Positions 1-64,000 of a DNA stretch of 64,000 nucleotides are shown in pieces. This DNA is from Polynucleobacter hirudinilacicola (GTDB taxonomy: Bacteria; Pseudomonadota; Gammaproteobacteria; Burkholderiales; Burkholderiaceae), in NCBI RefSeq assembly GCF_002192535.1, contig NZ_NAIA01000003.1:277952-341951 (forward strand), in the 5' to 3' direction. The position numbers and the translations under genes are program-made. The notes below the pieces were generated by a model. The model saw only the letters and a program-made list of their open reading frames with translations, was not told the origin of the DNA and did no database searches. How positions within the stretch are numbered: the stretch's first letter is position 1; the number at the start of each line of letters is the position of its first letter.

Positions 1-2674
1 GTTGACGTGACCTTAATAGACGATAAGCACTACCCACTAAGTGGGCAATTTTTTGATCAACCAAACCTACCTCTCCAGCAATGCGGAGTAGGGCAATATT
101 GCCAAGATTGCCAATCAGTTGTGAGTGTTGATGTGAGTAAGCTAGTACCAAGAACTGCACAATAAATTCAATATCCACCATGCCGCCAGAGTCGTGCTTG
201 AGGTCGAACTCGCCACTTGCATTGGGATGACCCGCATGAACCTTACGGCGCATCTCCAGAATTTCAATCCGCAGCTGATCAATATTTCGTTGCTGACTTA
301 ATACTTCTGAGCGCACTAGCTCAAAGTCTAAGCCTACGACTGCATTACCTGCCGAGCAGCGTGCCCTAGTTAAAGCTTGATGCTCCCAAACCCAAGCGGC
401 ATTATCACCTTCACGCATTTGATACTTCTTAAAAGCCTCAGCATTGGTTACTAAAAATCCAGCCGAGCCATTAGGGCGAAGCCGAGTATCAATTTCAAAT
501 AAACTGCCGGTCGATGTAAACGCAGTTAACCAATTAATCATGCGTTTAGCTAATAGTGCATAGATTTCTTGCGCAGCATAATCAGCCTCATCTGATTGGT
601 ACAAAAATACCAAATCAAGATCAGAAGCATAGCCAAGCTCTTTACCACCCAACTTGCCATACGAAATCACTGCAAATGGCGCAAGGAAATCTTGTGGTAA
701 ACCAAACTTCTGAGCTACACCAGGCCATACCCGTTCAAATGTAGTCTGCAACATCAGGTCGGCTAATGCGGATAAATGATCACTCACCTTTTCAACTGAT
801 AGAGGCTCATCAACACCGATACCAAGGTCGGCTAAGAGCGTGATAAATGTCTCAGTATGGTGAGTTACGCGCAAAATATCCATCGCCTGCTCCGAGCCGT
901 CACCTTCAGCCATGACATCATCAAGACGCATGTTCAGATTAGCTTTTACTTCTTGCCAATACTCCTTAGGCTGCTCGATCAAGGCCATCTCAGTTCTTGA
1001 GTTGAGTAAGTGATCCAATAAATGTGGGTGTCTTGTCAGATATTGAGCGCCCCATTGAGATGCTTTGAGTAAATCGAGCACATTGAATAGCGCCCTTGGG
1101 TATTCAGCCAAAATAGATAAGTAGGCACTGCGTCTTGCAATAGCCTCTAGTAAATCAAAAAATCGCAATAGGGCCTGATCACCGCCATCATGCTGCAAGC
1201 TTTCTGCAGCCTTACGCATCAAATTATCAAAGATAAGTCGACTTTTCTCGGGCAGCTGTCTTTGCTTAGGGCTGTCAACCCACAAACTCCAGCGCGCAAG
1301 AGTTTGTGGGAAATATTGCGCATCTGGCTCCCAACTTAAATCTATGGGAACAAGCTCTAATCGAGAACTGTCATCTAATAAGAACGCTTTTTCAAACAGA
1401 CGAGCAACATTATTTTGATGACGATCTAACTCCGCCATGAAAGATTGACTCTCGCTTTCTAGACCCCCTTCTGCCATTGATGAAGCTAAGCGTGAACGAG
1501 CTGACTCATCATCTGGTAGGTAGTGGGTTTGTTGATCATCCCAAACCTGAATACGATGCTCGAGGCGCCTCAAAAAAATGTAAGCCGATTGCAAGGCCTC
1601 GATTTCTTCTGAGGGCAAAATTCCTCGCCGCCCAATTAAACTGAGAACCTCTAAAGTAGGGCGGATCCTAAAGCGAGGGTCAGTTCCTCCTCGCATCAAC
1701 TGAAACATTTGCGCGAGAAACTCAATCTCTCGAATGCCGCCGCGACCCAACTTAATATCGCGGGAGCGGCCCTGATGTCCTGATGAGCGCTTATCAGCCT
1801 CATGCTGAATCTGTGCATGCAGATCCCGGATGGATGCGATCACGCCATAATCCAAATGGCGTCGATATACAAATGGGCGAATGAGTTGATCCAACTCCTT
1901 TGCACAATACAGATGCTCAGATGAACCAGGTAACGGTGCAATCAGGCGACCTTTAATCCAGGCATAACGCTCCCACTCTCTACCTTGAACTAAAAGATAT
2001 TCTTCTAGCATCTCCAAGCTGCATACCAATGGCCCTGAGTCACCATTAGGGCGCAAGCGCATATCTACCCGAAAAACAAAACCATTTTCATCATGCTCAG
2101 ATAAGAGCCTCATTAAATGCTTACCCATACGAGAGAACCATTCATGGTTTGAAAGGCTCTTGGGTCCACCTAAAGTTTCACCCTCATGCTCATACAAGAA
2201 AATCAAATCGATATCAGAGGAGAGGTTCAGCTCGAGGCCGCCTAATTTGCCCATGCCAACGACCATCAGAGGCATCTCAGCATTATTGGGCTTACTCCAA
2301 GGAAGCCCAAATCGATTTTTTAAATCCTCGCGTATGTAAGCAATAGAGTTTGCAACCGCCAACTCAGCAAAATGGCTCAGGCCATGAGTTACCTCATCTA
2401 AACTCGCCATTCCATTGAGATCCCGAAATGCGATCCAAATCATTAACCGCTGCCTAGCAAGCCGCAGATTGGCCATAAACTGGGCCTCTTCCAGCCCCAA
2501 CCCCTGCTGAGAGATTCCAGAAGTTTTTAGTAAATTTTGGATGCCCTGCAAATCGACCTTTATCTGTCCGCAAGACCTCAGCCAGTCAATCCATTCGGGG
2601 CGAGCATTGAGCCAGCGCCGCGCATAGGTGGAATGCTGCTCTAGAAAAGCAATTTGTCGAGAAAATTCATCCAT
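1..2674 (-). CDS. glnE: Bifunctional glutamine synthetase adenylyltransferase/deadenylase, 3' end cut by window edge
   Basis: GlnE attaches and removes AMP on glutamine synthetase in response to PII signalling. The gene is absent from the ORF track because it runs off the left edge. Reading back from ATG at 2674 gives about 891 residues in one open frame, against roughly 950 for the family, so only a short C-terminal piece is missing. Two nucleotidyltransferase cores are visible: GKLGGLELNLSSDIDLIFLY in the N-terminal half and GKLGGKELGYASDLDLVFLY in the C-terminal half, each followed by an R-L-R-P-N-G segment, as expected of the duplicated adenylyl transferase/removase. It is divergent from yhdP with a 78-base gap. 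A G-rich run abuts the ATG too closely for a normal Shine-Dalgarno, and TAAGAT lies six bases upstream. Confidence 0.95.
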   Translation of the reverse strand, partial: MDEFSRQIAFLEQHSTYARRWLNARPEWIDWLRSCGQIKVDLQGIQNLLKTSGISQQGLGLEEAQFMANLRLARQRLMIWIAFRDLNGMASLDEVTHGLSHFAELAVANSIAYIREDLKNRFGLPWSKPNNAEMPLMVVGMGKLGGLELNLSSDIDLIFLYEHEGETLGGPKSLSNHEWFSRMGKHLMRLLSEHDENGFVFRVDMRLRPNGDSGPLVCSLEMLEEYLLVQGREWERYAWIKGRLIAPLPGSSEHLYCAKELDQLIRPFVYRRHLDYGVIASIRDLHAQIQHEADKRSSGHQGRSRDIKLGRGGIREIEFLAQMFQLMRGGTDPRFRIRPTLEVLSLIGRRGILPSEEIEALQSAYIFLRRLEHRIQVWDDQQTHYLPDDESARSRLASSMAEGGLESESQSFMAELDRHQNNVARLFEKAFLLDDSSRLELVPIDLSWEPDAQYFPQTLARWSLWVDSPKQRQLPEKSRLIFDNLMRKAAESLQHDGGDQALLRFFDLLEAIARRSAYLSILAEYPRALFNVLDLLKASQWGAQYLTRHPHLLDHLLNSRTEMALIEQPKEYWQEVKANLNMRLDDVMAEGDGSEQAMDILRVTHHTETFITLLADLGIGVDEPLSVEKVSDHLSALADLMLQTTFERVWPGVAQKFGLPQDFLAPFAVISYGKLGGKELGYASDLDLVFLYQSDEADYAAQEIYALLAKRMINWLTAFTSTGSLFEIDTRLRPNGSAGFLVTNAEAFKKYQMREGDNAAWVWEHQALTRARCSAGNAVVGLDFELVRSEVLSQQRNIDQLRIEILEMRRKVHAGHPNASGEFDLKHDSGGMVDIEFIVQFLVLAYSHQHSQLIGNLGNIALLRIAGEVGLVDQKIAHLVGSAYRLLRSRQ

Positions 2675-2715
2675 TCCCCCATCTTAATCCGTACCCTAAT
2701 TCTGATGCTAGAAGC

Positions 2716-2745
2716 TTGGCGACCGACTCCAGGCTGACGGATAAT
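2716..2745 (+). promoter_or_regulatory. Predicted sigma70 promoter of yhdP, leaderless geometry
   Basis: TTGGCG (2716-2721) and GATAAT (2740-2745) are separated by 18 bases, giving a 4/6 and a 5/6 match to the sigma70 consensus. Only seven bases lie between the -10 element and the ATG at 2753, so transcription should begin at or within a base or two of the start codon. Confidence 0.55.
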
Positions 2746-2752
2746 AGGGGTC

Positions 2753-5700
2753 ATGCTGCAAAACATCATCCCGCCTCGCCTCAAGAGCTTGCTGGCAAAA
2801 CGCCCCCAAAGTTTTGACGGGCCTTGGCGTAAACGCGCCCTCTTTCTTTGCGGATTTGTTTTGGTCTTGTTTGTGGTCGGCCACCTGGGAATTCGTTTCA
2901 TAGTTTGGCCTCAAATTGAAAAATCTAAAGCTTCAGTAGAAAGACTCATTAGTGCTCGCATTGGTGTTGATGTTGCCATGGATGATTTAAGGGTTTCTTG
3001 GACTGGCATCCGGCCCGAGTTTGAGCTCGATGGCCTACGCTTTAATGGCCCTGACAAATCGAGGCCCTTATTGCAGATTGCCAAAATTCGCGGTGAGCTC
3101 AGCTGGAATTCCTTCTACCACCTAGCACCCTATTTCCATGAGCTCTACTTTGAAGGCGCTCAAATTTATGCTGAGCGCGATAAAAAAGGCTTGATCAATA
3201 TTGCCGGCATTGCAACTCACGGGAATTCAAATGATTACGGATTCGAAAATTGGCTTCTCGCGCAAAACGAGATTGAAGTTAACAATGTTGAAATATTTTG
3301 GTCTGATCAGCTAGATAAAAAATTAAGTACTTCGTTTCAAATTCAAAATCTAGTACTCATTAATGGCCTACGCAGTCATAAAGCCTCACTGAAAACAACA
3401 ACTCCGTGGGCTAATGGCCCCATACAGGTTGAGGCAAACTTTGTTCACCACCTCGGTGGCCAGGCTGGCAATTGGCGTGACTGGATTGGTAATATCTCGT
3501 GGGATGTAGCCGATCTCAATCTCAGTCAAATTGCAAAAGAATTTACTCTTCCACTCCACGCTTTAGAGGGAAAGCTGAGCTCTAAGGGAAAATTAAAAAT
3601 TGATAACGGCCAACCCGATGGTGGAGTAGTCTTTATAGCTGCAGATAACCTTGTAATTCAGCTCGCCAAAAATGAAGATGGGATTGCTTTAGGTAGATTG
3701 GAAACCAATCTCACCCAAGAAAATGATGGCGGCTTAATTTCTGTCACTACCAAAACATTTGCCTGGCGCGATATTGATAGTTCAAAGACTGGGCCATTAG
3801 AAAACTTAAGTCCGATGACTTTTGCCTGGAGTCCTCCAGGTTCCGATGGTGAGATTAAAGAATTTAGATTCTCTTCCCCTAAAATTTTGGTTGAAGATGT
3901 AGCTCTATTCGCATTGAACTTACCGCTATCTAAAAAAGTTCATCAATGGATTAAGGCCTCTCGTGCAGATGGTGAATTACAAAATCTCGATATCCGCTGG
4001 TCTGAGAGTAAATCTTCCCTATCGTCATTAAATATTCCTGGTGGATGGTTTAAATCAAACAAATTGGATTTTTCTATTAGCGCCAAGCTTGTTAATCTGG
4101 GCTTTATTGGCATCGACAAATCTATGCCATCTGCTTCAAATCTATCCGGGTTTATTAGTGCCGATCAAAATCAAGGAAGCTTTTCTATTAATTCCAGCGA
4201 CCTCGAGATTGAGATCAATGATTTATTGGTTGATCCCAAAATTCAATTAGATCGCGCCAATGGACAGGTGACCTGGTCAAAGAAAAAAGGGAATTGGATT
4301 GTTAATGCAAAACAGCTGGCCCTCAGTAATCCGGAAATAGATACAACGCTCAATATCAATTACGTGATTGGGGCCGCCAAGAAGCCGGATTTCATGACTC
4401 TGGATATGGACTTTGCAAAAGCCGATCTAGCTACCGCATACCGCTACCTACCTCTTGGCATGGGTAAAGAGGCCAGACAGTACTTGAGCAAAGCATTTAC
4501 TGCAGGCACCATACAAAAAGGTAGCCTACATATTAAAGGCGATCCCAATGGCGTCCCCTTCCCCAATAGTGGCGATGGTGAATTCACCCTCAATCTACCA
4601 ATCGTAGGGGCTACGTTCTACCCAGTCCCGTTATTGCCAAGCAACTTAGGAGTTTGGTCTGCATTTAGCAAAGTAAATGGCGTACTTGCAATGCAAAACT
4701 CAAACTTGAAGGTAGATATTTCTAAAGCTAACTTCAAAGATGTACAGCTCAGTCAATTCCATGCAGAAATTCCAAATGTCAGTGCAAAGCAGTTAATGCT
4801 ATCCGTGAATGGCAATGCCCAGGGCGATGCTCCACAGATGCTAGAGTATCTATTCGCCTCTCCATTTGCTAAAAAGCAAAATAAGATAGAAAAGAATCTA
4901 CGAGTAAGTGGGCCAATTAACCTTGACCTAGGACTAAAGATCCCCCTCTCGACTAACGATGACACTGGCGTTGATATCAAGCTGGATCTAACTGGTAACA
5001 AAGCACAGTGGGCAAATTTACCGCCACTGGAGAATCTCAAAGGAAAAATTCGGATTACCGAAGTGAATCCTGAATTTGAAAATGTCACTGCAACCTTCTT
5101 GGGCGGGACTTTAAACATCGGTAGCTCACCCTCAGCACCAGGTAAACAAAACTTTAATATTACGGGCGCTATTACTGCGAACTTTATTAAAGACTATCTT
5201 GTAAAAACACTCAACAATGAGGCTTCTCCAATTCTGGAGGCAATGAGTGGATCTGCCAAATACGAAGGCACTCTCAGCTTTAATAAAACTGGTAGCGAAA
5301 CCAATCTCAAATTTGATCTGCGTAATTGGGCAAGTGCCGCTCCAATGCCAGCCAAGAAGCTGATGGGTACACCCATGACTGGGCAAGTGCTCTTTAAAAC
5401 AACTACCAGCAATGAAGGTAGCGCAAATCGCTTTAGCTGGACTGGAAAGTTTGGAGACCTATATACAGTTCAAGGAGACATGAATAGCAATGATGAGTTG
5501 CGCTATGCCCTTGGCATAGGTGCACCGGCGAATTTATCCCAGACTGGATTCCAAATGAATCTAGCTAGCAATGAGCTCGATATGGATGCTTGGTTAGATT
5601 TCTTTGGAAAACAAAAACAACAAAGTAATACTCCCCCAATAACTAGCTCTGAAACCACTAGCGTTAATTTAACTGCACAGGTGAAGAAGCTCATTTTGTT

Positions 5701-6889
5701 TGACCGCATCTGGCAAGACCTCAATTTATCGGCAAGCAATAAAACGAATGCTTGGCAGTTGCGAATTAACTCGCCTCTCATTGCAGGTCAAATACAGTAT
5801 CAGGAATCCAATAATGCCAATCCTAGCGGCCTAGTGAGCGGAAATTTAAGTCGACTCAAGGTTCCAGATGAGTTCACCCCAGTAATAGAAACAACTAAGG
5901 TAGCACAAAAGACTAATGTTGTTGTGAAGAGTAAGCTTTCACCCAATTCAATTCCAAGTCTAGATGTGACCATCGATGACTTGAATTGGTCAAAGGCACA
6001 TCTTGGACAAACTAAACTCAAAACAAAGACTAGCAACAATCTATTAACAATAGAATCGATTCAATTTAATAATCCCCAAAGCAACTCAATCACCACCGGG
6101 CAATGGATTGGTGCCACACCAAACCAAGCCGAGCATAGCAGTATGAATATAGATTTGGATGTGAAAGATGCTGGGCGCATTATTGCTAATTGGAGTTCAC
6201 AAAAATCTGTTGAAGGTGGCCAAGGCAAGCTGACTGCCAATGCAGAGTGGGATGGCTCGCCCTTTAGTCCCAAATATGAAACTCTTGCTGGTAAGGTCAA
6301 CCTCAATCTGGAAAAAGGACGCTTATTAGAAGTCGATACTAGCGGCGCTCAAATTTTGGATGTGCTAAGCCTGCAAAGTCTCTTCAGATTTGCGACCTTA
6401 GATCTTCAAGGTAGCCTAGGTAATATTGTTAGCAAGGGAACGCCCTTCAACAATATCAATGCAAGCTTCGACCTTAGTAATGGACTGGCCCAAACCAAGC
6501 AATTCACCATGAGCCTAGATCAGGCTAGAGTAGCGATGGTAGGACAAATCAATATTCCCAAACAAACACAAGATCTGCGCGTGACTATCTTCCCAACCAT
6601 TGACGCAACTGCTGGCTCCTTAGCTGCTTTTGCGATCAACCCTATTGTTGGATTGGGTGCACTCGTTGGGCAATACCTCATTACTAATCAAATTAATCGA
6701 AATTTACAATCTGATTATTTAATTCAAGGCTCTTGGGATAAGCCAGAAGTGATTCCGCTAGATCAAAAAGGTCAGCCGATTGATAATAAAACTTTAAATA
6801 CGATACGTAGCAAAGATTTACTTAAAGAACAAAGTAAACCCAGCCCAAACAACGCACCAACCCCAAAACCGCAAACCCAGGCTTTATGA
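2753..6889 (+). CDS. yhdP: YhdP family AsmA-like envelope protein
   Basis: A 1378-residue protein with a single N-terminal membrane anchor (about residues 29-51) and a very long periplasmic part rich in beta-strand patterns. It ends in an AsmA-like C-terminal region with YLIQGSWDKPEVIPL near residue 1330. These are the features of YhdP, a bridge-like AsmA protein thought to carry phospholipids from the inner to the outer membrane. Length fits the family (about 1270 in E. coli, often longer in betaproteobacteria). It overlaps the next gene by four bases (ATGA), so the hydrolase and probably tldD are co-transcribed. The yhdP-tldD neighbourhood is conserved in proteobacteria. The C-terminal tail is proline- and lysine-rich and looks disordered. 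Confidence 0.9.
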   Translation: MLQNIIPPRLKSLLAKRPQSFDGPWRKRALFLCGFVLVLFVVGHLGIRFIVWPQIEKSKASVERLISARIGVDVAMDDLRVSWTGIRPEFELDGLRFNGPDKSRPLLQIAKIRGELSWNSFYHLAPYFHELYFEGAQIYAERDKKGLINIAGIATHGNSNDYGFENWLLAQNEIEVNNVEIFWSDQLDKKLSTSFQIQNLVLINGLRSHKASLKTTTPWANGPIQVEANFVHHLGGQAGNWRDWIGNISWDVADLNLSQIAKEFTLPLHALEGKLSSKGKLKIDNGQPDGGVVFIAADNLVIQLAKNEDGIALGRLETNLTQENDGGLISVTTKTFAWRDIDSSKTGPLENLSPMTFAWSPPGSDGEIKEFRFSSPKILVEDVALFALNLPLSKKVHQWIKASRADGELQNLDIRWSESKSSLSSLNIPGGWFKSNKLDFSISAKLVNLGFIGIDKSMPSASNLSGFISADQNQGSFSINSSDLEIEINDLLVDPKIQLDRANGQVTWSKKKGNWIVNAKQLALSNPEIDTTLNINYVIGAAKKPDFMTLDMDFAKADLATAYRYLPLGMGKEARQYLSKAFTAGTIQKGSLHIKGDPNGVPFPNSGDGEFTLNLPIVGATFYPVPLLPSNLGVWSAFSKVNGVLAMQNSNLKVDISKANFKDVQLSQFHAEIPNVSAKQLMLSVNGNAQGDAPQMLEYLFASPFAKKQNKIEKNLRVSGPINLDLGLKIPLSTNDDTGVDIKLDLTGNKAQWANLPPLENLKGKIRITEVNPEFENVTATFLGGTLNIGSSPSAPGKQNFNITGAITANFIKDYLVKTLNNEASPILEAMSGSAKYEGTLSFNKTGSETNLKFDLRNWASAAPMPAKKLMGTPMTGQVLFKTTTSNEGSANRFSWTGKFGDLYTVQGDMNSNDELRYALGIGAPANLSQTGFQMNLASNELDMDAWLDFFGKQKQQSNTPPITSSETTSVNLTAQVKKLILFDRIWQDLNLSASNKTNAWQLRINSPLIAGQIQYQESNNANPSGLVSGNLSRLKVPDEFTPVIETTKVAQKTNVVVKSKLSPNSIPSLDVTIDDLNWSKAHLGQTKLKTKTSNNLLTIESIQFNNPQSNSITTGQWIGATPNQAEHSSMNIDLDVKDAGRIIANWSSQKSVEGGQGKLTANAEWDGSPFSPKYETLAGKVNLNLEKGRLLEVDTSGAQILDVLSLQSLFRFATLDLQGSLGNIVSKGTPFNNINASFDLSNGLAQTKQFTMSLDQARVAMVGQINIPKQTQDLRVTIFPTIDATAGSLAAFAINPIVGLGALVGQYLITNQINRNLQSDYLIQGSWDKPEVIPLDQKGQPIDNKTLNTIRSKDLLKEQSKPSPNNAPTPKPQTQAL

Positions 6890-7716
6890 GCAAATCCAAC
6901 TCTGTAGAACTCAAAATTGCCGCGATTCAGATGGTATCTAGCGCATCAGTTCAAGCAAATCTAGAGACGGCTGGCAGGCTGATCCAAGCAGCAGCTCAGG
7001 ATGAAGCTCAGGTTGTCGTTCTACCGGAATACTTTTGCATCATGGGTCTGAAAGACACTGATAAGGTCAACATCCGAGAAGCTTTTGGTAGCGGGCCAAT
7101 TCAAGCAGAACTTGCAGAGCTGGCTAAGGCTAATGGTATTTATTTAATTGCGGGGACCATTCCCCTTAAAGCAAAAGATCCAAACAAAGTATTGAATACA
7201 ACCCTCGTCTTTGGCCCAGATGGGCAGAGAGTAGCGCGCTATGACAAGATTCATTTATTTGGTTTTCAGACCAATACTGAACGCTACCAAGAGTCTGAAA
7301 CGATAGAAGCTGGTGAGATACCCGGCATCGTCAAAATTACAGCCAATAATACTGAGTGGACTCTTGGACTGAGTATTTGTTATGACTTGCGCTTTCCAGA
7401 ACTGTACCGCGCGCTTGGGCAAGTAGATTGCCACATCATTCCTGCTGCCTTTACTTATACAACTGGTAAAGACCATTGGGAAATCCTCTTGCGGGCTCGT
7501 GCTATTGAAAACCAATGCTACGTCTTAGCATCTGCGCAAGGCGGGATACACCAAAACCAAAGGCGGACTTGGGGCAATACCATGCTGATCGACCCTTGGG
7601 GTAGCATCCTAAGCACTCTTAACGAAGGGGAGGGGTTTATTTCTGGGGTTTTAAGCAAAGAAAAATTAAACGAGGTACGCTCTAAGTTACCCGCACTTGC
7701 ACACCGTAAGCTTTAA
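6886..7716 (+). CDS. Carbon-nitrogen hydrolase (Nit1-like amidase)
   Basis: A 276-residue nitrilase-superfamily amidase. The Glu-Lys-Cys catalytic triad is visible: E48 in VVLPEYF, K121 in YDKIHLF and C165 in [15 protein letters not shown]. The last motif is typical of the Nit1/NitA branch, which hydrolyses deaminated glutathione as metabolite repair. The DLRFPELYR context argues against a true nitrilase, but the substrate cannot be proved from sequence. The start overlaps the yhdP stop (ATGA), and the gene sits between yhdP and tldD. It is expected to be cytoplasmic; no signal peptide is seen. Confidence 0.88.
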
Positions 7717-7724
7717 AGAAAGAT

Positions 7725-9227
7725 TTGCTGAATCACATGAATGCACCTGAAGCACTATTTCCCGCGAATTGGGCCAAAGCCAAAAAGCAGGCAGATCTTC
7801 TTAAATTAGCCAAGTCCATTCTGCTTGAGCCAACTGGACTCTCAGAGCAAGATCTCCATAAGACATTTGGCAGCATGTTCACCCATCACCTTGATGATGC
7901 TGATTTGTACTTCCAACATACTCGCAGTGAAAGTTGGAGTCTGGAGGAGGGAATTGTCAAATCTGGTAGCTTCAATATTGACCAAGGCGTGGGAGTTCGA
8001 GCTATTTATGGTGATAAGACTGCCTTTGCTTACTCTGACGAAATTAATTTAGAAGCGCTGACTAAAGCTGCTAAAGCTACCCGCGTGATTGGCCCACAAG
8101 GTGGTAAGCAAGCCGTTGCTAGCAAGTTATTCAATCCCATATCCAATAAGCTTTACTCCGATATGAATCCTTTAGACTCATTACAGCCTAAAGAAAAAAT
8201 TGCCCTACTAGAAAGCATTGAGCGTCGCGCAAAAGCACGTGATCCTCGGATTATTCAGGTGATGGCAAGTCTTGCTGGTGAATTTGATGTTGTTCTAGTG
8301 GTACGTGCAGATGGCTTGCTTGCTGCAGATGTAAGGCCACTAGTGCGCGTTTCAGTTCATGTGATTGCCGAGCAAAATGGTCGTCGTGAGTCTGGGTCTT
8401 CCGGTGGTGGTGCGCGCCATGACTATCATTATTTTGACGCCGCTCTGATCAACCAATATGTGGATGAAGCGGTTGATGGCGCCCTCATCAACCTGGAATC
8501 TCGTCCTGCGCCTGCAGGCCCAATGACAGTTGTCATGGGCCCAGGCTGGCCAGGTGTTCTGCTACACGAAGCAGTTGGTCATGGTCTTGAAGGTGACTTC
8601 AACCGTAAGGGTTCCTCAGCATTTGCTGGTCGTATTGGGCAACGCGTAGCAGCTAAAGGTGTCACTGTGGTTGATGATGGCACCCTCTCTGGCCGCAGAG
8701 GATCATTGAACATTGACGACGAAGGCACGCCCACTCAATGCACCACCTTAATTGAAGATGGAATTTTGAAGGGTTATATTCAGGATAGTTTGAATGCGCG
8801 ACTGATGAAAATGCCACTGACAGGTAATGGCCGCCGCGAAAGTTTTGCATCACTTCCAATGCCACGCATGACAAATACTTACATGCTAGCCGGCAAGGAC
8901 GATCCCCAAGAAATTGTGGCGAGCATCAAGCGTGGTTTATACGCAGTCAATTTTGGCGGTGGCCAAGTTGACATTACCAGTGGCAAATTTGTGTTCTCGG
9001 CGTCTGAAGCGTATTGGGTTGAAAACGGCAAAATTCAATATCCCGTCAAAGGTGCCACGATTATTGGCAGCGGCCCCGAGTCCTTAAAACAGGTCTCCAT
9101 GATTGGTAACGATCTCAAATTAGACGGTGGCATCGGGGTTTGCGGCAAAGAAGGGCAAAGCGTTCCGGTCGGCGTTGGACAGCCCACTTTACGCATCGAC
9201 AGCCTCACTGTCGGTGGAACCGCCTGA
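7725..9227 (+). CDS. tldD: Metalloprotease TldD
   Basis: TldD is half of the TldD/TldE zinc protease that degrades unfolded peptides and processes microcin B17 and CcdA. The HExxxH metal motif appears as HEAVGH at residues 281-286, and the glycine-rich C-terminal half is typical. Length is 500 residues from the TTG start at 7725, slightly longer than the usual 480. An ATG at 7737 (four codons later) is an alternative; the A/G-rich run AAAGAAAGA sits just before the TTG and favours 7725 slightly. It follows the hydrolase by eight bases and is probably in the same operon. Its partner TldE/PmbA is not in this window. Confidence 0.93.
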
Positions 9228-9238
9228 AATTTCTAAAT

Positions 9239-9258
9239 TACGGCTTAAAATAGCCGTA
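9239..9258 (+). promoter_or_regulatory. Palindrome enclosing a -10 box directly at the DAHP synthase start
   Basis: TACGGCT-taaaat-AGCCGTA is a perfect 7-base inverted repeat with a six-base centre. The centre, TAAAAT (9246-9251), is a 5/6 match to the -10 consensus and lies six bases before the ATG at 9258. The last base of the right arm is the A of the start codon. No convincing -35 is visible. It could be a core promoter for a leaderless mRNA, an operator, or both. Confidence 0.45.
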
Positions 9259-10382
9259 TGAGCCAACAAAATACGAATCCCTCCAATTGGTACTCTGTCG
9301 TTGATAAAACGTCAGATACTGACGATCAACGCATTGATAAGATTTCTGTTCTGCCTCCGCCAGAACATCTGATTCGCTTCTTTCCAATTTCTGGAACCCC
9401 TACCGAAGCATTGATCAGCAAAACTCGCAAGAAAATTCGCGACATCATTCATGGTAAAGACGATCGTTTACTCGTGATCATTGGGCCTTGCTCGATTCAT
9501 GATCCACGTGCGGCACTCGAATATTGTCAACGCCTTTTAGCCGAGCGTGAGCGCTTTGCTGGTGAACTAGAAATTGTGATGCGCGTCTATTTTGAAAAAC
9601 CACGCACTACCGTTGGCTGGAAGGGTCTGATTAATGACCCTTACTTGGATGAAAGCTATCGCATTGAAGAAGGTCTGCGTCTTGCACGTCAAGTCCTCAT
9701 GGAAATCAATCGACTGGGTATGCCGGCTGGTAGCGAATTCTTGGATGTGATCTCTCCACAATATATTGCTGACCTCATCTCATGGGGCGCTATTGGTGCA
9801 CGCACTACTGAAAGCCAAGTTCATCGTGAACTTGCCTCTGGTTTATCTGCGCCCATCGGATTTAAAAACGGCACCGATGGCAATATCAAAATTGCTACTG
9901 ATGCGATTCAAGCGGCAGGTCGTCCACACCACTTCTTATCTGTTCACAAGAATGGGCAAGTGTCCGTTGTGGAAACTAAAGGCAACAATGACTGTCACGT
10001 CATTTTACGTGGCGGAAAAGAGCCTAACTACGAAGCGCCGCACGTACAATCTGCTTGCGCTGAACTAGCATCTGCAAAGCTTCCAGCCAGTTTGATGGTT
10101 GACTTATCGCATGCTAACTCCAGCAAGAAACATGAGCGTCAAATCATCGTGGCAGATGATATTGCCAAGCAAATTGAATCTGGTTCACATGAGATTTTTG
10201 GTGTGATGGTAGAAAGCCACCTGAACGACGGTGCGCAGAAATTTACACCTGGTAAAGATGATCCACGTAAGCTAGAGTACGGCAAGAGTATTACCGATGC
10301 CTGTATTAATTGGGATGATTCAGTAAAAGTGTTGGAGCGTTTAGCTGGCGCAGTAAAGAAACGCCGCAGCAAGAAAAAATAA
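9258..10382 (+). CDS. aroG: 3-deoxy-7-phosphoheptulonate synthase, class I (AroF/G/H type)
   Basis: Catalyses condensation of phosphoenolpyruvate and erythrose 4-phosphate, the first step of the shikimate pathway. The 374-residue protein has the class I signatures GPCSIHD near residue 77, GARTTESQ near residue 178 and IGFKNGTDG near residue 200. It is about 24 residues longer than the E. coli enzymes, with a short N-terminal extension and a very basic C-terminal tail (KKRRSKKK). Which amino acid inhibits it cannot be decided by eye, so the aroG symbol denotes the family. It is monocistronic, with a strong terminator directly downstream and a palindromic promoter-like element upstream. Confidence 0.93.
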   Translation: MSQQNTNPSNWYSVVDKTSDTDDQRIDKISVLPPPEHLIRFFPISGTPTEALISKTRKKIRDIIHGKDDRLLVIIGPCSIHDPRAALEYCQRLLAERERFAGELEIVMRVYFEKPRTTVGWKGLINDPYLDESYRIEEGLRLARQVLMEINRLGMPAGSEFLDVISPQYIADLISWGAIGARTTESQVHRELASGLSAPIGFKNGTDGNIKIATDAIQAAGRPHHFLSVHKNGQVSVVETKGNNDCHVILRGGKEPNYEAPHVQSACAELASAKLPASLMVDLSHANSSKKHERQIIVADDIAKQIESGSHEIFGVMVESHLNDGAQKFTPGKDDPRKLEYGKSITDACINWDDSVKVLERLAGAVKKRRSKKK

Positions 10383-10407
10383 TACGCGCAGTAATGAAGG
10401 TAAGATT

Positions 10408-10440
10408 AAAAGAGGCTAATTTATTTAGTCTCTTTTTTTT
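10408..10440. terminator. Bidirectional intrinsic terminator between aroG and the cobalamin adenosyltransferase
   Basis: AAAAGAGGCTAA and TTAGTCTCTTTT form a 12-base-pair stem (one G-U pair) around the loop TTTAT, followed by an unbroken T run. The reverse complement also ends in T residues, so it can serve both convergent genes. The hairpin overlaps the stop codon of the minus-strand gene. Confidence 0.85.
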
Positions 10441-10990
10441 CGTGCTTCCAAAGTACATCAGTACCACCAGCCGCACGATTGAGTATGCGCGAAAGCACAA
10501 ACAATAAATCAGACAAACGATTGACATATTGGCGAGGAGCATCATACAAAGGCTCTGCCCAACCCAAGCGCACAATCGAACGCTCAGCTCTTCTACAGAC
10601 GGTGCGACATACGTGCGCTTGCGCAGCAGCACGAGTACCACCAGGAAGAATGAATTCTGTCAAAGGAGGAAGTTCTTTGTTGTACTTTTCTAACCAAATA
10701 TCTAACTGAGCTACGTGGTCAGGATTTAGTAACTTGTAATTCGGAATGCAGAGCTCGCCGCCCAGATCGAATAAATCATGCTGAACCTGCATGAAAAGCG
10801 CTTTTAGCTCAGGAGCAATGCTTTCTGGGATCTCCTCAGTCATCAAAACACCGATTTCTGAGTTCAGCTCATCCACGTCGCCCATAGCGCAAATCCGCAA
10901 ATGATCCTTCTCAACGCGACTTCCATCGCCTAATCCAGTCATTCCAGCATCGCCCGTTCTAGTGGCGATTTTTGATAGTCGATTTCCCAT
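10421..10990 (-). CDS. Cob(I)alamin adenosyltransferase, PduO type
   Basis: Transfers the adenosyl group of ATP to cob(I)alamin to make coenzyme B12. The 189-residue protein carries the PduO/MMAB N-terminal signature TRTGDAGMTGLGDGSRVEK (residues 10-28), and its C-terminal helices include RTVCRRAER and YVNRLSDLLFVLSRI. It is therefore PduO type and not the unrelated CobA/BtuR type. It is a single gene, divergent from glcD with only 18 bases between the start codons. A consensus TATAAT lies seven bases before the ATG. There are no other B12 genes nearby, so it probably serves salvage of imported corrinoids. Confidence 0.93.
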   Translation of the reverse strand: MGNRLSKIATRTGDAGMTGLGDGSRVEKDHLRICAMGDVDELNSEIGVLMTEEIPESIAPELKALFMQVQHDLFDLGGELCIPNYKLLNPDHVAQLDIWLEKYNKELPPLTEFILPGGTRAAAQAHVCRTVCRRAERSIVRLGWAEPLYDAPRQYVNRLSDLLFVLSRILNRAAGGTDVLWKHEKKETK

Positions 10991-10997
10991 GAGCTTA

Positions 10998-11003
10998 ATT
11001 ATA
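10998..11003 (-). promoter_or_regulatory. Perfect TATAAT -10 box of the adenosyltransferase gene
   Basis: On the minus strand the sequence reads TATAAT, then TAAGCTC, then ATG at 10990. Seven bases between a consensus -10 and the start codon predict a leaderless transcript. No good -35 is seen. The whole 18-base gap is shared with the oppositely oriented glcD start. Confidence 0.55.
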
Positions 11004-11008
11004 GGTAA

Positions 11009-12523
11009 ATGGCTAAAATGATTCCTATGAATATGGTGACCCCACCCCCCGATCTAGCCGCAATCAGCGCACTTCAGTCAAAACTCGTTGCGGCTTTGCG
11101 ACCGATTCTTCCGGAACACGCCCTACTTTGGGAGCCTGAAGACACAATTCCCTATGAATGTGATGGTTTGGCCGCTTATAAACGCATGCCGCTGGCAGTC
11201 GCTCTGCCAGAAACAGAGGAGCAAGTCGCCAAAATCCTCAAAACCTGCTTTGAGATGCAGGTTCCTGTGGTTCCGCGGGGATCTGGAACTGGCCTATCCG
11301 GTGGAGCGATGCCTATCTCTCAGGGGTTAGTGCTTTCCCTTGCAAAGCTCAAGAAAATTCTCAGTATTGACCCATTTACTCGCACTGCGGTAGTTCAACC
11401 TGGTGTGCGCAATCTTGCTATTTCAGAAGCTGTTGCTCACCTAGGTCTCTACTATGCACCAGACCCCTCATCTCAGATTGCCTGCTCTATTGGTGGCAAC
11501 GTGAATGAAAACTCTGGTGGAGTGCACTGTCTTAAATACGGTCTCACTCTACATAACGTTCTCCGCGTACGCGGCATTTTGATGAACGGTGAGATTGTGG
11601 AGTTCGGAAGCTTAGCGCCAGATTCTCCTGGTTTAGATTTGCTCGCCATTGTTCTGGGTAGCGAAGGCATGCTTGCAGTCGTTACCGAAGTTACTGTGAA
11701 GTTGGTTGCCAAACCAAAACTGGCACGCGTCATCATGGCTAGTTTTGACGACATTGAAAAAGGTGGCAATGCTGTTGCTGCCATCATTGCTGCCGGTATT
11801 ATTCCTGCTGGCTTAGAAATGATGGATCAAGCAACTACTCGAGCTGTAGAAGAATTTGTCAATGCAGGCTATGACTTAGAGGCAGCGGCTATTTTGCTTT
11901 GTGAGTCTGACGGCACACCGGAAGAAGTTGCTGAAGAAATCGAGCGCATGACTAAAGTGCTTGAACAATCGGGCGCTAGTGGTATTCGGATTTCTAGAGA
12001 TGAGACTGAGCGCTTAAAGTTTTGGAGTGGTCGTAAAAATGCTTTCCCGGCAGCCGGACGAATCGCTGCGGATTACTACTGTATGGACGGCACTATCCCA
12101 CGTAGGCATATTGCGACTCTACTGAAACGCATTCAAGGAATGGAAAAAAAATATGGCTTAGGTTGCTTGAATGTATTTCATGCAGGTGATGGCAATATGC
12201 ACCCATTGATTTTATTTAATGGCGCTGATGAGGAAGAGTGGCATCGTGCCGAAGAATTTGGCACTGATATTCTTGAAGCCTGCGTTGAGCTTGGCGGTAC
12301 GATTACTGGCGAGCATGGAGTTGGCCTCGAAAAGATTAACAGCATGTGTATTCAGTTTGGTGAGGGCGAACGTGAATCTTTCTGGGGTGTTAAAAGCGCT
12401 TTTGATCCAGAAAAGCTTCTCAATCCTGATAAAGGCATCCCAACTCTGAGTCGCTGTGCTGAATATGGCCGCATGCGGATTAGTGGAGGCAAACTACCGC
12501 ATCCGGAATTGGAGCGCTTTTAA
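11009..12523 (+). CDS. glcD: Glycolate oxidase subunit GlcD (FAD-linked)
   Basis: Catalytic flavin subunit of the glycolate dehydrogenase complex that oxidises glycolate to glyoxylate. The 504-residue protein has the FAD-binding-type-4 fold: PRGSGTGLSGGAMP near residue 90 and PDPSSQIACSIGGNVNENSGG near residue 155, with a C-terminal vanillyl-oxidase-like domain containing NVFHAGDGNMHP and GEHGVG. The ATG at 11009 is preceded by TAGG at short spacing; ATG 11018 is a possible alternative. The stop codon overlaps the glcE start (TAATG), and the order glcD-glcE-glcF is the standard operon. Glycolate is a major algal exudate, which would fit a freshwater bacterium. Confidence 0.95.
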   Translation: MAKMIPMNMVTPPPDLAAISALQSKLVAALRPILPEHALLWEPEDTIPYECDGLAAYKRMPLAVALPETEEQVAKILKTCFEMQVPVVPRGSGTGLSGGAMPISQGLVLSLAKLKKILSIDPFTRTAVVQPGVRNLAISEAVAHLGLYYAPDPSSQIACSIGGNVNENSGGVHCLKYGLTLHNVLRVRGILMNGEIVEFGSLAPDSPGLDLLAIVLGSEGMLAVVTEVTVKLVAKPKLARVIMASFDDIEKGGNAVAAIIAAGIIPAGLEMMDQATTRAVEEFVNAGYDLEAAAILLCESDGTPEEVAEEIERMTKVLEQSGASGIRISRDETERLKFWSGRKNAFPAAGRIAADYYCMDGTIPRRHIATLLKRIQGMEKKYGLGCLNVFHAGDGNMHPLILFNGADEEEWHRAEEFGTDILEACVELGGTITGEHGVGLEKINSMCIQFGEGERESFWGVKSAFDPEKLLNPDKGIPTLSRCAEYGRMRISGGKLPHPELERF

Positions 12524-13665
12524 TGAATGCTACCAACCCCATGATTGAGGCATTTCGTGAGCAGATCCTGAATGCAGCAAGCAATAAAACACGGCTCTCT
12601 ATTGAAGGTGGCGGCACCAAGTCCTGGTATGGCAACCCCAATAGTCATACAAAACTTGATACTCGTACTTACTCTGGAATCCTGGAATATCAGCCAGAAG
12701 AATTAGTAATCACTGCCTGTGCGGGTACGCCACTGAAAGAAATCGAAGCTGCCCTCAAAGCAAAAAATCAGATGCTGGCATTTGAACCGCCACACTTTGG
12801 TGAGCAAGCAACCTTTGGTGGTGCGATTGCATCCGGCTTAGCGGGTCCAAATCGCATCAGCGTCGGTAATTTCCGAGACTTTGTTTTAGGTACACGTATT
12901 TTAGATGGCAAGGGACAGGATCTGTCTTTTGGCGGACAAGTGATGAAAAACGTTGCCGGCTACGATATCTCTCGTTTATTACCAGGCTCCATGGGTACGC
13001 TTTCATTACTTCTTGAAGCATCTGTCAAAGTATTGCCAAGACCAGCAGCCATAGCAACACTGCGCTGCCATATCTCTCAAGAAAAAGCATTGCGCACTTT
13101 AAATGAGTGGGCTGGGCAACCATTGCCAATGTCAGCAAGCTGTTGGATCGGCAATGCTACTGGCGAAGGTCAATTGACGATTCGTTTAGCGGGGGCTGCT
13201 GCTGCAATTAAGGCCGCCATTCCCCTAATGAGTTCTTTAGTAAATGCAAGTGAAGTAGACCCTCAATCTGCCGAAGCATTTTGGAATGATTTACGCGAGC
13301 ATCAGCTACCAGCGTTTGAAAATCTCGCTGCCGATCAAACTCTGTATCGCCTAGCTTTACCTGCAGCCTGTGGGCCACTCACTATTCCTGGTGAAAGCAA
13401 TGAAATTATTTTGGAATGGCACGGTCAACAACGTTGGATTAAAGCCTCTGGCGATGAAGCTACATTTAACCTAATCAAACAATTAGTCTTAAGTCATGGT
13501 GGGCATGTCACTCGCTTCAAACAGGGTGCAAGTGTAAATCCTGACTTCCAACGCTTTACTTTACTGAGCGAACAGGCACACTCTAAAGCCCTCGAGCTTG
13601 TACAAGAGCGCCTGAGATCTGCATTTGATCCTGCCGGCGTATTTGCAACTAAACGTCTTCCATAA
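12523..13665 (+). CDS. glcE: Glycolate oxidase subunit GlcE
   Basis: Second flavin-binding subunit of glycolate dehydrogenase. The 380-residue protein has a PP-loop-like FAD-binding-4 N-terminal part (GGGTKSWYG near residue 29, then FGEQATFGGAIASGLAGP near residue 90) and lacks the long C-terminal domain of GlcD, which is normal for GlcE. It is translationally coupled to glcD by a one-base overlap and followed by glcF after eight bases. Confidence 0.93.
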   Translation: MNATNPMIEAFREQILNAASNKTRLSIEGGGTKSWYGNPNSHTKLDTRTYSGILEYQPEELVITACAGTPLKEIEAALKAKNQMLAFEPPHFGEQATFGGAIASGLAGPNRISVGNFRDFVLGTRILDGKGQDLSFGGQVMKNVAGYDISRLLPGSMGTLSLLLEASVKVLPRPAAIATLRCHISQEKALRTLNEWAGQPLPMSASCWIGNATGEGQLTIRLAGAAAAIKAAIPLMSSLVNASEVDPQSAEAFWNDLREHQLPAFENLAADQTLYRLALPAACGPLTIPGESNEIILEWHGQQRWIKASGDEATFNLIKQLVLSHGGHVTRFKQGASVNPDFQRFTLLSEQAHSKALELVQERLRSAFDPAGVFATKRLP

Positions 13666-13673
13666 GCATCTCT

Positions 13674-14951
13674 ATGTACACTCAACTTGCTCCCCAATTT
13701 GCCAATACTCCAGAAGGTATTGAAGCAGCCCGAATTTTGGGTAAATGTGTTCACTGTGGTTTTTGTACTGCCACTTGTCCAACTTATCAGATACTCGGTG
13801 ATGAGCTCGATGGCCCCCGTGGTCGTATCTACCTCATTAAGCAAATGGCTGAAGGTGCAGCTCCTACCGAAAAAACTCGTAACCACCTAGACCGCTGTCT
13901 CACTTGTCGTAATTGTGAGAGCACTTGCCCTAGCGGCGTGCAATACGGCAACCTAGTAGACATTGGCCGCAAGTGGGCTGAAGAGAATACCCCAGCTCGC
14001 CCCCTTGGTGAGCGCCTAACTCGCTGGGCCCTAAAAGAAGGTTTAACAAAGCCGACATTATTTAACTCAGCAATGACTTTAGGTCGCCTCGTGCGCCCCT
14101 TAATGCCAAATGGCATTCAGCGCAAAATCCCGGAAGCCAGAAATAAAGCTTTGGATAGCTCAACAGATCCTTATGCAAGGCCCACCGCTTCACATGAACG
14201 CAAAATGCTGATTCTGGAGGGCTGTGTTCAACCGGGTATGCTGCCAAATATTAATTCAGCAACTGCGCGCGTTTTAGATGCATTAAAGATTCAGCTCATT
14301 AGCGCCCCAAATGCTACTTGCTGCGGCGCATTGCGCTATCACTTGAATGATCAAACTGGCGGGTTAGAGAATGCCAAGCAAAATATTGATGCTTGGTGGC
14401 CATTAGTTGAGAGTGGTATGGAAGCGATTGTGATGACTGCCTCTGGTTGTGGCGTCATGGTGAAAGATTATGGTCATCTCTTTGCTGATGACTCTGCATA
14501 TGCAGCCAAGGCGAAAAAGATTTCTGATCTCACTAAAGATATCTCCGAGATTTTGCCAAATCTAGAAAAAGAATTAATTCAATTACTTGGTACAGATCAA
14601 AAACCAGGCGTGGTTTATCACCCACCTTGCACCTTGCAACACGGCCAACAAATCCGCGGCAAAGTGGAAGGCTTGTTATCTAGTATTGGCATTGGTGTTC
14701 GCCTATGTGCTGACAGCCATCTGTGCTGCGGTTCTGCAGGCACCTATTCCGTAACGCAGCCTGAGCTATCAGAGCAGCTGCGCAGAAATAAGTTAGGCCA
14801 TTTGAATACTGCATGCGAAGAATCTGGTGCGGAAGTGATTGTTTCTGGGAATATTGGCTGTATTACCCATCTTCAACAAGATGACAAGCCAGTACTGCAT
14901 TGGATTGAGATCGTAGATCAACTCGTCAGCAAAGCCTCTAAGGTACGATGA
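13674..14951 (+). CDS. glcF: Glycolate oxidase iron-sulfur subunit GlcF
   Basis: Electron-transfer subunit of glycolate dehydrogenase. The 425-residue protein has two N-terminal 4Fe-4S ferredoxin motifs (CVHCGFCTATCP near residue 25 and CLTCRNCESTCP near residue 75) and two C-terminal cysteine-rich CCG domains (CCGALRYH and CCGSAGTY), matching the family in order and length. Its last bases overlap the start of the YggS-like gene by four bases (ATGA), so the glc operon appears to continue into yggS and proC. Confidence 0.95.
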   Translation: MYTQLAPQFANTPEGIEAARILGKCVHCGFCTATCPTYQILGDELDGPRGRIYLIKQMAEGAAPTEKTRNHLDRCLTCRNCESTCPSGVQYGNLVDIGRKWAEENTPARPLGERLTRWALKEGLTKPTLFNSAMTLGRLVRPLMPNGIQRKIPEARNKALDSSTDPYARPTASHERKMLILEGCVQPGMLPNINSATARVLDALKIQLISAPNATCCGALRYHLNDQTGGLENAKQNIDAWWPLVESGMEAIVMTASGCGVMVKDYGHLFADDSAYAAKAKKISDLTKDISEILPNLEKELIQLLGTDQKPGVVYHPPCTLQHGQQIRGKVEGLLSSIGIGVRLCADSHLCCGSAGTYSVTQPELSEQLRRNKLGHLNTACEESGAEVIVSGNIGCITHLQQDDKPVLHWIEIVDQLVSKASKVR

Positions 14952-15673
14952 ATTCTATTGTTGCTAACTTAATGCAGGTGCGGCAGCGTATTGAGCTTGC
15001 TTGCTTAGCAGCGAAACGCGAGCCCGAAGAAATCGAGCTCTTAGCAGTCAGCAAAACATTCCCCGCCTCTGCTATTGAGGAGGCTATGCATGCTGGACAA
15101 TCTGCTTTTGGTGAAAATTATGTACAAGAAGCGGTTGAAAAAATTACTCAGCTCGCTAAACTACGTCCTTGGTTAGTATGGCACTTCATTGGCCCCCTTC
15201 AAAGCAATAAAACGAGAGAGGTTGCCGAACATTTTGATTGGGTGCATGGTGTTGATCGCCTCAAAATTGCGGAACGTCTATCAGTTCAGCGCGGTGAATT
15301 TCCCAACCTAGCAGAATTGCAGATGTGCGTTCAAGTGAATGTGAGCGATGAGGATAGCAAAAGCGGTATACCACTTTCTGAGGCTGAGGCTCTTTGCGAT
15401 GCCATTGTGAAATTGCCTAATATTGTTCTTAGGGGTTTAATGGCCATACCAGCCCCAAGCGCAGACAAGGCAGAACAACGCAAAGCCTTTGCCCAGGTTC
15501 AGGATTGCTTTAAAAAAATTCAAGCTGCTAAATCGACCGATTTTAGGTATCAATTTTTTGATACGCTATCGATGGGCATGTCCGATGATCTTGAGGCCGC
15601 TATTGCCGAGGGCAGCACTATTGTTCGGGTTGGCACCGCTATTTTTGGGAAGCGCGATAAGATTAGCAAATGA
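14948..15673 (+). CDS. yggS: YggS family pyridoxal phosphate-binding protein
   Basis: PLP homeostasis protein (PLPBP/YggS). The 241-residue protein has the alanine-racemase-like barrel: LLAVSKTFPA near residue 33 carries the PLP lysine, FGENYVQEAVEK near residue 54, WHFIGPLQSNK near residue 78, and LSMGMSDDLEAAIAEGSTIVRVGTAIFG at the C-terminus. It is overlapped by glcF upstream and by proC downstream (four bases each). The yggS-proC pairing is very common in bacteria; being fused to the end of the glc operon is less so and may allow read-through from glcF. Confidence 0.93.
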   Translation: MNSIVANLMQVRQRIELACLAAKREPEEIELLAVSKTFPASAIEEAMHAGQSAFGENYVQEAVEKITQLAKLRPWLVWHFIGPLQSNKTREVAEHFDWVHGVDRLKIAERLSVQRGEFPNLAELQMCVQVNVSDEDSKSGIPLSEAEALCDAIVKLPNIVLRGLMAIPAPSADKAEQRKAFAQVQDCFKKIQAAKSTDFRYQFFDTLSMGMSDDLEAAIAEGSTIVRVGTAIFGKRDKISK

Positions 15674-16539
15674 GCACAAATCAGAATCATCAAAACATTA
15701 GCAATGTCCACATCACCTTTATCGGTGGTGGCAATATGGGTCGAGCGCTCATTAGCGGTTTACTGGCCAATGGATTTACCCCTCAGCAGATCTCGGTGGT
15801 TGAAGCAAATACAGCGACTGCAATCAAACTATACGAAGACTTTGGCGTACGGAATATCGGCTCTTTGGACCAAGTAGCTTTTGATTTCTCAAAAAATAAT
15901 GTTGTAGTCATGGCCATTAAGCCTCAGGACTTTAATGTGGTTGCCAAAGGCTTGGCCGCAAAACTCAAGCACGCATCCCTACCTGGCCCGCTCATCCTAA
16001 GTATTGCCGCTGGTATTCGCTTATCAGATATGAGTCGCTGGCTTGATCACTCCCGCTGTGTTCGTGCTATGCCCAATACTCCTGCATTAATCGGCCAAGG
16101 GATTACTGGCTTGTTTGCTGATGCCACTGTAAACGCATCGGATCGCAATCTAGCCCAGACCATCTGCAATGCTGTTGGTCAAAGCGTTTGGGTTCCTGAA
16201 GAAACACTGATGGATGCTGTTACTGCTGTCTCTGGTAGTGGCCCCGCCTATGTATTTGCATTTTTGGAAGCCATGCAATCTGCTGGTGAGAAATTAGGTC
16301 TAGATGCAGCGAGTGCACGCAAATTGGCATATGCAACTCTTGAGGGAGCAAGCCAACTCGCACATAACTCCGATGAACATGCTGGCGTACTACGTGAACG
16401 TGTCACCTCCAAGGGTGGCACTACAGCAGCGGCGCTTGAAGTCATGAAACAAGAGGGTTGGAATGAGATTCTAGAAAAAGCAATTGCTGCAGCAAGTCAA
16501 CGTGGCAAAGCAATGGGTGATGAGTTAGGTAAGAACTAA
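15670..16539 (+). CDS. proC: Pyrroline-5-carboxylate reductase
   Basis: Last step of proline synthesis, reducing pyrroline-5-carboxylate with NAD(P)H. The 289-residue protein has the Rossmann motif FIGGGNMGRALISGL near residue 16, MAIKPQ near residue 78, RAMPNTPALIGQGITG near residue 127 and the C-terminal signature VSGSGPAYVFAFLEA with LRERVTSKGGTTAAALE. It starts inside the yggS stop region (ATGA) and is convergent with ubiA, with a 15-base gap. Confidence 0.95.
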   Translation: MSTNQNHQNISNVHITFIGGGNMGRALISGLLANGFTPQQISVVEANTATAIKLYEDFGVRNIGSLDQVAFDFSKNNVVVMAIKPQDFNVVAKGLAAKLKHASLPGPLILSIAAGIRLSDMSRWLDHSRCVRAMPNTPALIGQGITGLFADATVNASDRNLAQTICNAVGQSVWVPEETLMDAVTAVSGSGPAYVFAFLEAMQSAGEKLGLDAASARKLAYATLEGASQLAHNSDEHAGVLRERVTSKGGTTAAALEVMKQEGWNEILEKAIAAASQRGKAMGDELGKN

Positions 16540-16554
16540 TTACCTAGGGAACTC

Positions 16555-17418
16555 TTAGTTCAGACTAAGACCAAGCACAATCCCAAGAAATAAAAATCCA
16601 CCTAGCCAGTTATTGTGGCGAAAAGCCGCAAAACACTCGTCACGCTTCCGCGTAGAAATAAGTTTCAGATGATAAATAGCGCAAGCTAAGGCTATAAACC
16701 ACCCGACTAAAAAGTAATTACTCAAGTTGGCTAATTGCGCAACCCAAATTTGACTAATGAATAAGATGGCATAACTAATAGCGATTGCCAGAACATCATA
16801 TTGGCCAAAGGTAATTGCCGAAGTACGTAAGCCTAAGCGCAAATCATCCTCCCGATCGACCATAGCATAGGCAGTGTCGTAAGCTATCGCCCAAAAAATA
16901 TTTCCCACAAATAAGATCCATGCTTCTAATGGAATCATATTCAAGATGGCGGCATATGCCATGGGGATACCAAAGCCAAACGCAATACCCAGAATAGCTT
17001 GCGGTATTGCAAAGAAGCGTTTAGTGAAGGGATAAATGAACGCTACCGCTAATGCAAAAACGGAAAGCTTCTTGGTGTAATCATTGAGTGGCTGAATGAT
17101 TGCGAATGCAATCAAGGCCAAAAATGCAGCAATCAATACCGCCTCTTTGCCAGAAATCTTGCCGCTCGTCACTGGACGCCCTTGCGTTCTCTGAACGTGT
17201 AGATCAAAGTTGCGATCCGCGTAATCATTGATTGCACATCCTGCACTACGCATCAAGAAAGTTCCCGCTACAAAGATTAATAAAATTTGGGGATCGGGCA
17301 TTCCGCTACTAGCCAACCATAAGGCCCATAGCGTTGGCCATAAAAGCAATAAGGTGCCAATTGGCTTATCTAGGCGTATGAGATAAGCGTACGAGGTTAG
17401 GCGATCATTTAAAGACAT
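16555..17418 (-). CDS. ubiA: 4-hydroxybenzoate polyprenyltransferase
   Basis: Integral membrane prenyltransferase that attaches the polyprenyl tail to 4-hydroxybenzoate in ubiquinone synthesis. The 287-residue protein has many hydrophobic helices and the two aspartate-rich motifs NDYADRNFD (near residue 63) and DREDD (near residue 187). It follows recG by ten bases on the same strand. The chorismate lyase ubiC often found beside it is not present here. Confidence 0.93.
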
Positions 17419-17428
17419 GAGGTAATTA

Positions 17429-19495
17429 TCACGCCTTTAAAAATTCAGCGCGGGATCCTAGCCAGCGCTCTAGATGACGCTCCACTAAATCAGCATGCTC
17501 TGCTAGCAAGCGCTCGGCTGCCTGTTGAGCTAACTCAATTAACCAAGCATCGCGCTGTAAATCGACAAACCGCAACATGGCATCACCAGATTGCTTGGCT
17601 CCAAGCAATTCCCCGGGACCACGCAGGGAAAGGTCGCGCTCTGCAATGACAAAGCCATCCGATACTTCACGCAAGGTTTGCAAGCGCTCTTTAGCTGCCA
17701 TTGATAAGGGCTCCGCATACATCAAGATGCAAACTGAATCGGCTGAGCCGCGGCCCACACGTCCACGCAGTTGATGAATTTGAGCATAGCCAAAGCGCTC
17801 AGCATGCTCGATCACCATTAAGGCTGCATTGGGAACATCCACGCCCACCTCAATGACTGTAGTGGCAACTAATAGCTGAATTTCATTGGCTTTAAATGCA
17901 GCCATCACGGCTGCTTTTTCTTCCGCCTTTAGGCGACCATGCACTAGCCCCACTTTAAAATTTGGCAAAGCCTGTGTTAACTGCTCAAAACTCTCAACGG
18001 CAGTTTGCAATTGCAAAACCTCAGATTCTTCTATCAAAGGGCAAACCCAATAGGCTTGTAGGCCTTTGGATAGCCAGCTTTGTAAACCGCCAATCACCTC
18101 ATCACGACGAGTCGCCTTGACCACCTTAGTATTAATTGGTTTGCGGCCTGGAGGTAGCTCATCAATGACAGACACATCGAGATCAGCGTAATAGGTCATA
18201 GCCAAGGTACGAGGAATTGGCGTTGCTGACATCATCAATTGATGACAATAGAACAATTCTGATCCAAGTCTTTGCTGTATTTCTAAGCGCTGCCTAACTC
18301 CAAAGCGATGTTGCTCATCAATCACTGCTAAGCCTAGCTTGGAAAAGCTCACGCTCTCCTGAATTAGTGCATGAGTGCCAATAATGAGTTGAGCTTGCCC
18401 ACTCTCAATCATTTCCTGAGCCAACCTTTTTTCTTTTGCCTTCAAACTACCAGACAGCCAAGCAATGTGCACCCCTAATGGTTCAAACCATTCTTTCATC
18501 TTTAAGTAATGCTGCTCTGCCAAGATTTCAGTAGGCGCCATGACCGCAGCTTGATAACCATGATCCATCACGCGTGCCGCTGCTAAGGCAGCGACTACCG
18601 TCTTGCCGCTACCTACGTCCCCTTGCAAAAGACGGTTCATTGGAAACGAGTTCTCTAGATCCTTAGCAATCTCTAACCATACGCGGTCTTGGGCTCCAGT
18701 TAATTGAAAAGGAAGCGCCTTAAGTAAGCCAATTTCTAGATTTGGCTCTTTTGATGGCTTTGCAAAGCTCGGGGCATGCCGCTCTCTTCGAATCGCATGA
18801 GCACGTTTCAAAGAAATTTGTTGTGCGAGCAATTCTTCGAACTGCACGCGGCGCCATGCAGGATCTGTGCGCTCTAACAAGGCTTGAGTATCAGCATCAG
18901 CAGGTGGCTGATGTAAATAGGTAATAGCAGCTTGTAGACTTGGCCAATCATTGCTTGGAAGCAGTTCTGTCATTAACTGCTTGGGCAAGAACTCAGCCAG
19001 ACTATCTCGCAAGCTTGGATCACGTAAGGCCTGTCCAACTGCTTTGCGAATGACTGTTTGAGAAACGCCGGCACTGGCTGGATAGACTGGGGTCAGACTC
19101 ATTGGCAAGGGAGCATCTGCTGCTACAGCCTTAACGGTGGGATGGACCATTTCTGGGCCCTGAAATCCTTCACGCACATCACCACGCACTCGAATATGCG
19201 CACCCACTGCCATTTGCTTTTGCTGGCTTGGGTAGAAATTCAGGAAACGGAGCTGCAAAGTTGCGGTGTCATCTTCAATGGTGACCAACATCTGTCTTCT
19301 AGGCCTAAATAAGACCTGATTTCGGATCACGATCCCCTGGGTTTGGGCTGAACTAAACCTGCCCTGATTTAAGACCTCTTCAATCGTGAATAGCTCAGTC
19401 TCATCTTCATAGCGGGATGGAAGATGCAAAGCAAGGGCCATTGGGCTGTCTAAACCCATTTTCTGGAGTGTGCTTGGCGCTTGTTTGGTAGTCAT
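17429..19495 (-). CDS. recG: ATP-dependent DNA helicase RecG
   Basis: Branch-migration helicase that reverses stalled replication forks and processes Holliday junctions. The 688-residue protein (family about 690) has an N-terminal wedge/OB domain, Walker A GDVGSGKT near residue 295, the DEQH box in [12 protein letters not shown], the SATPIPRT motif III and the C-terminal QLRGRVGRG motif VI. The start at 19495 is 30 bases from the divergent queA start, and TAGATT lies six bases before the ATG with no Shine-Dalgarno in between. Confidence 0.95.
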
Positions 19496-19525
19496 CGTTA
19501 AAATCTAATACCTGATGGTAATGCT

Positions 19526-21726
<2,201 letters not shown>

Positions 21727-21769
21727 TAACCCTACGGAGGCCTATCCCCCTCCAAATCACCTCCAAAGC

Positions 21770-21792
21770 CCCGCACAGTTTAGAATTGCGGG
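21770..21792 (+). terminator. Possible weak terminator after tgt
   Basis: CCCGCA and TGCGGG form a six-base-pair stem around an 11-base loop and are followed by TTTA only. The short stem and weak T run make termination uncertain; yajC-secDF may be partly read through from queA-tgt. Confidence 0.3.
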
Positions 21793-21858
21793 TTTACGGC
21801 TTAACTTAAAAGCCTAAAACTGAAACAGTTTCCAAATAGTCTTTAACGGAGGTTTTGT

Positions 21859-22185
21859 ATGTGGATTAGTAACGCTTTTGCCCAAGCCCCAGCTGCGGGT
21901 CCAGATTCTGGTGGCTTAATGAGCTTCCTGCCATTGGTTTTGATGTTTGCAGTTTTGTACTTCATCATGATTCGCCCACAAATGAAGCGTCAAAAAGAAA
22001 CTAAAGCCATGCTTGAAGCATTAGCAGTTGGCGATGAAGTGGTAACAGTAGGCGGCATCATGGGCAAAGTAACAGCACTCAAAGATGCAGTGGTTACTGT
22101 TGAGATTTCAGCTGGCACTGAAGTGCAATTACAAAAAGGTGCTATCACCAATGTATTGCCTAAAGGCACATTAAAGTCTGCTTAA
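21859..22185 (+). CDS. yajC: Preprotein translocase accessory subunit YajC
   Basis: Small inner-membrane partner of SecDF. The 108-residue protein has one membrane helix (about residues 20-42, containing LVLMFAVLYFIMIRPQMKRQ) followed by the conserved IRPQ..KRQKE stretch and a small cytoplasmic domain with GDEVVTVGGIMG. A strong Shine-Dalgarno (ACGGAGG) lies eight bases before the ATG. It is first in the yajC-secD-secF order found across proteobacteria. Confidence 0.95.
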   Translation: MWISNAFAQAPAAGPDSGGLMSFLPLVLMFAVLYFIMIRPQMKRQKETKAMLEALAVGDEVVTVGGIMGKVTALKDAVVTVEISAGTEVQLQKGAITNVLPKGTLKSA

Positions 22186-22210
22186 TAGCTTTGTTTAAAA
22201 GTATCTCAAT

Positions 22211-24070
22211 ATGAATCGCTACCCTCTCTGGAAATATCTAGTTATCGTCGTTGCCTTACTCATTGGCGGACTATATTCAATCCCGAATTTCTATGGTGAG
22301 GCTCCAGCGGTTCAAATCTCGTCCGCCAAACCAACCATCAAGGTTGATTTAGCGACACAAGCCCGCGTTGAAAAGATTTTGTCTGATGCCGATATCAGCA
22401 GCACTGGTATCTTCTTTGAAAATGCCAACAATATTGGCTCTATCAAGATTCGCTTCAACAACACCGACATTCAATTGCGTGCACGCGATCTATTGCAGCA
22501 AAAGATTAACGTCGATCAGAGCGACCCGAATTTCACGGTTGCCTTAAACCTTTTATCGAATACGCCAGATTGGTTAAATTCCATTAACGCCCTACCGATG
22601 CCTTTGGGTCTTGACTTGCGAGGTGGTGTTTACTTCCTGCTGCAGGTCGATATGAAGGGCGCGGTTCAAAAGAAGGTTACTTCTTTGGCAACTGATATTC
22701 GCTCACAATTACGCGATAAAAATATTCGCCACCAAGGCATTGAGCGTGGCGCAGATAGCATCACAATTAATTTTGGCAGCACTGCTGATGCTGATGCAGC
22801 TCGTGCGGTTTTACAATCAGCTCAACCAGAACTCACTTGGCAAGTAAGACCAACAGGCTTATCACCAAAATTAGTTGGTGAATTTAAACCAACTGCATTA
22901 AAAGAAATCCAAGATAATGCTGTTAAACAAAATATCGTCACGCTGAATAAGCGCGTGAATGAGTTGGCAGTTAAAGAGCCGGTGATTCAACAACAAGGTG
23001 CCGAACGCATTGTGGTGCAGTTACCTGGCGTTCAAGATACTGCACGTGCTAAAGATATTATTGGTCGTACGGCGACCCTAGAGTCTCGCTTAGCTGATCC
23101 ACTCATTTCTACAATTGGGATTGGCGAGACTCCACCTCCAGGCATGGATACCTTCCGTTTTGGGGAAAATCGTTTAGGCGTATTCAAGAAATCAGTTATC
23201 TTCAGTGGCGATCGCATTACTGATGCAAGTGCTGGCTTTGATCAAAATCAACGTCCCGCTGTAAACATCTCTCTCGATGCTGCGGGTGGCCGTGTCATGC
23301 AAGAAGTGACACGCGAGAATATTGGCAAGCCTATGGGCATGATTTTGTTTGAAAAAGGCAAGGGTGAAGTGTTGACCATTGCTACTATTCAAAGCGAATT
23401 TGGATCTAAGTTTCAGATTACAGGCCAGCCCACTACTGCTAGCGCCAATGACTTAGCCCTCTTATTACGCGCAGGTTCTTTGGCTGCGCCAATGGAAATT
23501 ATTGAAGAGCGCACCATCGGCCCAAGCCTAGGTGCGGAGAATATTGAGAAGGGCTTCAAGTCACTCTTGATTGGCTTTGGGGCAATTGCCATTTTCATGA
23601 TGGCTTACTACTTATTGTTTGGCACATTCTCAGTCATTGCATTGGCGGTGAACTTGCTCCTGCTGATTTCTGTGCTGTCGATGTTACAAGCCACACTCAC
23701 TTTGCCAGGAATCGCGGCGATGGCCCTAGCACTTGGTATGGCGATTGACTCCAACGTATTGATTAATGAACGTATTCGTGAAGAGCTACGCAACGGCGCA
23801 GCGCCACAAACTGCAATTGCAGTTGGCTTTGATAAAGCTTGGGCAACAATTTTGGATTCGAATGTGACAACTTTAATTGCTGGTCTAGCGCTCCTGGCAT
23901 TTGGCTCAGGTCCGATCAAAGGCTTTGCAGTGGTTCACTGCTTAGGTATTTTGACCTCAATGTTCTCGGCTGTCTTCTTCTCTCGCGGTCTTGTCAACCT
24001 CTGGTACGGCAGACACAAGAAGGTTCAAAAGCTCGCTATTGGCCAAGTTTGGCGACCACAGGAGAAATAA
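22211..24070 (+). CDS. secD: Protein translocase subunit SecD
   Basis: RND-type membrane protein that uses proton flow to pull translocating proteins into the periplasm. The 619-residue protein has an N-terminal helix, a large periplasmic P1 domain beginning after LGLDLRGGVYFLLQVD near residue 135, and five C-terminal helices with the conserved ALGMAIDSNVLINERIREE near residue 510. It sits 25 bases after yajC and three bases before secF. Confidence 0.96.
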   Translation: MNRYPLWKYLVIVVALLIGGLYSIPNFYGEAPAVQISSAKPTIKVDLATQARVEKILSDADISSTGIFFENANNIGSIKIRFNNTDIQLRARDLLQQKINVDQSDPNFTVALNLLSNTPDWLNSINALPMPLGLDLRGGVYFLLQVDMKGAVQKKVTSLATDIRSQLRDKNIRHQGIERGADSITINFGSTADADAARAVLQSAQPELTWQVRPTGLSPKLVGEFKPTALKEIQDNAVKQNIVTLNKRVNELAVKEPVIQQQGAERIVVQLPGVQDTARAKDIIGRTATLESRLADPLISTIGIGETPPPGMDTFRFGENRLGVFKKSVIFSGDRITDASAGFDQNQRPAVNISLDAAGGRVMQEVTRENIGKPMGMILFEKGKGEVLTIATIQSEFGSKFQITGQPTTASANDLALLLRAGSLAAPMEIIEERTIGPSLGAENIEKGFKSLLIGFGAIAIFMMAYYLLFGTFSVIALAVNLLLLISVLSMLQATLTLPGIAAMALALGMAIDSNVLINERIREELRNGAAPQTAIAVGFDKAWATILDSNVTTLIAGLALLAFGSGPIKGFAVVHCLGILTSMFSAVFFSRGLVNLWYGRHKKVQKLAIGQVWRPQEK

Positions 24071-24073
24071 GCT

Positions 24074-25048
24074 ATGGAATTTTTCCGGATCAAAAAAGAT
24101 ATCCCCTTTATGCGCCATGCATTGGCGCTCAATGCGATTTCTTTAATCACCTTTTTAGCTGCAGTCTTCTTTCTATGGCACAACGGCTTACACCTCTCGA
24201 TTGAGTTCACTGGTGGTACGGTTATGGAGGTGAGTTACCCTCAAGCTGCTCCACTAGACTCTATTCGCGCAAAGGTTGAGAAGTTAGGTTATGCAGATAC
24301 GCAGATTCAGAACTTTGGCAGCTCACGCGACATCATGATTCGCCTGCCTTTACAAAAAGATACTGAAGGCAAACTCATTTCTTCTGCAGACCAAAGCGCA
24401 GCGGTAATGCAGGCGCTTGAGCCTGCTAGCAGTGGCGCCAAATTGCAACGCGTAGAGTTCGTTGGTCCTCAGGTGGGTGAAGAGCTGGCCTTAGACGGCT
24501 TGAAGGCCTTAATTTTTGTGATTATCGGTATTGTGATTTACCTCTCTTTCCGCTTTGAGTGGAAATTTGCTCTAGCGGGCATCATTGCTAACTTGCACGA
24601 CATCGTGATCATCTTAGGTTTCTTTGCTTTCTTCCAGTGGGAGTTCTCACTCTCAGTCTTGGCAGCAGTCTTGGCGGTACTGGGTTACTCCGTTAACGAA
24701 TCCGTGGTGATCTTTGACCGTATTCGCGAAAATTTCCGTAAGTACCGCAAGATGAATACCCGCGAAATTATTGACAATGCAATTACCAGCACAATCAGTC
24801 GCACTGTGATTACTCACGGTAGCACTGAGATGATGGTTTTAGCTATGCTGATTTTTGGTGGCCCAACTCTCTTCTACTTTGCGCTAGCACTGACTATTGG
24901 TATTTTGTTTGGTATTTACTCTTCAGTATTCGTAGCTGCCGCTTTGGCCATGTGGCTTGGAGTAACGCGTGAAGATTTGGCGAAGAGTGACAAAAAACCA
25001 GATGACAACGCTCGGAATGACGACCCGAATTTCGGAGCGCGTGTTTAA
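24074..25048 (+). CDS. secF: Protein translocase subunit SecF
   Basis: Partner of SecD in the secretion motor. The 324-residue protein has an N-terminal helix, the FTGGTVMEV motif near residue 44, and a C-terminal helix bundle with LGYSVNESVVIFDRIRENF near residue 206. The C-terminus is a polar tail. It is convergent with waaA; an inverted repeat overlaps both stop codons. Confidence 0.96.
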   Translation: MEFFRIKKDIPFMRHALALNAISLITFLAAVFFLWHNGLHLSIEFTGGTVMEVSYPQAAPLDSIRAKVEKLGYADTQIQNFGSSRDIMIRLPLQKDTEGKLISSADQSAAVMQALEPASSGAKLQRVEFVGPQVGEELALDGLKALIFVIIGIVIYLSFRFEWKFALAGIIANLHDIVIILGFFAFFQWEFSLSVLAAVLAVLGYSVNESVVIFDRIRENFRKYRKMNTREIIDNAITSTISRTVITHGSTEMMVLAMLIFGGPTLFYFALALTIGILFGIYSSVFVAAALAMWLGVTREDLAKSDKKPDDNARNDDPNFGARV

Positions 25049-25059
25049 GTCAGTCAGAC

Positions 25060-25063
<4 letters not shown>
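25045..25063. terminator. Possible bidirectional hairpin between secF and waaA
   Basis: TTAAGTC and GACTTAA pair as seven bases around the loop AGTCA. The stem contains the stop codons of both convergent genes. T runs are short on both sides, so it is only a weak terminator candidate. Confidence 0.4.
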
Positions 25064-27854
<2,791 letters not shown>

Positions 27855-27879
27855 TTAAGCAGACCTCCATTAGGATGGC

Positions 27880-27885
27880 TATACT
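27880..27885 (+). promoter_or_regulatory. -10 box of the glutathione S-transferase gene
   Basis: TATACT (5/6 match) is followed by ATCCCTT and then ATG at 27893. The seven-base distance predicts transcription from the start codon. No Shine-Dalgarno is present. No clear -35 is visible. Confidence 0.5.
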
Positions 27886-27892
27886 ATCCCTT

Positions 27893-28507
27893 ATGAAACT
27901 TATCGGATCCCTCACTAGCCCCTATGTACGTAAGGTACGCATCGTTTTTTCAGAGAAAAAGGTTGATGTTGACCTTCAATTAGAGAACGTTTGGGCCGCA
28001 GACACCAAAATTGCCATTTCCAACCCCTTGGGGAAGGTTCCCTGCCTCATTCTGGAAGATGGTGAGTCACTCTATGACTCTCGCGTTATCGCGGAATACG
28101 CTGATGCCCTCAGCCCAGTCAGCAAGCTCATACCCGCTGACAGCCGGGAGCGCGCGAGCGTGAAAACCTGGGAAGCCCTGGCTGACGGAATCACAGATGC
28201 TGGCATTTTGGCCCGCCTCGAGCGCACATGGCGCCCTGCTGAAGAGCAAAGCTCAGCTTGGGTTGATCGCCAAATGGGCAAGATTCAAAACTCACTTCGT
28301 CAAATGTCTGAGATCTTGGGTGAGAATGCTTGGTGCCACGGCAACCAAATGACGCTTGCTGATATTGCAACAGGTTGTGCACTTGGTTGGTTATTGCTCC
28401 GTTTCCCAGATGTGAAATGGCAGACTCAATATCCAAACTTAGATCGTCTCTATCAAAAATTATTGCAGCGACCTTCGTTTATAGAAACTGAACCGCCAGC
28501 AGCTTAA
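27893..28507 (+). CDS. Glutathione S-transferase family protein
   Basis: A 204-residue two-domain GST. The N-terminal thioredoxin-like half begins with the motif MKLIGSLTSPYVRKVRI, contains the conserved cis-proline region NPLGKVPCLILEDGE and the GSH-binding LYDSRVIAEY; the C-terminal half is helical with MTLADIATGCALGWL. The track starts it at 27842, but family members start with MKLI..., and the ATG at 27893 sits seven bases after a good -10 box. It is divergent from purB. A stringent-starvation-like role cannot be excluded, and the substrate is unknown. Confidence 0.9.
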   Translation: MKLIGSLTSPYVRKVRIVFSEKKVDVDLQLENVWAADTKIAISNPLGKVPCLILEDGESLYDSRVIAEYADALSPVSKLIPADSRERASVKTWEALADGITDAGILARLERTWRPAEEQSSAWVDRQMGKIQNSLRQMSEILGENAWCHGNQMTLADIATGCALGWLLLRFPDVKWQTQYPNLDRLYQKLLQRPSFIETEPPAA

Positions 28508-28532
28508 TGCGGATTTAAAAAATTGATTTGGG

Positions 28533-29645
28533 CTAAGCAGAAATAATTCCGCCGCCCAAACAAATATCACCGTCATATAAAACGGCTGATTGCCCTGGCG
28601 TTACTGCCCATTGCGTATCCGGAAATCCTAACGCAAATGTAAGATCGCCTGCGCTTGCAGTTAAAGTGCATGCAGAGTCTGCTTGACGATAACGAGTCTT
28701 CGCAGAATAGTTCCCAGAGGCTGGGGGGCTACCAGCAATCCAGCTCGCATCAATAGCCTCTAGGTTCTTGGCCAGCAGCCACGGGTGTTCATGGCCCTGA
28801 GCCACATACAGTGTGTTATTCGCCATATCCTTGCGTGCCACATACCAAGCATCACCATTGCCATCCTGGCTGCCACCCAAACCAATCCCCTTACGCTGCC
28901 CCAAAGTGAAAAAGGCTAAGCCCATATGCTCGCCGACAGTCTTGCCATCCGGGGTTTTAATGGGTCCTGGTGTACGAGGCAAATAACGGTTCAAGAATTC
29001 TCTAAAGGGACGTTCGCCAATAAAACAAATTCCGGTGCTATCTTTTTTCCGTGCATTGTGTAAACCAATTTTTTCAGCAATGGTGCGCACTTCAGTTTTC
29101 GGAATCTCTCCCAGCGGAAATAAAACATTAGCTAATTGCTGTTGCGTCAAGCGGTGCAAAAAATAACTCTGGTCTTTACTAGAATCCAGCGCTTTTAATA
29201 ATTGCACTTTTCCACCCTCATGGCGGACCCTAGCATAGTGCCCAGTAGCAATTGCATCAGCACCCAAACTCATGGCGTGATCCAAGAAGGCTTTGAACTT
29301 AATCTCAGCATTGCACAGAACATCGGGATTTGGGGTTCGCCCTGCAGCGTATTCACGCAAAAACTCAGCAAATACGCGTTCGCGGTATTCAGCAGCAAAA
29401 TTGACTGCCTCAACGTCAATACCGATGAGATCAGCTACGGAGACGACATCAAGCCAATCCTGGCGGGCTGAACAATATTCATCGTTATCGTCATCCTCCC
29501 AATTCTTCATAAAAAGGCCGATAACTTCATAACCCTGCTCTTTGAGCATCCAGGCTGCTACGGACGAATCTACCCCTCCAGACATGCCGATAACGACTTT
29601 TCTGGGCTTTTTAAGGGGGGGTACCGAACAATTAGGCTGACTCAT
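28533..29645 (-). CDS. mnmA: tRNA-specific 2-thiouridylase MnmA
   Basis: Thiolates uridine 34 of tRNA-Lys, -Glu and -Gln. The 370-residue protein has the PP-loop [13 protein letters not shown] near residue 22, the first catalytic Cys in [14 protein letters not shown] near residue 111 and the second in [17 protein letters not shown] near residue 210. The leader is T-rich with no evident Shine-Dalgarno. It is divergent from pntA across 179 bases that contain no gene. Confidence 0.95.
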
Positions 29646-29824
29646 TAAAAAAATGCGAGAATACTCTATAGACAGATTAACCCCATTGTAGAAGTCTCAA
29701 CCAGACTTCGCATGATTTTAGGCAAAACCATAGCCGGCAGACCTTGGGGCTCAGTAAATAGGTAAAACCTAGCCTGTTTATCTTTAAAATAGACTTTTAA
29801 AATTTTTGCTTTTGGAGACATGCC

Positions 29825-30958
29825 ATGCGCATAGGAGTGCCGCTGGAAACAAGGCCTGGGGAAACTCGAGTAGCCGCCACACCAGAAACCGTAAAAAAAC
29901 TGATTAGCCAAGGTCATAGCGTCGTCATTCAAAAAGACGCCGGCGTCCACGCAAGTCAACCAGACTCCGCATACGAAGCTGTAGGTGCTTCTGTTGGCAG
30001 CGCAGCTGACGCATTTGGAGCAGAAATTGTTCTCAAAGTGCGTGCGCCCGAAGCAGCTGAACTCAAACAAATTAAATCTGGCAGCGTGCTCATTGGCATG
30101 CTCGATCCATTTGATAACGACAATATTGCTGCAATGGCAGCGCAAGGCGTAACAGCATTCTCATTAGAAGCTGCTCCTCGCACAACTCGCGCCCAAAGTA
30201 TGGATGTACTGTCATCGCAAGCAAACATTGCCGGCTACAAAGCTGTCATGATTGCTGCTAATGAGTATCAACGCTTTATGCCAATGCTCATGACTGCAGC
30301 AGGAACTGTCAAAGCAGCGCGCGTACTCATCTTGGGTGCCGGTGTTGCAGGCTTGCAAGCTATTGCTACCGCCAAGCGCTTAGGCGCTGTGATTGAAGCA
30401 TCTGACGTTCGCCCAGCCGCTAAAGAGCAAATTGAATCTTTGGGTGCTAAGTTTGTTGATGTGCCTTACGAAACTGACGAAGAACGCGAAATCGCTCAAG
30501 GCGTTGGCGGCTATGCGCGCCCAATGCCAGAGGCTTGGATGAAGCGTCAAGCAGCCTTAGTTGCTGAACGCGCTCAGCAAGCTGACATTGTCATTACCAC
30601 TGCTTTGATTCCAGGCCGCAAGCCACCAGTCTTATTGCATAGTGACACTGTTACTAATATGAAACCTGGCTCTATCGTGATTGATATTGCTGCTGGTCGT
30701 GGTGATAACGGCTCCGGTAACTGTCCACTGACTCAAGCTGACAAGATTGTTCAAGTCAATGGCGTCAAGATTGTGGGCTACACCAACCTTGCTAGCATGG
30801 TTGCAGCAGATGCGTCAGCACTTTATTCACGTAACTTGATCGACTTCATGAAACTCATTGTTGATAAAGATGCTAAATTGCTCATCCCTACTGATGACGA
30901 TATCGTTACTGCCTGCTTAATGTGTCGCGATGGTCAAGCCGTCCGCAAAAACTCATAG
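29825..30958 (+). CDS. pntA: Proton-translocating NAD(P) transhydrogenase subunit alpha, part 1 (NAD-binding domain)
   Basis: Domain I of the membrane transhydrogenase that uses the proton gradient to make NADPH. The 377-residue protein begins MRIGVPLETRPGETRVAATP and has the NAD-binding GAGVAGLQAIATAKRLGA near residue 170. It stops before the membrane part, which is encoded by the next gene; this split form is known in Rhodospirillum and many beta- and alphaproteobacteria. GGAGA seven bases before the ATG is a good Shine-Dalgarno. Confidence 0.95.
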   Translation: MRIGVPLETRPGETRVAATPETVKKLISQGHSVVIQKDAGVHASQPDSAYEAVGASVGSAADAFGAEIVLKVRAPEAAELKQIKSGSVLIGMLDPFDNDNIAAMAAQGVTAFSLEAAPRTTRAQSMDVLSSQANIAGYKAVMIAANEYQRFMPMLMTAAGTVKAARVLILGAGVAGLQAIATAKRLGAVIEASDVRPAAKEQIESLGAKFVDVPYETDEEREIAQGVGGYARPMPEAWMKRQAALVAERAQQADIVITTALIPGRKPPVLLHSDTVTNMKPGSIVIDIAAGRGDNGSGNCPLTQADKIVQVNGVKIVGYTNLASMVAADASALYSRNLIDFMKLIVDKDAKLLIPTDDDIVTACLMCRDGQAVRKNS

Positions 30959-30983
30959 AACAAATTTAGACTAAGGAAATATC

Positions 30984-31322
30984 ATGGATCTCGCTGCTTT
31001 TCAAAGCATCCTCACAGTCCAAAACATCACTGTGTTTGTGTTAGCCATTTTTGTTGGCTACCACGTGGTTTGGAACGTTACTCCAGCATTGCATACCCCT
31101 CTGATGGCGGTTACTAATGCCATCTCCGGCATCATCATTGTTGGCGCACTCTTGCAAACCGAAGTCATTGGCGGCGATGAGATCACTCTCACCAGCATTA
31201 TTGGCGCTGTTGCAGTATTCCTGGCTTCCATCAATATTTTTGGTGGCTTTATGGTCACCCGTCGCATGCTGGAGATGTTCAAGAAGAAGGCTCCTAAAGC
31301 AGATTCGGCTGGAACCAAATAA
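30984..31322 (+). CDS. NAD(P) transhydrogenase subunit alpha, part 2 (membrane part)
   Basis: A 112-residue membrane protein with about three helices, corresponding to the C-terminal membrane segment of E. coli PntA. It contains [20 protein letters not shown] near residue 36, the conserved first proton-channel helix. It lies between the NAD-binding alpha subunit and pntB and is co-transcribed with them. The normal split arrangement, not a frameshift: it has its own Shine-Dalgarno (AAGGA) and ATG. Confidence 0.95.
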
Positions 31323-31364
31323 AACGAGAACAAGATCCTCATAGAGATTTAAAGAGACCAAATA

Positions 31365-32732
31365 ATGTCAAACATAACTGCAATTTCCTATCTCATTTCA
31401 TCGGTGTTGTTCATCCTCGCTTTGCGTGGACTTTCTTCACCAACTACTTCACGCCAAGGCAATACTTTCGGCATGATTGGTATGCTCCTAGCAGTCATTA
31501 CCACCTTCCTGATTCCTGACTTTAAGCCAGTCTTTTCGCTGATCATCGCTGCAATTGTTGGCGGCGCAATTATCGGTACGATTGCTGCTAAACGCGTGCA
31601 GATGACTAAGATGCCGGAGCTCGTTGCTTTGATGCACTCGTTTGTTGGTTTATCAGCAGTATTAATTGCGATTGCTGCAGTATTTAATCCTGCACAAGCC
31701 CATACTGGCGCCCAAAAGATTGAACTATTCATTGGCGCATTTATTGGCGCAATTACCTTTACTGCCTCTGTGATTGCTTTCGGCAAATTGTCTGGCAAGG
31801 TCAGCGGTAAGCCAGTTACCTTCTCTGGTCAGCACTTACTGAACTTGATCTTAGCGATTTCGATGGTTGGTGCAGGCATTGCTTATTACATGGGCGATAG
31901 CCACGCAGCCTTCTTGGCCATGTGTGCAATTGCTTTGGTATTAGGTATTACTTTGATCATCCCAATTGGTGGCGCTGATATGCCAGTTGTGGTTTCTATG
32001 CTCAACAGTTACTCCGGTTGGGCTGCTGCGGGTATTGGTTTCACATTGAACAACCCTGTATTAATTATTGCTGGCGCTTGCGTAGGCTCTTCAGGTGCGA
32101 TTCTTTCTTACATCATGTGTAAGGCTATGAATCGCTCAATCGTTGCCGTTCTGCTTGGCGGATTCGGTGCTGAAGCTGCTGCTGGCGGAGCCGATGATGG
32201 CGCTCCTAAGAACTACAAAACTGGCTCCCCAGAAGATGCTGCCTTCCTCATGGAAAACGCAGACACAGTCATCATTGTTCCTGGTTATGGATTAGCAGTT
32301 GCCCGTGCCCAGCATGCTCTGAAAGAGTTAACTGAAAAACTGACTCATCATGGTGTCACCGTAAAGTATGCGATTCACCCAGTTGCAGGTCGTATGCCTG
32401 GTCATATGAACGTACTCTTGGCTGAAGCTGAAGTTCCTTACGATCAAGTGTTTGAGATGGAAGACATCAATAGTGACTTTGGTCAAGCTGACGTAGTGTT
32501 AGTGCTTGGCGCTAACGACGTGGTGAACCCAGCGGCACGCACTCCAGGCAGCCCAATCTTTGGTATGCCAATCCTGGAAGCATTCAAAGCCAAAACGATC
32601 ATCGTTAACAAGCGCTCAATGGCTGCAGGTTATGCTGGTCTGGATAATGAACTCTTCTACATGGATAAAACCATGATGGTCTTCGGTGATGCGAAGAAAG
32701 TAGTTGAGGATATGGTCAAGGCTGTGGAGTAA
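31365..32732 (+). CDS. pntB: NAD(P) transhydrogenase subunit beta
   Basis: Membrane and NADP-binding subunit. The 455-residue protein has nine or so N-terminal helices, then the NADP-binding domain III with VIIVPGYGLAVARAQHAL near residue 302, HPVAGRMPGHMNVLLAEA near residue 340, GANDVVNPAA near residue 385 and the terminal KRSMAAGYAGLDNELFY. Last gene of the pnt operon, closed by a strong terminator 26 bases later. Confidence 0.96.
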   Translation: MSNITAISYLISSVLFILALRGLSSPTTSRQGNTFGMIGMLLAVITTFLIPDFKPVFSLIIAAIVGGAIIGTIAAKRVQMTKMPELVALMHSFVGLSAVLIAIAAVFNPAQAHTGAQKIELFIGAFIGAITFTASVIAFGKLSGKVSGKPVTFSGQHLLNLILAISMVGAGIAYYMGDSHAAFLAMCAIALVLGITLIIPIGGADMPVVVSMLNSYSGWAAAGIGFTLNNPVLIIAGACVGSSGAILSYIMCKAMNRSIVAVLLGGFGAEAAAGGADDGAPKNYKTGSPEDAAFLMENADTVIIVPGYGLAVARAQHALKELTEKLTHHGVTVKYAIHPVAGRMPGHMNVLLAEAEVPYDQVFEMEDINSDFGQADVVLVLGANDVVNPAARTPGSPIFGMPILEAFKAKTIIVNKRSMAAGYAGLDNELFYMDKTMMVFGDAKKVVEDMVKAVE

Positions 32733-32757
32733 AAGAGTGATCTTTTAAACTCATTAA

Positions 32758-32781
32758 AGACCGCCTTCGGGCGGTTTTTTA
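32758..32781 (+). terminator. Intrinsic terminator of the pnt operon
   Basis: GACCGCC-TTCG-GGCGGT followed by a run of six T residues. The UUCG tetraloop and GC stem are typical of an efficient intrinsic terminator. Confidence 0.9.
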
Positions 32782-32795
32782 TTCACTGCTATTTC

Positions 32796-33491
32796 TTAAC
32801 GCCTTTGGTAACTATTGGCGAGGTTATCTTGCAAAACATGGGCGATACCATTTGCGATCAAAGATAAATCTTTATCCAGCACTCTGCTTTGATATATCCA
32901 GCCTGAAGGTAGCTTGAGTTGTTTTTCCAAATCCGGAAGATCCTCGATCATCAGACTGGGATTGACGATTTGCGAGTAGGACTGCATGACATAAATCTCT
33001 CCCGCGGGAGAAGTGAGCTCATAGATCGAGCTACCTGCCTTATAAACAAAATTAGTAGTACGGTTAATTTGATTGGGCATGAAATGCTTGCTACCCAGTA
33101 TTTGTTTCAAGAGCCCTAGCTCAATTGTTGCCCTTAAGTTCATTTCCATACCGCTAAAAGACTCTTTAACATTATTAACAGTAGCGCCAGCTGCATGAAT
33201 CTCATCCATCACCCAATAACGCGGGCCGTTTAACAACGCAAAAGATGCGTCGTACTTACTCGTTATAGATTCCTTGGTAATTGCCTTCCATTGCTCCTCA
33301 GGGCATAAATTAAGACCCTGCGTATTAAAAACTTTGACCTCCAAACTCAGCCAGTGACGTTTACCGTAGAGGATCTCGCAATAGCGTTGGTTCCGAAGAT
33401 TAGAAACACTTTTTTCAAAGATTGGTTGTGCATTAACAATTCCAGCACCGAGGCAGATAGCAATCAAAAGCAATGAATAGATTTTTTTCAT
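32796..33491 (-). CDS. Secreted protein of unknown function
   Basis: A 231-residue protein with a clear signal peptide (MKKIYSLLLIAICLGAGIVNA, cleavage expected near residue 21). The mature part has no motif I recognise; it contains one pair of early cysteines (RYCEILYGKRH and NLCPEEQ) that could form a disulfide, and repeated aromatic residues. It is a single gene between the pnt terminator and the groEL terminator. Likely periplasmic; a surfactant- or lipoprotein-like role would be guesswork. An extended -10 (TGTTACAGT) lies six bases before the ATG. Confidence 0.8.
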   Translation of the reverse strand: MKKIYSLLLIAICLGAGIVNAQPIFEKSVSNLRNQRYCEILYGKRHWLSLEVKVFNTQGLNLCPEEQWKAITKESITSKYDASFALLNGPRYWVMDEIHAAGATVNNVKESFSGMEMNLRATIELGLLKQILGSKHFMPNQINRTTNFVYKAGSSIYELTSPAGEIYVMQSYSQIVNPSLMIEDLPDLEKQLKLPSGWIYQSRVLDKDLSLIANGIAHVLQDNLANSYQRR

Positions 33492-33497
33492 TAACCT

Positions 33498-33506
33498 ACT
33501 GTAACA
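33498..33506 (-). promoter_or_regulatory. Extended -10 promoter candidate of the secreted protein gene
   Basis: On the minus strand TG-T-TACAGT reads as an extended -10 element, followed by AGGTTA and ATG at 33491. It sits immediately after the groEL terminator T run, so the two elements abut. Confidence 0.4.
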
Positions 33507-33541
33507 AATAAAAAACGCCTGGTCTTGTGAACCAGGCGCTT
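33505..33541 (-). terminator. Intrinsic terminator of groESL
   Basis: An eight-base-pair stem (33516-33523 with 33531-33538, ACCAGGCG/CGCCTGGT) with a seven-base loop is followed on the minus strand by GTTTTTTATTT. It lies about 35-60 bases after the groEL stop codon. Confidence 0.85.
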
Positions 33542-33574
33542 TAGTTTCTTCAGCGAGAAGCTGGAGAGAGGCTA

Positions 33575-35242
<1,668 letters not shown>

Positions 35243-35255
35243 TTAAGTACCGAAA

Positions 35256-35546
35256 TTACTTCTGTACAACAGCCATGATGTCTTCTTCGCGCATTACGAG
35301 AAGTTCATCGCCATCGACCTTAACTGTTTGACCAGCATATTTGCCAAATAACACGCGATCGCCAACTTTGACGTCAGGTGCATTTAATTTACCGCTGTCA
35401 TCGCGCTTGCCTGGGCCTACTGCCAATACTTCACCTTGATCAGGTTTTTCTGCAGCAGCGTCAGGAATGATGATTCCGGAAGCAGTTTTTGATTCTTGAT
35501 CTAAACGCTTGATGATTACGCGATCATGTAAGGGACGCAAATTCAT
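35256..35546 (-). CDS. groES: Co-chaperonin GroES
   Basis: The 96-residue lid of GroEL. It begins [16 protein letters not shown] and has the mobile loop region [21 protein letters not shown] (residues 17-37). AGGAGA precedes the ATG. First gene of the groESL operon, with an approximately 130-base leader downstream of a CIRCE operator and a strong promoter. Confidence 0.97.
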
Positions 35547-35655
35547 CTCTTCTCCTATGTTAGTAAGTGTTAACTATTTAAATATCTATATAAATCAATG
35601 CTTTATAATCTCTTCACGTGAAAACTAAGGGCTATTTACTGCTAAATTAAGCTTT

Positions 35656-35682
35656 TTAGCACTCGCGTGTAGGGAGTGCTGA
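35656..35682 (-). promoter_or_regulatory. CIRCE operator (HrcA binding site) of groESL
   Basis: TTAGCACTC-N9-GAGTGCTGA matches the CIRCE consensus TTAGCACTC-N9-GAGTGCTAA in 17 of 18 arm bases. It lies between the predicted promoter and groES, starting at the -10 box, as in other bacteria where HrcA represses the operon until heat shock. The hrcA gene itself is not in this window. Confidence 0.92.
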
Positions 35683-35711
35683 TTATATAGGTCTGATTCC
35701 TGAGATTTCAA
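35682..35711 (-). promoter_or_regulatory. groESL promoter, sigma70-like with possible sigma32 overlap
   Basis: On the minus strand TTGAAA (35706-35711) and TATAAT (35682-35687) are 18 bases apart, a 5/6 and a 6/6 match to sigma70. The same -35 sits in CCCTTGAAA with CCTATATA about 14 bases later, which resembles a sigma32 heat-shock promoter. The operon may therefore be under dual control, by HrcA repression and by sigma32. Confidence 0.7.
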
Positions 35712-35810
35712 GGGCAGGAGCATAAATTCCTGAGAAATGGGCCCTTATTTATAATGGGGACAGGTTGGTAGGTCGATTCCTACAGATAAATCAGCCCAAA
35801 GCCCTTACCG

Positions 35811-35852
35811 CTCCAATCCGTCCTGCCTAGACTGGACAGTCACCGATTGGAG
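35811..35852 (+). promoter_or_regulatory. Inverted repeat covering the EAL gene ribosome binding site
   Basis: CTCCAATC (35811-35818) pairs perfectly with GATTGGAG (35845-35852), and an inner GTCC/GGAC pair (35820-35823 with 35834-35837) extends the fold. The right arm contains the GGAG that serves the start codon at 35860, so folding would hide the ribosome binding site. It is an RNA switch candidate of no class I recognise. Confidence 0.45.
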
Positions 35853-35859
35853 AATGCTG

Positions 35860-36702
35860 ATGAGCCCGAAATCCCGGCTGTACACGCTTGTAAAGGCATG
35901 GAAGAACAAACCCTTCCAAGAAGTCCGCGACGCCTGTGGCGCGCCCTGGCTTGGCATGAGTAGCCAAGCCCTCGAAGAACACCAATCCTGGTCCAAGCGA
36001 CAAGCGATTAGCCATGAACCCATTTTTAACTGCAAGGGAACAAAACTGACCGGCTCACTATTTAGACCTCTGCTAACAGCTTCCGATATGCAATTACTGC
36101 GTTTATTCATGGAAGGCTTGGATGCAATTTCCTACTGGTATCGCAGTGGTCGTTTTATTCCTGGCATTTTGCCAATGCCAACTCATGCAATCGCCTCTAG
36201 CGGCTACATCGATGCCCTGAGTGATCTGATTCTGAACTCACGACTACCAGTCGGGTTGATTGCACTAGGAATCCCATCACTGCCTGAGCCGGATATTGCC
36301 GATGCTTACAAAGAGGGTTTGCTACGCATGCGCCGACTAGGTGTCTTGCTGCATTTCATGAATTTCACGGGGACGGTAGAGCAACTGCACTGGATCAATG
36401 AGATGCAAATAGAGGGAATTCATATTGATATGGGGCAGCTTCGTGATGAAGTCCTATCAAATGATGTGATTAGAGAATTAAAACGGTCGCCCTTTTCACC
36501 CACACAAATTTATGCAAGCAATATCAACCTTGTCAAAGACTTAGAGAATGCATCTGTAATGCAAGTAGATCATGGCTACGGCGGCCTCATGCTATCACCA
36601 CTCAGTCGCCATCAGATTCTTCAAATCAATGATAGCCGTATCGCTAAGGCTATTTTTTCGCTGCACCCTCATCCACAACCAAACCAAAATGGAGACCAGT
36701 AA
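35860..36702 (+). CDS. Degenerate EAL-domain protein, probably non-catalytic (BvgR-like position)
   Basis: A 280-residue protein whose fold follows the EAL phosphodiesterase domain: HEPIFNCKG near residue 49, GIHIDMGQL near residue 188, and HGYGGLMLSPLS at the C-terminus (equivalent to QGY..SRP). The residues that bind metal and c-di-GMP are gone: the EAL signature reads GSLFRP, the DDFG motif reads FMNFTG, and the catalytic Lys-x-Asp reads HID. It is therefore expected to act by protein contact, as YdiV does, and not by cleaving c-di-GMP. ATG 35860 is preferred over 35854 because GGAG is then eight bases upstream. It is first in an operon with a BvgA-like regulator and a BvgS-like kinase (TAATG overlap). 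Confidence 0.8.
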   Translation: MSPKSRLYTLVKAWKNKPFQEVRDACGAPWLGMSSQALEEHQSWSKRQAISHEPIFNCKGTKLTGSLFRPLLTASDMQLLRLFMEGLDAISYWYRSGRFIPGILPMPTHAIASSGYIDALSDLILNSRLPVGLIALGIPSLPEPDIADAYKEGLLRMRRLGVLLHFMNFTGTVEQLHWINEMQIEGIHIDMGQLRDEVLSNDVIRELKRSPFSPTQIYASNINLVKDLENASVMQVDHGYGGLMLSPLSRHQILQINDSRIAKAIFSLHPHPQPNQNGDQ

Positions 36703-37325
36703 TGAGAAAACGCGTGATGTTAGTAGATGACCATCCGGCTATGCTGATGGCCTTAAAAAGTATGTTGCAAGACCAGCTGTTATTTGAAATCGCAGGTCAA
36801 GCTCAGAATGGCGAAGAATGCCTTCGATCCATCAAAGAGATGAATCCTAATATGGTGATTCTGGATCTTGATATGCCCAAGACCGATGGGTTTGATGTCA
36901 TTCGGCGTATTGGCTTGATGTATCCCGATGTGCGAGTGCTGGTTCTATCTAGCATGGATGAGGCGGTTTATGGCGGAAGAGTTCGATCACTTGGTGGGCA
37001 TGGCTTTGTCAATAAAACTGCAGGGGCTGATGTGATCTTGGCAGCCTGTGTAGCGATCTCACAAGGGTATAACTTTTTCACTCATGGAAAGAATGGCAAC
37101 AGCTCATTAAGTGATAACGATAAATTAGCGCTGATTTCTGATCGTGAGTTACAAGTCATGAAGTATCTCGGAAAGGGGAATACCAATCAGCAGATTTCAG
37201 ACATGCTGCATATCAGTAATAAAACGGTAGCTACTTACAAGACCAGAGTTTTTGACAAACTTGGTATTAACAACATTGCCGACTTAATCTTGTTCTGCCG
37301 CATGAACAAGATCATCGAAAGCTAA
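36702..37325 (+). CDS. LuxR/NarL-family response regulator, BvgA/EvgA-like
   Basis: A 207-residue two-domain regulator. The receiver domain (about residues 1-120) has the acidic pocket VDDHP, phospho-acceptor D55 in VILDLDMPKTDG, and VNKTAG with the conserved Lys. The C-terminal helix-turn-helix contains ISDRELQVMKYLGKG and ISNKTVATYKTRVFDKLG, close to the BvgA/EvgA pattern SNKTVSTYKxRLLxKL. It is expected to bind DNA as a phosphorylated dimer. The start overlaps the EAL stop by one base and the kinase follows after seven bases, so all three are one operon. Targets are unknown; no obvious tandem regulator site was located in the operon leader. Confidence 0.9.
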   Translation: MRKRVMLVDDHPAMLMALKSMLQDQLLFEIAGQAQNGEECLRSIKEMNPNMVILDLDMPKTDGFDVIRRIGLMYPDVRVLVLSSMDEAVYGGRVRSLGGHGFVNKTAGADVILAACVAISQGYNFFTHGKNGNSSLSDNDKLALISDRELQVMKYLGKGNTNQQISDMLHISNKTVATYKTRVFDKLGINNIADLILFCRMNKIIES

Positions 37326-37332
37326 AAGCAAT

Positions 37333-39765
37333 ATGCGTCGATTCATCGTCTGTACATCACTACTAATTTGCCCGCTACTGAATCAGGCAAGTGAGATAGC
37401 TCACGCACAAGCCCTGAGCCCAGCAGAACAGCGATGGATCGACCAGCATCCTGTAGTTCACTTCAGCATTCATGAAAAATATGCACACTATTTAAAAAAT
37501 GATGCTAAAAATTCTGGTGTCTTTCATGGGCTCTTGAAAAAACTAGGTGAATTTACTGGACAAGAATTTTCACCCAAGTGGAGAAAAACTGATCATGAGG
37601 GATTAAAGCAATTAGCTGCTGGTGAAGTAGATTTTATGATCGACCCACCCAGCCTCAATGATGAATATCTCCGATTTGGCTCTTTATCAGAGGCAATCTT
37701 TTGGGGGCATGATGCTGTGCTAACGGCGAGTCCAACAAGCATTGAAATAATTGCTCCTGCCAATATTGCTTACTTTGATCGCGGATACGAAAACCAACCC
37801 TTACCAAGACACCCGCAAGCAAAAATTTCTAATAATGTTCAGAAACTGGTTTTAGACTTACTGAAAAATGATATTGAGGCCTTAGTACTACCCATTCGAC
37901 TCGCACATCAGCTAGTCCAGGATCTCAATACATCAGAGCTTCGTGTAGATGGACTGTACCAGCGAGAGCCTTTTGAATATCGCTGGCTTATTGCAAACCA
38001 AAGCAGCGCTTTACATAATCTGCTCAATAGCTTCCTAAACGACTTAGATCCCATTGAATCAAGTCAATTATTTGCGCTTGGAAATCCGAGTGTTGCAAAC
38101 AGCCAGAGTCATTATTGGGCAAAACTACCTTGGCTGTTCACCCTCACTTTAATCACGCTAGGAGGTATCGTATTTTGGCGTCTACAAAAGAGACAGCATT
38201 TACAGGAGCAAGCAGCGGAAGATTTGATGGCCTCCAAAGATTTAGCTGAAAAAGCAAATGCAGCGAAATCTGCCTTTCTAGCAACGATGAGCCACGAAAT
38301 CCGCACTCCGATGAATGCAATCTTAGGGGTGCAAGAGTTATTACTGAGCAGTCGGCAGTTTCCCGATAATGAAAAATCGCTTCTGAAGAGTGCGCATTCT
38401 TCGGCTGAATCATTGCTAGGTATTCTGAATCAAGTATTAGATCTTTCAAAAATTGAGGCTGGCAAGCTCACTCTCAATTTAGAGCCCTGTTGCCTCAATA
38501 CACTCATTGATGATATTCATTCAGCATTTTCAACTGTGGCGCATAAGCAAGGCCTCATCTTGCATACCTCCAAAGATCCACGGATTGCCGCTGTCTTAAT
38601 GATTGATACTTTGCGACTTCGTCAAATTTTACAGAACCTATTGAGCAATGCGATTAAATTTACCGATCGAGGTGAGGTTTATTTCTCCATCAGCGTGCTG
38701 GCGGATGATCATGCTGGGCAGTTAATTGAGTTCAGAATTATTGATACCGGCATTGGTATGGGTGCCGAGGAAATCAAGCTAGCCCTTCAAGCCTTTGAGC
38801 AAGTACCTGGTAAAGCAGATCAGCAAAATGGTACTGGTTTGGGCCTCACCATTACCAACCATTTGGTCAACTCGATGAGTGGTCAACTCAATTTTGAGAG
38901 CGCTCCCGGCTTCGGGAGCAATATTCATTTCTGCGTGGCACTTCCTCGCACCAGCATTGCCGCATCGAGAAACTCTCTTGCCGATAGAAGTTGGGCCTCT
39001 AGAAAACTATTTTCTAGAAATATCCAAAATCAAGATAGGTCACTCCAAGCCTTAGTGGTTGAAGACCATCCTGCTAGTAGGCAAATCATATCCTTGCAAC
39101 TACAGGCCTTAGGTATTGAGGTGAGCGTTTGCGAAAGTGCAAACGAAGCTCTTGAATTGATATCCCAACAATATTTCGACCTCTTGCTTGCAGATCAATC
39201 CATTCCCGGAATGCAAGGTTCAGAGTTAGCAAAACGTGTACGCTCCCTAGGTCATCGTGAGATCGTAATCATTGGCATCACTGCGGATATCTATGCTTTA
39301 GATGCTCGGCACCAATTTCTTGCTGCCGGCATGAATGGGGTTCTCATTAAGCCGCTAAGCTTAATGACCTTAGAAAATGAATTGGCTCGTTACTTCAACA
39401 CTCAAGACATTTCAGAGAAAAGTGAGGGATCAGGTGCTTTTCAAGAATACTCATTCGAACTCTTTTCTAATCTCTTGAAAAAAAGCCCAGGTCATATCGT
39501 TCTCATATTGGATGAGGTTAAAAAGGTACATGACGATACCGTTGCCATACTGAAAGTCGAAACTGTAGATGAAGCTATTTTGGCAAGTATGATTCATAAA
39601 ATTAAAGGTGGCGCTCAACTATTAAGCGCCCAGCGCTTTATTGCCTGCTGTGAAGCCCTTGAAACGATAGGCCCGATTCCTGACAGAGTGAGCGCATTGA
39701 TTCAATTACTGGAAGATCAAAACCGACTAATTGAATGCTATAAGGCAAAGTACGTAAGTAATTAA
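37333..39765 (+). CDS. Unorthodox sensor kinase: periplasmic solute-binding domain, HisKA, HATPase, receiver, Hpt (BvgS-like)
   Basis: An 810-residue phosphorelay kinase. In order: signal peptide/first helix (residues 1-26), one periplasmic solute-binding-type domain (about 30-250, beginning LSPAEQRWIDQHP), membrane helix (about 265-283), HisKA with H321 in MSHEIRTPMN, HATPase with DTGIGM and GTGLGLT, receiver with D621 in LLLADQSIPGM and LIKPLS, and Hpt with H755 in MIHKIKGGAQLLSA. Bordetella BvgS has two periplasmic domains and a cytoplasmic PAS; here only one of the former and a short linker are seen. The ligand is unknown. It follows its likely partner regulator by seven bases, and phosphate should pass H321-D621-H755-D55. 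Confidence 0.9.
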   Translation: MRRFIVCTSLLICPLLNQASEIAHAQALSPAEQRWIDQHPVVHFSIHEKYAHYLKNDAKNSGVFHGLLKKLGEFTGQEFSPKWRKTDHEGLKQLAAGEVDFMIDPPSLNDEYLRFGSLSEAIFWGHDAVLTASPTSIEIIAPANIAYFDRGYENQPLPRHPQAKISNNVQKLVLDLLKNDIEALVLPIRLAHQLVQDLNTSELRVDGLYQREPFEYRWLIANQSSALHNLLNSFLNDLDPIESSQLFALGNPSVANSQSHYWAKLPWLFTLTLITLGGIVFWRLQKRQHLQEQAAEDLMASKDLAEKANAAKSAFLATMSHEIRTPMNAILGVQELLLSSRQFPDNEKSLLKSAHSSAESLLGILNQVLDLSKIEAGKLTLNLEPCCLNTLIDDIHSAFSTVAHKQGLILHTSKDPRIAAVLMIDTLRLRQILQNLLSNAIKFTDRGEVYFSISVLADDHAGQLIEFRIIDTGIGMGAEEIKLALQAFEQVPGKADQQNGTGLGLTITNHLVNSMSGQLNFESAPGFGSNIHFCVALPRTSIAASRNSLADRSWASRKLFSRNIQNQDRSLQALVVEDHPASRQIISLQLQALGIEVSVCESANEALELISQQYFDLLLADQSIPGMQGSELAKRVRSLGHREIVIIGITADIYALDARHQFLAAGMNGVLIKPLSLMTLENELARYFNTQDISEKSEGSGAFQEYSFELFSNLLKKSPGHIVLILDEVKKVHDDTVAILKVETVDEAILASMIHKIKGGAQLLSAQRFIACCEALETIGPIPDRVSALIQLLEDQNRLIECYKAKYVSN

Positions 39766-39773
39766 GGCATCCT

Positions 39774-39801
39774 TTGCCTTCTCGCGCCCTGGGTTTATCC
39801 T
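39774..39801 (+). promoter_or_regulatory. dacB promoter candidate
   Basis: TTGCCT (39774-39779) and TATCCT (39796-39801) are 16 bases apart, each a 4/6 match. The -10 lies seven bases before the ATG at 39809. It lies immediately after the kinase stop codon, so dacB could also be read through from the operon upstream. Confidence 0.35.
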
Positions 39802-39808
39802 ATTGGGC

Positions 39809-41347
39809 ATGCAGCGATCTATACACCATCTTTTTCCTTTAGTCCTTACAGTGCTCTGGACTGGATTTTGCCTTTTTACATTTACAGCAAGAGCTGAAGG
39901 GGTGCTGCTAACCATACCCCAAGCTGTTGCAACAAGCTTAGAACGCAATCAAATCCCAAAGGATGCTGTCAGTATTTCAGTAATGGAAATTGAGTCCGCC
40001 CGTCCAGGCAAGCATCTTGCTAAAAATATTCTCAATTGGCGATCTACTGAAGCGATGAATCCCGCCTCAACCATGAAGCTCTTAACCACGCTCGCGGGTT
40101 TAGATATCTTGGGGCCGCAGTATCGCTGGCGTACCAATATTTATACTGATGGTGCAATTCGCCAAGGAACTCTGAAGGGAAACCTTTACCTGCAGGGCAC
40201 TGGTGATCCAAAGTTAATTCCTGAAGAATTAGCCAAGCTCATGAAATCCTTACAAGCGCTCGGTATTCAAAAGATTGATGGCAACTTATTCTTTGATCGA
40301 AGTGCATATGCTCCAAATGTAATGGAGCACAACACTATCGATGGCGAAGCTTTACGCGCCTACAATGTGCCCCCCGATCCTTTGCTCTACGCCTTTAGAA
40401 CCCTCTCGTTTCAGCTAGGCAAATCACGTACAGCAGACTTCATTGATATTGCCTATACGCCAGCACTCTCGCAACTGAAGATTGATAATCAGATGCAGCT
40501 GGTTGATCGCCCTTGTGACAACTGGAAAAGCAATATTCGCTTTAACCTAGATCCTGAAAGCACAACGAAAACAGATCAGCTGCTCGTAGCGCAATTCTCA
40601 GGGGCGTTTCCCAGCGCCTGCAAGGGGGTGAACTACAACGTGGTTGCCCTTGATGCAAATACCTTTCTGACACAAGGCTTTGCCGCCGCCTGGGAACAAT
40701 CAGGCGGCATATGGACACGACCTCCTACTGGGAAAAATGGCAATGTGCCGCTTGCTGCAAGACTCCTTCTCCAGTTTGAAGGAATCAGTCTGAGCGATGA
40801 TGTTCTAGACATTAATAAGTACTCAAACAATGTCATGGCACGCCAATTACTTTTAACTCTAGCCTTAGAAAAAATAGGAAAGCCAGCAACAACTGCCAAT
40901 GGTGAATTAGTGATTCAAAGTTGGCTAAAACAAAATGGTTTAGATTTTCCGGGGCTTGTGATTGAAAATGGCTCAGGACTATCACGCAATGAAGCGATTA
41001 CTGCTGAGCAATTGAACCAACTCTTACTCGCTGCACGTAACCTGTCGGTAGGCGATATTTTCTATAACAGTCTTCCAATTGCTGGAACTGATGGCACGAT
41101 GAGAAATCGTCTCATGGCACAACTCCGTAAATTTTTACACCTGAAGAAAAAGCCTGAAGCCAGAATTAAAACGGGCTCACTAGCAGACGTGCGATCCATC
41201 TCTGGCTATGTCATGAGTAAATCAGGAAAGCTGTATGCAGTTACCTCTTTCATCAACCACCCCAATGCTTGGAGGGGCCTAGATGCGCACGATCAATTAC
41301 TATCGTGGCTACTGGAAGATGGTCCAGAACCAAAGCATGCACGCTGA
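39809..41347 (+). CDS. dacB: D-alanyl-D-alanine carboxypeptidase/endopeptidase (PBP4)
   Basis: Periplasmic penicillin-binding protein that trims and cleaves peptidoglycan cross-links. The 512-residue protein has an N-terminal signal peptide (MQRSIHHLFPLVLTVLWTGF, cleaved near ARA-EG), the catalytic SxxK as STMK in NPASTMKLLTT near residue 88, the SNN motif in KYSNNVMAR, and KTG in RIKTGSLADVRS. The track begins at TTG 39803; ATG 39809 is preferred because it begins the signal peptide. Its last 55 bases overlap the convergent sua5 gene on the other strand. Confidence 0.93.
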   Translation: MQRSIHHLFPLVLTVLWTGFCLFTFTARAEGVLLTIPQAVATSLERNQIPKDAVSISVMEIESARPGKHLAKNILNWRSTEAMNPASTMKLLTTLAGLDILGPQYRWRTNIYTDGAIRQGTLKGNLYLQGTGDPKLIPEELAKLMKSLQALGIQKIDGNLFFDRSAYAPNVMEHNTIDGEALRAYNVPPDPLLYAFRTLSFQLGKSRTADFIDIAYTPALSQLKIDNQMQLVDRPCDNWKSNIRFNLDPESTTKTDQLLVAQFSGAFPSACKGVNYNVVALDANTFLTQGFAAAWEQSGGIWTRPPTGKNGNVPLAARLLLQFEGISLSDDVLDINKYSNNVMARQLLLTLALEKIGKPATTANGELVIQSWLKQNGLDFPGLVIENGSGLSRNEAITAEQLNQLLLAARNLSVGDIFYNSLPIAGTDGTMRNRLMAQLRKFLHLKKKPEARIKTGSLADVRSISGYVMSKSGKLYAVTSFINHPNAWRGLDAHDQLLSWLLEDGPEPKHAR

Positions 41348-42393
41348 AGTCGATCTCTAACCCCATCCCATTCCTCGCCGCTCGGCGGTTCAGGAAAGAG
41401 AATCAAATCCCAGCCCTGCTGATCTAAATCACGTAATGAACGATACAAGCGACTAGCAAATTCTCCGCTGTCGCTTGGTACTTCAACCTCTTCAAAGTGA
41501 ACTGATGGATGACCATCCTCACCTAAAGAAGATTCAGAATCCCAAACTGCTACAGCAACGCGAGACTTTGTATCCGGAAATTCGCTTAGCGCATCCAATA
41601 CTCGGCCAGGAGCATACAAACGTAAGGGGGTAGTAGGTGCGTAATGTGCACGCAGACTACCGGATACTCTTGGGGTAGGTTCTGCATTCTCCGCAGTAGC
41701 AAGACTTAACTCGCCTGGCTGCAATACCTTAATCCCAGTCTTAGTAAAAATTTCTTTAGGGGTAATTACACCTGGACGGAGCAAAACAGCTTGATCACCA
41801 GAAGACATATCAACGATGGTTGATTCAATGCCTACCTCACAATCGCCGCCATCCAAAATCATCAGATCAAGAGTATCCTCAAATTCATTGCGAACATCCG
41901 CTGCGCTGGTGGGCGATACCTTGCCAAAACGATTGGCAGAGGGCGCGACTACACCGCCCTTAAATTTACGCAATAACTCTTGTGCCATCGGATGCGCGGG
42001 GGCACGTATTGCTACTGTATCCTGCCCCCCGGTTAAATCATTAAGAACACTTTTATCTTTTTTAAAGACCAATGTTAGAGGACCAGGCCAGAAGGCATTG
42101 ATTAACTTCAAAGCATCTTCGGATACATGTCTTGCCCAAGGCGCCAAAACTGGTATCCAATCGACTTGGGTCTGGTCAAATTTATTCGGTGCCGCTAAAT
42201 GCACAATCAATGGATGATTAGCAGGGCGGCCTTTAGTGCTAAATACTTTTTTGATTGCTGCTGGATTCTTTGCATCTGCACCAAGGCCATAAACAGTCTC
42301 AGTCGGAAATGCAACCAAACCGCCATCTCGAAGGGTCTGCACTGCTTCGTTGATCACCGCTGAAGATTGCAGCGGCTTACTATCGGTCGACAT
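41293..42393 (-). CDS. L-threonylcarbamoyladenylate synthase (Sua5 type)
   Basis: Makes threonylcarbamoyl-AMP for the tRNA t6A modification. The 366-residue protein has the YrdC domain (LVAFPTETVYGLGADAKNP near residue 30, KGRPANHPLIVH near residue 60, IRAPAHPM near residue 128, SANRFGKVSPTSA near residue 153) and a C-terminal Sua5 domain (PRVSGSLRAHYAPTTPLRLY near residue 240), so it is the long form. Last gene of the seven-gene pgk-to-sua5 operon, two bases after purK. Confidence 0.94.
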   Translation of the reverse strand: MSTDSKPLQSSAVINEAVQTLRDGGLVAFPTETVYGLGADAKNPAAIKKVFSTKGRPANHPLIVHLAAPNKFDQTQVDWIPVLAPWARHVSEDALKLINAFWPGPLTLVFKKDKSVLNDLTGGQDTVAIRAPAHPMAQELLRKFKGGVVAPSANRFGKVSPTSAADVRNEFEDTLDLMILDGGDCEVGIESTIVDMSSGDQAVLLRPGVITPKEIFTKTGIKVLQPGELSLATAENAEPTPRVSGSLRAHYAPTTPLRLYAPGRVLDALSEFPDTKSRVAVAVWDSESSLGEDGHPSVHFEEVEVPSDSGEFASRLYRSLRDLDQQGWDLILFPEPPSGEEWDGVRDRLQRACFGSGPSSSSHDSN

Positions 42394-42395
42394 TT

Positions 42396-43580
42396 CTAGG
42401 GCTCGATACCTAATTCAATTGCTACAGCAGAGCAATTTTGGCGAGCTTCATTTAATGCTTCACCTAGACAATTAATGTGACCCATCTTTCTGCCAATCCG
42501 TGGAGCTGATTTACCGTAGAGATGTAGCTTTGCGTCTGGATGAGCAAGAACTTTATTCCAAGCAGGTTCTTTAGCTTTATCTTCGCTACCTTCAAACCAG
42601 AGATCGCCCAGTAAATTGAGCATGGAAACTGGCGCTAATTGGCGCGTATCACCCAAAGGTAGACGTGCCATCGCTCTGACTTGCTGCTCAAATTGACCAG
42701 TCACACAAGCATCCATGGTGTAGTGGCCAGAGTTATGAGGACGAGGGGCAATTTCGTTCGCAACGATATCACCATTCTTGAGTACAAAAAACTCAACGCA
42801 AAGAACACCAACATATTCGATCTTACGAATCAGCGCCTTTGCTGCATCAACAATCTTTTTCTCTTGAGCAGGCTTTAGCGATGGAGCCGGTACGGTAGAG
42901 GTATGCAAAATTCCGTCACGATGGATGTTTTGCGACACAGGATAAGCCACAACCGCATCATCATGCCCTCGTACCACCAAAGCAGAAACCTCAAAATCGA
43001 GTTCCATACGCTTTTCTAGAACACAGGACACGCGCCCCAATTCATTCCAGGCAGTAGTCAATTCTGACGGACTATAAACTGTGACCTGACCTTTACCGTC
43101 ATAGCCCATGCGGGCGGTCTTTAAAATTCCGGGAAAGAGATCTACCGGAACATGAGCAATATCAGCATCATGCTCGATCACAAAATAAGGCGCAGGGCCA
43201 ATATTAGTTTCAGACTTCCAAGTAGCTAAGAATTTTTTCTCAGCAATGCGATTTTGCGCTAGCGAGACACAACTACTGCGCGGCGCCACAAAAACACCCA
43301 AAGCTTCAAGCTCATCTAAAGCCTGTGCGGGAACATTCTCAAACTCAGTACTGACTGATGAACATAAAGCTGCCATTTCTTTTAAGGCAGCAGAGTCAAT
43401 GTAATCAGCTTGAATAAATTTTTCTGCAATTGAGCCAGCGGGGCTATCCGATCCAGGATCTAAAACGCACACTTTATATCCCATAGCTTGGGCAGCCTGG
43501 GTGAACATGCGACCTAATTGACCGCCACCTAATATTCCTAAATATGAACCCGGCAAAATGGGCTCCATACGATCTGCCAT
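42396..43580 (-). CDS. purK: N5-carboxyaminoimidazole ribonucleotide synthase
   Basis: ATP-grasp enzyme that carboxylates AIR in purine synthesis. The 394-residue protein has LGILGGGQLGRMFTQAA near residue 15, ILKTARMGYDGKGQ near residue 150, FEVSALVVRG near residue 203 and the late ATP-grasp motif VANEIAPRPHNSGHYTMD near residue 275. It sits four bases after purE, its partner mutase. Confidence 0.96.
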   Translation of the reverse strand: MADRMEPILPGSYLGILGGGQLGRMFTQAAQAMGYKVCVLDPGSDSPAGSIAEKFIQADYIDSAALKEMAALCSSVSTEFENVPAQALDELEALGVFVAPRSSCVSLAQNRIAEKKFLATWKSETNIGPAPYFVIEHDADIAHVPVDLFPGILKTARMGYDGKGQVTVYSPSELTTAWNELGRVSCVLEKRMELDFEVSALVVRGHDDAVVAYPVSQNIHRDGILHTSTVPAPSLKPAQEKKIVDAAKALIRKIEYVGVLCVEFFVLKNGDIVANEIAPRPHNSGHYTMDACVTGQFEQQVRAMARLPLGDTRQLAPVSMLNLLGDLWFEGSEDKAKEPAWNKVLAHPDAKLHLYGKSAPRIGRKMGHINCLGEALNEARQNCSAVAIELGIEP

Positions 43581-43584
43581 GTAA

Positions 43585-44079
43585 TTAATATCCCGGCAAA
43601 TTCATGGAGCGTGCAGTATCAGACTGCTTGGCACGAAACTCCCCAAGACGCTTAGCAAGATCTACATCATGCAAGGCAAGGCCTGCAATCACATGCAGAG
43701 CAGCATTGGCTGCGCCAGCTTCACCAATTGCAAAAGTAGCAACCGGAATACCTTTTGGCATTTGCACAATTGAATACAACGAGTCTTCACCGCGTAAATA
43801 TTTACTTGCCACTGGAACACCATATACCGGAACAATTGTTTTTGAGGCCAGCATACCTGGCAAGTGAGCTGCACCACCTGCACCAGCAATGATGGCTTGC
43901 AAACCATTTGATTGAGCATTTTCTGCATACTGGAACATGTCATCAGGCATACGATGCGCGGAAAGTACTTTAGCCTCGTGAGCAATGCCGAACTGCTCGA
44001 GCATTTGAGCGGCATGCTGCATGGTGTCCCAATCTGAATTGGAGCCCATCACGATTCCGACTATTGGCTTCTTACTCAT
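43585..44079 (-). CDS. purE: N5-carboxyaminoimidazole ribonucleotide mutase
   Basis: Moves the carboxyl group of N5-CAIR to give CAIR. The 164-residue protein has VGIVMGSNSDWDTM near residue 7, LSAHRMPD near residue 40 and GAGGAAHLPGMLAS near residue 65. The track begins at GTG 44091, four codons upstream, but that segment encodes a GGAGAGG Shine-Dalgarno properly placed for ATG 44079, which is preferred. Confidence 0.95.
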   Translation of the reverse strand: MSKKPIVGIVMGSNSDWDTMQHAAQMLEQFGIAHEAKVLSAHRMPDDMFQYAENAQSNGLQAIIAGAGGAAHLPGMLASKTIVPVYGVPVASKYLRGEDSLYSIVQMPKGIPVATFAIGEAGAANAALHVIAGLALHDVDLAKRLGEFRAKQSDTARSMNLPGY

Positions 44080-44119
44080 TTGCCTCTCCACATGCCCTAA
44101 ATATTGTCTAAGGACTCTA

Positions 44120-45016
44120 TTATCCCTGAGTTAGACGATTCAGGGCTTCACGGTACTTTTCAGCGGTCTTTTTAATTACCTCAGCAGGTAATTGGGGTGC
44201 AGGAGCGGTCTTAGGCCATAACTTGCCATTTACTTGAGCAGTTTCTAACCAATCACGCACAAATTGCTTGTCATATGAGGGTGGGTTTGAGCCGACATAA
44301 TAGGTTTCTGCTGGCCAGAAGCGGGAAGAATCTGCAGTGAGAATCTCATCCATCAAAACCAATTGACCGGCATCATCCAAACCAAACTCAAACTTGGTAT
44401 CGGCAATGATGATTCCGCGGGTAGCGGCATATTCAGAAGCTTGTTGATAGAGGCGAATACTGACTTCACGAATTTGATTAGCTAATTTCTCACCAATCAA
44501 CTCCACCACCTTCTCAAAAGAAATATTTTCATCATGCTGACCAAACTCAGCCTTAGCAGCGGGAGTAAAAATAGGTTCAGGTAATTTTTGGGCGTTCTCA
44601 AGACCAGCTGGCAATGAAATTCCGCAAACCTTACCTGTATCTTGATAGTCTTTCCAGCCGCTCCCAGCTAAATAGCCACGCACAACTGCCTCTACCAAAA
44701 TAGGCTTTAAGCGCTTAGCAACGACTGCGCGACCTCTCACTTGAGAAACCTCATCAGGTGCAACTACTGTGGCTGGATCAATTCCAGTCAAGTGATTAGG
44801 AATTACTTCAGCTAACTTATCAAACCAAAAATTAGCCATTTGGTTCAGCACAACACCCTTCTCTGGAATGGGTTCACCCATCACGACATCAAATGCAGAC
44901 AAGCGATCGGTAGTAATCATCAAAAGTTTGTCATCGCCTAAGGCATAGACATCACGCACCTTACCTTTAGATAGCAAAGGCAAAGACTTTATGGAGGTGG
45001 CGTACAAAGAGGGCAT
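44120..45016 (-). CDS. purC: Phosphoribosylaminoimidazole-succinocarboxamide synthase
   Basis: Joins aspartate to CAIR to give SAICAR. The 298-residue protein has [14 protein letters not shown] near residue 15, [18 protein letters not shown] near residue 37, [14 protein letters not shown] near residue 108 and DTKFEFGLD near residue 205. It is of the longer beta-/gammaproteobacterial-plus-eukaryote-like type at about 300 residues, not the 237-residue E. coli form. It lies between fba and purE in the operon. Confidence 0.95.
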
Positions 45017-45023
45017 ATTTAAT

Positions 45024-46088
45024 TCACTTCACGATCTGAGTTAGTTTGCCGCTCTTATAAAGTTCAGCCATTTTTTCCAAGGGAATAGGTTTGATTTTGG
45101 ATGCTTGCCCAGCAGACCCAAAGGCCTGAAAGCGCGCAATACAGACCTTCTTGGCTGCCTCACGTGCTGGTTTCAGATAATCACGCGGGTCAAACTTACT
45201 TGGGTTCTCAATGAAATAGCGACGAATTGCGCCAGTCATTGCTAAACGAATATCGGTATCAATATTGATCTTACGAACACCATTCTTAATGCCCTCTTGA
45301 ATTTCCTCCACTGGCACGCCATAAGTCTCTTTCATATCACCACCGAATTGACGAATCTCAGCAAGCAGTTCTTGTGGAACACTTGAGGAGCCGTGCATTA
45401 CCAAATGTGTATTCGGGATACGTGTATGGATTTCTTTAATACGATCGATTGCTAAAATATCACCGGTTGGCTTTTTGGTGAACTTGTATGCACCATGACT
45501 TGTACCAATCGCGATTGCCAAAGCATCGCACTGAGTAGCTTTTACAAAGTCAGCAGCTTGCTCTACGTCTGTTAATAACTGCTCACGTGTCATCTTGCCA
45601 TCAGCGCCATGACCATCTTCCTTGTCACCCTGCATCGTCTCTAAAGAGCCCAATACGCCAAGCTCGGCTTCTACAGTAACCCCAATTGAATGAGAAAACT
45701 TCACGACCTCCTTAGAAACATCGATGTTGTACTCGTAGCTTGCAACTGTTTTACCGTCAGCCTCGAGCGAGCCGTCCATCATGACACTGGTAAAGCCACT
45801 CTTAATTGCTGCCATACAGACCGCTGGGCTTTGGCCATGATCTTGATGCATCACCACTGGAATATGAGGATAGGCTTCCACTGCTGCAGAAATTAAATGA
45901 CGTAAGAAGGCTTCACCAGCATATTTTCGTGCACCTGCTGATGCCTGCATGATGACTGGGGAGTCAGCCTCATTGGCTGCTTCCATAATCGCAGTCACCT
46001 GCTCTAAGTTATTGACATTAAATGCTGGCAAGCCATAACCATTTTCAGCCGCATGATCCAAGAGTTGTCGTAAAGATACTAAAGCCAT
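45024..46088 (-). CDS. fba: Fructose-bisphosphate aldolase, class II (CbbA-like)
   Basis: Zinc-dependent aldolase of glycolysis/gluconeogenesis. The 354-residue protein begins [19 protein letters not shown] and has the zinc motif [22 protein letters not shown] near residue 78, GTSHGAYKF near residue 173, [13 protein letters not shown] near residue 213 and [15 protein letters not shown] near residue 254. The sequence and length suit the Calvin-cycle subtype (CbbA), used for ordinary glycolysis in many Burkholderiales without RuBisCO. Operon position is between pyk and purC. Confidence 0.95.
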
Positions 46089-46134
46089 GGTGTTCTCTTA
46101 ATAGATATAGATAAATAGTTAATCGATGTACAAA

Positions 46135-47571
46135 TTACTTCACGTGAATAATTTTGAGATTATTGGTGCCGCCGGGTTCACCCATTGGCTCACCTGATGT
46201 CAATACCACAGCGTCGCCCTTTTTAACGGCGCCAGCCTTTTTCAAACAAGCTTCTACTTCCTGCAAGGCAGTATCCCGGTCCTTGGTGTAATCCAAACCA
46301 ATCGGCGTGACATTACGGTAGGTACTCAATGCTCTTTGGGTCGCAATCTTTGAAGTTAAAGCAAAGATAGGCACATGAATGTTATGGCGACTCATCCAAA
46401 TTGCAGTTGATCCAGAGTCCGTGAGAGCGGCAATAGCATTTGCATGCAAATGATGCGCAGTAAATAAAGCGCCCAAAGCAATCGTTTGATCAATGCGGGC
46501 AAAGGTTTGATCTAAAAAGTCTGTGTCTAATTTCACAGGATCTGATTTCTCGGCCTCAACACAAATTTCTGCCATCGCTTTAATCGTTTGCACTGGATAG
46601 GAGCCTGCTGCAGATTCCGCTGAAAGCATTACTGCATCTGTACCATCCAATACGGCATTCGCTACGTCACTGACTTCAGCGCGGGTAGGCACTGGAGCAT
46701 TGATCATGGACTCCATCATTTGCGTTGCAGTAATCGTAAATTTATCTGCCTCACGAGCCCAAGCAATCATCCGTTTTTGTAATGCTGGCACTGCGGCATT
46801 TCCAACCTCAATTGCAAGGTCGCCACGAGCAACCATAATGCCGTCACTTTGAGCAATGATGCTTTTGAGCGCTTCAGGCTCAATTGCTTCCGCGCGCTCA
46901 ACTTTAGCGATGGTTCTTACCTTACCAACGCCATATTTAGCACTAGCAGCATCAGCCAGTTTTCGGGCATATGCCATATCAGCACCATCTTTTGGAAAAC
47001 TAATCGCCAAGAAATCAACACCCATGGCGATTGCAGCATCCAAATCAGAAATGTCTTTTTCGGTGAGGGCGGGTGCAGTCAAGCCACCGCCAGCACGATT
47101 AATACCCTTGTTATTCGAGAGTGGGCCGCCCTGCTCAACGAGTGTAAAAATTTCACCGCCCTTGACACTCTCAACCCGAAGAACAACTAAGCCATCATTT
47201 AACAAGAGGCGATCACCAGGCTTCACATCACTAGGCAACTCTTTGTAATCGAGTCCTACACGGCCTTGATCACCAAGCTCACAAGCAACATCCAGAATAA
47301 ATTTTTCACCTTCTTTGAGAAGAATTTTGCTCTCTACAAATTTACCTACACGTATTTTGGGTCCTTGCAGGTCAGCCATGATGCCAACCTCTTTACCCAC
47401 CTCGGCAGATATGCTCCTCACCAAATCATGACGTGCCTTGTGGTCTGCGACTGTACCGTGCGAGAAGTTCATGCGTACGACATCAACGCCTGCGCGAATC
47501 ATCTCGCGCAATACTTCAGGCTTCTCAGATGCAGGTCCCAGTGTTGCAATAATTTTTGTAGCTCGTAACAT
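46135..47571 (-). CDS. pyk: Pyruvate kinase
   Basis: Final ATP-yielding step of glycolysis. The 478-residue protein starts MLRATKIIATLGPASEKPE and contains VRMNFSHGT, IMADLQGPKIRVG near residue 63, the active-site signature IMVARGDLAIEVG near residue 245, TATQMMESMINAPVPTRAEV near residue 280, and the C-terminal allosteric domain. The order pgk-pyk-fba puts three glycolytic genes in one transcript. Confidence 0.97.
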   Translation of the reverse strand: MLRATKIIATLGPASEKPEVLREMIRAGVDVVRMNFSHGTVADHKARHDLVRSISAEVGKEVGIMADLQGPKIRVGKFVESKILLKEGEKFILDVACELGDQGRVGLDYKELPSDVKPGDRLLLNDGLVVLRVESVKGGEIFTLVEQGGPLSNNKGINRAGGGLTAPALTEKDISDLDAAIAMGVDFLAISFPKDGADMAYARKLADAASAKYGVGKVRTIAKVERAEAIEPEALKSIIAQSDGIMVARGDLAIEVGNAAVPALQKRMIAWAREADKFTITATQMMESMINAPVPTRAEVSDVANAVLDGTDAVMLSAESAAGSYPVQTIKAMAEICVEAEKSDPVKLDTDFLDQTFARIDQTIALGALFTAHHLHANAIAALTDSGSTAIWMSRHNIHVPIFALTSKIATQRALSTYRNVTPIGLDYTKDRDTALQEVEACLKKAGAVKKGDAVVLTSGEPMGEPGGTNNLKIIHVK

Positions 47572-47573
47572 AT

Positions 47574-48785
47574 TTACCCTTTCGCTCTTTCAGCAAGTAC
47601 CGCAAAGGCTGGCAAAGTTTTACCCTCGAGGAATTCCAAGAAAGCGCCTCCACCAGTTGAGATGTAATCCACTTGATTTTCAATACCGTATTTAGCAATT
47701 GCTGCCAATGTATCGCCACCACCTGCAATTGAGAACGCGGGTGAATGCGCAATGGCTGCGGCCAGCATTTTCGTGCCACCGCCAAATTGATCAATTTCAA
47801 ATACGCCCAATGGGCCATTCCACACAATCGTGCCAGCATGTGCAAGCATTGTGGAAAGGCGCGCGGCAGTCTTGGGGCCAATGTCCAAAATCATGTCATC
47901 TTCCGCCACCTGGTCTGAGGCTACCCGGTTTGCACGCGCCAAGGGGGAGAGCTCATTAGCAACCACAACATCTTCAGGAATAGGAACGTGTGCACCACGC
48001 TTTTCCATCAGATCCATAATTTCTCTAGCCTCATTTACTAAATCTGGCTCGGCAAGCGATTTGCCAATTGGTAAACCTTTGGCAAGCATGAAAGTATTAG
48101 CAATGCCGCCGCCAACGATTAACTCATCGACTTTTTCAGAGAGCGCTTTCAAAATAGTAAGCTTAGAAGAAACCTTAGAGCCAGCAACAATTGCCACCAA
48201 TGGACGCTTTGGACTTGCAAGTGCACGACTCAATGCATCTAACTCAGCAGCCATCAAAGGGCCGGCGCAAGCAACTGGCGCAAACTTTGCAACACCATGA
48301 GTAGTTGCCTCAGCACGATGCGCAGTACCAAATGCATCGTTCACATATACATCACATAGAGCAGCAATCTTTTTTGCTAACTCATCATTATTCTTTTTCT
48401 CGCCCACATTAAGGCGACAGTTTTCTAGAAGAACTATTTCACCTGGATTAACTTCAAATCCGCCATCTACCCAATTGCTGATGAGTGGAACTTTGCGATG
48501 AAGCAAATTAGCAATGCGGTCAGCTACTGGAGCCAAGCTATCTTCAGATTTAAATTGGCCTTCAGTTGGACGACCAAGGTGCGAAGTCACCATCACAGCA
48601 GCGCCAGCATCTAGACACATCTGCACCGCAGGCATCGAAGCCCGAATACGAGTGTCTTCAGTAATATTGCCAGCCTCATCCTGAGGCACATTGAGATCGG
48701 CACGAATCAGAACCCGCTTTCCCTTCAATTGGCCTGATTGAGCTAATTCACTTAGACGTTTAACTTGAAATAAGGATTCCGGCAT
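47574..48785 (-). CDS. pgk: Phosphoglycerate kinase
   Basis: Transfers phosphate between 1,3-bisphosphoglycerate and ADP. The 403-residue protein has [16 protein letters not shown] near residue 20, [11 protein letters not shown] near residue 67, [14 protein letters not shown] near residue 150 and the C-terminal [13 protein letters not shown]. The track begins at TTG 48797; ATG 48785 gives the normal family length. First gene of the pgk-pyk-fba-purC-purE-purK-sua5 run. TAGAAT about 40 bases before the ATG is a possible -10. Confidence 0.96.
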
Positions 48786-48888
48786 GAGATTGGGCAAATG
48801 AGGTGGTTTAAGGGGAATACTCCATTCTAAATCGTCTAGCCCAACTACCCCGAAGGATCTAAGCCACGTAAGGGCCTGCCTGCTCTAC

Positions 48889-48894
48889 AATAGG
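48889..48894 (+). promoter_or_regulatory. Possible -10 box for ilvE
   Basis: TACAAT (5/6 match) lies about 80 bases before the ilvE start in a 188-base gap divergent from pgk. No clear -35 partner is seen. The leader between it and ilvE is GC-rich and holds no gene. Confidence 0.35.
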
Positions 48895-48973
48895 GGCTTG
48901 GACGCATTTTGGGTCTGGGGCCATAAACCCTCCCTCGGCGACCCGATTAACCAGATACAAAAAGGTAGAGAAA

Positions 48974-49897
48974 ATGTCGATGTCTGACCGCGATGGCTTT
49001 ATTTGGTCCGATGGGAAGCTTATTCCCTGGCGTGAGGCCAATATTCATGTCCTAACCCATAGTTTGCACTACGGCATGGGCGTTTTTGAAGGCATTCGCG
49101 CCTACAAAACCCCCCAAGGCACAGCTATTTTCCGCCTCCCAGAGCACGTAAAGCGCCTCTTCAATGGCACCAAGATTTTCCAAATGAATATGCCTTACAG
49201 CCAAGAGGTGATTACCAAGGCAATTATTGAAGTGGTTAATAGCAATAAGCTCGAGGCTTGCTATATCCGCCCAATCATTTTCATCGGCTCCCAAAAGCTT
49301 GGCATCTCCCCTAAAGGCAATAGTATTCATACTGCGATTGCTGCCTGGGAATGGGGTGCTTATTTAGGTGAGGATGGTCTGAATAAAGGTATTCGCGTAA
49401 AGACTTCGTCATTTACTCGCCACTTTGTAAATTCTTCACTCGTTCGCGCTAAAGCCTCTGGCTATTACATCAACTCTATTTTGGCCAATCAGGAAGTAAC
49501 CGCCAATGGATATGACGAAGCGCTATTGCTAGATACCGAGGGTTATGTATCCGAGGGTTCTGGCGAGAACCTGTTCATGATTCGTAATGGTATTGTGTAT
49601 ACGCCTGACTTAGCGTCCTGCTTAGACGGCATCACTCGTGATTCTGTCATTCAAATTGCCAAGGATCTTGGCTATGAAGTTCGTGAAAAACGATTGACAC
49701 GTGATGAAGTTTATTCTGCAGATGAAGCCTTCTTCACTGGCACCGCAGCTGAAGTAACTCCAATTCGCGAATTAGATGATCGCTCTATTGGGGATGGCAA
49801 GCGTGGTCCGATTACTGAGCAAATTCAGAAAACGTATTTTGATGCGGTATATGGCAGAAATGATCAATACAAATCTTGGCTCACCTACGTTAAGTAA
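48974..49897 (+). CDS. ilvE: Branched-chain amino acid aminotransferase
   Basis: PLP-dependent class IV aminotransferase for valine, leucine and isoleucine. The 307-residue protein has THSLHYGMGVFEGIRAYKT near residue 26, the PLP lysine in VRAKASGYYINSILANQEV near residue 156, and the class IV signature VSEGSGENLFMIRNG near residue 191 with FFTGTAAEVTPI near residue 255. AGGTAGAG precedes the ATG. The zinc-finger and waaF genes follow. Confidence 0.95.
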   Translation: MSMSDRDGFIWSDGKLIPWREANIHVLTHSLHYGMGVFEGIRAYKTPQGTAIFRLPEHVKRLFNGTKIFQMNMPYSQEVITKAIIEVVNSNKLEACYIRPIIFIGSQKLGISPKGNSIHTAIAAWEWGAYLGEDGLNKGIRVKTSSFTRHFVNSSLVRAKASGYYINSILANQEVTANGYDEALLLDTEGYVSEGSGENLFMIRNGIVYTPDLASCLDGITRDSVIQIAKDLGYEVREKRLTRDEVYSADEAFFTGTAAEVTPIRELDDRSIGDGKRGPITEQIQKTYFDAVYGRNDQYKSWLTYVK

Positions 49898-49911
49898 TCA
49901 GGAATAGAAAT

Positions 49912-50100
49912 ATGACTCAAGCTCAAGTTGTTATGGTGAATGGCAAAGACTTACCATTGCATTGCCCCACCAATCAAACTCCAGCCTGGAACTCGCACCC
50001 ACGAGTTTTTTTGGACATCACCAAAACTGGTGAAGCCAAGTGCCCATACTGTGGCGCTGATTACAAATTGATTCCTGGCACTGAGCCCCACGGACATTAA
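49912..50100 (+). CDS. CHCC-type zinc-finger protein
   Basis: A 62-residue protein with the zf-CHCC pattern: LHCPT (C18), NSHP (H29), and KCPYCGADYKL (two late Cys). This family is related to the NDUFS6 subunit of mitochondrial complex I; in bacteria the function is not settled. It follows ilvE by 14 bases with a Shine-Dalgarno-like GGAAT. In Burkholderiales it commonly lies between ilvE and waaF. Confidence 0.88.
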   Translation: MTQAQVVMVNGKDLPLHCPTNQTPAWNSHPRVFLDITKTGEAKCPYCGADYKLIPGTEPHGH

Positions 50101-50146
50101 GCCCTATCAGCGCCTCTTCAAGAGGCGCTGAGTCGGGATACAACAC

Positions 50147-51181
50147 ATGCACAGTATTCTGATCATCGCCCCTAACTGGATTGGGGATGCGGTAACCACT
50201 CAGCCCTTGCTGGCCAATCTCAAAGTTCTTTATCCAGGCTCCAAAATTGATGTACTTGCCAGTAGTTGGGTGGCTCCGATCTATCGTGCCTGCGCAGAAG
50301 TGCATCAAGTAACTGAAGTAAAATTTGAGCACCGCAAACTGCAATGGGACTTACGCAAGCAATTAGCTAGAGAGATTAAAGCTAAAAATTATCAAGCCTG
50401 TTTTGTGTTGCCGAATAGCTTCAAGTCTGCACTTATTCCTTGGCTTGCCAATATCCCTTTTCGAATTGGCTATCGCGGAGAATTGCGTTTTGCGCTCATT
50501 AATCTAGCACTAGATAATCCAAGCAAAATTAACCGTCCCCCAATGGTAGAGCACTACTCGGCGCTCAGCGAACTTCTCAAAGATAGCGAATCGCTTCCAT
50601 TGACTCAGTTAGCTCCTAAGCTCAACGTTTCCAGCTCAGCAAAACAGTCTGTTCAAAATAAATTACAAAGCGCCAACATCAGTAGTGACTTAATTTATGT
50701 AATGTGCCCAGGCGCGGAATACGGGCCCACGAAACGTTGGCCTACTGAGCACTTCGCGATACTCGCACAAAAGCTCATCGCCGAAAATCCAAATATTCAG
50801 ATAGTACTTTTGGGCAGCAAAAGTGATCATGTCCTTGGCCAAGAAATTACCTCCCAGGCACAACTGAACAGCAATATTCATAACTGGTGTGGCAATACTT
50901 CCTTAGATGAGGCAATCGCCCTGATTGGTATGAGCAAAGCAGTGATCAGCAACGATTCAGGCTTGATGCATATTGCAGCCGCGCTCAATACCCCCCAGAT
51001 TGCCATCTTTGGCTCTAGTGACCCTGCCCATACGCCCCCTTTATCCGATAGGGCTCGGGTTATTTGGCTGAATATGCCTTGCAGCCCATGCCATAAACGA
51101 GAGTGTCCATTAGGTCACTTGCGGTGCCTAAAAGACATACTGCCGGAACAAGTTTTAGCTACACTCAATACATTGAAATAA
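50147..51181 (+). CDS. waaF: Lipopolysaccharide heptosyltransferase II
   Basis: GT9-family enzyme that adds the second heptose of the LPS inner core. The 344-residue protein begins ILIIAPNWIGDAVTTQPLLA, has CPGAEYGPTKRWPTEHFA near residue 186 and the C-terminal ISNDSGLMHIAAALNTPQIAIFGSSDP near residue 265, followed by the CSPCHKRECPLGHLRCL cysteine cluster typical of WaaF. No clear Shine-Dalgarno. Together with waaA it shows that core LPS is made. Confidence 0.94.
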   Translation: MHSILIIAPNWIGDAVTTQPLLANLKVLYPGSKIDVLASSWVAPIYRACAEVHQVTEVKFEHRKLQWDLRKQLAREIKAKNYQACFVLPNSFKSALIPWLANIPFRIGYRGELRFALINLALDNPSKINRPPMVEHYSALSELLKDSESLPLTQLAPKLNVSSSAKQSVQNKLQSANISSDLIYVMCPGAEYGPTKRWPTEHFAILAQKLIAENPNIQIVLLGSKSDHVLGQEITSQAQLNSNIHNWCGNTSLDEAIALIGMSKAVISNDSGLMHIAAALNTPQIAIFGSSDPAHTPPLSDRARVIWLNMPCSPCHKRECPLGHLRCLKDILPEQVLATLNTLK

Positions 51182-51200
51182 TGACTCGGAAAAGTAAGTG

Positions 51201-51635
51201 ATGACCAAACTTGCAAGACTCTTTCACAATGCTGATGAAGTTGTAGACGCCTGGCGAGATGCATTGCGCCATCGCGATGTCAAAAGTGCATTAGATATCT
51301 GGCTTGATGATGACTCCATTACTTGCGTGCTGCCGGAAGGTCATCGTCTAAGTGGTCATGCAGAAATTCGTAAAGGCTTAGAGAGACTTTTATCTAAGCA
51401 GCCATTATTTTTAGAGCCGATTGCCTGTATTAGTCACTCCATTCCAGGGGCTGCTATTTACGATACCACTGAAGCAGTCCATCTCAGAGCCGATCAGGTA
51501 GAAGCCGAGTTTTTCTTAAACATCACTCTCGTGCTCTTACAAGACAGTCAAGGCTGGCGCATCGCACACCTGCACGCCAGCCGCTCTACCGAAGATACTT
51601 TTGACGCACCCTCCACCCCTCACGGCCTGCATTAA
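51201..51635 (+). CDS. NTF2/SnoaL-like protein
   Basis: A 144-residue protein with the cone-shaped NTF2-like pattern: an N-terminal helix (ADEVVDAWRDALRHRDVKSALDIW), GHAEIRKGLERLL near residue 55, and the C-terminal strands with LVLLQDSQGWRIAHLHAS. Relatives are ketosteroid isomerase-like or DUF4440 proteins with no fixed function. The track uses GTG 51198; the adjacent ATG 51201 is preferred. It follows waaF by 19 bases. Confidence 0.82.
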   Translation: MTKLARLFHNADEVVDAWRDALRHRDVKSALDIWLDDDSITCVLPEGHRLSGHAEIRKGLERLLSKQPLFLEPIACISHSIPGAAIYDTTEAVHLRADQVEAEFFLNITLVLLQDSQGWRIAHLHASRSTEDTFDAPSTPHGLH

Positions 51636-51643
51636 AAATCAAA

Positions 51644-52267
51644 ATGGATGAGCAAGTATTACGGTCGCTCATCAAGTGGCCTAATGTACCGGATTGCTTT
51701 GGTTGGCTTGCCTTAGATCGACGAGGACAGTGGCGCATGCGTGATGAATTCGCGCAGCAAAATAAATTGCCTGGCCAAGTAATTACTCATATAGCTTTAA
51801 ATGAATTTATCTCCAGAAACTATGCCTGCGATAGCTTAGGAAGGTACTTTTTCCAGAATGGTCCGCAACGTGTATTTGTCACACTCGATGCTACACCCTG
51901 GGTTGTCCGCATCACACCAAGCAACAGTGGCTTGGAGCTGCTCACACAATGCAATACTGCAATAGAAGCAAGTGGCGCCTTCAGTGATGAGAGCGGAAAT
52001 ATCTACATCCTTGGAAAACTGAAACAACTCACTTACAAAGAGAAAAATGCAGGGCAGTTTTCTACAGAAGATTGTCAAACCGTAGCACTTTTACATGATC
52101 ACGACTTAGATCATTTTTCTCGGCTGGCGACACTGCATGAAGAAGCTTGTAGTTTTGGTGGATCATGGCTTTGGCAAGACAAACAATTACCTTTAGATCC
52201 AATCCATTCGGAAGAGCTTGCCGATCGTTTTGATTTCATTACAAAGCCAAGCGATATCCAGCTCTAG
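51644..52267 (+). CDS. Conserved hypothetical protein
   Basis: A 207-residue soluble protein that I do not recognise. It has no signal peptide or membrane helix, a regular mixed alpha/beta composition, and a metal-ligand-like LLHDHDLDHFS segment near residue 150. It follows the NTF2-like gene by eight bases, so the two are likely co-transcribed and may be functionally linked. Its last four bases overlap the convergent protease gene. Base and codon use look like the neighbours, so recent transfer is not indicated. Confidence 0.8.
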   Translation: MDEQVLRSLIKWPNVPDCFGWLALDRRGQWRMRDEFAQQNKLPGQVITHIALNEFISRNYACDSLGRYFFQNGPQRVFVTLDATPWVVRITPSNSGLELLTQCNTAIEASGAFSDESGNIYILGKLKQLTYKEKNAGQFSTEDCQTVALLHDHDLDHFSRLATLHEEACSFGGSWLWQDKQLPLDPIHSEELADRFDFITKPSDIQL

Positions 52268-53964
52268 CCCGGAATTTTGCCCTGCTCCTTGAGCTCATCT
52301 TGATATTGTCTTTGCATTTCTCGTAAGCGAGCATCAATACTAGAGCCTTGATAGTAGTCAGAGCCACCTGCTGAACGAGCAATCTTTAATTGTTCAATGG
52401 CTGATGGCCAAGCTCCTTCAAGCGCATATTTTTCTCCAAGTGCAAAATGACGCATTGGCACATTCTTAGCCTGATCGTAAGCTTTTGATAACAAACTCCA
52501 CCAGACAATCTCATTTGGCTGAATTCGAGTCCGTGCTTTGAGCCAGGTAATTGCCTCATTGGTTCGACCAAGCGCTAAATTGGCATTAATCATGGCTGCT
52601 CCAGCGGCATAGGACTGGGGATAAGCTCGCAAGGTGGCTTGTGCAATCTGCAAAGCTTCTTCACCCTTACCTTTAGCCAAAACCAATTCAGATGCAGTGA
52701 TGTCCAAGGATAAGCTTTGCCGTTGAATCGGTGAACCTGGGGCACTAGAGGCCTGGGCTAAATTACGGGCTTGCTGCAAATATCCTTCTACCTGATCTAT
52801 CTTACCCTGACGTTGTGCAATAAGAGCTAAACCATAAAAGCCCTCCATTTGTTTACCAGCTTGAGATTGCTTACTCAAGCTTTCAAAGGTATTTTTAAGA
52901 TCGTACATACCGCTAGAAGTGCCCGACTGCTCCATACGAGCTCTTGCTTTAATGAAATAAAACTCTACTGCTGTCGGAACATTACGCGTAGCAACCCGTC
53001 TTGCTCGATCTTGCATATCAGCAATGCGATCGGTTGTTAAGGGGTGGGTTCGTACGTAAGCTGGAACGCCTTTATCCATCACGCCAGTTGCTCTTTGTAA
53101 GCGCTGAAAGAAGCCTGGGGCACCGTTGACATCGTATCCACTAGCCTCCAAAATCTGAAAGCCGACACGATCTGCCTCACGCTCAGCATCTCTAGAATAA
53201 GAAAGTTGATTATCGATGGCCATTGCCTGTCCGCCCTGCATCAAACCTGCGGCGGCCGAAGGGTTACGAGACATCGCCAATGCCCCAAGCACCATACCCG
53301 CAATAGCAATCATCGTGTTGGTAGATTGCTTATCCATTTGGCGTGCGAGGTGACGTTGTAATACGTGCCCAGTTTCATGACCCATGACTGAGGCCACTTC
53401 TGAATCTGTTTCTGCACTCACCAGCAAACCCGTATGAAATCCAATGAAGCCGCCGGGCAAAGCAAACGCATTGATGCTACTGTCTTTGACTGCGAATACT
53501 TCAAAGTTATAAGCGCCACTACCTTGCTCATTGGCGCCGCCAAGCTGCAATTGTTTAGCAGCCTGCAATAAACGACGCTCCATCGCATTTAAAAAATCAT
53601 AGATCGGTAGGTCATTAGAAAAATCAGGGTCAGGACGAATTTGACGCATGATCATTTCGCCATATTTTCGTTCGTCAATTCGGCTAAGAGAGTCCCCTCC
53701 AGGATCACCCATATCGGGCAAGATAATATTAGGCTGTACCTTTAGGGTGTTGCGAGCCGGCAACTTGGAGGACTGAGCCTCTGGAGACTGCATCGCTCGA
53801 CCGATATTTTGGACAGCCGCAGAATTACCATCCACAGAAACATCACCAACAGGTGCTGCGGCATAAGCAGGTACAACGCCCCAGCATGACAAAGCTAGCG
53901 CTAATTGAATAGCTAAAAGACGCTGCCAAAATGAGGTTTTTCTATGGAACTTTATATCCTGCAT
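52264..53964 (-). CDS. bepA: Periplasmic M48-family metalloprotease with TPR region (BepA-like)
   Basis: Predicted outer-membrane-assembly quality-control protease. The 566-residue protein has a signal peptide ([20 protein letters not shown]..., cleavage near AYA-AA, residue 36), the HExxH motif as [17 protein letters not shown] near residue 200, the third zinc ligand in [16 protein letters not shown] near residue 268, and a C-terminal TPR half (residues 350-545). It is longer than E. coli BepA (487) because of an N-terminal extension. The start is 23 bases from the divergent moaC start. Assignment to BepA over the related LoiP/YcaL is by the TPR region. Confidence 0.88.
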
Positions 53965-53970
53965 GTCTAT

Positions 53971-53980
53971 ATGGTAAAAC
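53971..53980. promoter_or_regulatory. Back-to-back -10-like hexamers of bepA and moaC
   Basis: In the 23-base gap, TAAAAC (53975-53980, plus) ends seven bases before the moaC ATG, and TACCAT (53976-53971, minus) ends six bases before the bepA ATG. Each is a 4/6 match. They overlap by two bases, so the two promoters, if real, would compete for polymerase. Confidence 0.3.
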
Positions 53981-53987
53981 TTATCCC

Positions 53988-54464
53988 ATGAACAAACTAA
54001 CTCATTTTGATGAAAGTGGCCAAGCCCATATGGTAAACGTGGGTGATAAAGCCTCTACCCAAAGAATCGCTATTGCCACAGGCAAGATCAGCATGCTTCC
54101 CGATACTTTCAAGATGGTTGAAGCGGGAAGTCACAAAAAGGGAGATGTATTGGGTATCGCCAGAATTGCTGGCATTCAGGCATCAAAAAAGACCTCGGAT
54201 CTTATTCCACTTTGCCATCCCCTTGCGCTAACCCACGTTAGTCTGGAGTTTCAAATCAACGCAAATGACAACAGCATTACTTGCCAAGTAAAAGCCGAAA
54301 CTACAGGCCCTACTGGCGTCGAAATGGAAGCCCTCACCGCAGTTCAGGTTGCCCTCCTTACAATCTACGATATGTGCAAAGCAGTAGACCGTGGCATGGT
54401 GATGGGTGATGTGAAACTCTTAGAGAAGAGTGGTGGCAAGAGCGGGGAGTGGAGGGCTCTTTAA
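53988..54464 (+). CDS. moaC: Cyclic pyranopterin monophosphate synthase
   Basis: Second step of molybdenum cofactor synthesis. The 158-residue protein has [18 protein letters not shown] near the start, [20 protein letters not shown] near residue 50, [14 protein letters not shown] near residue 70 and the C-terminal [24 protein letters not shown]. The track begins at 53931, but ATG 53988 gives the family start MxKLTHFD. No other moa genes are in the window. Confidence 0.94.
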
Positions 54465-54490
54465 AATTGGCCGCTCTAGAGTGACCAATT
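54465..54490. terminator. Possible bidirectional hairpin between moaC and the pilin gene
   Basis: AATTGG and CCAATT pair around an inner imperfect stem (CGCTC/GAGTG). No long T run follows on either strand, so termination would be modest. It lies directly after the moaC stop. Confidence 0.35.
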
Positions 54491-54517
54491 AGTTGAGCTA
54501 GCTTCTTGCTTAAATCT

Positions 54518-55009
54518 TTACTTATTAATTCTGCACTCAGATGGTAGGAGTTGGGGGAGTAGATTTGTTTCCGTGGATCTACAAGACCAACCACCCGCCC
54601 AAGTTGCACCCTCTGCTTTTGATAGGTCAATGGGCTTCGGCACATTTGTGTCTGGATTATTTGTTGGAATGAGATGTAGTGTGTTTTTACCTTCTGGCGC
54701 AACGCTTACTTGATAGTCAATAGCGATGGCTCCTGATGGAGTAATTTCGATCAACTTCACACTACGGGTAGGCCCAAAGGTAAATGAACCGCTGGTAGCC
54801 TCATCCATGGCTACAGTGCCACGACTTGCAAATGCCTCTGTTACTGCAAGCTTTGCACTGGACGATAAATTCATCCCCTCAACAACCCGACTACGGGCAA
54901 TGTAATCCTGATACTGAGGTACTGCAACGGCCACCAAAATACCAATGATGGCAACCACCACCATCACTTCGATTAATGTAAATCCCGACTCCTGATTTCT
55001 ACTTTGCAT
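54518..55009 (-). CDS. Type IV pilin-like protein
   Basis: A 163-residue prepilin. The short leader ends in G9, cleaved before F10 in [29 protein letters not shown], with E14 of the mature glutamate-5 type and the hydrophobic N-terminal helix. The C-terminal domain is small, with a Cys pair (SCRSTETN...SECRINK) forming the D-region loop. It is alone between moaC and terC; assembly genes such as pilB/C/D are not here. It could be a major or minor pilin, or a pseudopilin for uptake. Confidence 0.88.
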
Positions 55010-55084
55010 ATCTTCTTGCTCCTGAGGTGAAATGCCTCATCATCCAGTCTATACCTGTTCTGCACAAGAAATCTAGGCGTTAAA

Positions 55085-55111
55085 AAAGCCGGCTTTAGAG
55101 GCCGGCTTTTC
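55085..55111 (-). terminator. Intrinsic terminator after terC
   Basis: A ten-base-pair stem (AAAAGCCGGC/GCCGGCTTTT) with a seven-base loop, followed on the minus strand by TTTTTTAA. It lies about 20 bases after the TerC stop codon and before the pilin start. Confidence 0.85.
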
Positions 55112-55130
55112 TGATTTATTTGAAGTCGGA

Positions 55131-55838
55131 TTAATGCGCTTGTTTTCCAGAATTGCGTTTTTTCATATACGTACCTACCAAAATAACAATGGCAACACCG
55201 ATGACCTCAAAGGCTAATTTTGCATCACCCAAAGCCTCTTGAATGCTGTCTTTAATCGCAGGATCATCCACCAACATACCACCTGCCAGCAAGCCCAGTA
55301 AGCCTGCGCCCAAAGTAATAATGATCGGGAAACGCTCCATCACTTTTAATAGCATTGCGCTACCAAAAATGATCAAAGGAATAGACATTGCTAAGCCGAT
55401 AATCAAGAGCAAGAGACGAGTTTCTTCTGGACCTTTTTGTGCCGCAGCAGCCACAGCCAAGACGTTGTCCAAACTCATCACTAAGTCAGCAATCAAGATC
55501 GTACGAATCGCTGCCCAGATGCTAGTTTTAGCTTCCATATGCTCTTCACCACCGCTATCAGATAACAACTGAATACCAATATAGAGAAGTAATAAGCCGC
55601 CAACAATTTTGAGATATGGCAATGTGAGTAAGGCAACTGCAGTAATAGTGAGCACTACGCGCAAAATAATTGCAGCAGCACTACCCCAGAAAATGGCCTT
55701 CTTTTGCTGCTCAGGCGGCAGGTTGCGTGATGCTAATGCAATCACAACTGCGTTATCGCCCGATAACAAAATATTAGCTACGATGATTGATAGAAGTGCC
55801 GCCCAGAAGGTGGCATCAGAAAAAGCTGCAAAATCCAT
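55131..55838 (-). CDS. TerC family integral membrane protein (YjbE type)
   Basis: A 235-residue multi-helix membrane protein. The TerC signature SGDNAVVIALASRNLP near residue 27 and the matching repeat SLDNVLAVAAAAQ near residue 121 carry the conserved Asp-Asn pairs thought to bind a metal. Members include Mn2+ efflux proteins such as YkoY and MeeY; the tellurite name is historic. GGGAG precedes the ATG. It is separated from sucD by a terminator and from the pilin by another, so it is monocistronic. The ORF track ORFs on the plus strand here are shadows. Confidence 0.9.
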   Translation of the reverse strand: MDFAAFSDATFWAALLSIIVANILLSGDNAVVIALASRNLPPEQQKKAIFWGSAAAIILRVVLTITAVALLTLPYLKIVGGLLLLYIGIQLLSDSGGEEHMEAKTSIWAAIRTILIADLVMSLDNVLAVAAAAQKGPEETRLLLLIIGLAMSIPLIIFGSAMLLKVMERFPIIITLGAGLLGLLAGGMLVDDPAIKDSIQEALGDAKLAFEVIGVAIVILVGTYMKKRNSGKQAH

Positions 55839-55896
55839 TTTGTCTCCCTACGTTTTTTATGTTTTAACTACTTTTTTTAACTACAAATTACTGCAA

Positions 55897-55937
55897 AAAA
55901 GATACTGCCAAACACTATTGCTATAGCAGTATCTTTT
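55897..55937 (-). terminator. Terminator of the sucCD operon
   Basis: AAAAGATACTGC and GCAGTATCTTTT form a perfect 12-base-pair stem with a 17-base loop; on the minus strand the stem is followed by more T residues. It lies 13 bases after the sucD stop codon. The loop is longer than usual. Confidence 0.75.
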
Positions 55938-55949
55938 GACTTGTCGCTA

Positions 55950-56843
55950 TTACAACATGGCTTTCAATAAAGCTGCCATTTCTGATGGGTTCTTTGTTAC
56001 TTTGAAGCCACATTCTTCCATAACAGCAAGCTTGGCATCAGCAGTATCCGCTCCGCCAGAAATCAATGCGCCGGCGTGGCCCATACGTTTTCCAGGGGGC
56101 GCTGTAACACCAGCAATGAAGCCAACTACTGGCTTTTTCATATTGTCCTTGCACCAGCGAGCAGCTTCAGCCTCATCTGGCCCGCCGATTTCACCAATCA
56201 TGATGACTGCATCCGTTTCTGGATCTTCGTTGAACATTCTCATGATATCGATGTGCTTCAAGCCATTGATTGGGTCGCCACCAATACCAACCGCAGTAGA
56301 TTGACCCAAGCCAACCGATGTCAACTGACCAACTGCTTCATAGGTCAAGGTACCTGAACGGCTCACAACACCAATACGACCCTTCTTATGAATATGACCA
56401 GGCATGATGCCAATCTTAATTTCATCAGGAGTGATGATACCGGGGCAGTTAGGGCCAAGTAATAAGGTTTTCTTGCCGCCAGCAGCTTCTTTAGCATGCA
56501 TCTTATTGCGCACTTCAAGCATGTCACGCACAGGGATGCCTTCAGTGATACAGATCACAAAATCGAGGTCAGCTTCAACTGCTTCCCAAATCGCTGCAGC
56601 AGCACCTGGAGGAGGAACATAAATTACAGAAGTTGTGGCGCCAGTTTGGGCAGCGGCTTCTTTAACAGTCGCATAAATTGGAATGTTAAAAATAGACTCG
56701 CCGGCTTTTTTAGGATTCACACCAGCAACAAAACAATTTTTGCCGTTTGCGTATTCTTGACACTTTTCAGTATGGAACTGACCCGTCTTACCAGTAATAC
56801 CTTGTGTAATGACTTTGGTGTTTTTATTGATCAAAATAGACAT
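55950..56843 (-). CDS. sucD: Succinyl-CoA synthetase subunit alpha
   Basis: Forms succinate and ATP/GTP from succinyl-CoA in the TCA cycle. The 297-residue protein has the CoA-binding [17 protein letters not shown] near residue 16, [14 protein letters not shown] near residue 126, and the phospho-histidine site in [14 protein letters not shown] near residue 246. It follows sucC by 15 bases. Confidence 0.97.
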
Positions 56844-56858
56844 ATTGGAATTCCTGGA

Positions 56859-58028
56859 TTATTTGTTTTTGGCAACAGCAGCGACTACCTTAGTAGCAGC
56901 TTCAGCCATTGAATCGGCGCTGATAATTGGCAAACCAGAGTCAGCAAGAATCTTCTTGCCCAGATCTTCGTTTGTGCCCTTCATACGCACAACCAAAGGT
57001 ACCGTGAGGTTTACCGCTTTACATGCTGTAACTACACCATCAGCGATCACGTCACAACGCATGATGCCGCCGAAGATGTTAACCAAAATTGCTTCAACGC
57101 TCTTATTCTTGAGCATGATCTTAAATGCTTCAGTCACTTTTTCTGCTGTCGCACCACCGCCAACGTCCAAGAAGTTTGCTGGCTCACCACCGAATAGCTT
57201 GATGGTATCCATGGTTGCCATAGCTAAACCAGCGCCATTGACTAAACAACCAATATTGCCATCTAAAGAGATGTAGGCAAGATCAAACTTAGAAGCCTCA
57301 ATCTCAGCCGCATCTTCTTCATCGATATCACGGTAAGCAACGATCTCCGGATGACGGAACAGTGCGTTTGGATCAAAGTTGAACTTCGCATCCAAAGCCT
57401 TGATCTTGCCATTACCTTCAAGAATCAATGGGTTGATCTCGACTAATGAAGCATCAGTATCCCAATACGTTTTATACAAGTTCTTAAATACGTCCCGCGC
57501 CATTGGAATAGAGGCTTCAGGCACACCAATACCTTTAGCAATAGTGTCGCAATCAGCATCTGTCAAACCAATTAATGGATCAACAAATACTTTGATAATT
57601 TTTTCTGGATGAGATTCAGCAACCTCTTCAATATCCATACCACCTTCGCTAGAAGCCATGATCACATTCTTTTGTGTGCCACGGTCTGTAACGATGCTGA
57701 AGTAATACTCTTTTTTGATATCTGCGCCATCTTCAATTAAGAGGCGATTGACTTTTTGACCTTCTGGTCCTGTTTGATGAGTCTTGAGCTGCATGCCCAA
57801 AATTTCAGAAGCGTATTTCTTCACATCGTCCATGCTTCTTGCCAACTTTACGCCGCCACCTTTGCCGCGTCCACCTGCATGAATTTGTGCCTTAACAACC
57901 CATACTGGGCCGCCTAGTTTTTCAGCAGCTTTCACTGCCTCATCAACACTAAACGCAGGGATGCCGTTTGGAACAGGCACATTAAATTGGCGAAGCAGTT
58001 CTTTGCCTTGGTACTCGTGAATTTTCAT
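56859..58028 (-). CDS. sucC: Succinyl-CoA synthetase subunit beta
   Basis: ATP-grasp nucleotide-binding subunit. The 389-residue protein starts [20 protein letters not shown], has [18 protein letters not shown] near residue 44, [21 protein letters not shown] near residue 198 and [15 protein letters not shown] near residue 266. First gene of sucCD, with GGAG before the ATG. A tandem 9-base repeat lies about 90 bases upstream. Confidence 0.97.
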
Positions 58029-58113
58029 AATTACTCCGAAACGGTATCTTTTTTAGCAAGCAATGAGGATTAATTAAACCGATGTTGCCTTCATCCCATA
58101 CTTACCCGAGATA

Positions 58114-58131
58114 TAGCTAAATTAGCTAAAT
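58114..58131 (-). repeat. Tandem 9-base repeat upstream of sucC
   Basis: TAGCTAAAT occurs twice in direct succession. Read on the minus strand, it sits before a TATATC possible -10 and after TTCAAA, so it would fall between -35 and -10 of a sucC promoter. Purpose unknown. Confidence 0.4.
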
Positions 58132-58216
58132 TTGAATAAATGCGAACGGCTTGACCGACCCCGTAAGTCTATCATGCTGCAACGCCGCAATTGTCTATTT
58201 CCGATCCGTAATTGCC

Positions 58217-58744
58217 CTAATCGGGCCGCTGGCCGCCAATCACTCTTGCCACGACTTCAGAACTAAAACCCTTAGAGGCCAAGAAGCGGTATTGCCTTGC
58301 TCGTTCCTTCTGATCTGGAGCGGCTACACCATACTTTCGAGTCCAGAGCTCATAAGCACGTTGATATTCCGTTTCCTTGAGCCCTTCCAGAAGTTTGGCA
58401 GATTGCTTGGAATCTACTCCAGCCCTCTCTAGCTCACCCTGAATTTTTCTCATTCCATAACGTTCACTGCGCCTGCGCACTAATGCCTCAGCAAAACGCT
58501 CGTCCGAGAGCCAGCCCCTAGCCTCAAAATCATCCAGCACGGCCTCAATACTTAAGCGCCTAGTGTCTGACGCCTCTTGAGCTTGATCTCCACCTAGCTT
58601 TGCCCACCTTGCTTCTGACTCCGCAAGTTTTGCAGCTAAACCTTTGCGACTATATTCTCGGAGCGACAAAAGACGCAAAGCCCGAGCTTTGAGACTCGGG
58701 CTTTGTTTAGTTCTTTCTTTGCTTTTACTGTCTAGCTCTGACAT
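58217..58744 (-). CDS. recX: Regulatory protein RecX
   Basis: Binds RecA filaments and limits recombination. The 175-residue protein has the RecX core ARALRLLSLREYSRKGLAAKL near residue 25, LSDERFAEALVRRRSERYGMRKI near residue 83, and the helical C-terminus. It begins four bases after the recA stop, so both are on one SOS-controlled transcript. An intrinsic-terminator-like hairpin lies inside its first 25 codons. Confidence 0.93.
   Translation of the reverse strand: MSELDSKSKERTKQSPSLKARALRLLSLREYSRKGLAAKLAESEARWAKLGGDQAQEASDTRRLSIEAVLDDFEARGWLSDERFAEALVRRRSERYGMRKIQGELERAGVDSKQSAKLLEGLKETEYQRAYELWTRKYGVAAPDQKERARQYRFLASKGFSSEVVARVIGGQRPD
58677..58704 (-). terminator. Terminator-like hairpin inside the start of recX
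   Basis: AAAGCCCGAG and CTCGGGCTTT form a perfect ten-base-pair stem around an eight-base loop. On the minus strand it is followed by GCGTCTTTT, so the T tract is imperfect. It lies within recX codons 14-23. It may attenuate transcription between recA and recX. Confidence 0.5.
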
Positions 58745-58748
58745 CGAA

Positions 58749-59840
58749 CTATTCGACTTCCTCTTCTTCGCTCAGCACATCAGTGACTACTGCTGAACCA
58801 GATTTAACACCTAACTTCTCACGAATCTTGGCTTCGATATCTTTAGCGATCGCTGGATTCTCTTTTAAGAAGTCACGCACATTATCTTTGCCTTGACCAA
58901 TACGATCACCGTTATAGCTATACCAAGAACCTGATTTTTCAACAAGGTCGGCCTCAACGCCCATATCAATAATTTCGCCTTCTCTTGAAATACCAGCGCC
59001 ATACATGATGTCAAAGATCGCCTCACGGAATGGTGGCGAAACCTTGTTCTTAACTACCTTCACGCGGGTTTCATTGCCAACCACTTCATCACCCTTTTTA
59101 ATACTGCCGATGCGGCGAATATCCAAGCGCATAGAAGCATAGAACTTCAATGCATTACCGCCAGTAGTGGTCTCAGGGGAACCAAACATCACACCAATCT
59201 TCATGCGAATTTGGTTAATGAAAATCACAGTTGTATTGGTACGCTTAATTGCGCCGGTCAACTTACGTAGAGCTTGACTCATGAGACGAGCTTGTAAACC
59301 TGGTAATGAATCGCCCATATCGCCTTCAATCTCAGCCTTAGGAACTAAAGCTGCTACTGAGTCAATGACAATTAAATCAATTGAGCCTGAGCGCACTAAA
59401 GCATCGGCAATTTCTAAAGCTTGCTCACCTGTATCTGGCTGAGAGATCAATAAATTATTTACATCCACACCAAGGCGTGATGCGTACTGAACATCTAATG
59501 CATGCTCAGCATCGATGAACGCACAAGTACCACCAAGCTTTTGCATTTCTGCAATCGCATGCAAAGTTAATGTTGTTTTGCCAGAAGATTCTGGTCCGTA
59601 AATCTCAATCACGCGACCACGTGCCAGTCCACCAACTCCAAGCGCAATATCAAGACCGAGTGAGCCGCTTGATACCACCTGAATATCTTGACTGATTTCA
59701 GCATCGCCCAATCTCATGATCGAGCCCTTGCCAAATTGTTTTTCAATTTGTGCTAAGGCTGCTGTTAGTGCTTTTTGTTTGTCTCCACTCATTCCCTCAA
59801 ATTCTGAGGAGGCTGATTTTCTTTTGTCATCCAAGGCCAT
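58749..59840 (-). CDS. recA: Recombinase RecA
   Basis: ATP-dependent strand exchange protein and LexA co-protease. The 363-residue protein has Walker [10 protein letters not shown] near residue 80, Walker [19 protein letters not shown] near residue 154, the L1/L2 DNA loops ([27 protein letters not shown] near residue 224) and an acidic C-terminus ending SEEEEVE. AAGGA sits seven bases before the ATG. A LexA box lies about 70 bases upstream. Confidence 0.98.
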
Positions 59841-59910
59841 TTTTAATTCCTTTTCGCTTTGTATTGGGCTTTTTCCCGAAGTTTTATCTACTGTTTCACA
59901 ACTTAGAAGT

Positions 59911-59930
59911 TACTGTATATAAAAACAGTA
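59911..59930 (-). promoter_or_regulatory. LexA (SOS) box of recA
   Basis: TACTGTATATAAAAACAGTA is a full CTGT-N8-ACAG SOS box with flanking TA on both sides, equal to the E. coli consensus core. On the minus strand TTGCAA just upstream could be the -35, so LexA would cover the -10 region. Confidence 0.93.
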
Positions 59931-59958
59931 GTATTTGCAAGCGACTTTTTAAAGGAAT

Positions 59959-60492
59959 TTACGTATTTTTTACTAGGCTAGGATTGGCTACAGGTCTAAG
60001 CCAGTAGAAAAAGAGAGGCATTGCTACCGCCCAGACTAGGCTAATGAGGCCCAAACCAAGGATATGAGACCCAGAACCCCAGTTTGCCGCCCCCATTCGA
60101 ATACCAGCCTCGTAAGATAAGGGACCGCTAATTGCTCCTAAAACTATTCCTAGTACAGGCTTACCATTTAGCCAAGACAGGGAGCTATTGAGGGTGCTAG
60201 CCACCAAAAGCCAGAGCGCCCACATCCATGCTGGCGATAGATAAGGAGAGGGCCATGTGCCCTTAAAGTCGAGGAACCCTGAATACATCAGAAGGCTATC
60301 GGTCAAGATCCCAAAAGACAGAACCTTTAGCAGCAAGCTTAACTCTAGCTTTGGGGTTTGGGAGCGCCAGATGTGAATAGCAATATAGGCCAGGGTTCCG
60401 ATTACCGCCCAGAGCTCATGCTGATAAGCGGCGCCCAAAATGCAAGCAAACCAGCCTACTTGAAAAAAGACAAAGTTCCAAAATTTAGCCAT
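59959..60492 (-). CDS. DUF2878-like membrane protein
   Basis: A 177-residue integral membrane protein with about five helices. The N-terminus KFWNFVFFQVGWFACILGAA and the LSLLLKVLSFGILTDSLLMYSG segment resemble the DUF2878 family of proteobacterial membrane proteins with no known function. It sits between recA and a tRNA gene with no operon partner. Family assignment is by recollection of the N-terminal pattern. Confidence 0.75.
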   Translation of the reverse strand: MAKFWNFVFFQVGWFACILGAAYQHELWAVIGTLAYIAIHIWRSQTPKLELSLLLKVLSFGILTDSLLMYSGFLDFKGTWPSPYLSPAWMWALWLLVASTLNSSLSWLNGKPVLGIVLGAISGPLSYEAGIRMGAANWGSGSHILGLGLISLVWAVAMPLFFYWLRPVANPSLVKNT

Positions 60493-60514
60493 AAGACAAT
60501 TCTAGCCAGCTTAA

Positions 60515-60546
60515 GAAAAAAGGCCACTGCTGGTGGGCAATGGCCT
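60515..60546 (-). terminator. Intrinsic terminator of the tRNA-Met gene
   Basis: AGGCCATTGC and GCAGTGGCCT pair over ten bases (one G-U) around CCACCA, followed on the minus strand by six T residues. It starts eight bases after the encoded CCA. Confidence 0.88.
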
Positions 60547-60553
60547 TTAGATT

Positions 60554-60630
60554 TGGTGGCGAATCAGGGATTTGAACCCCGGACCTGCGGATTATGATTC
60601 CGTCGCTCTAACCAGCTGAGCTAATTCGCC
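60554..60630 (-). tRNA. tRNA-Met (anticodon CAT), elongator type
   Basis: A complete 77-base cloverleaf read on the minus strand: acceptor GGCGAAT/ATTCGCC, D arm GCTC...GAGC, anticodon loop ATCATAA with CAT at positions 34-36, T arm CGGGG-TTCAAAT-CCCTG, and an encoded CCA end. The first anticodon-stem pair (A27-C43) is a mismatch, as far as can be seen. The CAT anticodon could also be read as tRNA-Ile2, modified by lysidine; the elongator Met-like anticodon stem (CGGA/TCCG) favours Met. It lacks the GGG/CCC stem pairs of an initiator. Confidence 0.93.
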
Positions 60631-60639
60631 GAATCTGAG

Positions 60640-60668
60640 ATTTTAGCTTATTTGCTCCAAATGCTCAA
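60640..60668 (-). promoter_or_regulatory. Promoter of the tRNA-Met gene
   Basis: On the minus strand TTGAGC (60663-60668) and TAAAAT (60640-60645) are 17 bases apart, a 4/6 and 5/6 match. The -10 ends nine bases before the first base of the tRNA, so only a two- or three-base leader would need trimming. Confidence 0.65.
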
Positions 60669-60700
60669 TTTGCCGACTTGAGATCTCGCAATACCGTGAA

Positions 60701-61513
60701 TCAGACGATCTTAATGACTAAATCAGGCAAATTATCGATGCTGCAACGAACTACATCCCCTCGCACAACTGGCCCCACATTCTCTGGCGTTCCGGAGTAA
60801 ATGATGTCTCCAGGGAATAGTTCGTTGGCTTCTGATAGTTTGGCGATTTGTTCCGCTACAGACCAAATCATCTGATCCAAATTCGCTTTTTGCTTTACCA
60901 CTCCGTTCACGGAGAGTGAGATGGCGCCCTTCGTAAAGTGGCCCACTTGCGCAACAGGAAAGATTGGACCAATAGGTGCAGAGTGATCAAAAGATTTTCC
61001 AATTTCCCATGGCTTTTTTTGATCACCCATAAAGCGCTGCAAATCACGACGCGTCATATCAAGACCTAAGGCATAGCCATAAACATGGTCCAGTGCATTT
61101 TGCGGGGAAATATTTTTCCCACCAGTTTTTAATGCTGCCACTAACTCAACTTCGTAATGATAATTTTTAGTCAGCGTTGGATAAGGATGGTCCACTATCT
61201 TGTTGGGTGCTACAAACTGAATAGCATCCGTTGGCTTTTGAAAAAAGAATGGTGGCTCACGCGTAGGATCAGATCCCATCTCGCGAGCGTGCGCTGCATA
61301 ATTTCTGCCAATGCAGTAAATACGGCGCACAGGAAATTCAGCATTGCCACCTGCAATCGGTATGAAGGTTTGCGCTACAACAAATGGGGTCTTCACTACG
61401 TCATCAGTCTTATGCGCCTGAACTCCAGCAACCAAGCCCGCGGAGGACAGTGAGGCAACGCCTAGCTTGATAGCATTTCGCCGACTTAGCACATCATTAT
61501 TGTGATCTGACAT
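60701..61513 (-). CDS. FAH-family hydrolase with a Tat signal peptide
   Basis: A 270-residue fumarylacetoacetate hydrolase-like protein. The catalytic domain has YCIGRNYAAHAREMG near residue 68, the metal ligands in NYHYEVELVAAL near residue 118 (two Glu) and GLDMTRRDLQ near residue 152 (Asp), and IIYSGTPENVGPVVRGD near the C-terminus. Unlike the usual cytoplasmic enzymes it begins with a twin-arginine signal, SRRNAIKLGVASLSSAG (residues 10-26), cleaved near VQA-HK. It is therefore predicted to be exported folded to the periplasm. It follows a secreted unknown gene by 22 bases. The substrate is unknown. Confidence 0.87.
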   Translation of the reverse strand: MSDHNNDVLSRRNAIKLGVASLSSAGLVAGVQAHKTDDVVKTPFVVAQTFIPIAGGNAEFPVRRIYCIGRNYAAHAREMGSDPTREPPFFFQKPTDAIQFVAPNKIVDHPYPTLTKNYHYEVELVAALKTGGKNISPQNALDHVYGYALGLDMTRRDLQRFMGDQKKPWEIGKSFDHSAPIGPIFPVAQVGHFTKGAISLSVNGVVKQKANLDQMIWSVAEQIAKLSEANELFPGDIIYSGTPENVGPVVRGDVVRCSIDNLPDLVIKIV

Positions 61514-61535
61514 TGTTTCACTCCTTTTAACAAAT

Positions 61536-61946
61536 TTATTTCACCAGAAAAGTACTTACCTCTTGTTCTCGGCCATAACGCACATCCAGTTCAATTTTCT
61601 TAGCCAAAAACAGTTTCTTGAGAATCTCATCCTTATTGTCAAAAATAATCGCCGTTTGCTCAGGGTGTCGTGAGAAGGGGTCGCTTGTAACATCTACAGC
61701 CACCCCATCGATCCTGATTTGTCGAATAGAGCGTTTATAAAAGCGATCAGAGCGGATAAAAATCAGACGCTTTACATATTTATCTAAAACCAATTTCTGC
61801 CCCTGCTCATTGGTCTTGAAGTAATAAACTAACTCATCTTTACCGTTCGTAGTGACATCGCGCTCTTCATCCCATTTAGCGTGAGCCCCTTGACTCAGGA
61901 ATACGCTAAAAAATATGATGGTAACTACCCTATATAGGTGCATCAT
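61536..61946 (-). CDS. Small secreted protein of unknown function
   Basis: A 136-residue protein with a signal peptide (MMHLYRVVTIIFFSVFLSQGAHA, cleavage near residue 23). The mature part is rich in charged residues and aromatic-basic pairs (RSDRFYKRSIRQIRIDG), with no Cys and no motif I know. GAGAG precedes the ATG. It lies upstream of the Tat-exported FAH-family gene by 22 bases on the same strand, so the two exported proteins are likely one transcript. Confidence 0.78.
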   Translation of the reverse strand: MMHLYRVVTIIFFSVFLSQGAHAKWDEERDVTTNGKDELVYYFKTNEQGQKLVLDKYVKRLIFIRSDRFYKRSIRQIRIDGVAVDVTSDPFSRHPEQTAIIFDNKDEILKKLFLAKKIELDVRYGREQEVSTFLVK

Positions 61947-61992
61947 TTACTCTCTTTAATTTATCGTTTGATCTTATCAGGCATTTTTACTT

Positions 61993-62604
61993 ATGCGTCT
62001 TCTATCAATTTCTAGTGGCAAGGTATTACCCCTCCTTGGTAATCACCATCCCGATTACAAAACCGTTGCGTCAGCAATTCACAAAAAGAGCGTGAGCAAT
62101 TTGCAAAACCCAAGTCCAGTTGAAATTACCGCTCTTGGGGTGCGGGGTGACGAGCAAGCAGACTTAAATGTGCATGGCGGTATTGAAAAAGCGATCTATA
62201 TGTATCCAGCAGAACACTACGGTTTTTGGAACGAGTTACTAACTCGCGAAACTAAAAAGCCGACTACGCTAATGCATGGTGCCATTGGCGAGAACTTTAC
62301 GATCGAGGGTCTGCTCGAAACCGAAGTCTTTGTTGGGGATAAATTGTTAATTGGCGACCTCGAATTTGTCGTCGTCAAATTGCGTGAGCCCTGCTTCAAA
62401 TTCAACGCTGCTATGCGCTACAAAGGCGCTTCCAAGGCGATGTTGCAATCTGGCTTTAGCGGCTGGTACCTTCGGGTCATCAAGACTGGTGTCTTGGCTG
62501 CCGGAGCACAGATTACTGTTGCGCCTGGAGCAAGAGATATTTCCATTGCTCAGCAAAATCAAAAGCTGCTAAACAATCGAAATCAAAAAGATTTGTGGGA
62601 ATAA
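61993..62604 (+). CDS. MOSC-domain protein (YiiM-like)
   Basis: A 203-residue protein with the MOSC fold that handles sulfur bound to or carried near molybdenum cofactor. Visible are GVRGDEQADLNVHGGIEKAIYMYP near residue 49, the conserved Cys in VVKLREPCFKFNAAMRYKG near residue 135 and FSGWYLRVIKTG near residue 155. The pattern matches the YiiM/YuaD-like 6-N-hydroxylaminopurine-resistance type. It is divergent from the small secreted gene. Confidence 0.88.
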   Translation: MRLLSISSGKVLPLLGNHHPDYKTVASAIHKKSVSNLQNPSPVEITALGVRGDEQADLNVHGGIEKAIYMYPAEHYGFWNELLTRETKKPTTLMHGAIGENFTIEGLLETEVFVGDKLLIGDLEFVVVKLREPCFKFNAAMRYKGASKAMLQSGFSGWYLRVIKTGVLAAGAQITVAPGARDISIAQQNQKLLNNRNQKDLWE

Positions 62605-62606
62605 AA

Positions 62607-62635
62607 AAGCCCGATCATTTTGTGATCGGGCTTTT
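62607..62635. terminator. Bidirectional intrinsic terminator between MOSC gene and transporter
   Basis: AAAAGCCCGATCA and TGATCGGGCTTTT form a long perfect stem with a small loop, with A and T runs on either side. It lies directly after the MOSC stop codon and about 35 bases from the transporter stop. Confidence 0.9.
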
Positions 62636-62668
62636 AGATACTGCAGACTAAAGATGCTTTACATCTAA

Positions 62669-64000
62669 TTAGTCACGTGCATAGATATCTACGTCTTTGG
62701 TTTCTTTAATAAAGAGTGTACCGATTACCAATGTCACCGTAGCGATGATGATTGGGTACCAGAGACCATAGTAAATATTACCGTTTTGCGCAACCAAGGC
62801 GAAGGCGATTGTTGGCATCAAGCCACCGAACCAACCGTTACCAATGTGGTATGGCAAGGACATAGAGGTGTAACGAATGCGGGTTGGGAACATCTCAACC
62901 AACATCGCAGCAATTGGACCATAAACCATGGTTACCAAGATCACCAAAATTACCAAGATACCCAAAATTGCAGCGTGATTGATCGCAGCAGGATCAGCCT
63001 TTGCAGGATAACCAGCAGCATTCAATGCATCACGAATTGCTTTCTTGAACTCAGCGTCTTTTGCTTTCGCATCAGCTGGAGCCATACCCTTAGCAGAGTA
63101 GCCCTGAATCTCTGTATCGCCAATCTTCACAACCGCAGTTCCACCAGCAGGGCCGGCGATAGTTGTGTAGCTAGCAGAGTTAGAGGCCATCACCTGCTTT
63201 GCAATATCGCAAGAGCTAGTGAACTTCGCAGTACCTGTTGGGTTGAACTGGAAAGTACATTCGTTCAAATCAGCAGTAATACTTGCTGGTGCAGTTGCCA
63301 TCGCTTTTTCTAACGCTGGGTTAGCAAAGTGAGTCAAGCCGTTAAACAAGGACACTGGTGTGTTCGGGATATACAGAATGATAGCGATTAGCAAACCACC
63401 CATGATGATGACCTTACGGCCAATCTTGTCAGACAAGGTACCGAAAATCACGAAGAATGGTGTGCCGATTACCAATGAAGCAGCAATTAACAAGTTTGCA
63501 GTCTTAGGATCTACCTTCAATACTTGAGTCAGGTAGAACAAGGCATAGAACTGGCCTGTGTACCAAACCACCGCTTGACCTGCAACCAGACCAAACAATG
63601 CCAAGATAACAATCTTCAAGTTCTTCCATTGACCGAATGACTCTGTCAAAGGAGCTTTGGAGAGTTTGCCTTCTTCCTTCATCTTCTTAAAGGCTGGGGA
63701 TTCGTTCATCGATAAACGGATGTATACAGAAACGCCCAACAATACGATGGAGAGGAGGAATGGAACACGCCAGCCCCAAACATCAAAGTCTGGACCAGTA
63801 AATTCACGTGTGAACAAAATCACGAGCAAGGAAAGGAACAAACCTAAAGTAGCAGTTGTTTGAATCCAAGCTGTGTAGGCACCACGCTTACCATGAGGCG
63901 CATGTTCTGCAACGTAAGTAGCAGCACCACCGTACTCACCGCCCAAAGCTAAACCTTGAAGCATACGTAATGCAATCAAGATTACTGGAGCAGCAACACC
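62669..64000 (-). CDS. MHS-family MFS transporter, 5' end cut by window edge
   Basis: Metabolite-proton symporter of the MHS branch (ProP, ShiA, KgtP relatives). The frame is open to the right edge; the visible 443 codons lack about the first 110. The motif RMLQGLALGGEYGGAATYVAEHAP marks helix 4, and the second signature GTLSDKIGRK precedes helix 9. Between helices 9 and 10 an unusual insertion of about 125 residues faces the periplasm, with two Cys (NECTFQ, SSCDIA). The C-terminus ends at KDVDIYARD. Substrate is not evident; organic acids and osmolytes are usual. The track start at 63979 is an internal TTG. Confidence 0.9.
   Translation of the reverse strand, partial: GVAAPVILIALRMLQGLALGGEYGGAATYVAEHAPHGKRGAYTAWIQTTATLGLFLSLLVILFTREFTGPDFDVWGWRVPFLLSIVLLGVSVYIRLSMNESPAFKKMKEEGKLSKAPLTESFGQWKNLKIVILALFGLVAGQAVVWYTGQFYALFYLTQVLKVDPKTANLLIAASLVIGTPFFVIFGTLSDKIGRKVIIMGGLLIAIILYIPNTPVSLFNGLTHFANPALEKAMATAPASITADLNECTFQFNPTGTAKFTSSCDIAKQVMASNSASYTTIAGPAGGTAVVKIGDTEIQGYSAKGMAPADAKAKDAEFKKAIRDALNAAGYPAKADPAAINHAAILGILVILVILVTMVYGPIAAMLVEMFPTRIRYTSMSLPYHIGNGWFGGLMPTIAFALVAQNGNIYYGLWYPIIIATVTLVIGTLFIKETKDVDIYARD

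Follow-up and report, generated by a model that had tools for sequence, protein, structure and literature searches.

EAL-fold regulators that have lost their catalytic residues are already known. BvgR, encoded beside bvgS and activated by BvgA~P, lacks 12 of 13 EAL residues, and its mechanism is unknown (PMC11537037, PMC12805831). YdiV binds FlhD; c-di-GMP is neither bound nor hydrolysed by it (PMC3510510). By what mode dead EAL proteins such as BvgR act, and whether they need c-di-GMP, is acknowledged as an open question (PMC12805831). What is new at the locus described here is a genus-wide subfamily of such proteins that is encoded in a phosphorelay operon and kept in genomes without detectable c-di-GMP synthases. 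No published description of this Polynucleobacter subfamily was found in the literature searched.

The window, a stretch of 64,000 nucleotides from Polynucleobacter hirudinilacicola, carries on its forward strand a gene (35860..36702) for a degenerate EAL-fold protein of 280 aa and class III type, as assigned from orthologues, profiles and an AlphaFold model. Translation starts at the ATG at 35860, with a GGAGA Shine-Dalgarno sequence about 6 nt upstream, and the orthologues begin at the same ATG with a conserved M(S/T)PK start; the ATG at 35854 was rejected as lying too near the GGAGA. The protein opens with a conserved basic helix (residues 4-17, modelled with low confidence), followed by a linker and by an EAL-like barrel spanning approximately residues 50-265 in the AlphaFold model. 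A role of the helix as amphipathic membrane anchor was discarded, its hydrophobic moment not exceeding that of shuffled sequences in most members.

Taken by itself, the window protein matches nothing in a Pfam search. Nevertheless, 19 of 29 orthologues match PF00563, with a best value of 2.4e-8 and some barely past the cut-off; the family profile retrieves EAL structures from the PDB, RocR first (4e-5); and hhalign aligns the family with several canonical EAL domains at 98.7% probability. The AlphaFold (AF2) model has a mean pLDDT of 79, most blocks of the barrel exceeding 90, and a Foldseek search with it returns EAL structures for all 50 best matches (best E 2.2e-12). As judged from profiles and model, the homology to EAL domains is thus real, if distant. 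The earlier note on this DNA, made from the sequence alone, had read the protein as an EAL domain with its overall fold kept and had proposed structure prediction and alignment to EAL entries of the PDB as a check; Pfam on the orthologues, the PDB profile match, hhalign and AF2/Foldseek all agree with this reading, and the Foldseek top 50 contains EAL structures only.

The same note had held that all catalytic residues were gone, which the alignments bear out. Residues were mapped by hhalign onto the canonical GGDEF-EAL protein that this genome encodes, and conservation was counted over 57 orthologues with identities as low as about 25%. The glutamate of the EAL motif is absent; its site corresponds approximately to S66-L67 of the GSLF stretch (36055..36060), the register here being uncertain, since canonical EALs have about 20 residues more in this segment. 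The metal-binding Asn of NxS is replaced by P105 (36172..36174; P in 56/57 orthologues), the two Glu of ExxE by G137 and S140, and the two metal-binding Asp of DDFG by M167-N168 (36358..36363), the whole motif reading M-N-F-T at residues 167-170. Further along, H188 (36421..36423; H in 56/57) stands in place of the catalytic Lys of KxD, S220 (36517..36519) in place of the Glu of EGVE, and Y240 (36577..36579; Y in 56/57) in place of the Gln of QGY, all codons being on the forward strand. None of the eight metal-binding and catalytic residues (E, N, E, D, D, K, E, Q) is therefore present in the window protein. Across the 57 orthologues, no residue of the active phosphodiesterase set is kept as a family feature, and a search for a family-wide acidic metal ligand found none, so that no conserved Glu or Asp occupies the metal sites. 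The sole acidic residue retained is D190 of the HID stretch, present in 36/57 and not conserved in the family. The pocket is a rebuilt one and not the product of drift, P105, H188 and Y240 having become fixed anew. Near-invariant residues also include W93, P130, G132, R159, G161, R195, D227, G241, H251 and Q252.

The degenerate EAL gene is the first of an operon and overlaps by one base (TAATG) the start of a gene (36702..37325, forward strand) for a response regulator of NarL/EvgA/BvgA type, with REC and GerE HTH domains according to domain searches. EvgA ranks first among its relatives (3e-41 in NCBIfam, 3e-33 in the PDB), with a score of 141 bits that lies below the EvgA equivalog cut-off of 251. 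Seven bases past the regulator gene begins that of an unorthodox hybrid kinase of 810 aa (37333..39765, forward strand), which combines a periplasmic Venus-flytrap-like (VFT) sensor with HisKA, HATPase, REC and Hpt domains. The best PDB match of the sensor is the BvgS VFT (4.6e-4), whereas the kinase reaches 219 bits against an EvgS equivalog cut-off of 1995. The trio is divergent from groES-groEL in the window. The order degenerate EAL-regulator-kinase holds in 20/20 divergent loci, in which the EAL protein falls to 25-30% identity, with groESL before the trio and a PBP4-type gene after it in most cases. The groESL operon bears a CIRCE element (TTAGCACTC-N9-GAGTGCTGA, 35656-35682) indicative of ordinary HrcA-type control. 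On the reverse strand, between pntB and groEL, lies a secreted-looking ORF of 231 aa (32796-33491) without Pfam or NCBIfam match.

The degenerate EAL protein is present in 169 of 186 Polynucleobacter genomes. Beyond the genus, profile searches at family and order level found generic EAL domains only, and a scan of a genome collection with the window protein retrieved only Polynucleobacter and MAG records from Burkholderiaceae or beta-proteobacteria.

Several described systems resemble this arrangement in part. Like BvgR, as described in PMC11537037, the protein is a stand-alone EAL fold that has lost nearly all catalytic residues (class III), its gene stands beside those of a NarL-type regulator and a Venus-flytrap unorthodox kinase, and its expression is predicted to be controlled by the regulator. 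However, bvgR is downstream of bvgS, whereas the Polynucleobacter gene is upstream, overlaps the regulator start and is co-transcribed, in hosts that are often without a detectable c-di-GMP synthase. The enterobacterial anti-FlhDC proteins YdiV/STM1344 and STM1697 share the dead EAL fold and, according to the literature, act by contact without binding c-di-GMP, but their genome context is different and FlhD is missing from most of the genus. The RocR/PvrR loci (Roc1, Pvr) also combine an EAL protein with a regulator of NarL type and a kinase resembling BvgS. RocR carries a REC domain and is active as a phosphodiesterase, whereas the Polynucleobacter protein has neither REC domain nor catalytic residues. 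Finally, the EvgAS system of E. coli and BvgAS provide the best matches of the regulator (EvgA) and of the sensor (BvgS VFT), and differ in that the present pair scores far below the EvgA/EvgS equivalog cut-offs, has a shorter sensor and is accompanied by the additional EAL gene.

Upstream of the operon, phylogenetic footprinting reveals a palindrome, GTAGG-N4-TTCCTAC (35768..35783, forward strand), predicted to be the binding box of the response regulator, and a TAGACT sequence (35828..35833, forward strand) predicted to be the -10 element of the operon promoter. The arms of the palindrome are fixed and its four-base spacer is variable; it is exact in 60 of 74 loci and carries one mismatch in five more. 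Its distance to TAGACT is exactly 44 nt in 62/74 loci, and the same spacing is seen, as judged by eye, in the distant loci L047 and L049. With TAGACT as the -10 element, the palindrome would be centred at about -64, a usual position for an activator. Scanning for the exact palindrome gives the operon site and almost nothing else in 12 of 13 genomes, with one extra site in G034. This near-unique occurrence at a fixed 44 nt from TAGACT leads to the prediction that the regulator controls its own operon through the box. With up to one mismatch, the genome of P. hirudinilacicola contains two palindrome sites, against eight for a reversed control pattern, so that no regulon can be read from this search. 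An inverted repeat, CTCCAATC...GATTGGAG (35811-35852), whose 3' arm includes the Shine-Dalgarno sequence of the EAL gene, is conserved in the nearest clade only. The corresponding candidate, a conserved RNA hairpin over the Shine-Dalgarno sequence, was rejected (fold z = -2.2, no Rfam match), and it is absent from mid-distant and distant loci.

Such a gene might simply be the remnant of a phosphodiesterase in decay, riding along in the operon. The loss of the catalytic residues fits this explanation, as do seven eroding loci, most of them in reduced genomes, in which the gene is frameshifted or interrupted by a stop. However, the gene is intact in most of the genus, the promoter is conserved, and comparison with close orthologues gives a dN/dS of about 0.12; the response regulator gives about 0.01 and the sensor domain of the kinase about 0.17. 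Since the value of the EAL gene is accompanied by three new near-invariant residues at former catalytic positions, the catalytic loss reads as an old, selected change rather than as decay. Decay, very improbable on these grounds, is largely refuted already. The eroding loci also bear on the rank of the protein in the system: the EAL gene is broken in 7/7 and the regulator intact in 5/7, which argues for an accessory rather than a core component, and the kinase is intact as well in two of the seven (G031 and G110), so that the phosphorelay appears able to outlive the EAL protein. At L198 (649-1472, G110) and L193 (Polynucleobacter sp. 71A-WALBACH), a single frameshift affects the EAL gene, the regulator and kinase being intact; in such an isolate genome it reflects either a recent loss or an assembly error. 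A non-catalytic c-di-GMP receptor of the FimX, LapD or BvgR-model type, in which the dead pocket binds the dinucleotide and signals to the phosphorelay, can also be envisaged. The EAL fold is present, the host genome encodes two GGDEF proteins, one of them a canonical GGDEF-EAL protein, and BvgR has been proposed as such an effector (PMC12805831). Against it, every ligand and metal position carries a replacement, and the substrate-loop segment, which bears EALLRW in canonical EALs, is shortened by about 20 residues. GGDEF domains are found in 128 of 186 genomes of the genus, control genomes giving the expected signal, and 53 of the 169 carriers of the degenerate EAL protein have no detectable GGDEF domain, with a strong EAL match in only one of the 53. 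Nine of these (G007, G034, G039, G072, G074, G077, G093, G125 and G184) are single-contig genomes with at least 99% completeness and an intact degenerate EAL gene. Whether a genome has the gene does not depend on GGDEF (Fisher p = 1.0), and the dN/dS of the gene is alike in the GGDEF-less genomes (0.10 versus 0.108). Because the gene is retained under equal selection without detectable GGDEF, c-di-GMP is unlikely as its ligand and c-di-GMP dependence unlikely as its conserved function; a receptor role is improbable, and the suggestion of c-di-GMP binding made in the earlier note is not supported. A protein kept without a detectable c-di-GMP synthase probably acts, therefore, by touching another protein.

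The target of this contact might lie outside the operon, the regulator serving mainly to express the EAL protein, which would then block another regulator, on the model of YdiV blocking FlhD or of BvgR indirectly controlling motility. The predicted box is nearly unique to the promoter of the EAL gene, which could thus be the main output, and BvgR behaves as a BvgA-activated effector. FlhD itself was rejected as partner, being absent from the genome of P. hirudinilacicola and from 164/186 genomes of the genus (present in 22/186); no other candidate was found, and the strict co-location with regulator and kinase favours a local role. An outside target is consequently doubtful. Some Polynucleobacter genomes, mostly FlhD-positive, contain two ORFs in tandem, about 540 and 440 aa long, that match EAL domains weakly, as at L204 (1310-2935 and 4329-5639, G038) and in G087, G115 and G168; they adjoin another LuxR-type regulator and look like EAL + HDOD (YuxH-like) proteins.

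The preferred reading is a local one: the degenerate EAL protein is probably an accessory regulator that acts by contact on the adjacent BvgAS/EvgAS-like phosphorelay. The kinase would sense a periplasmic signal and phosphorylate the response regulator, which would act through the palindromic box to activate the operon encoding it; in this proposal, the EAL protein is therefore made together with its partners. Without hydrolysing or needing c-di-GMP, it would then tune the output through direct contact, for which the response regulator is the likeliest target and the kinase the second choice. The position of the gene directly before the regulator and the BvgS-like kinase in 20/20 divergent loci makes the YdiV/BvgR-like contact mode suggested in the earlier note the best reading. 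Operon membership is no proof of contact between the EAL protein and its partners, and the response regulator is about ten-fold more constrained than the EAL protein, so that no tight co-evolving interface is evident. We infer the contact mode, the partner and the sign of its effect, as well as the binding of the box by the operon's own regulator; partner, sign and mechanism would follow by analogy from the way the operon is built and from BvgR and YdiV, the two precedents in the literature. A more tentative version of the local role, for which the odds are somewhat against, sees in the rebuilt EAL pocket a third dedicated phosphorelay component in c-di-GMP-free bacteria, bridging regulator and kinase or binding another ligand.

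The carriers of this protein are environmental freshwater bacteria. Polynucleobacter offers a natural experiment in which a dead EAL protein in a BvgAS-like operon is under equal selection with and without detectable diguanylate cyclases. If the proposed function is true, the EAL domain would be recruitable as a component of a phosphorelay.
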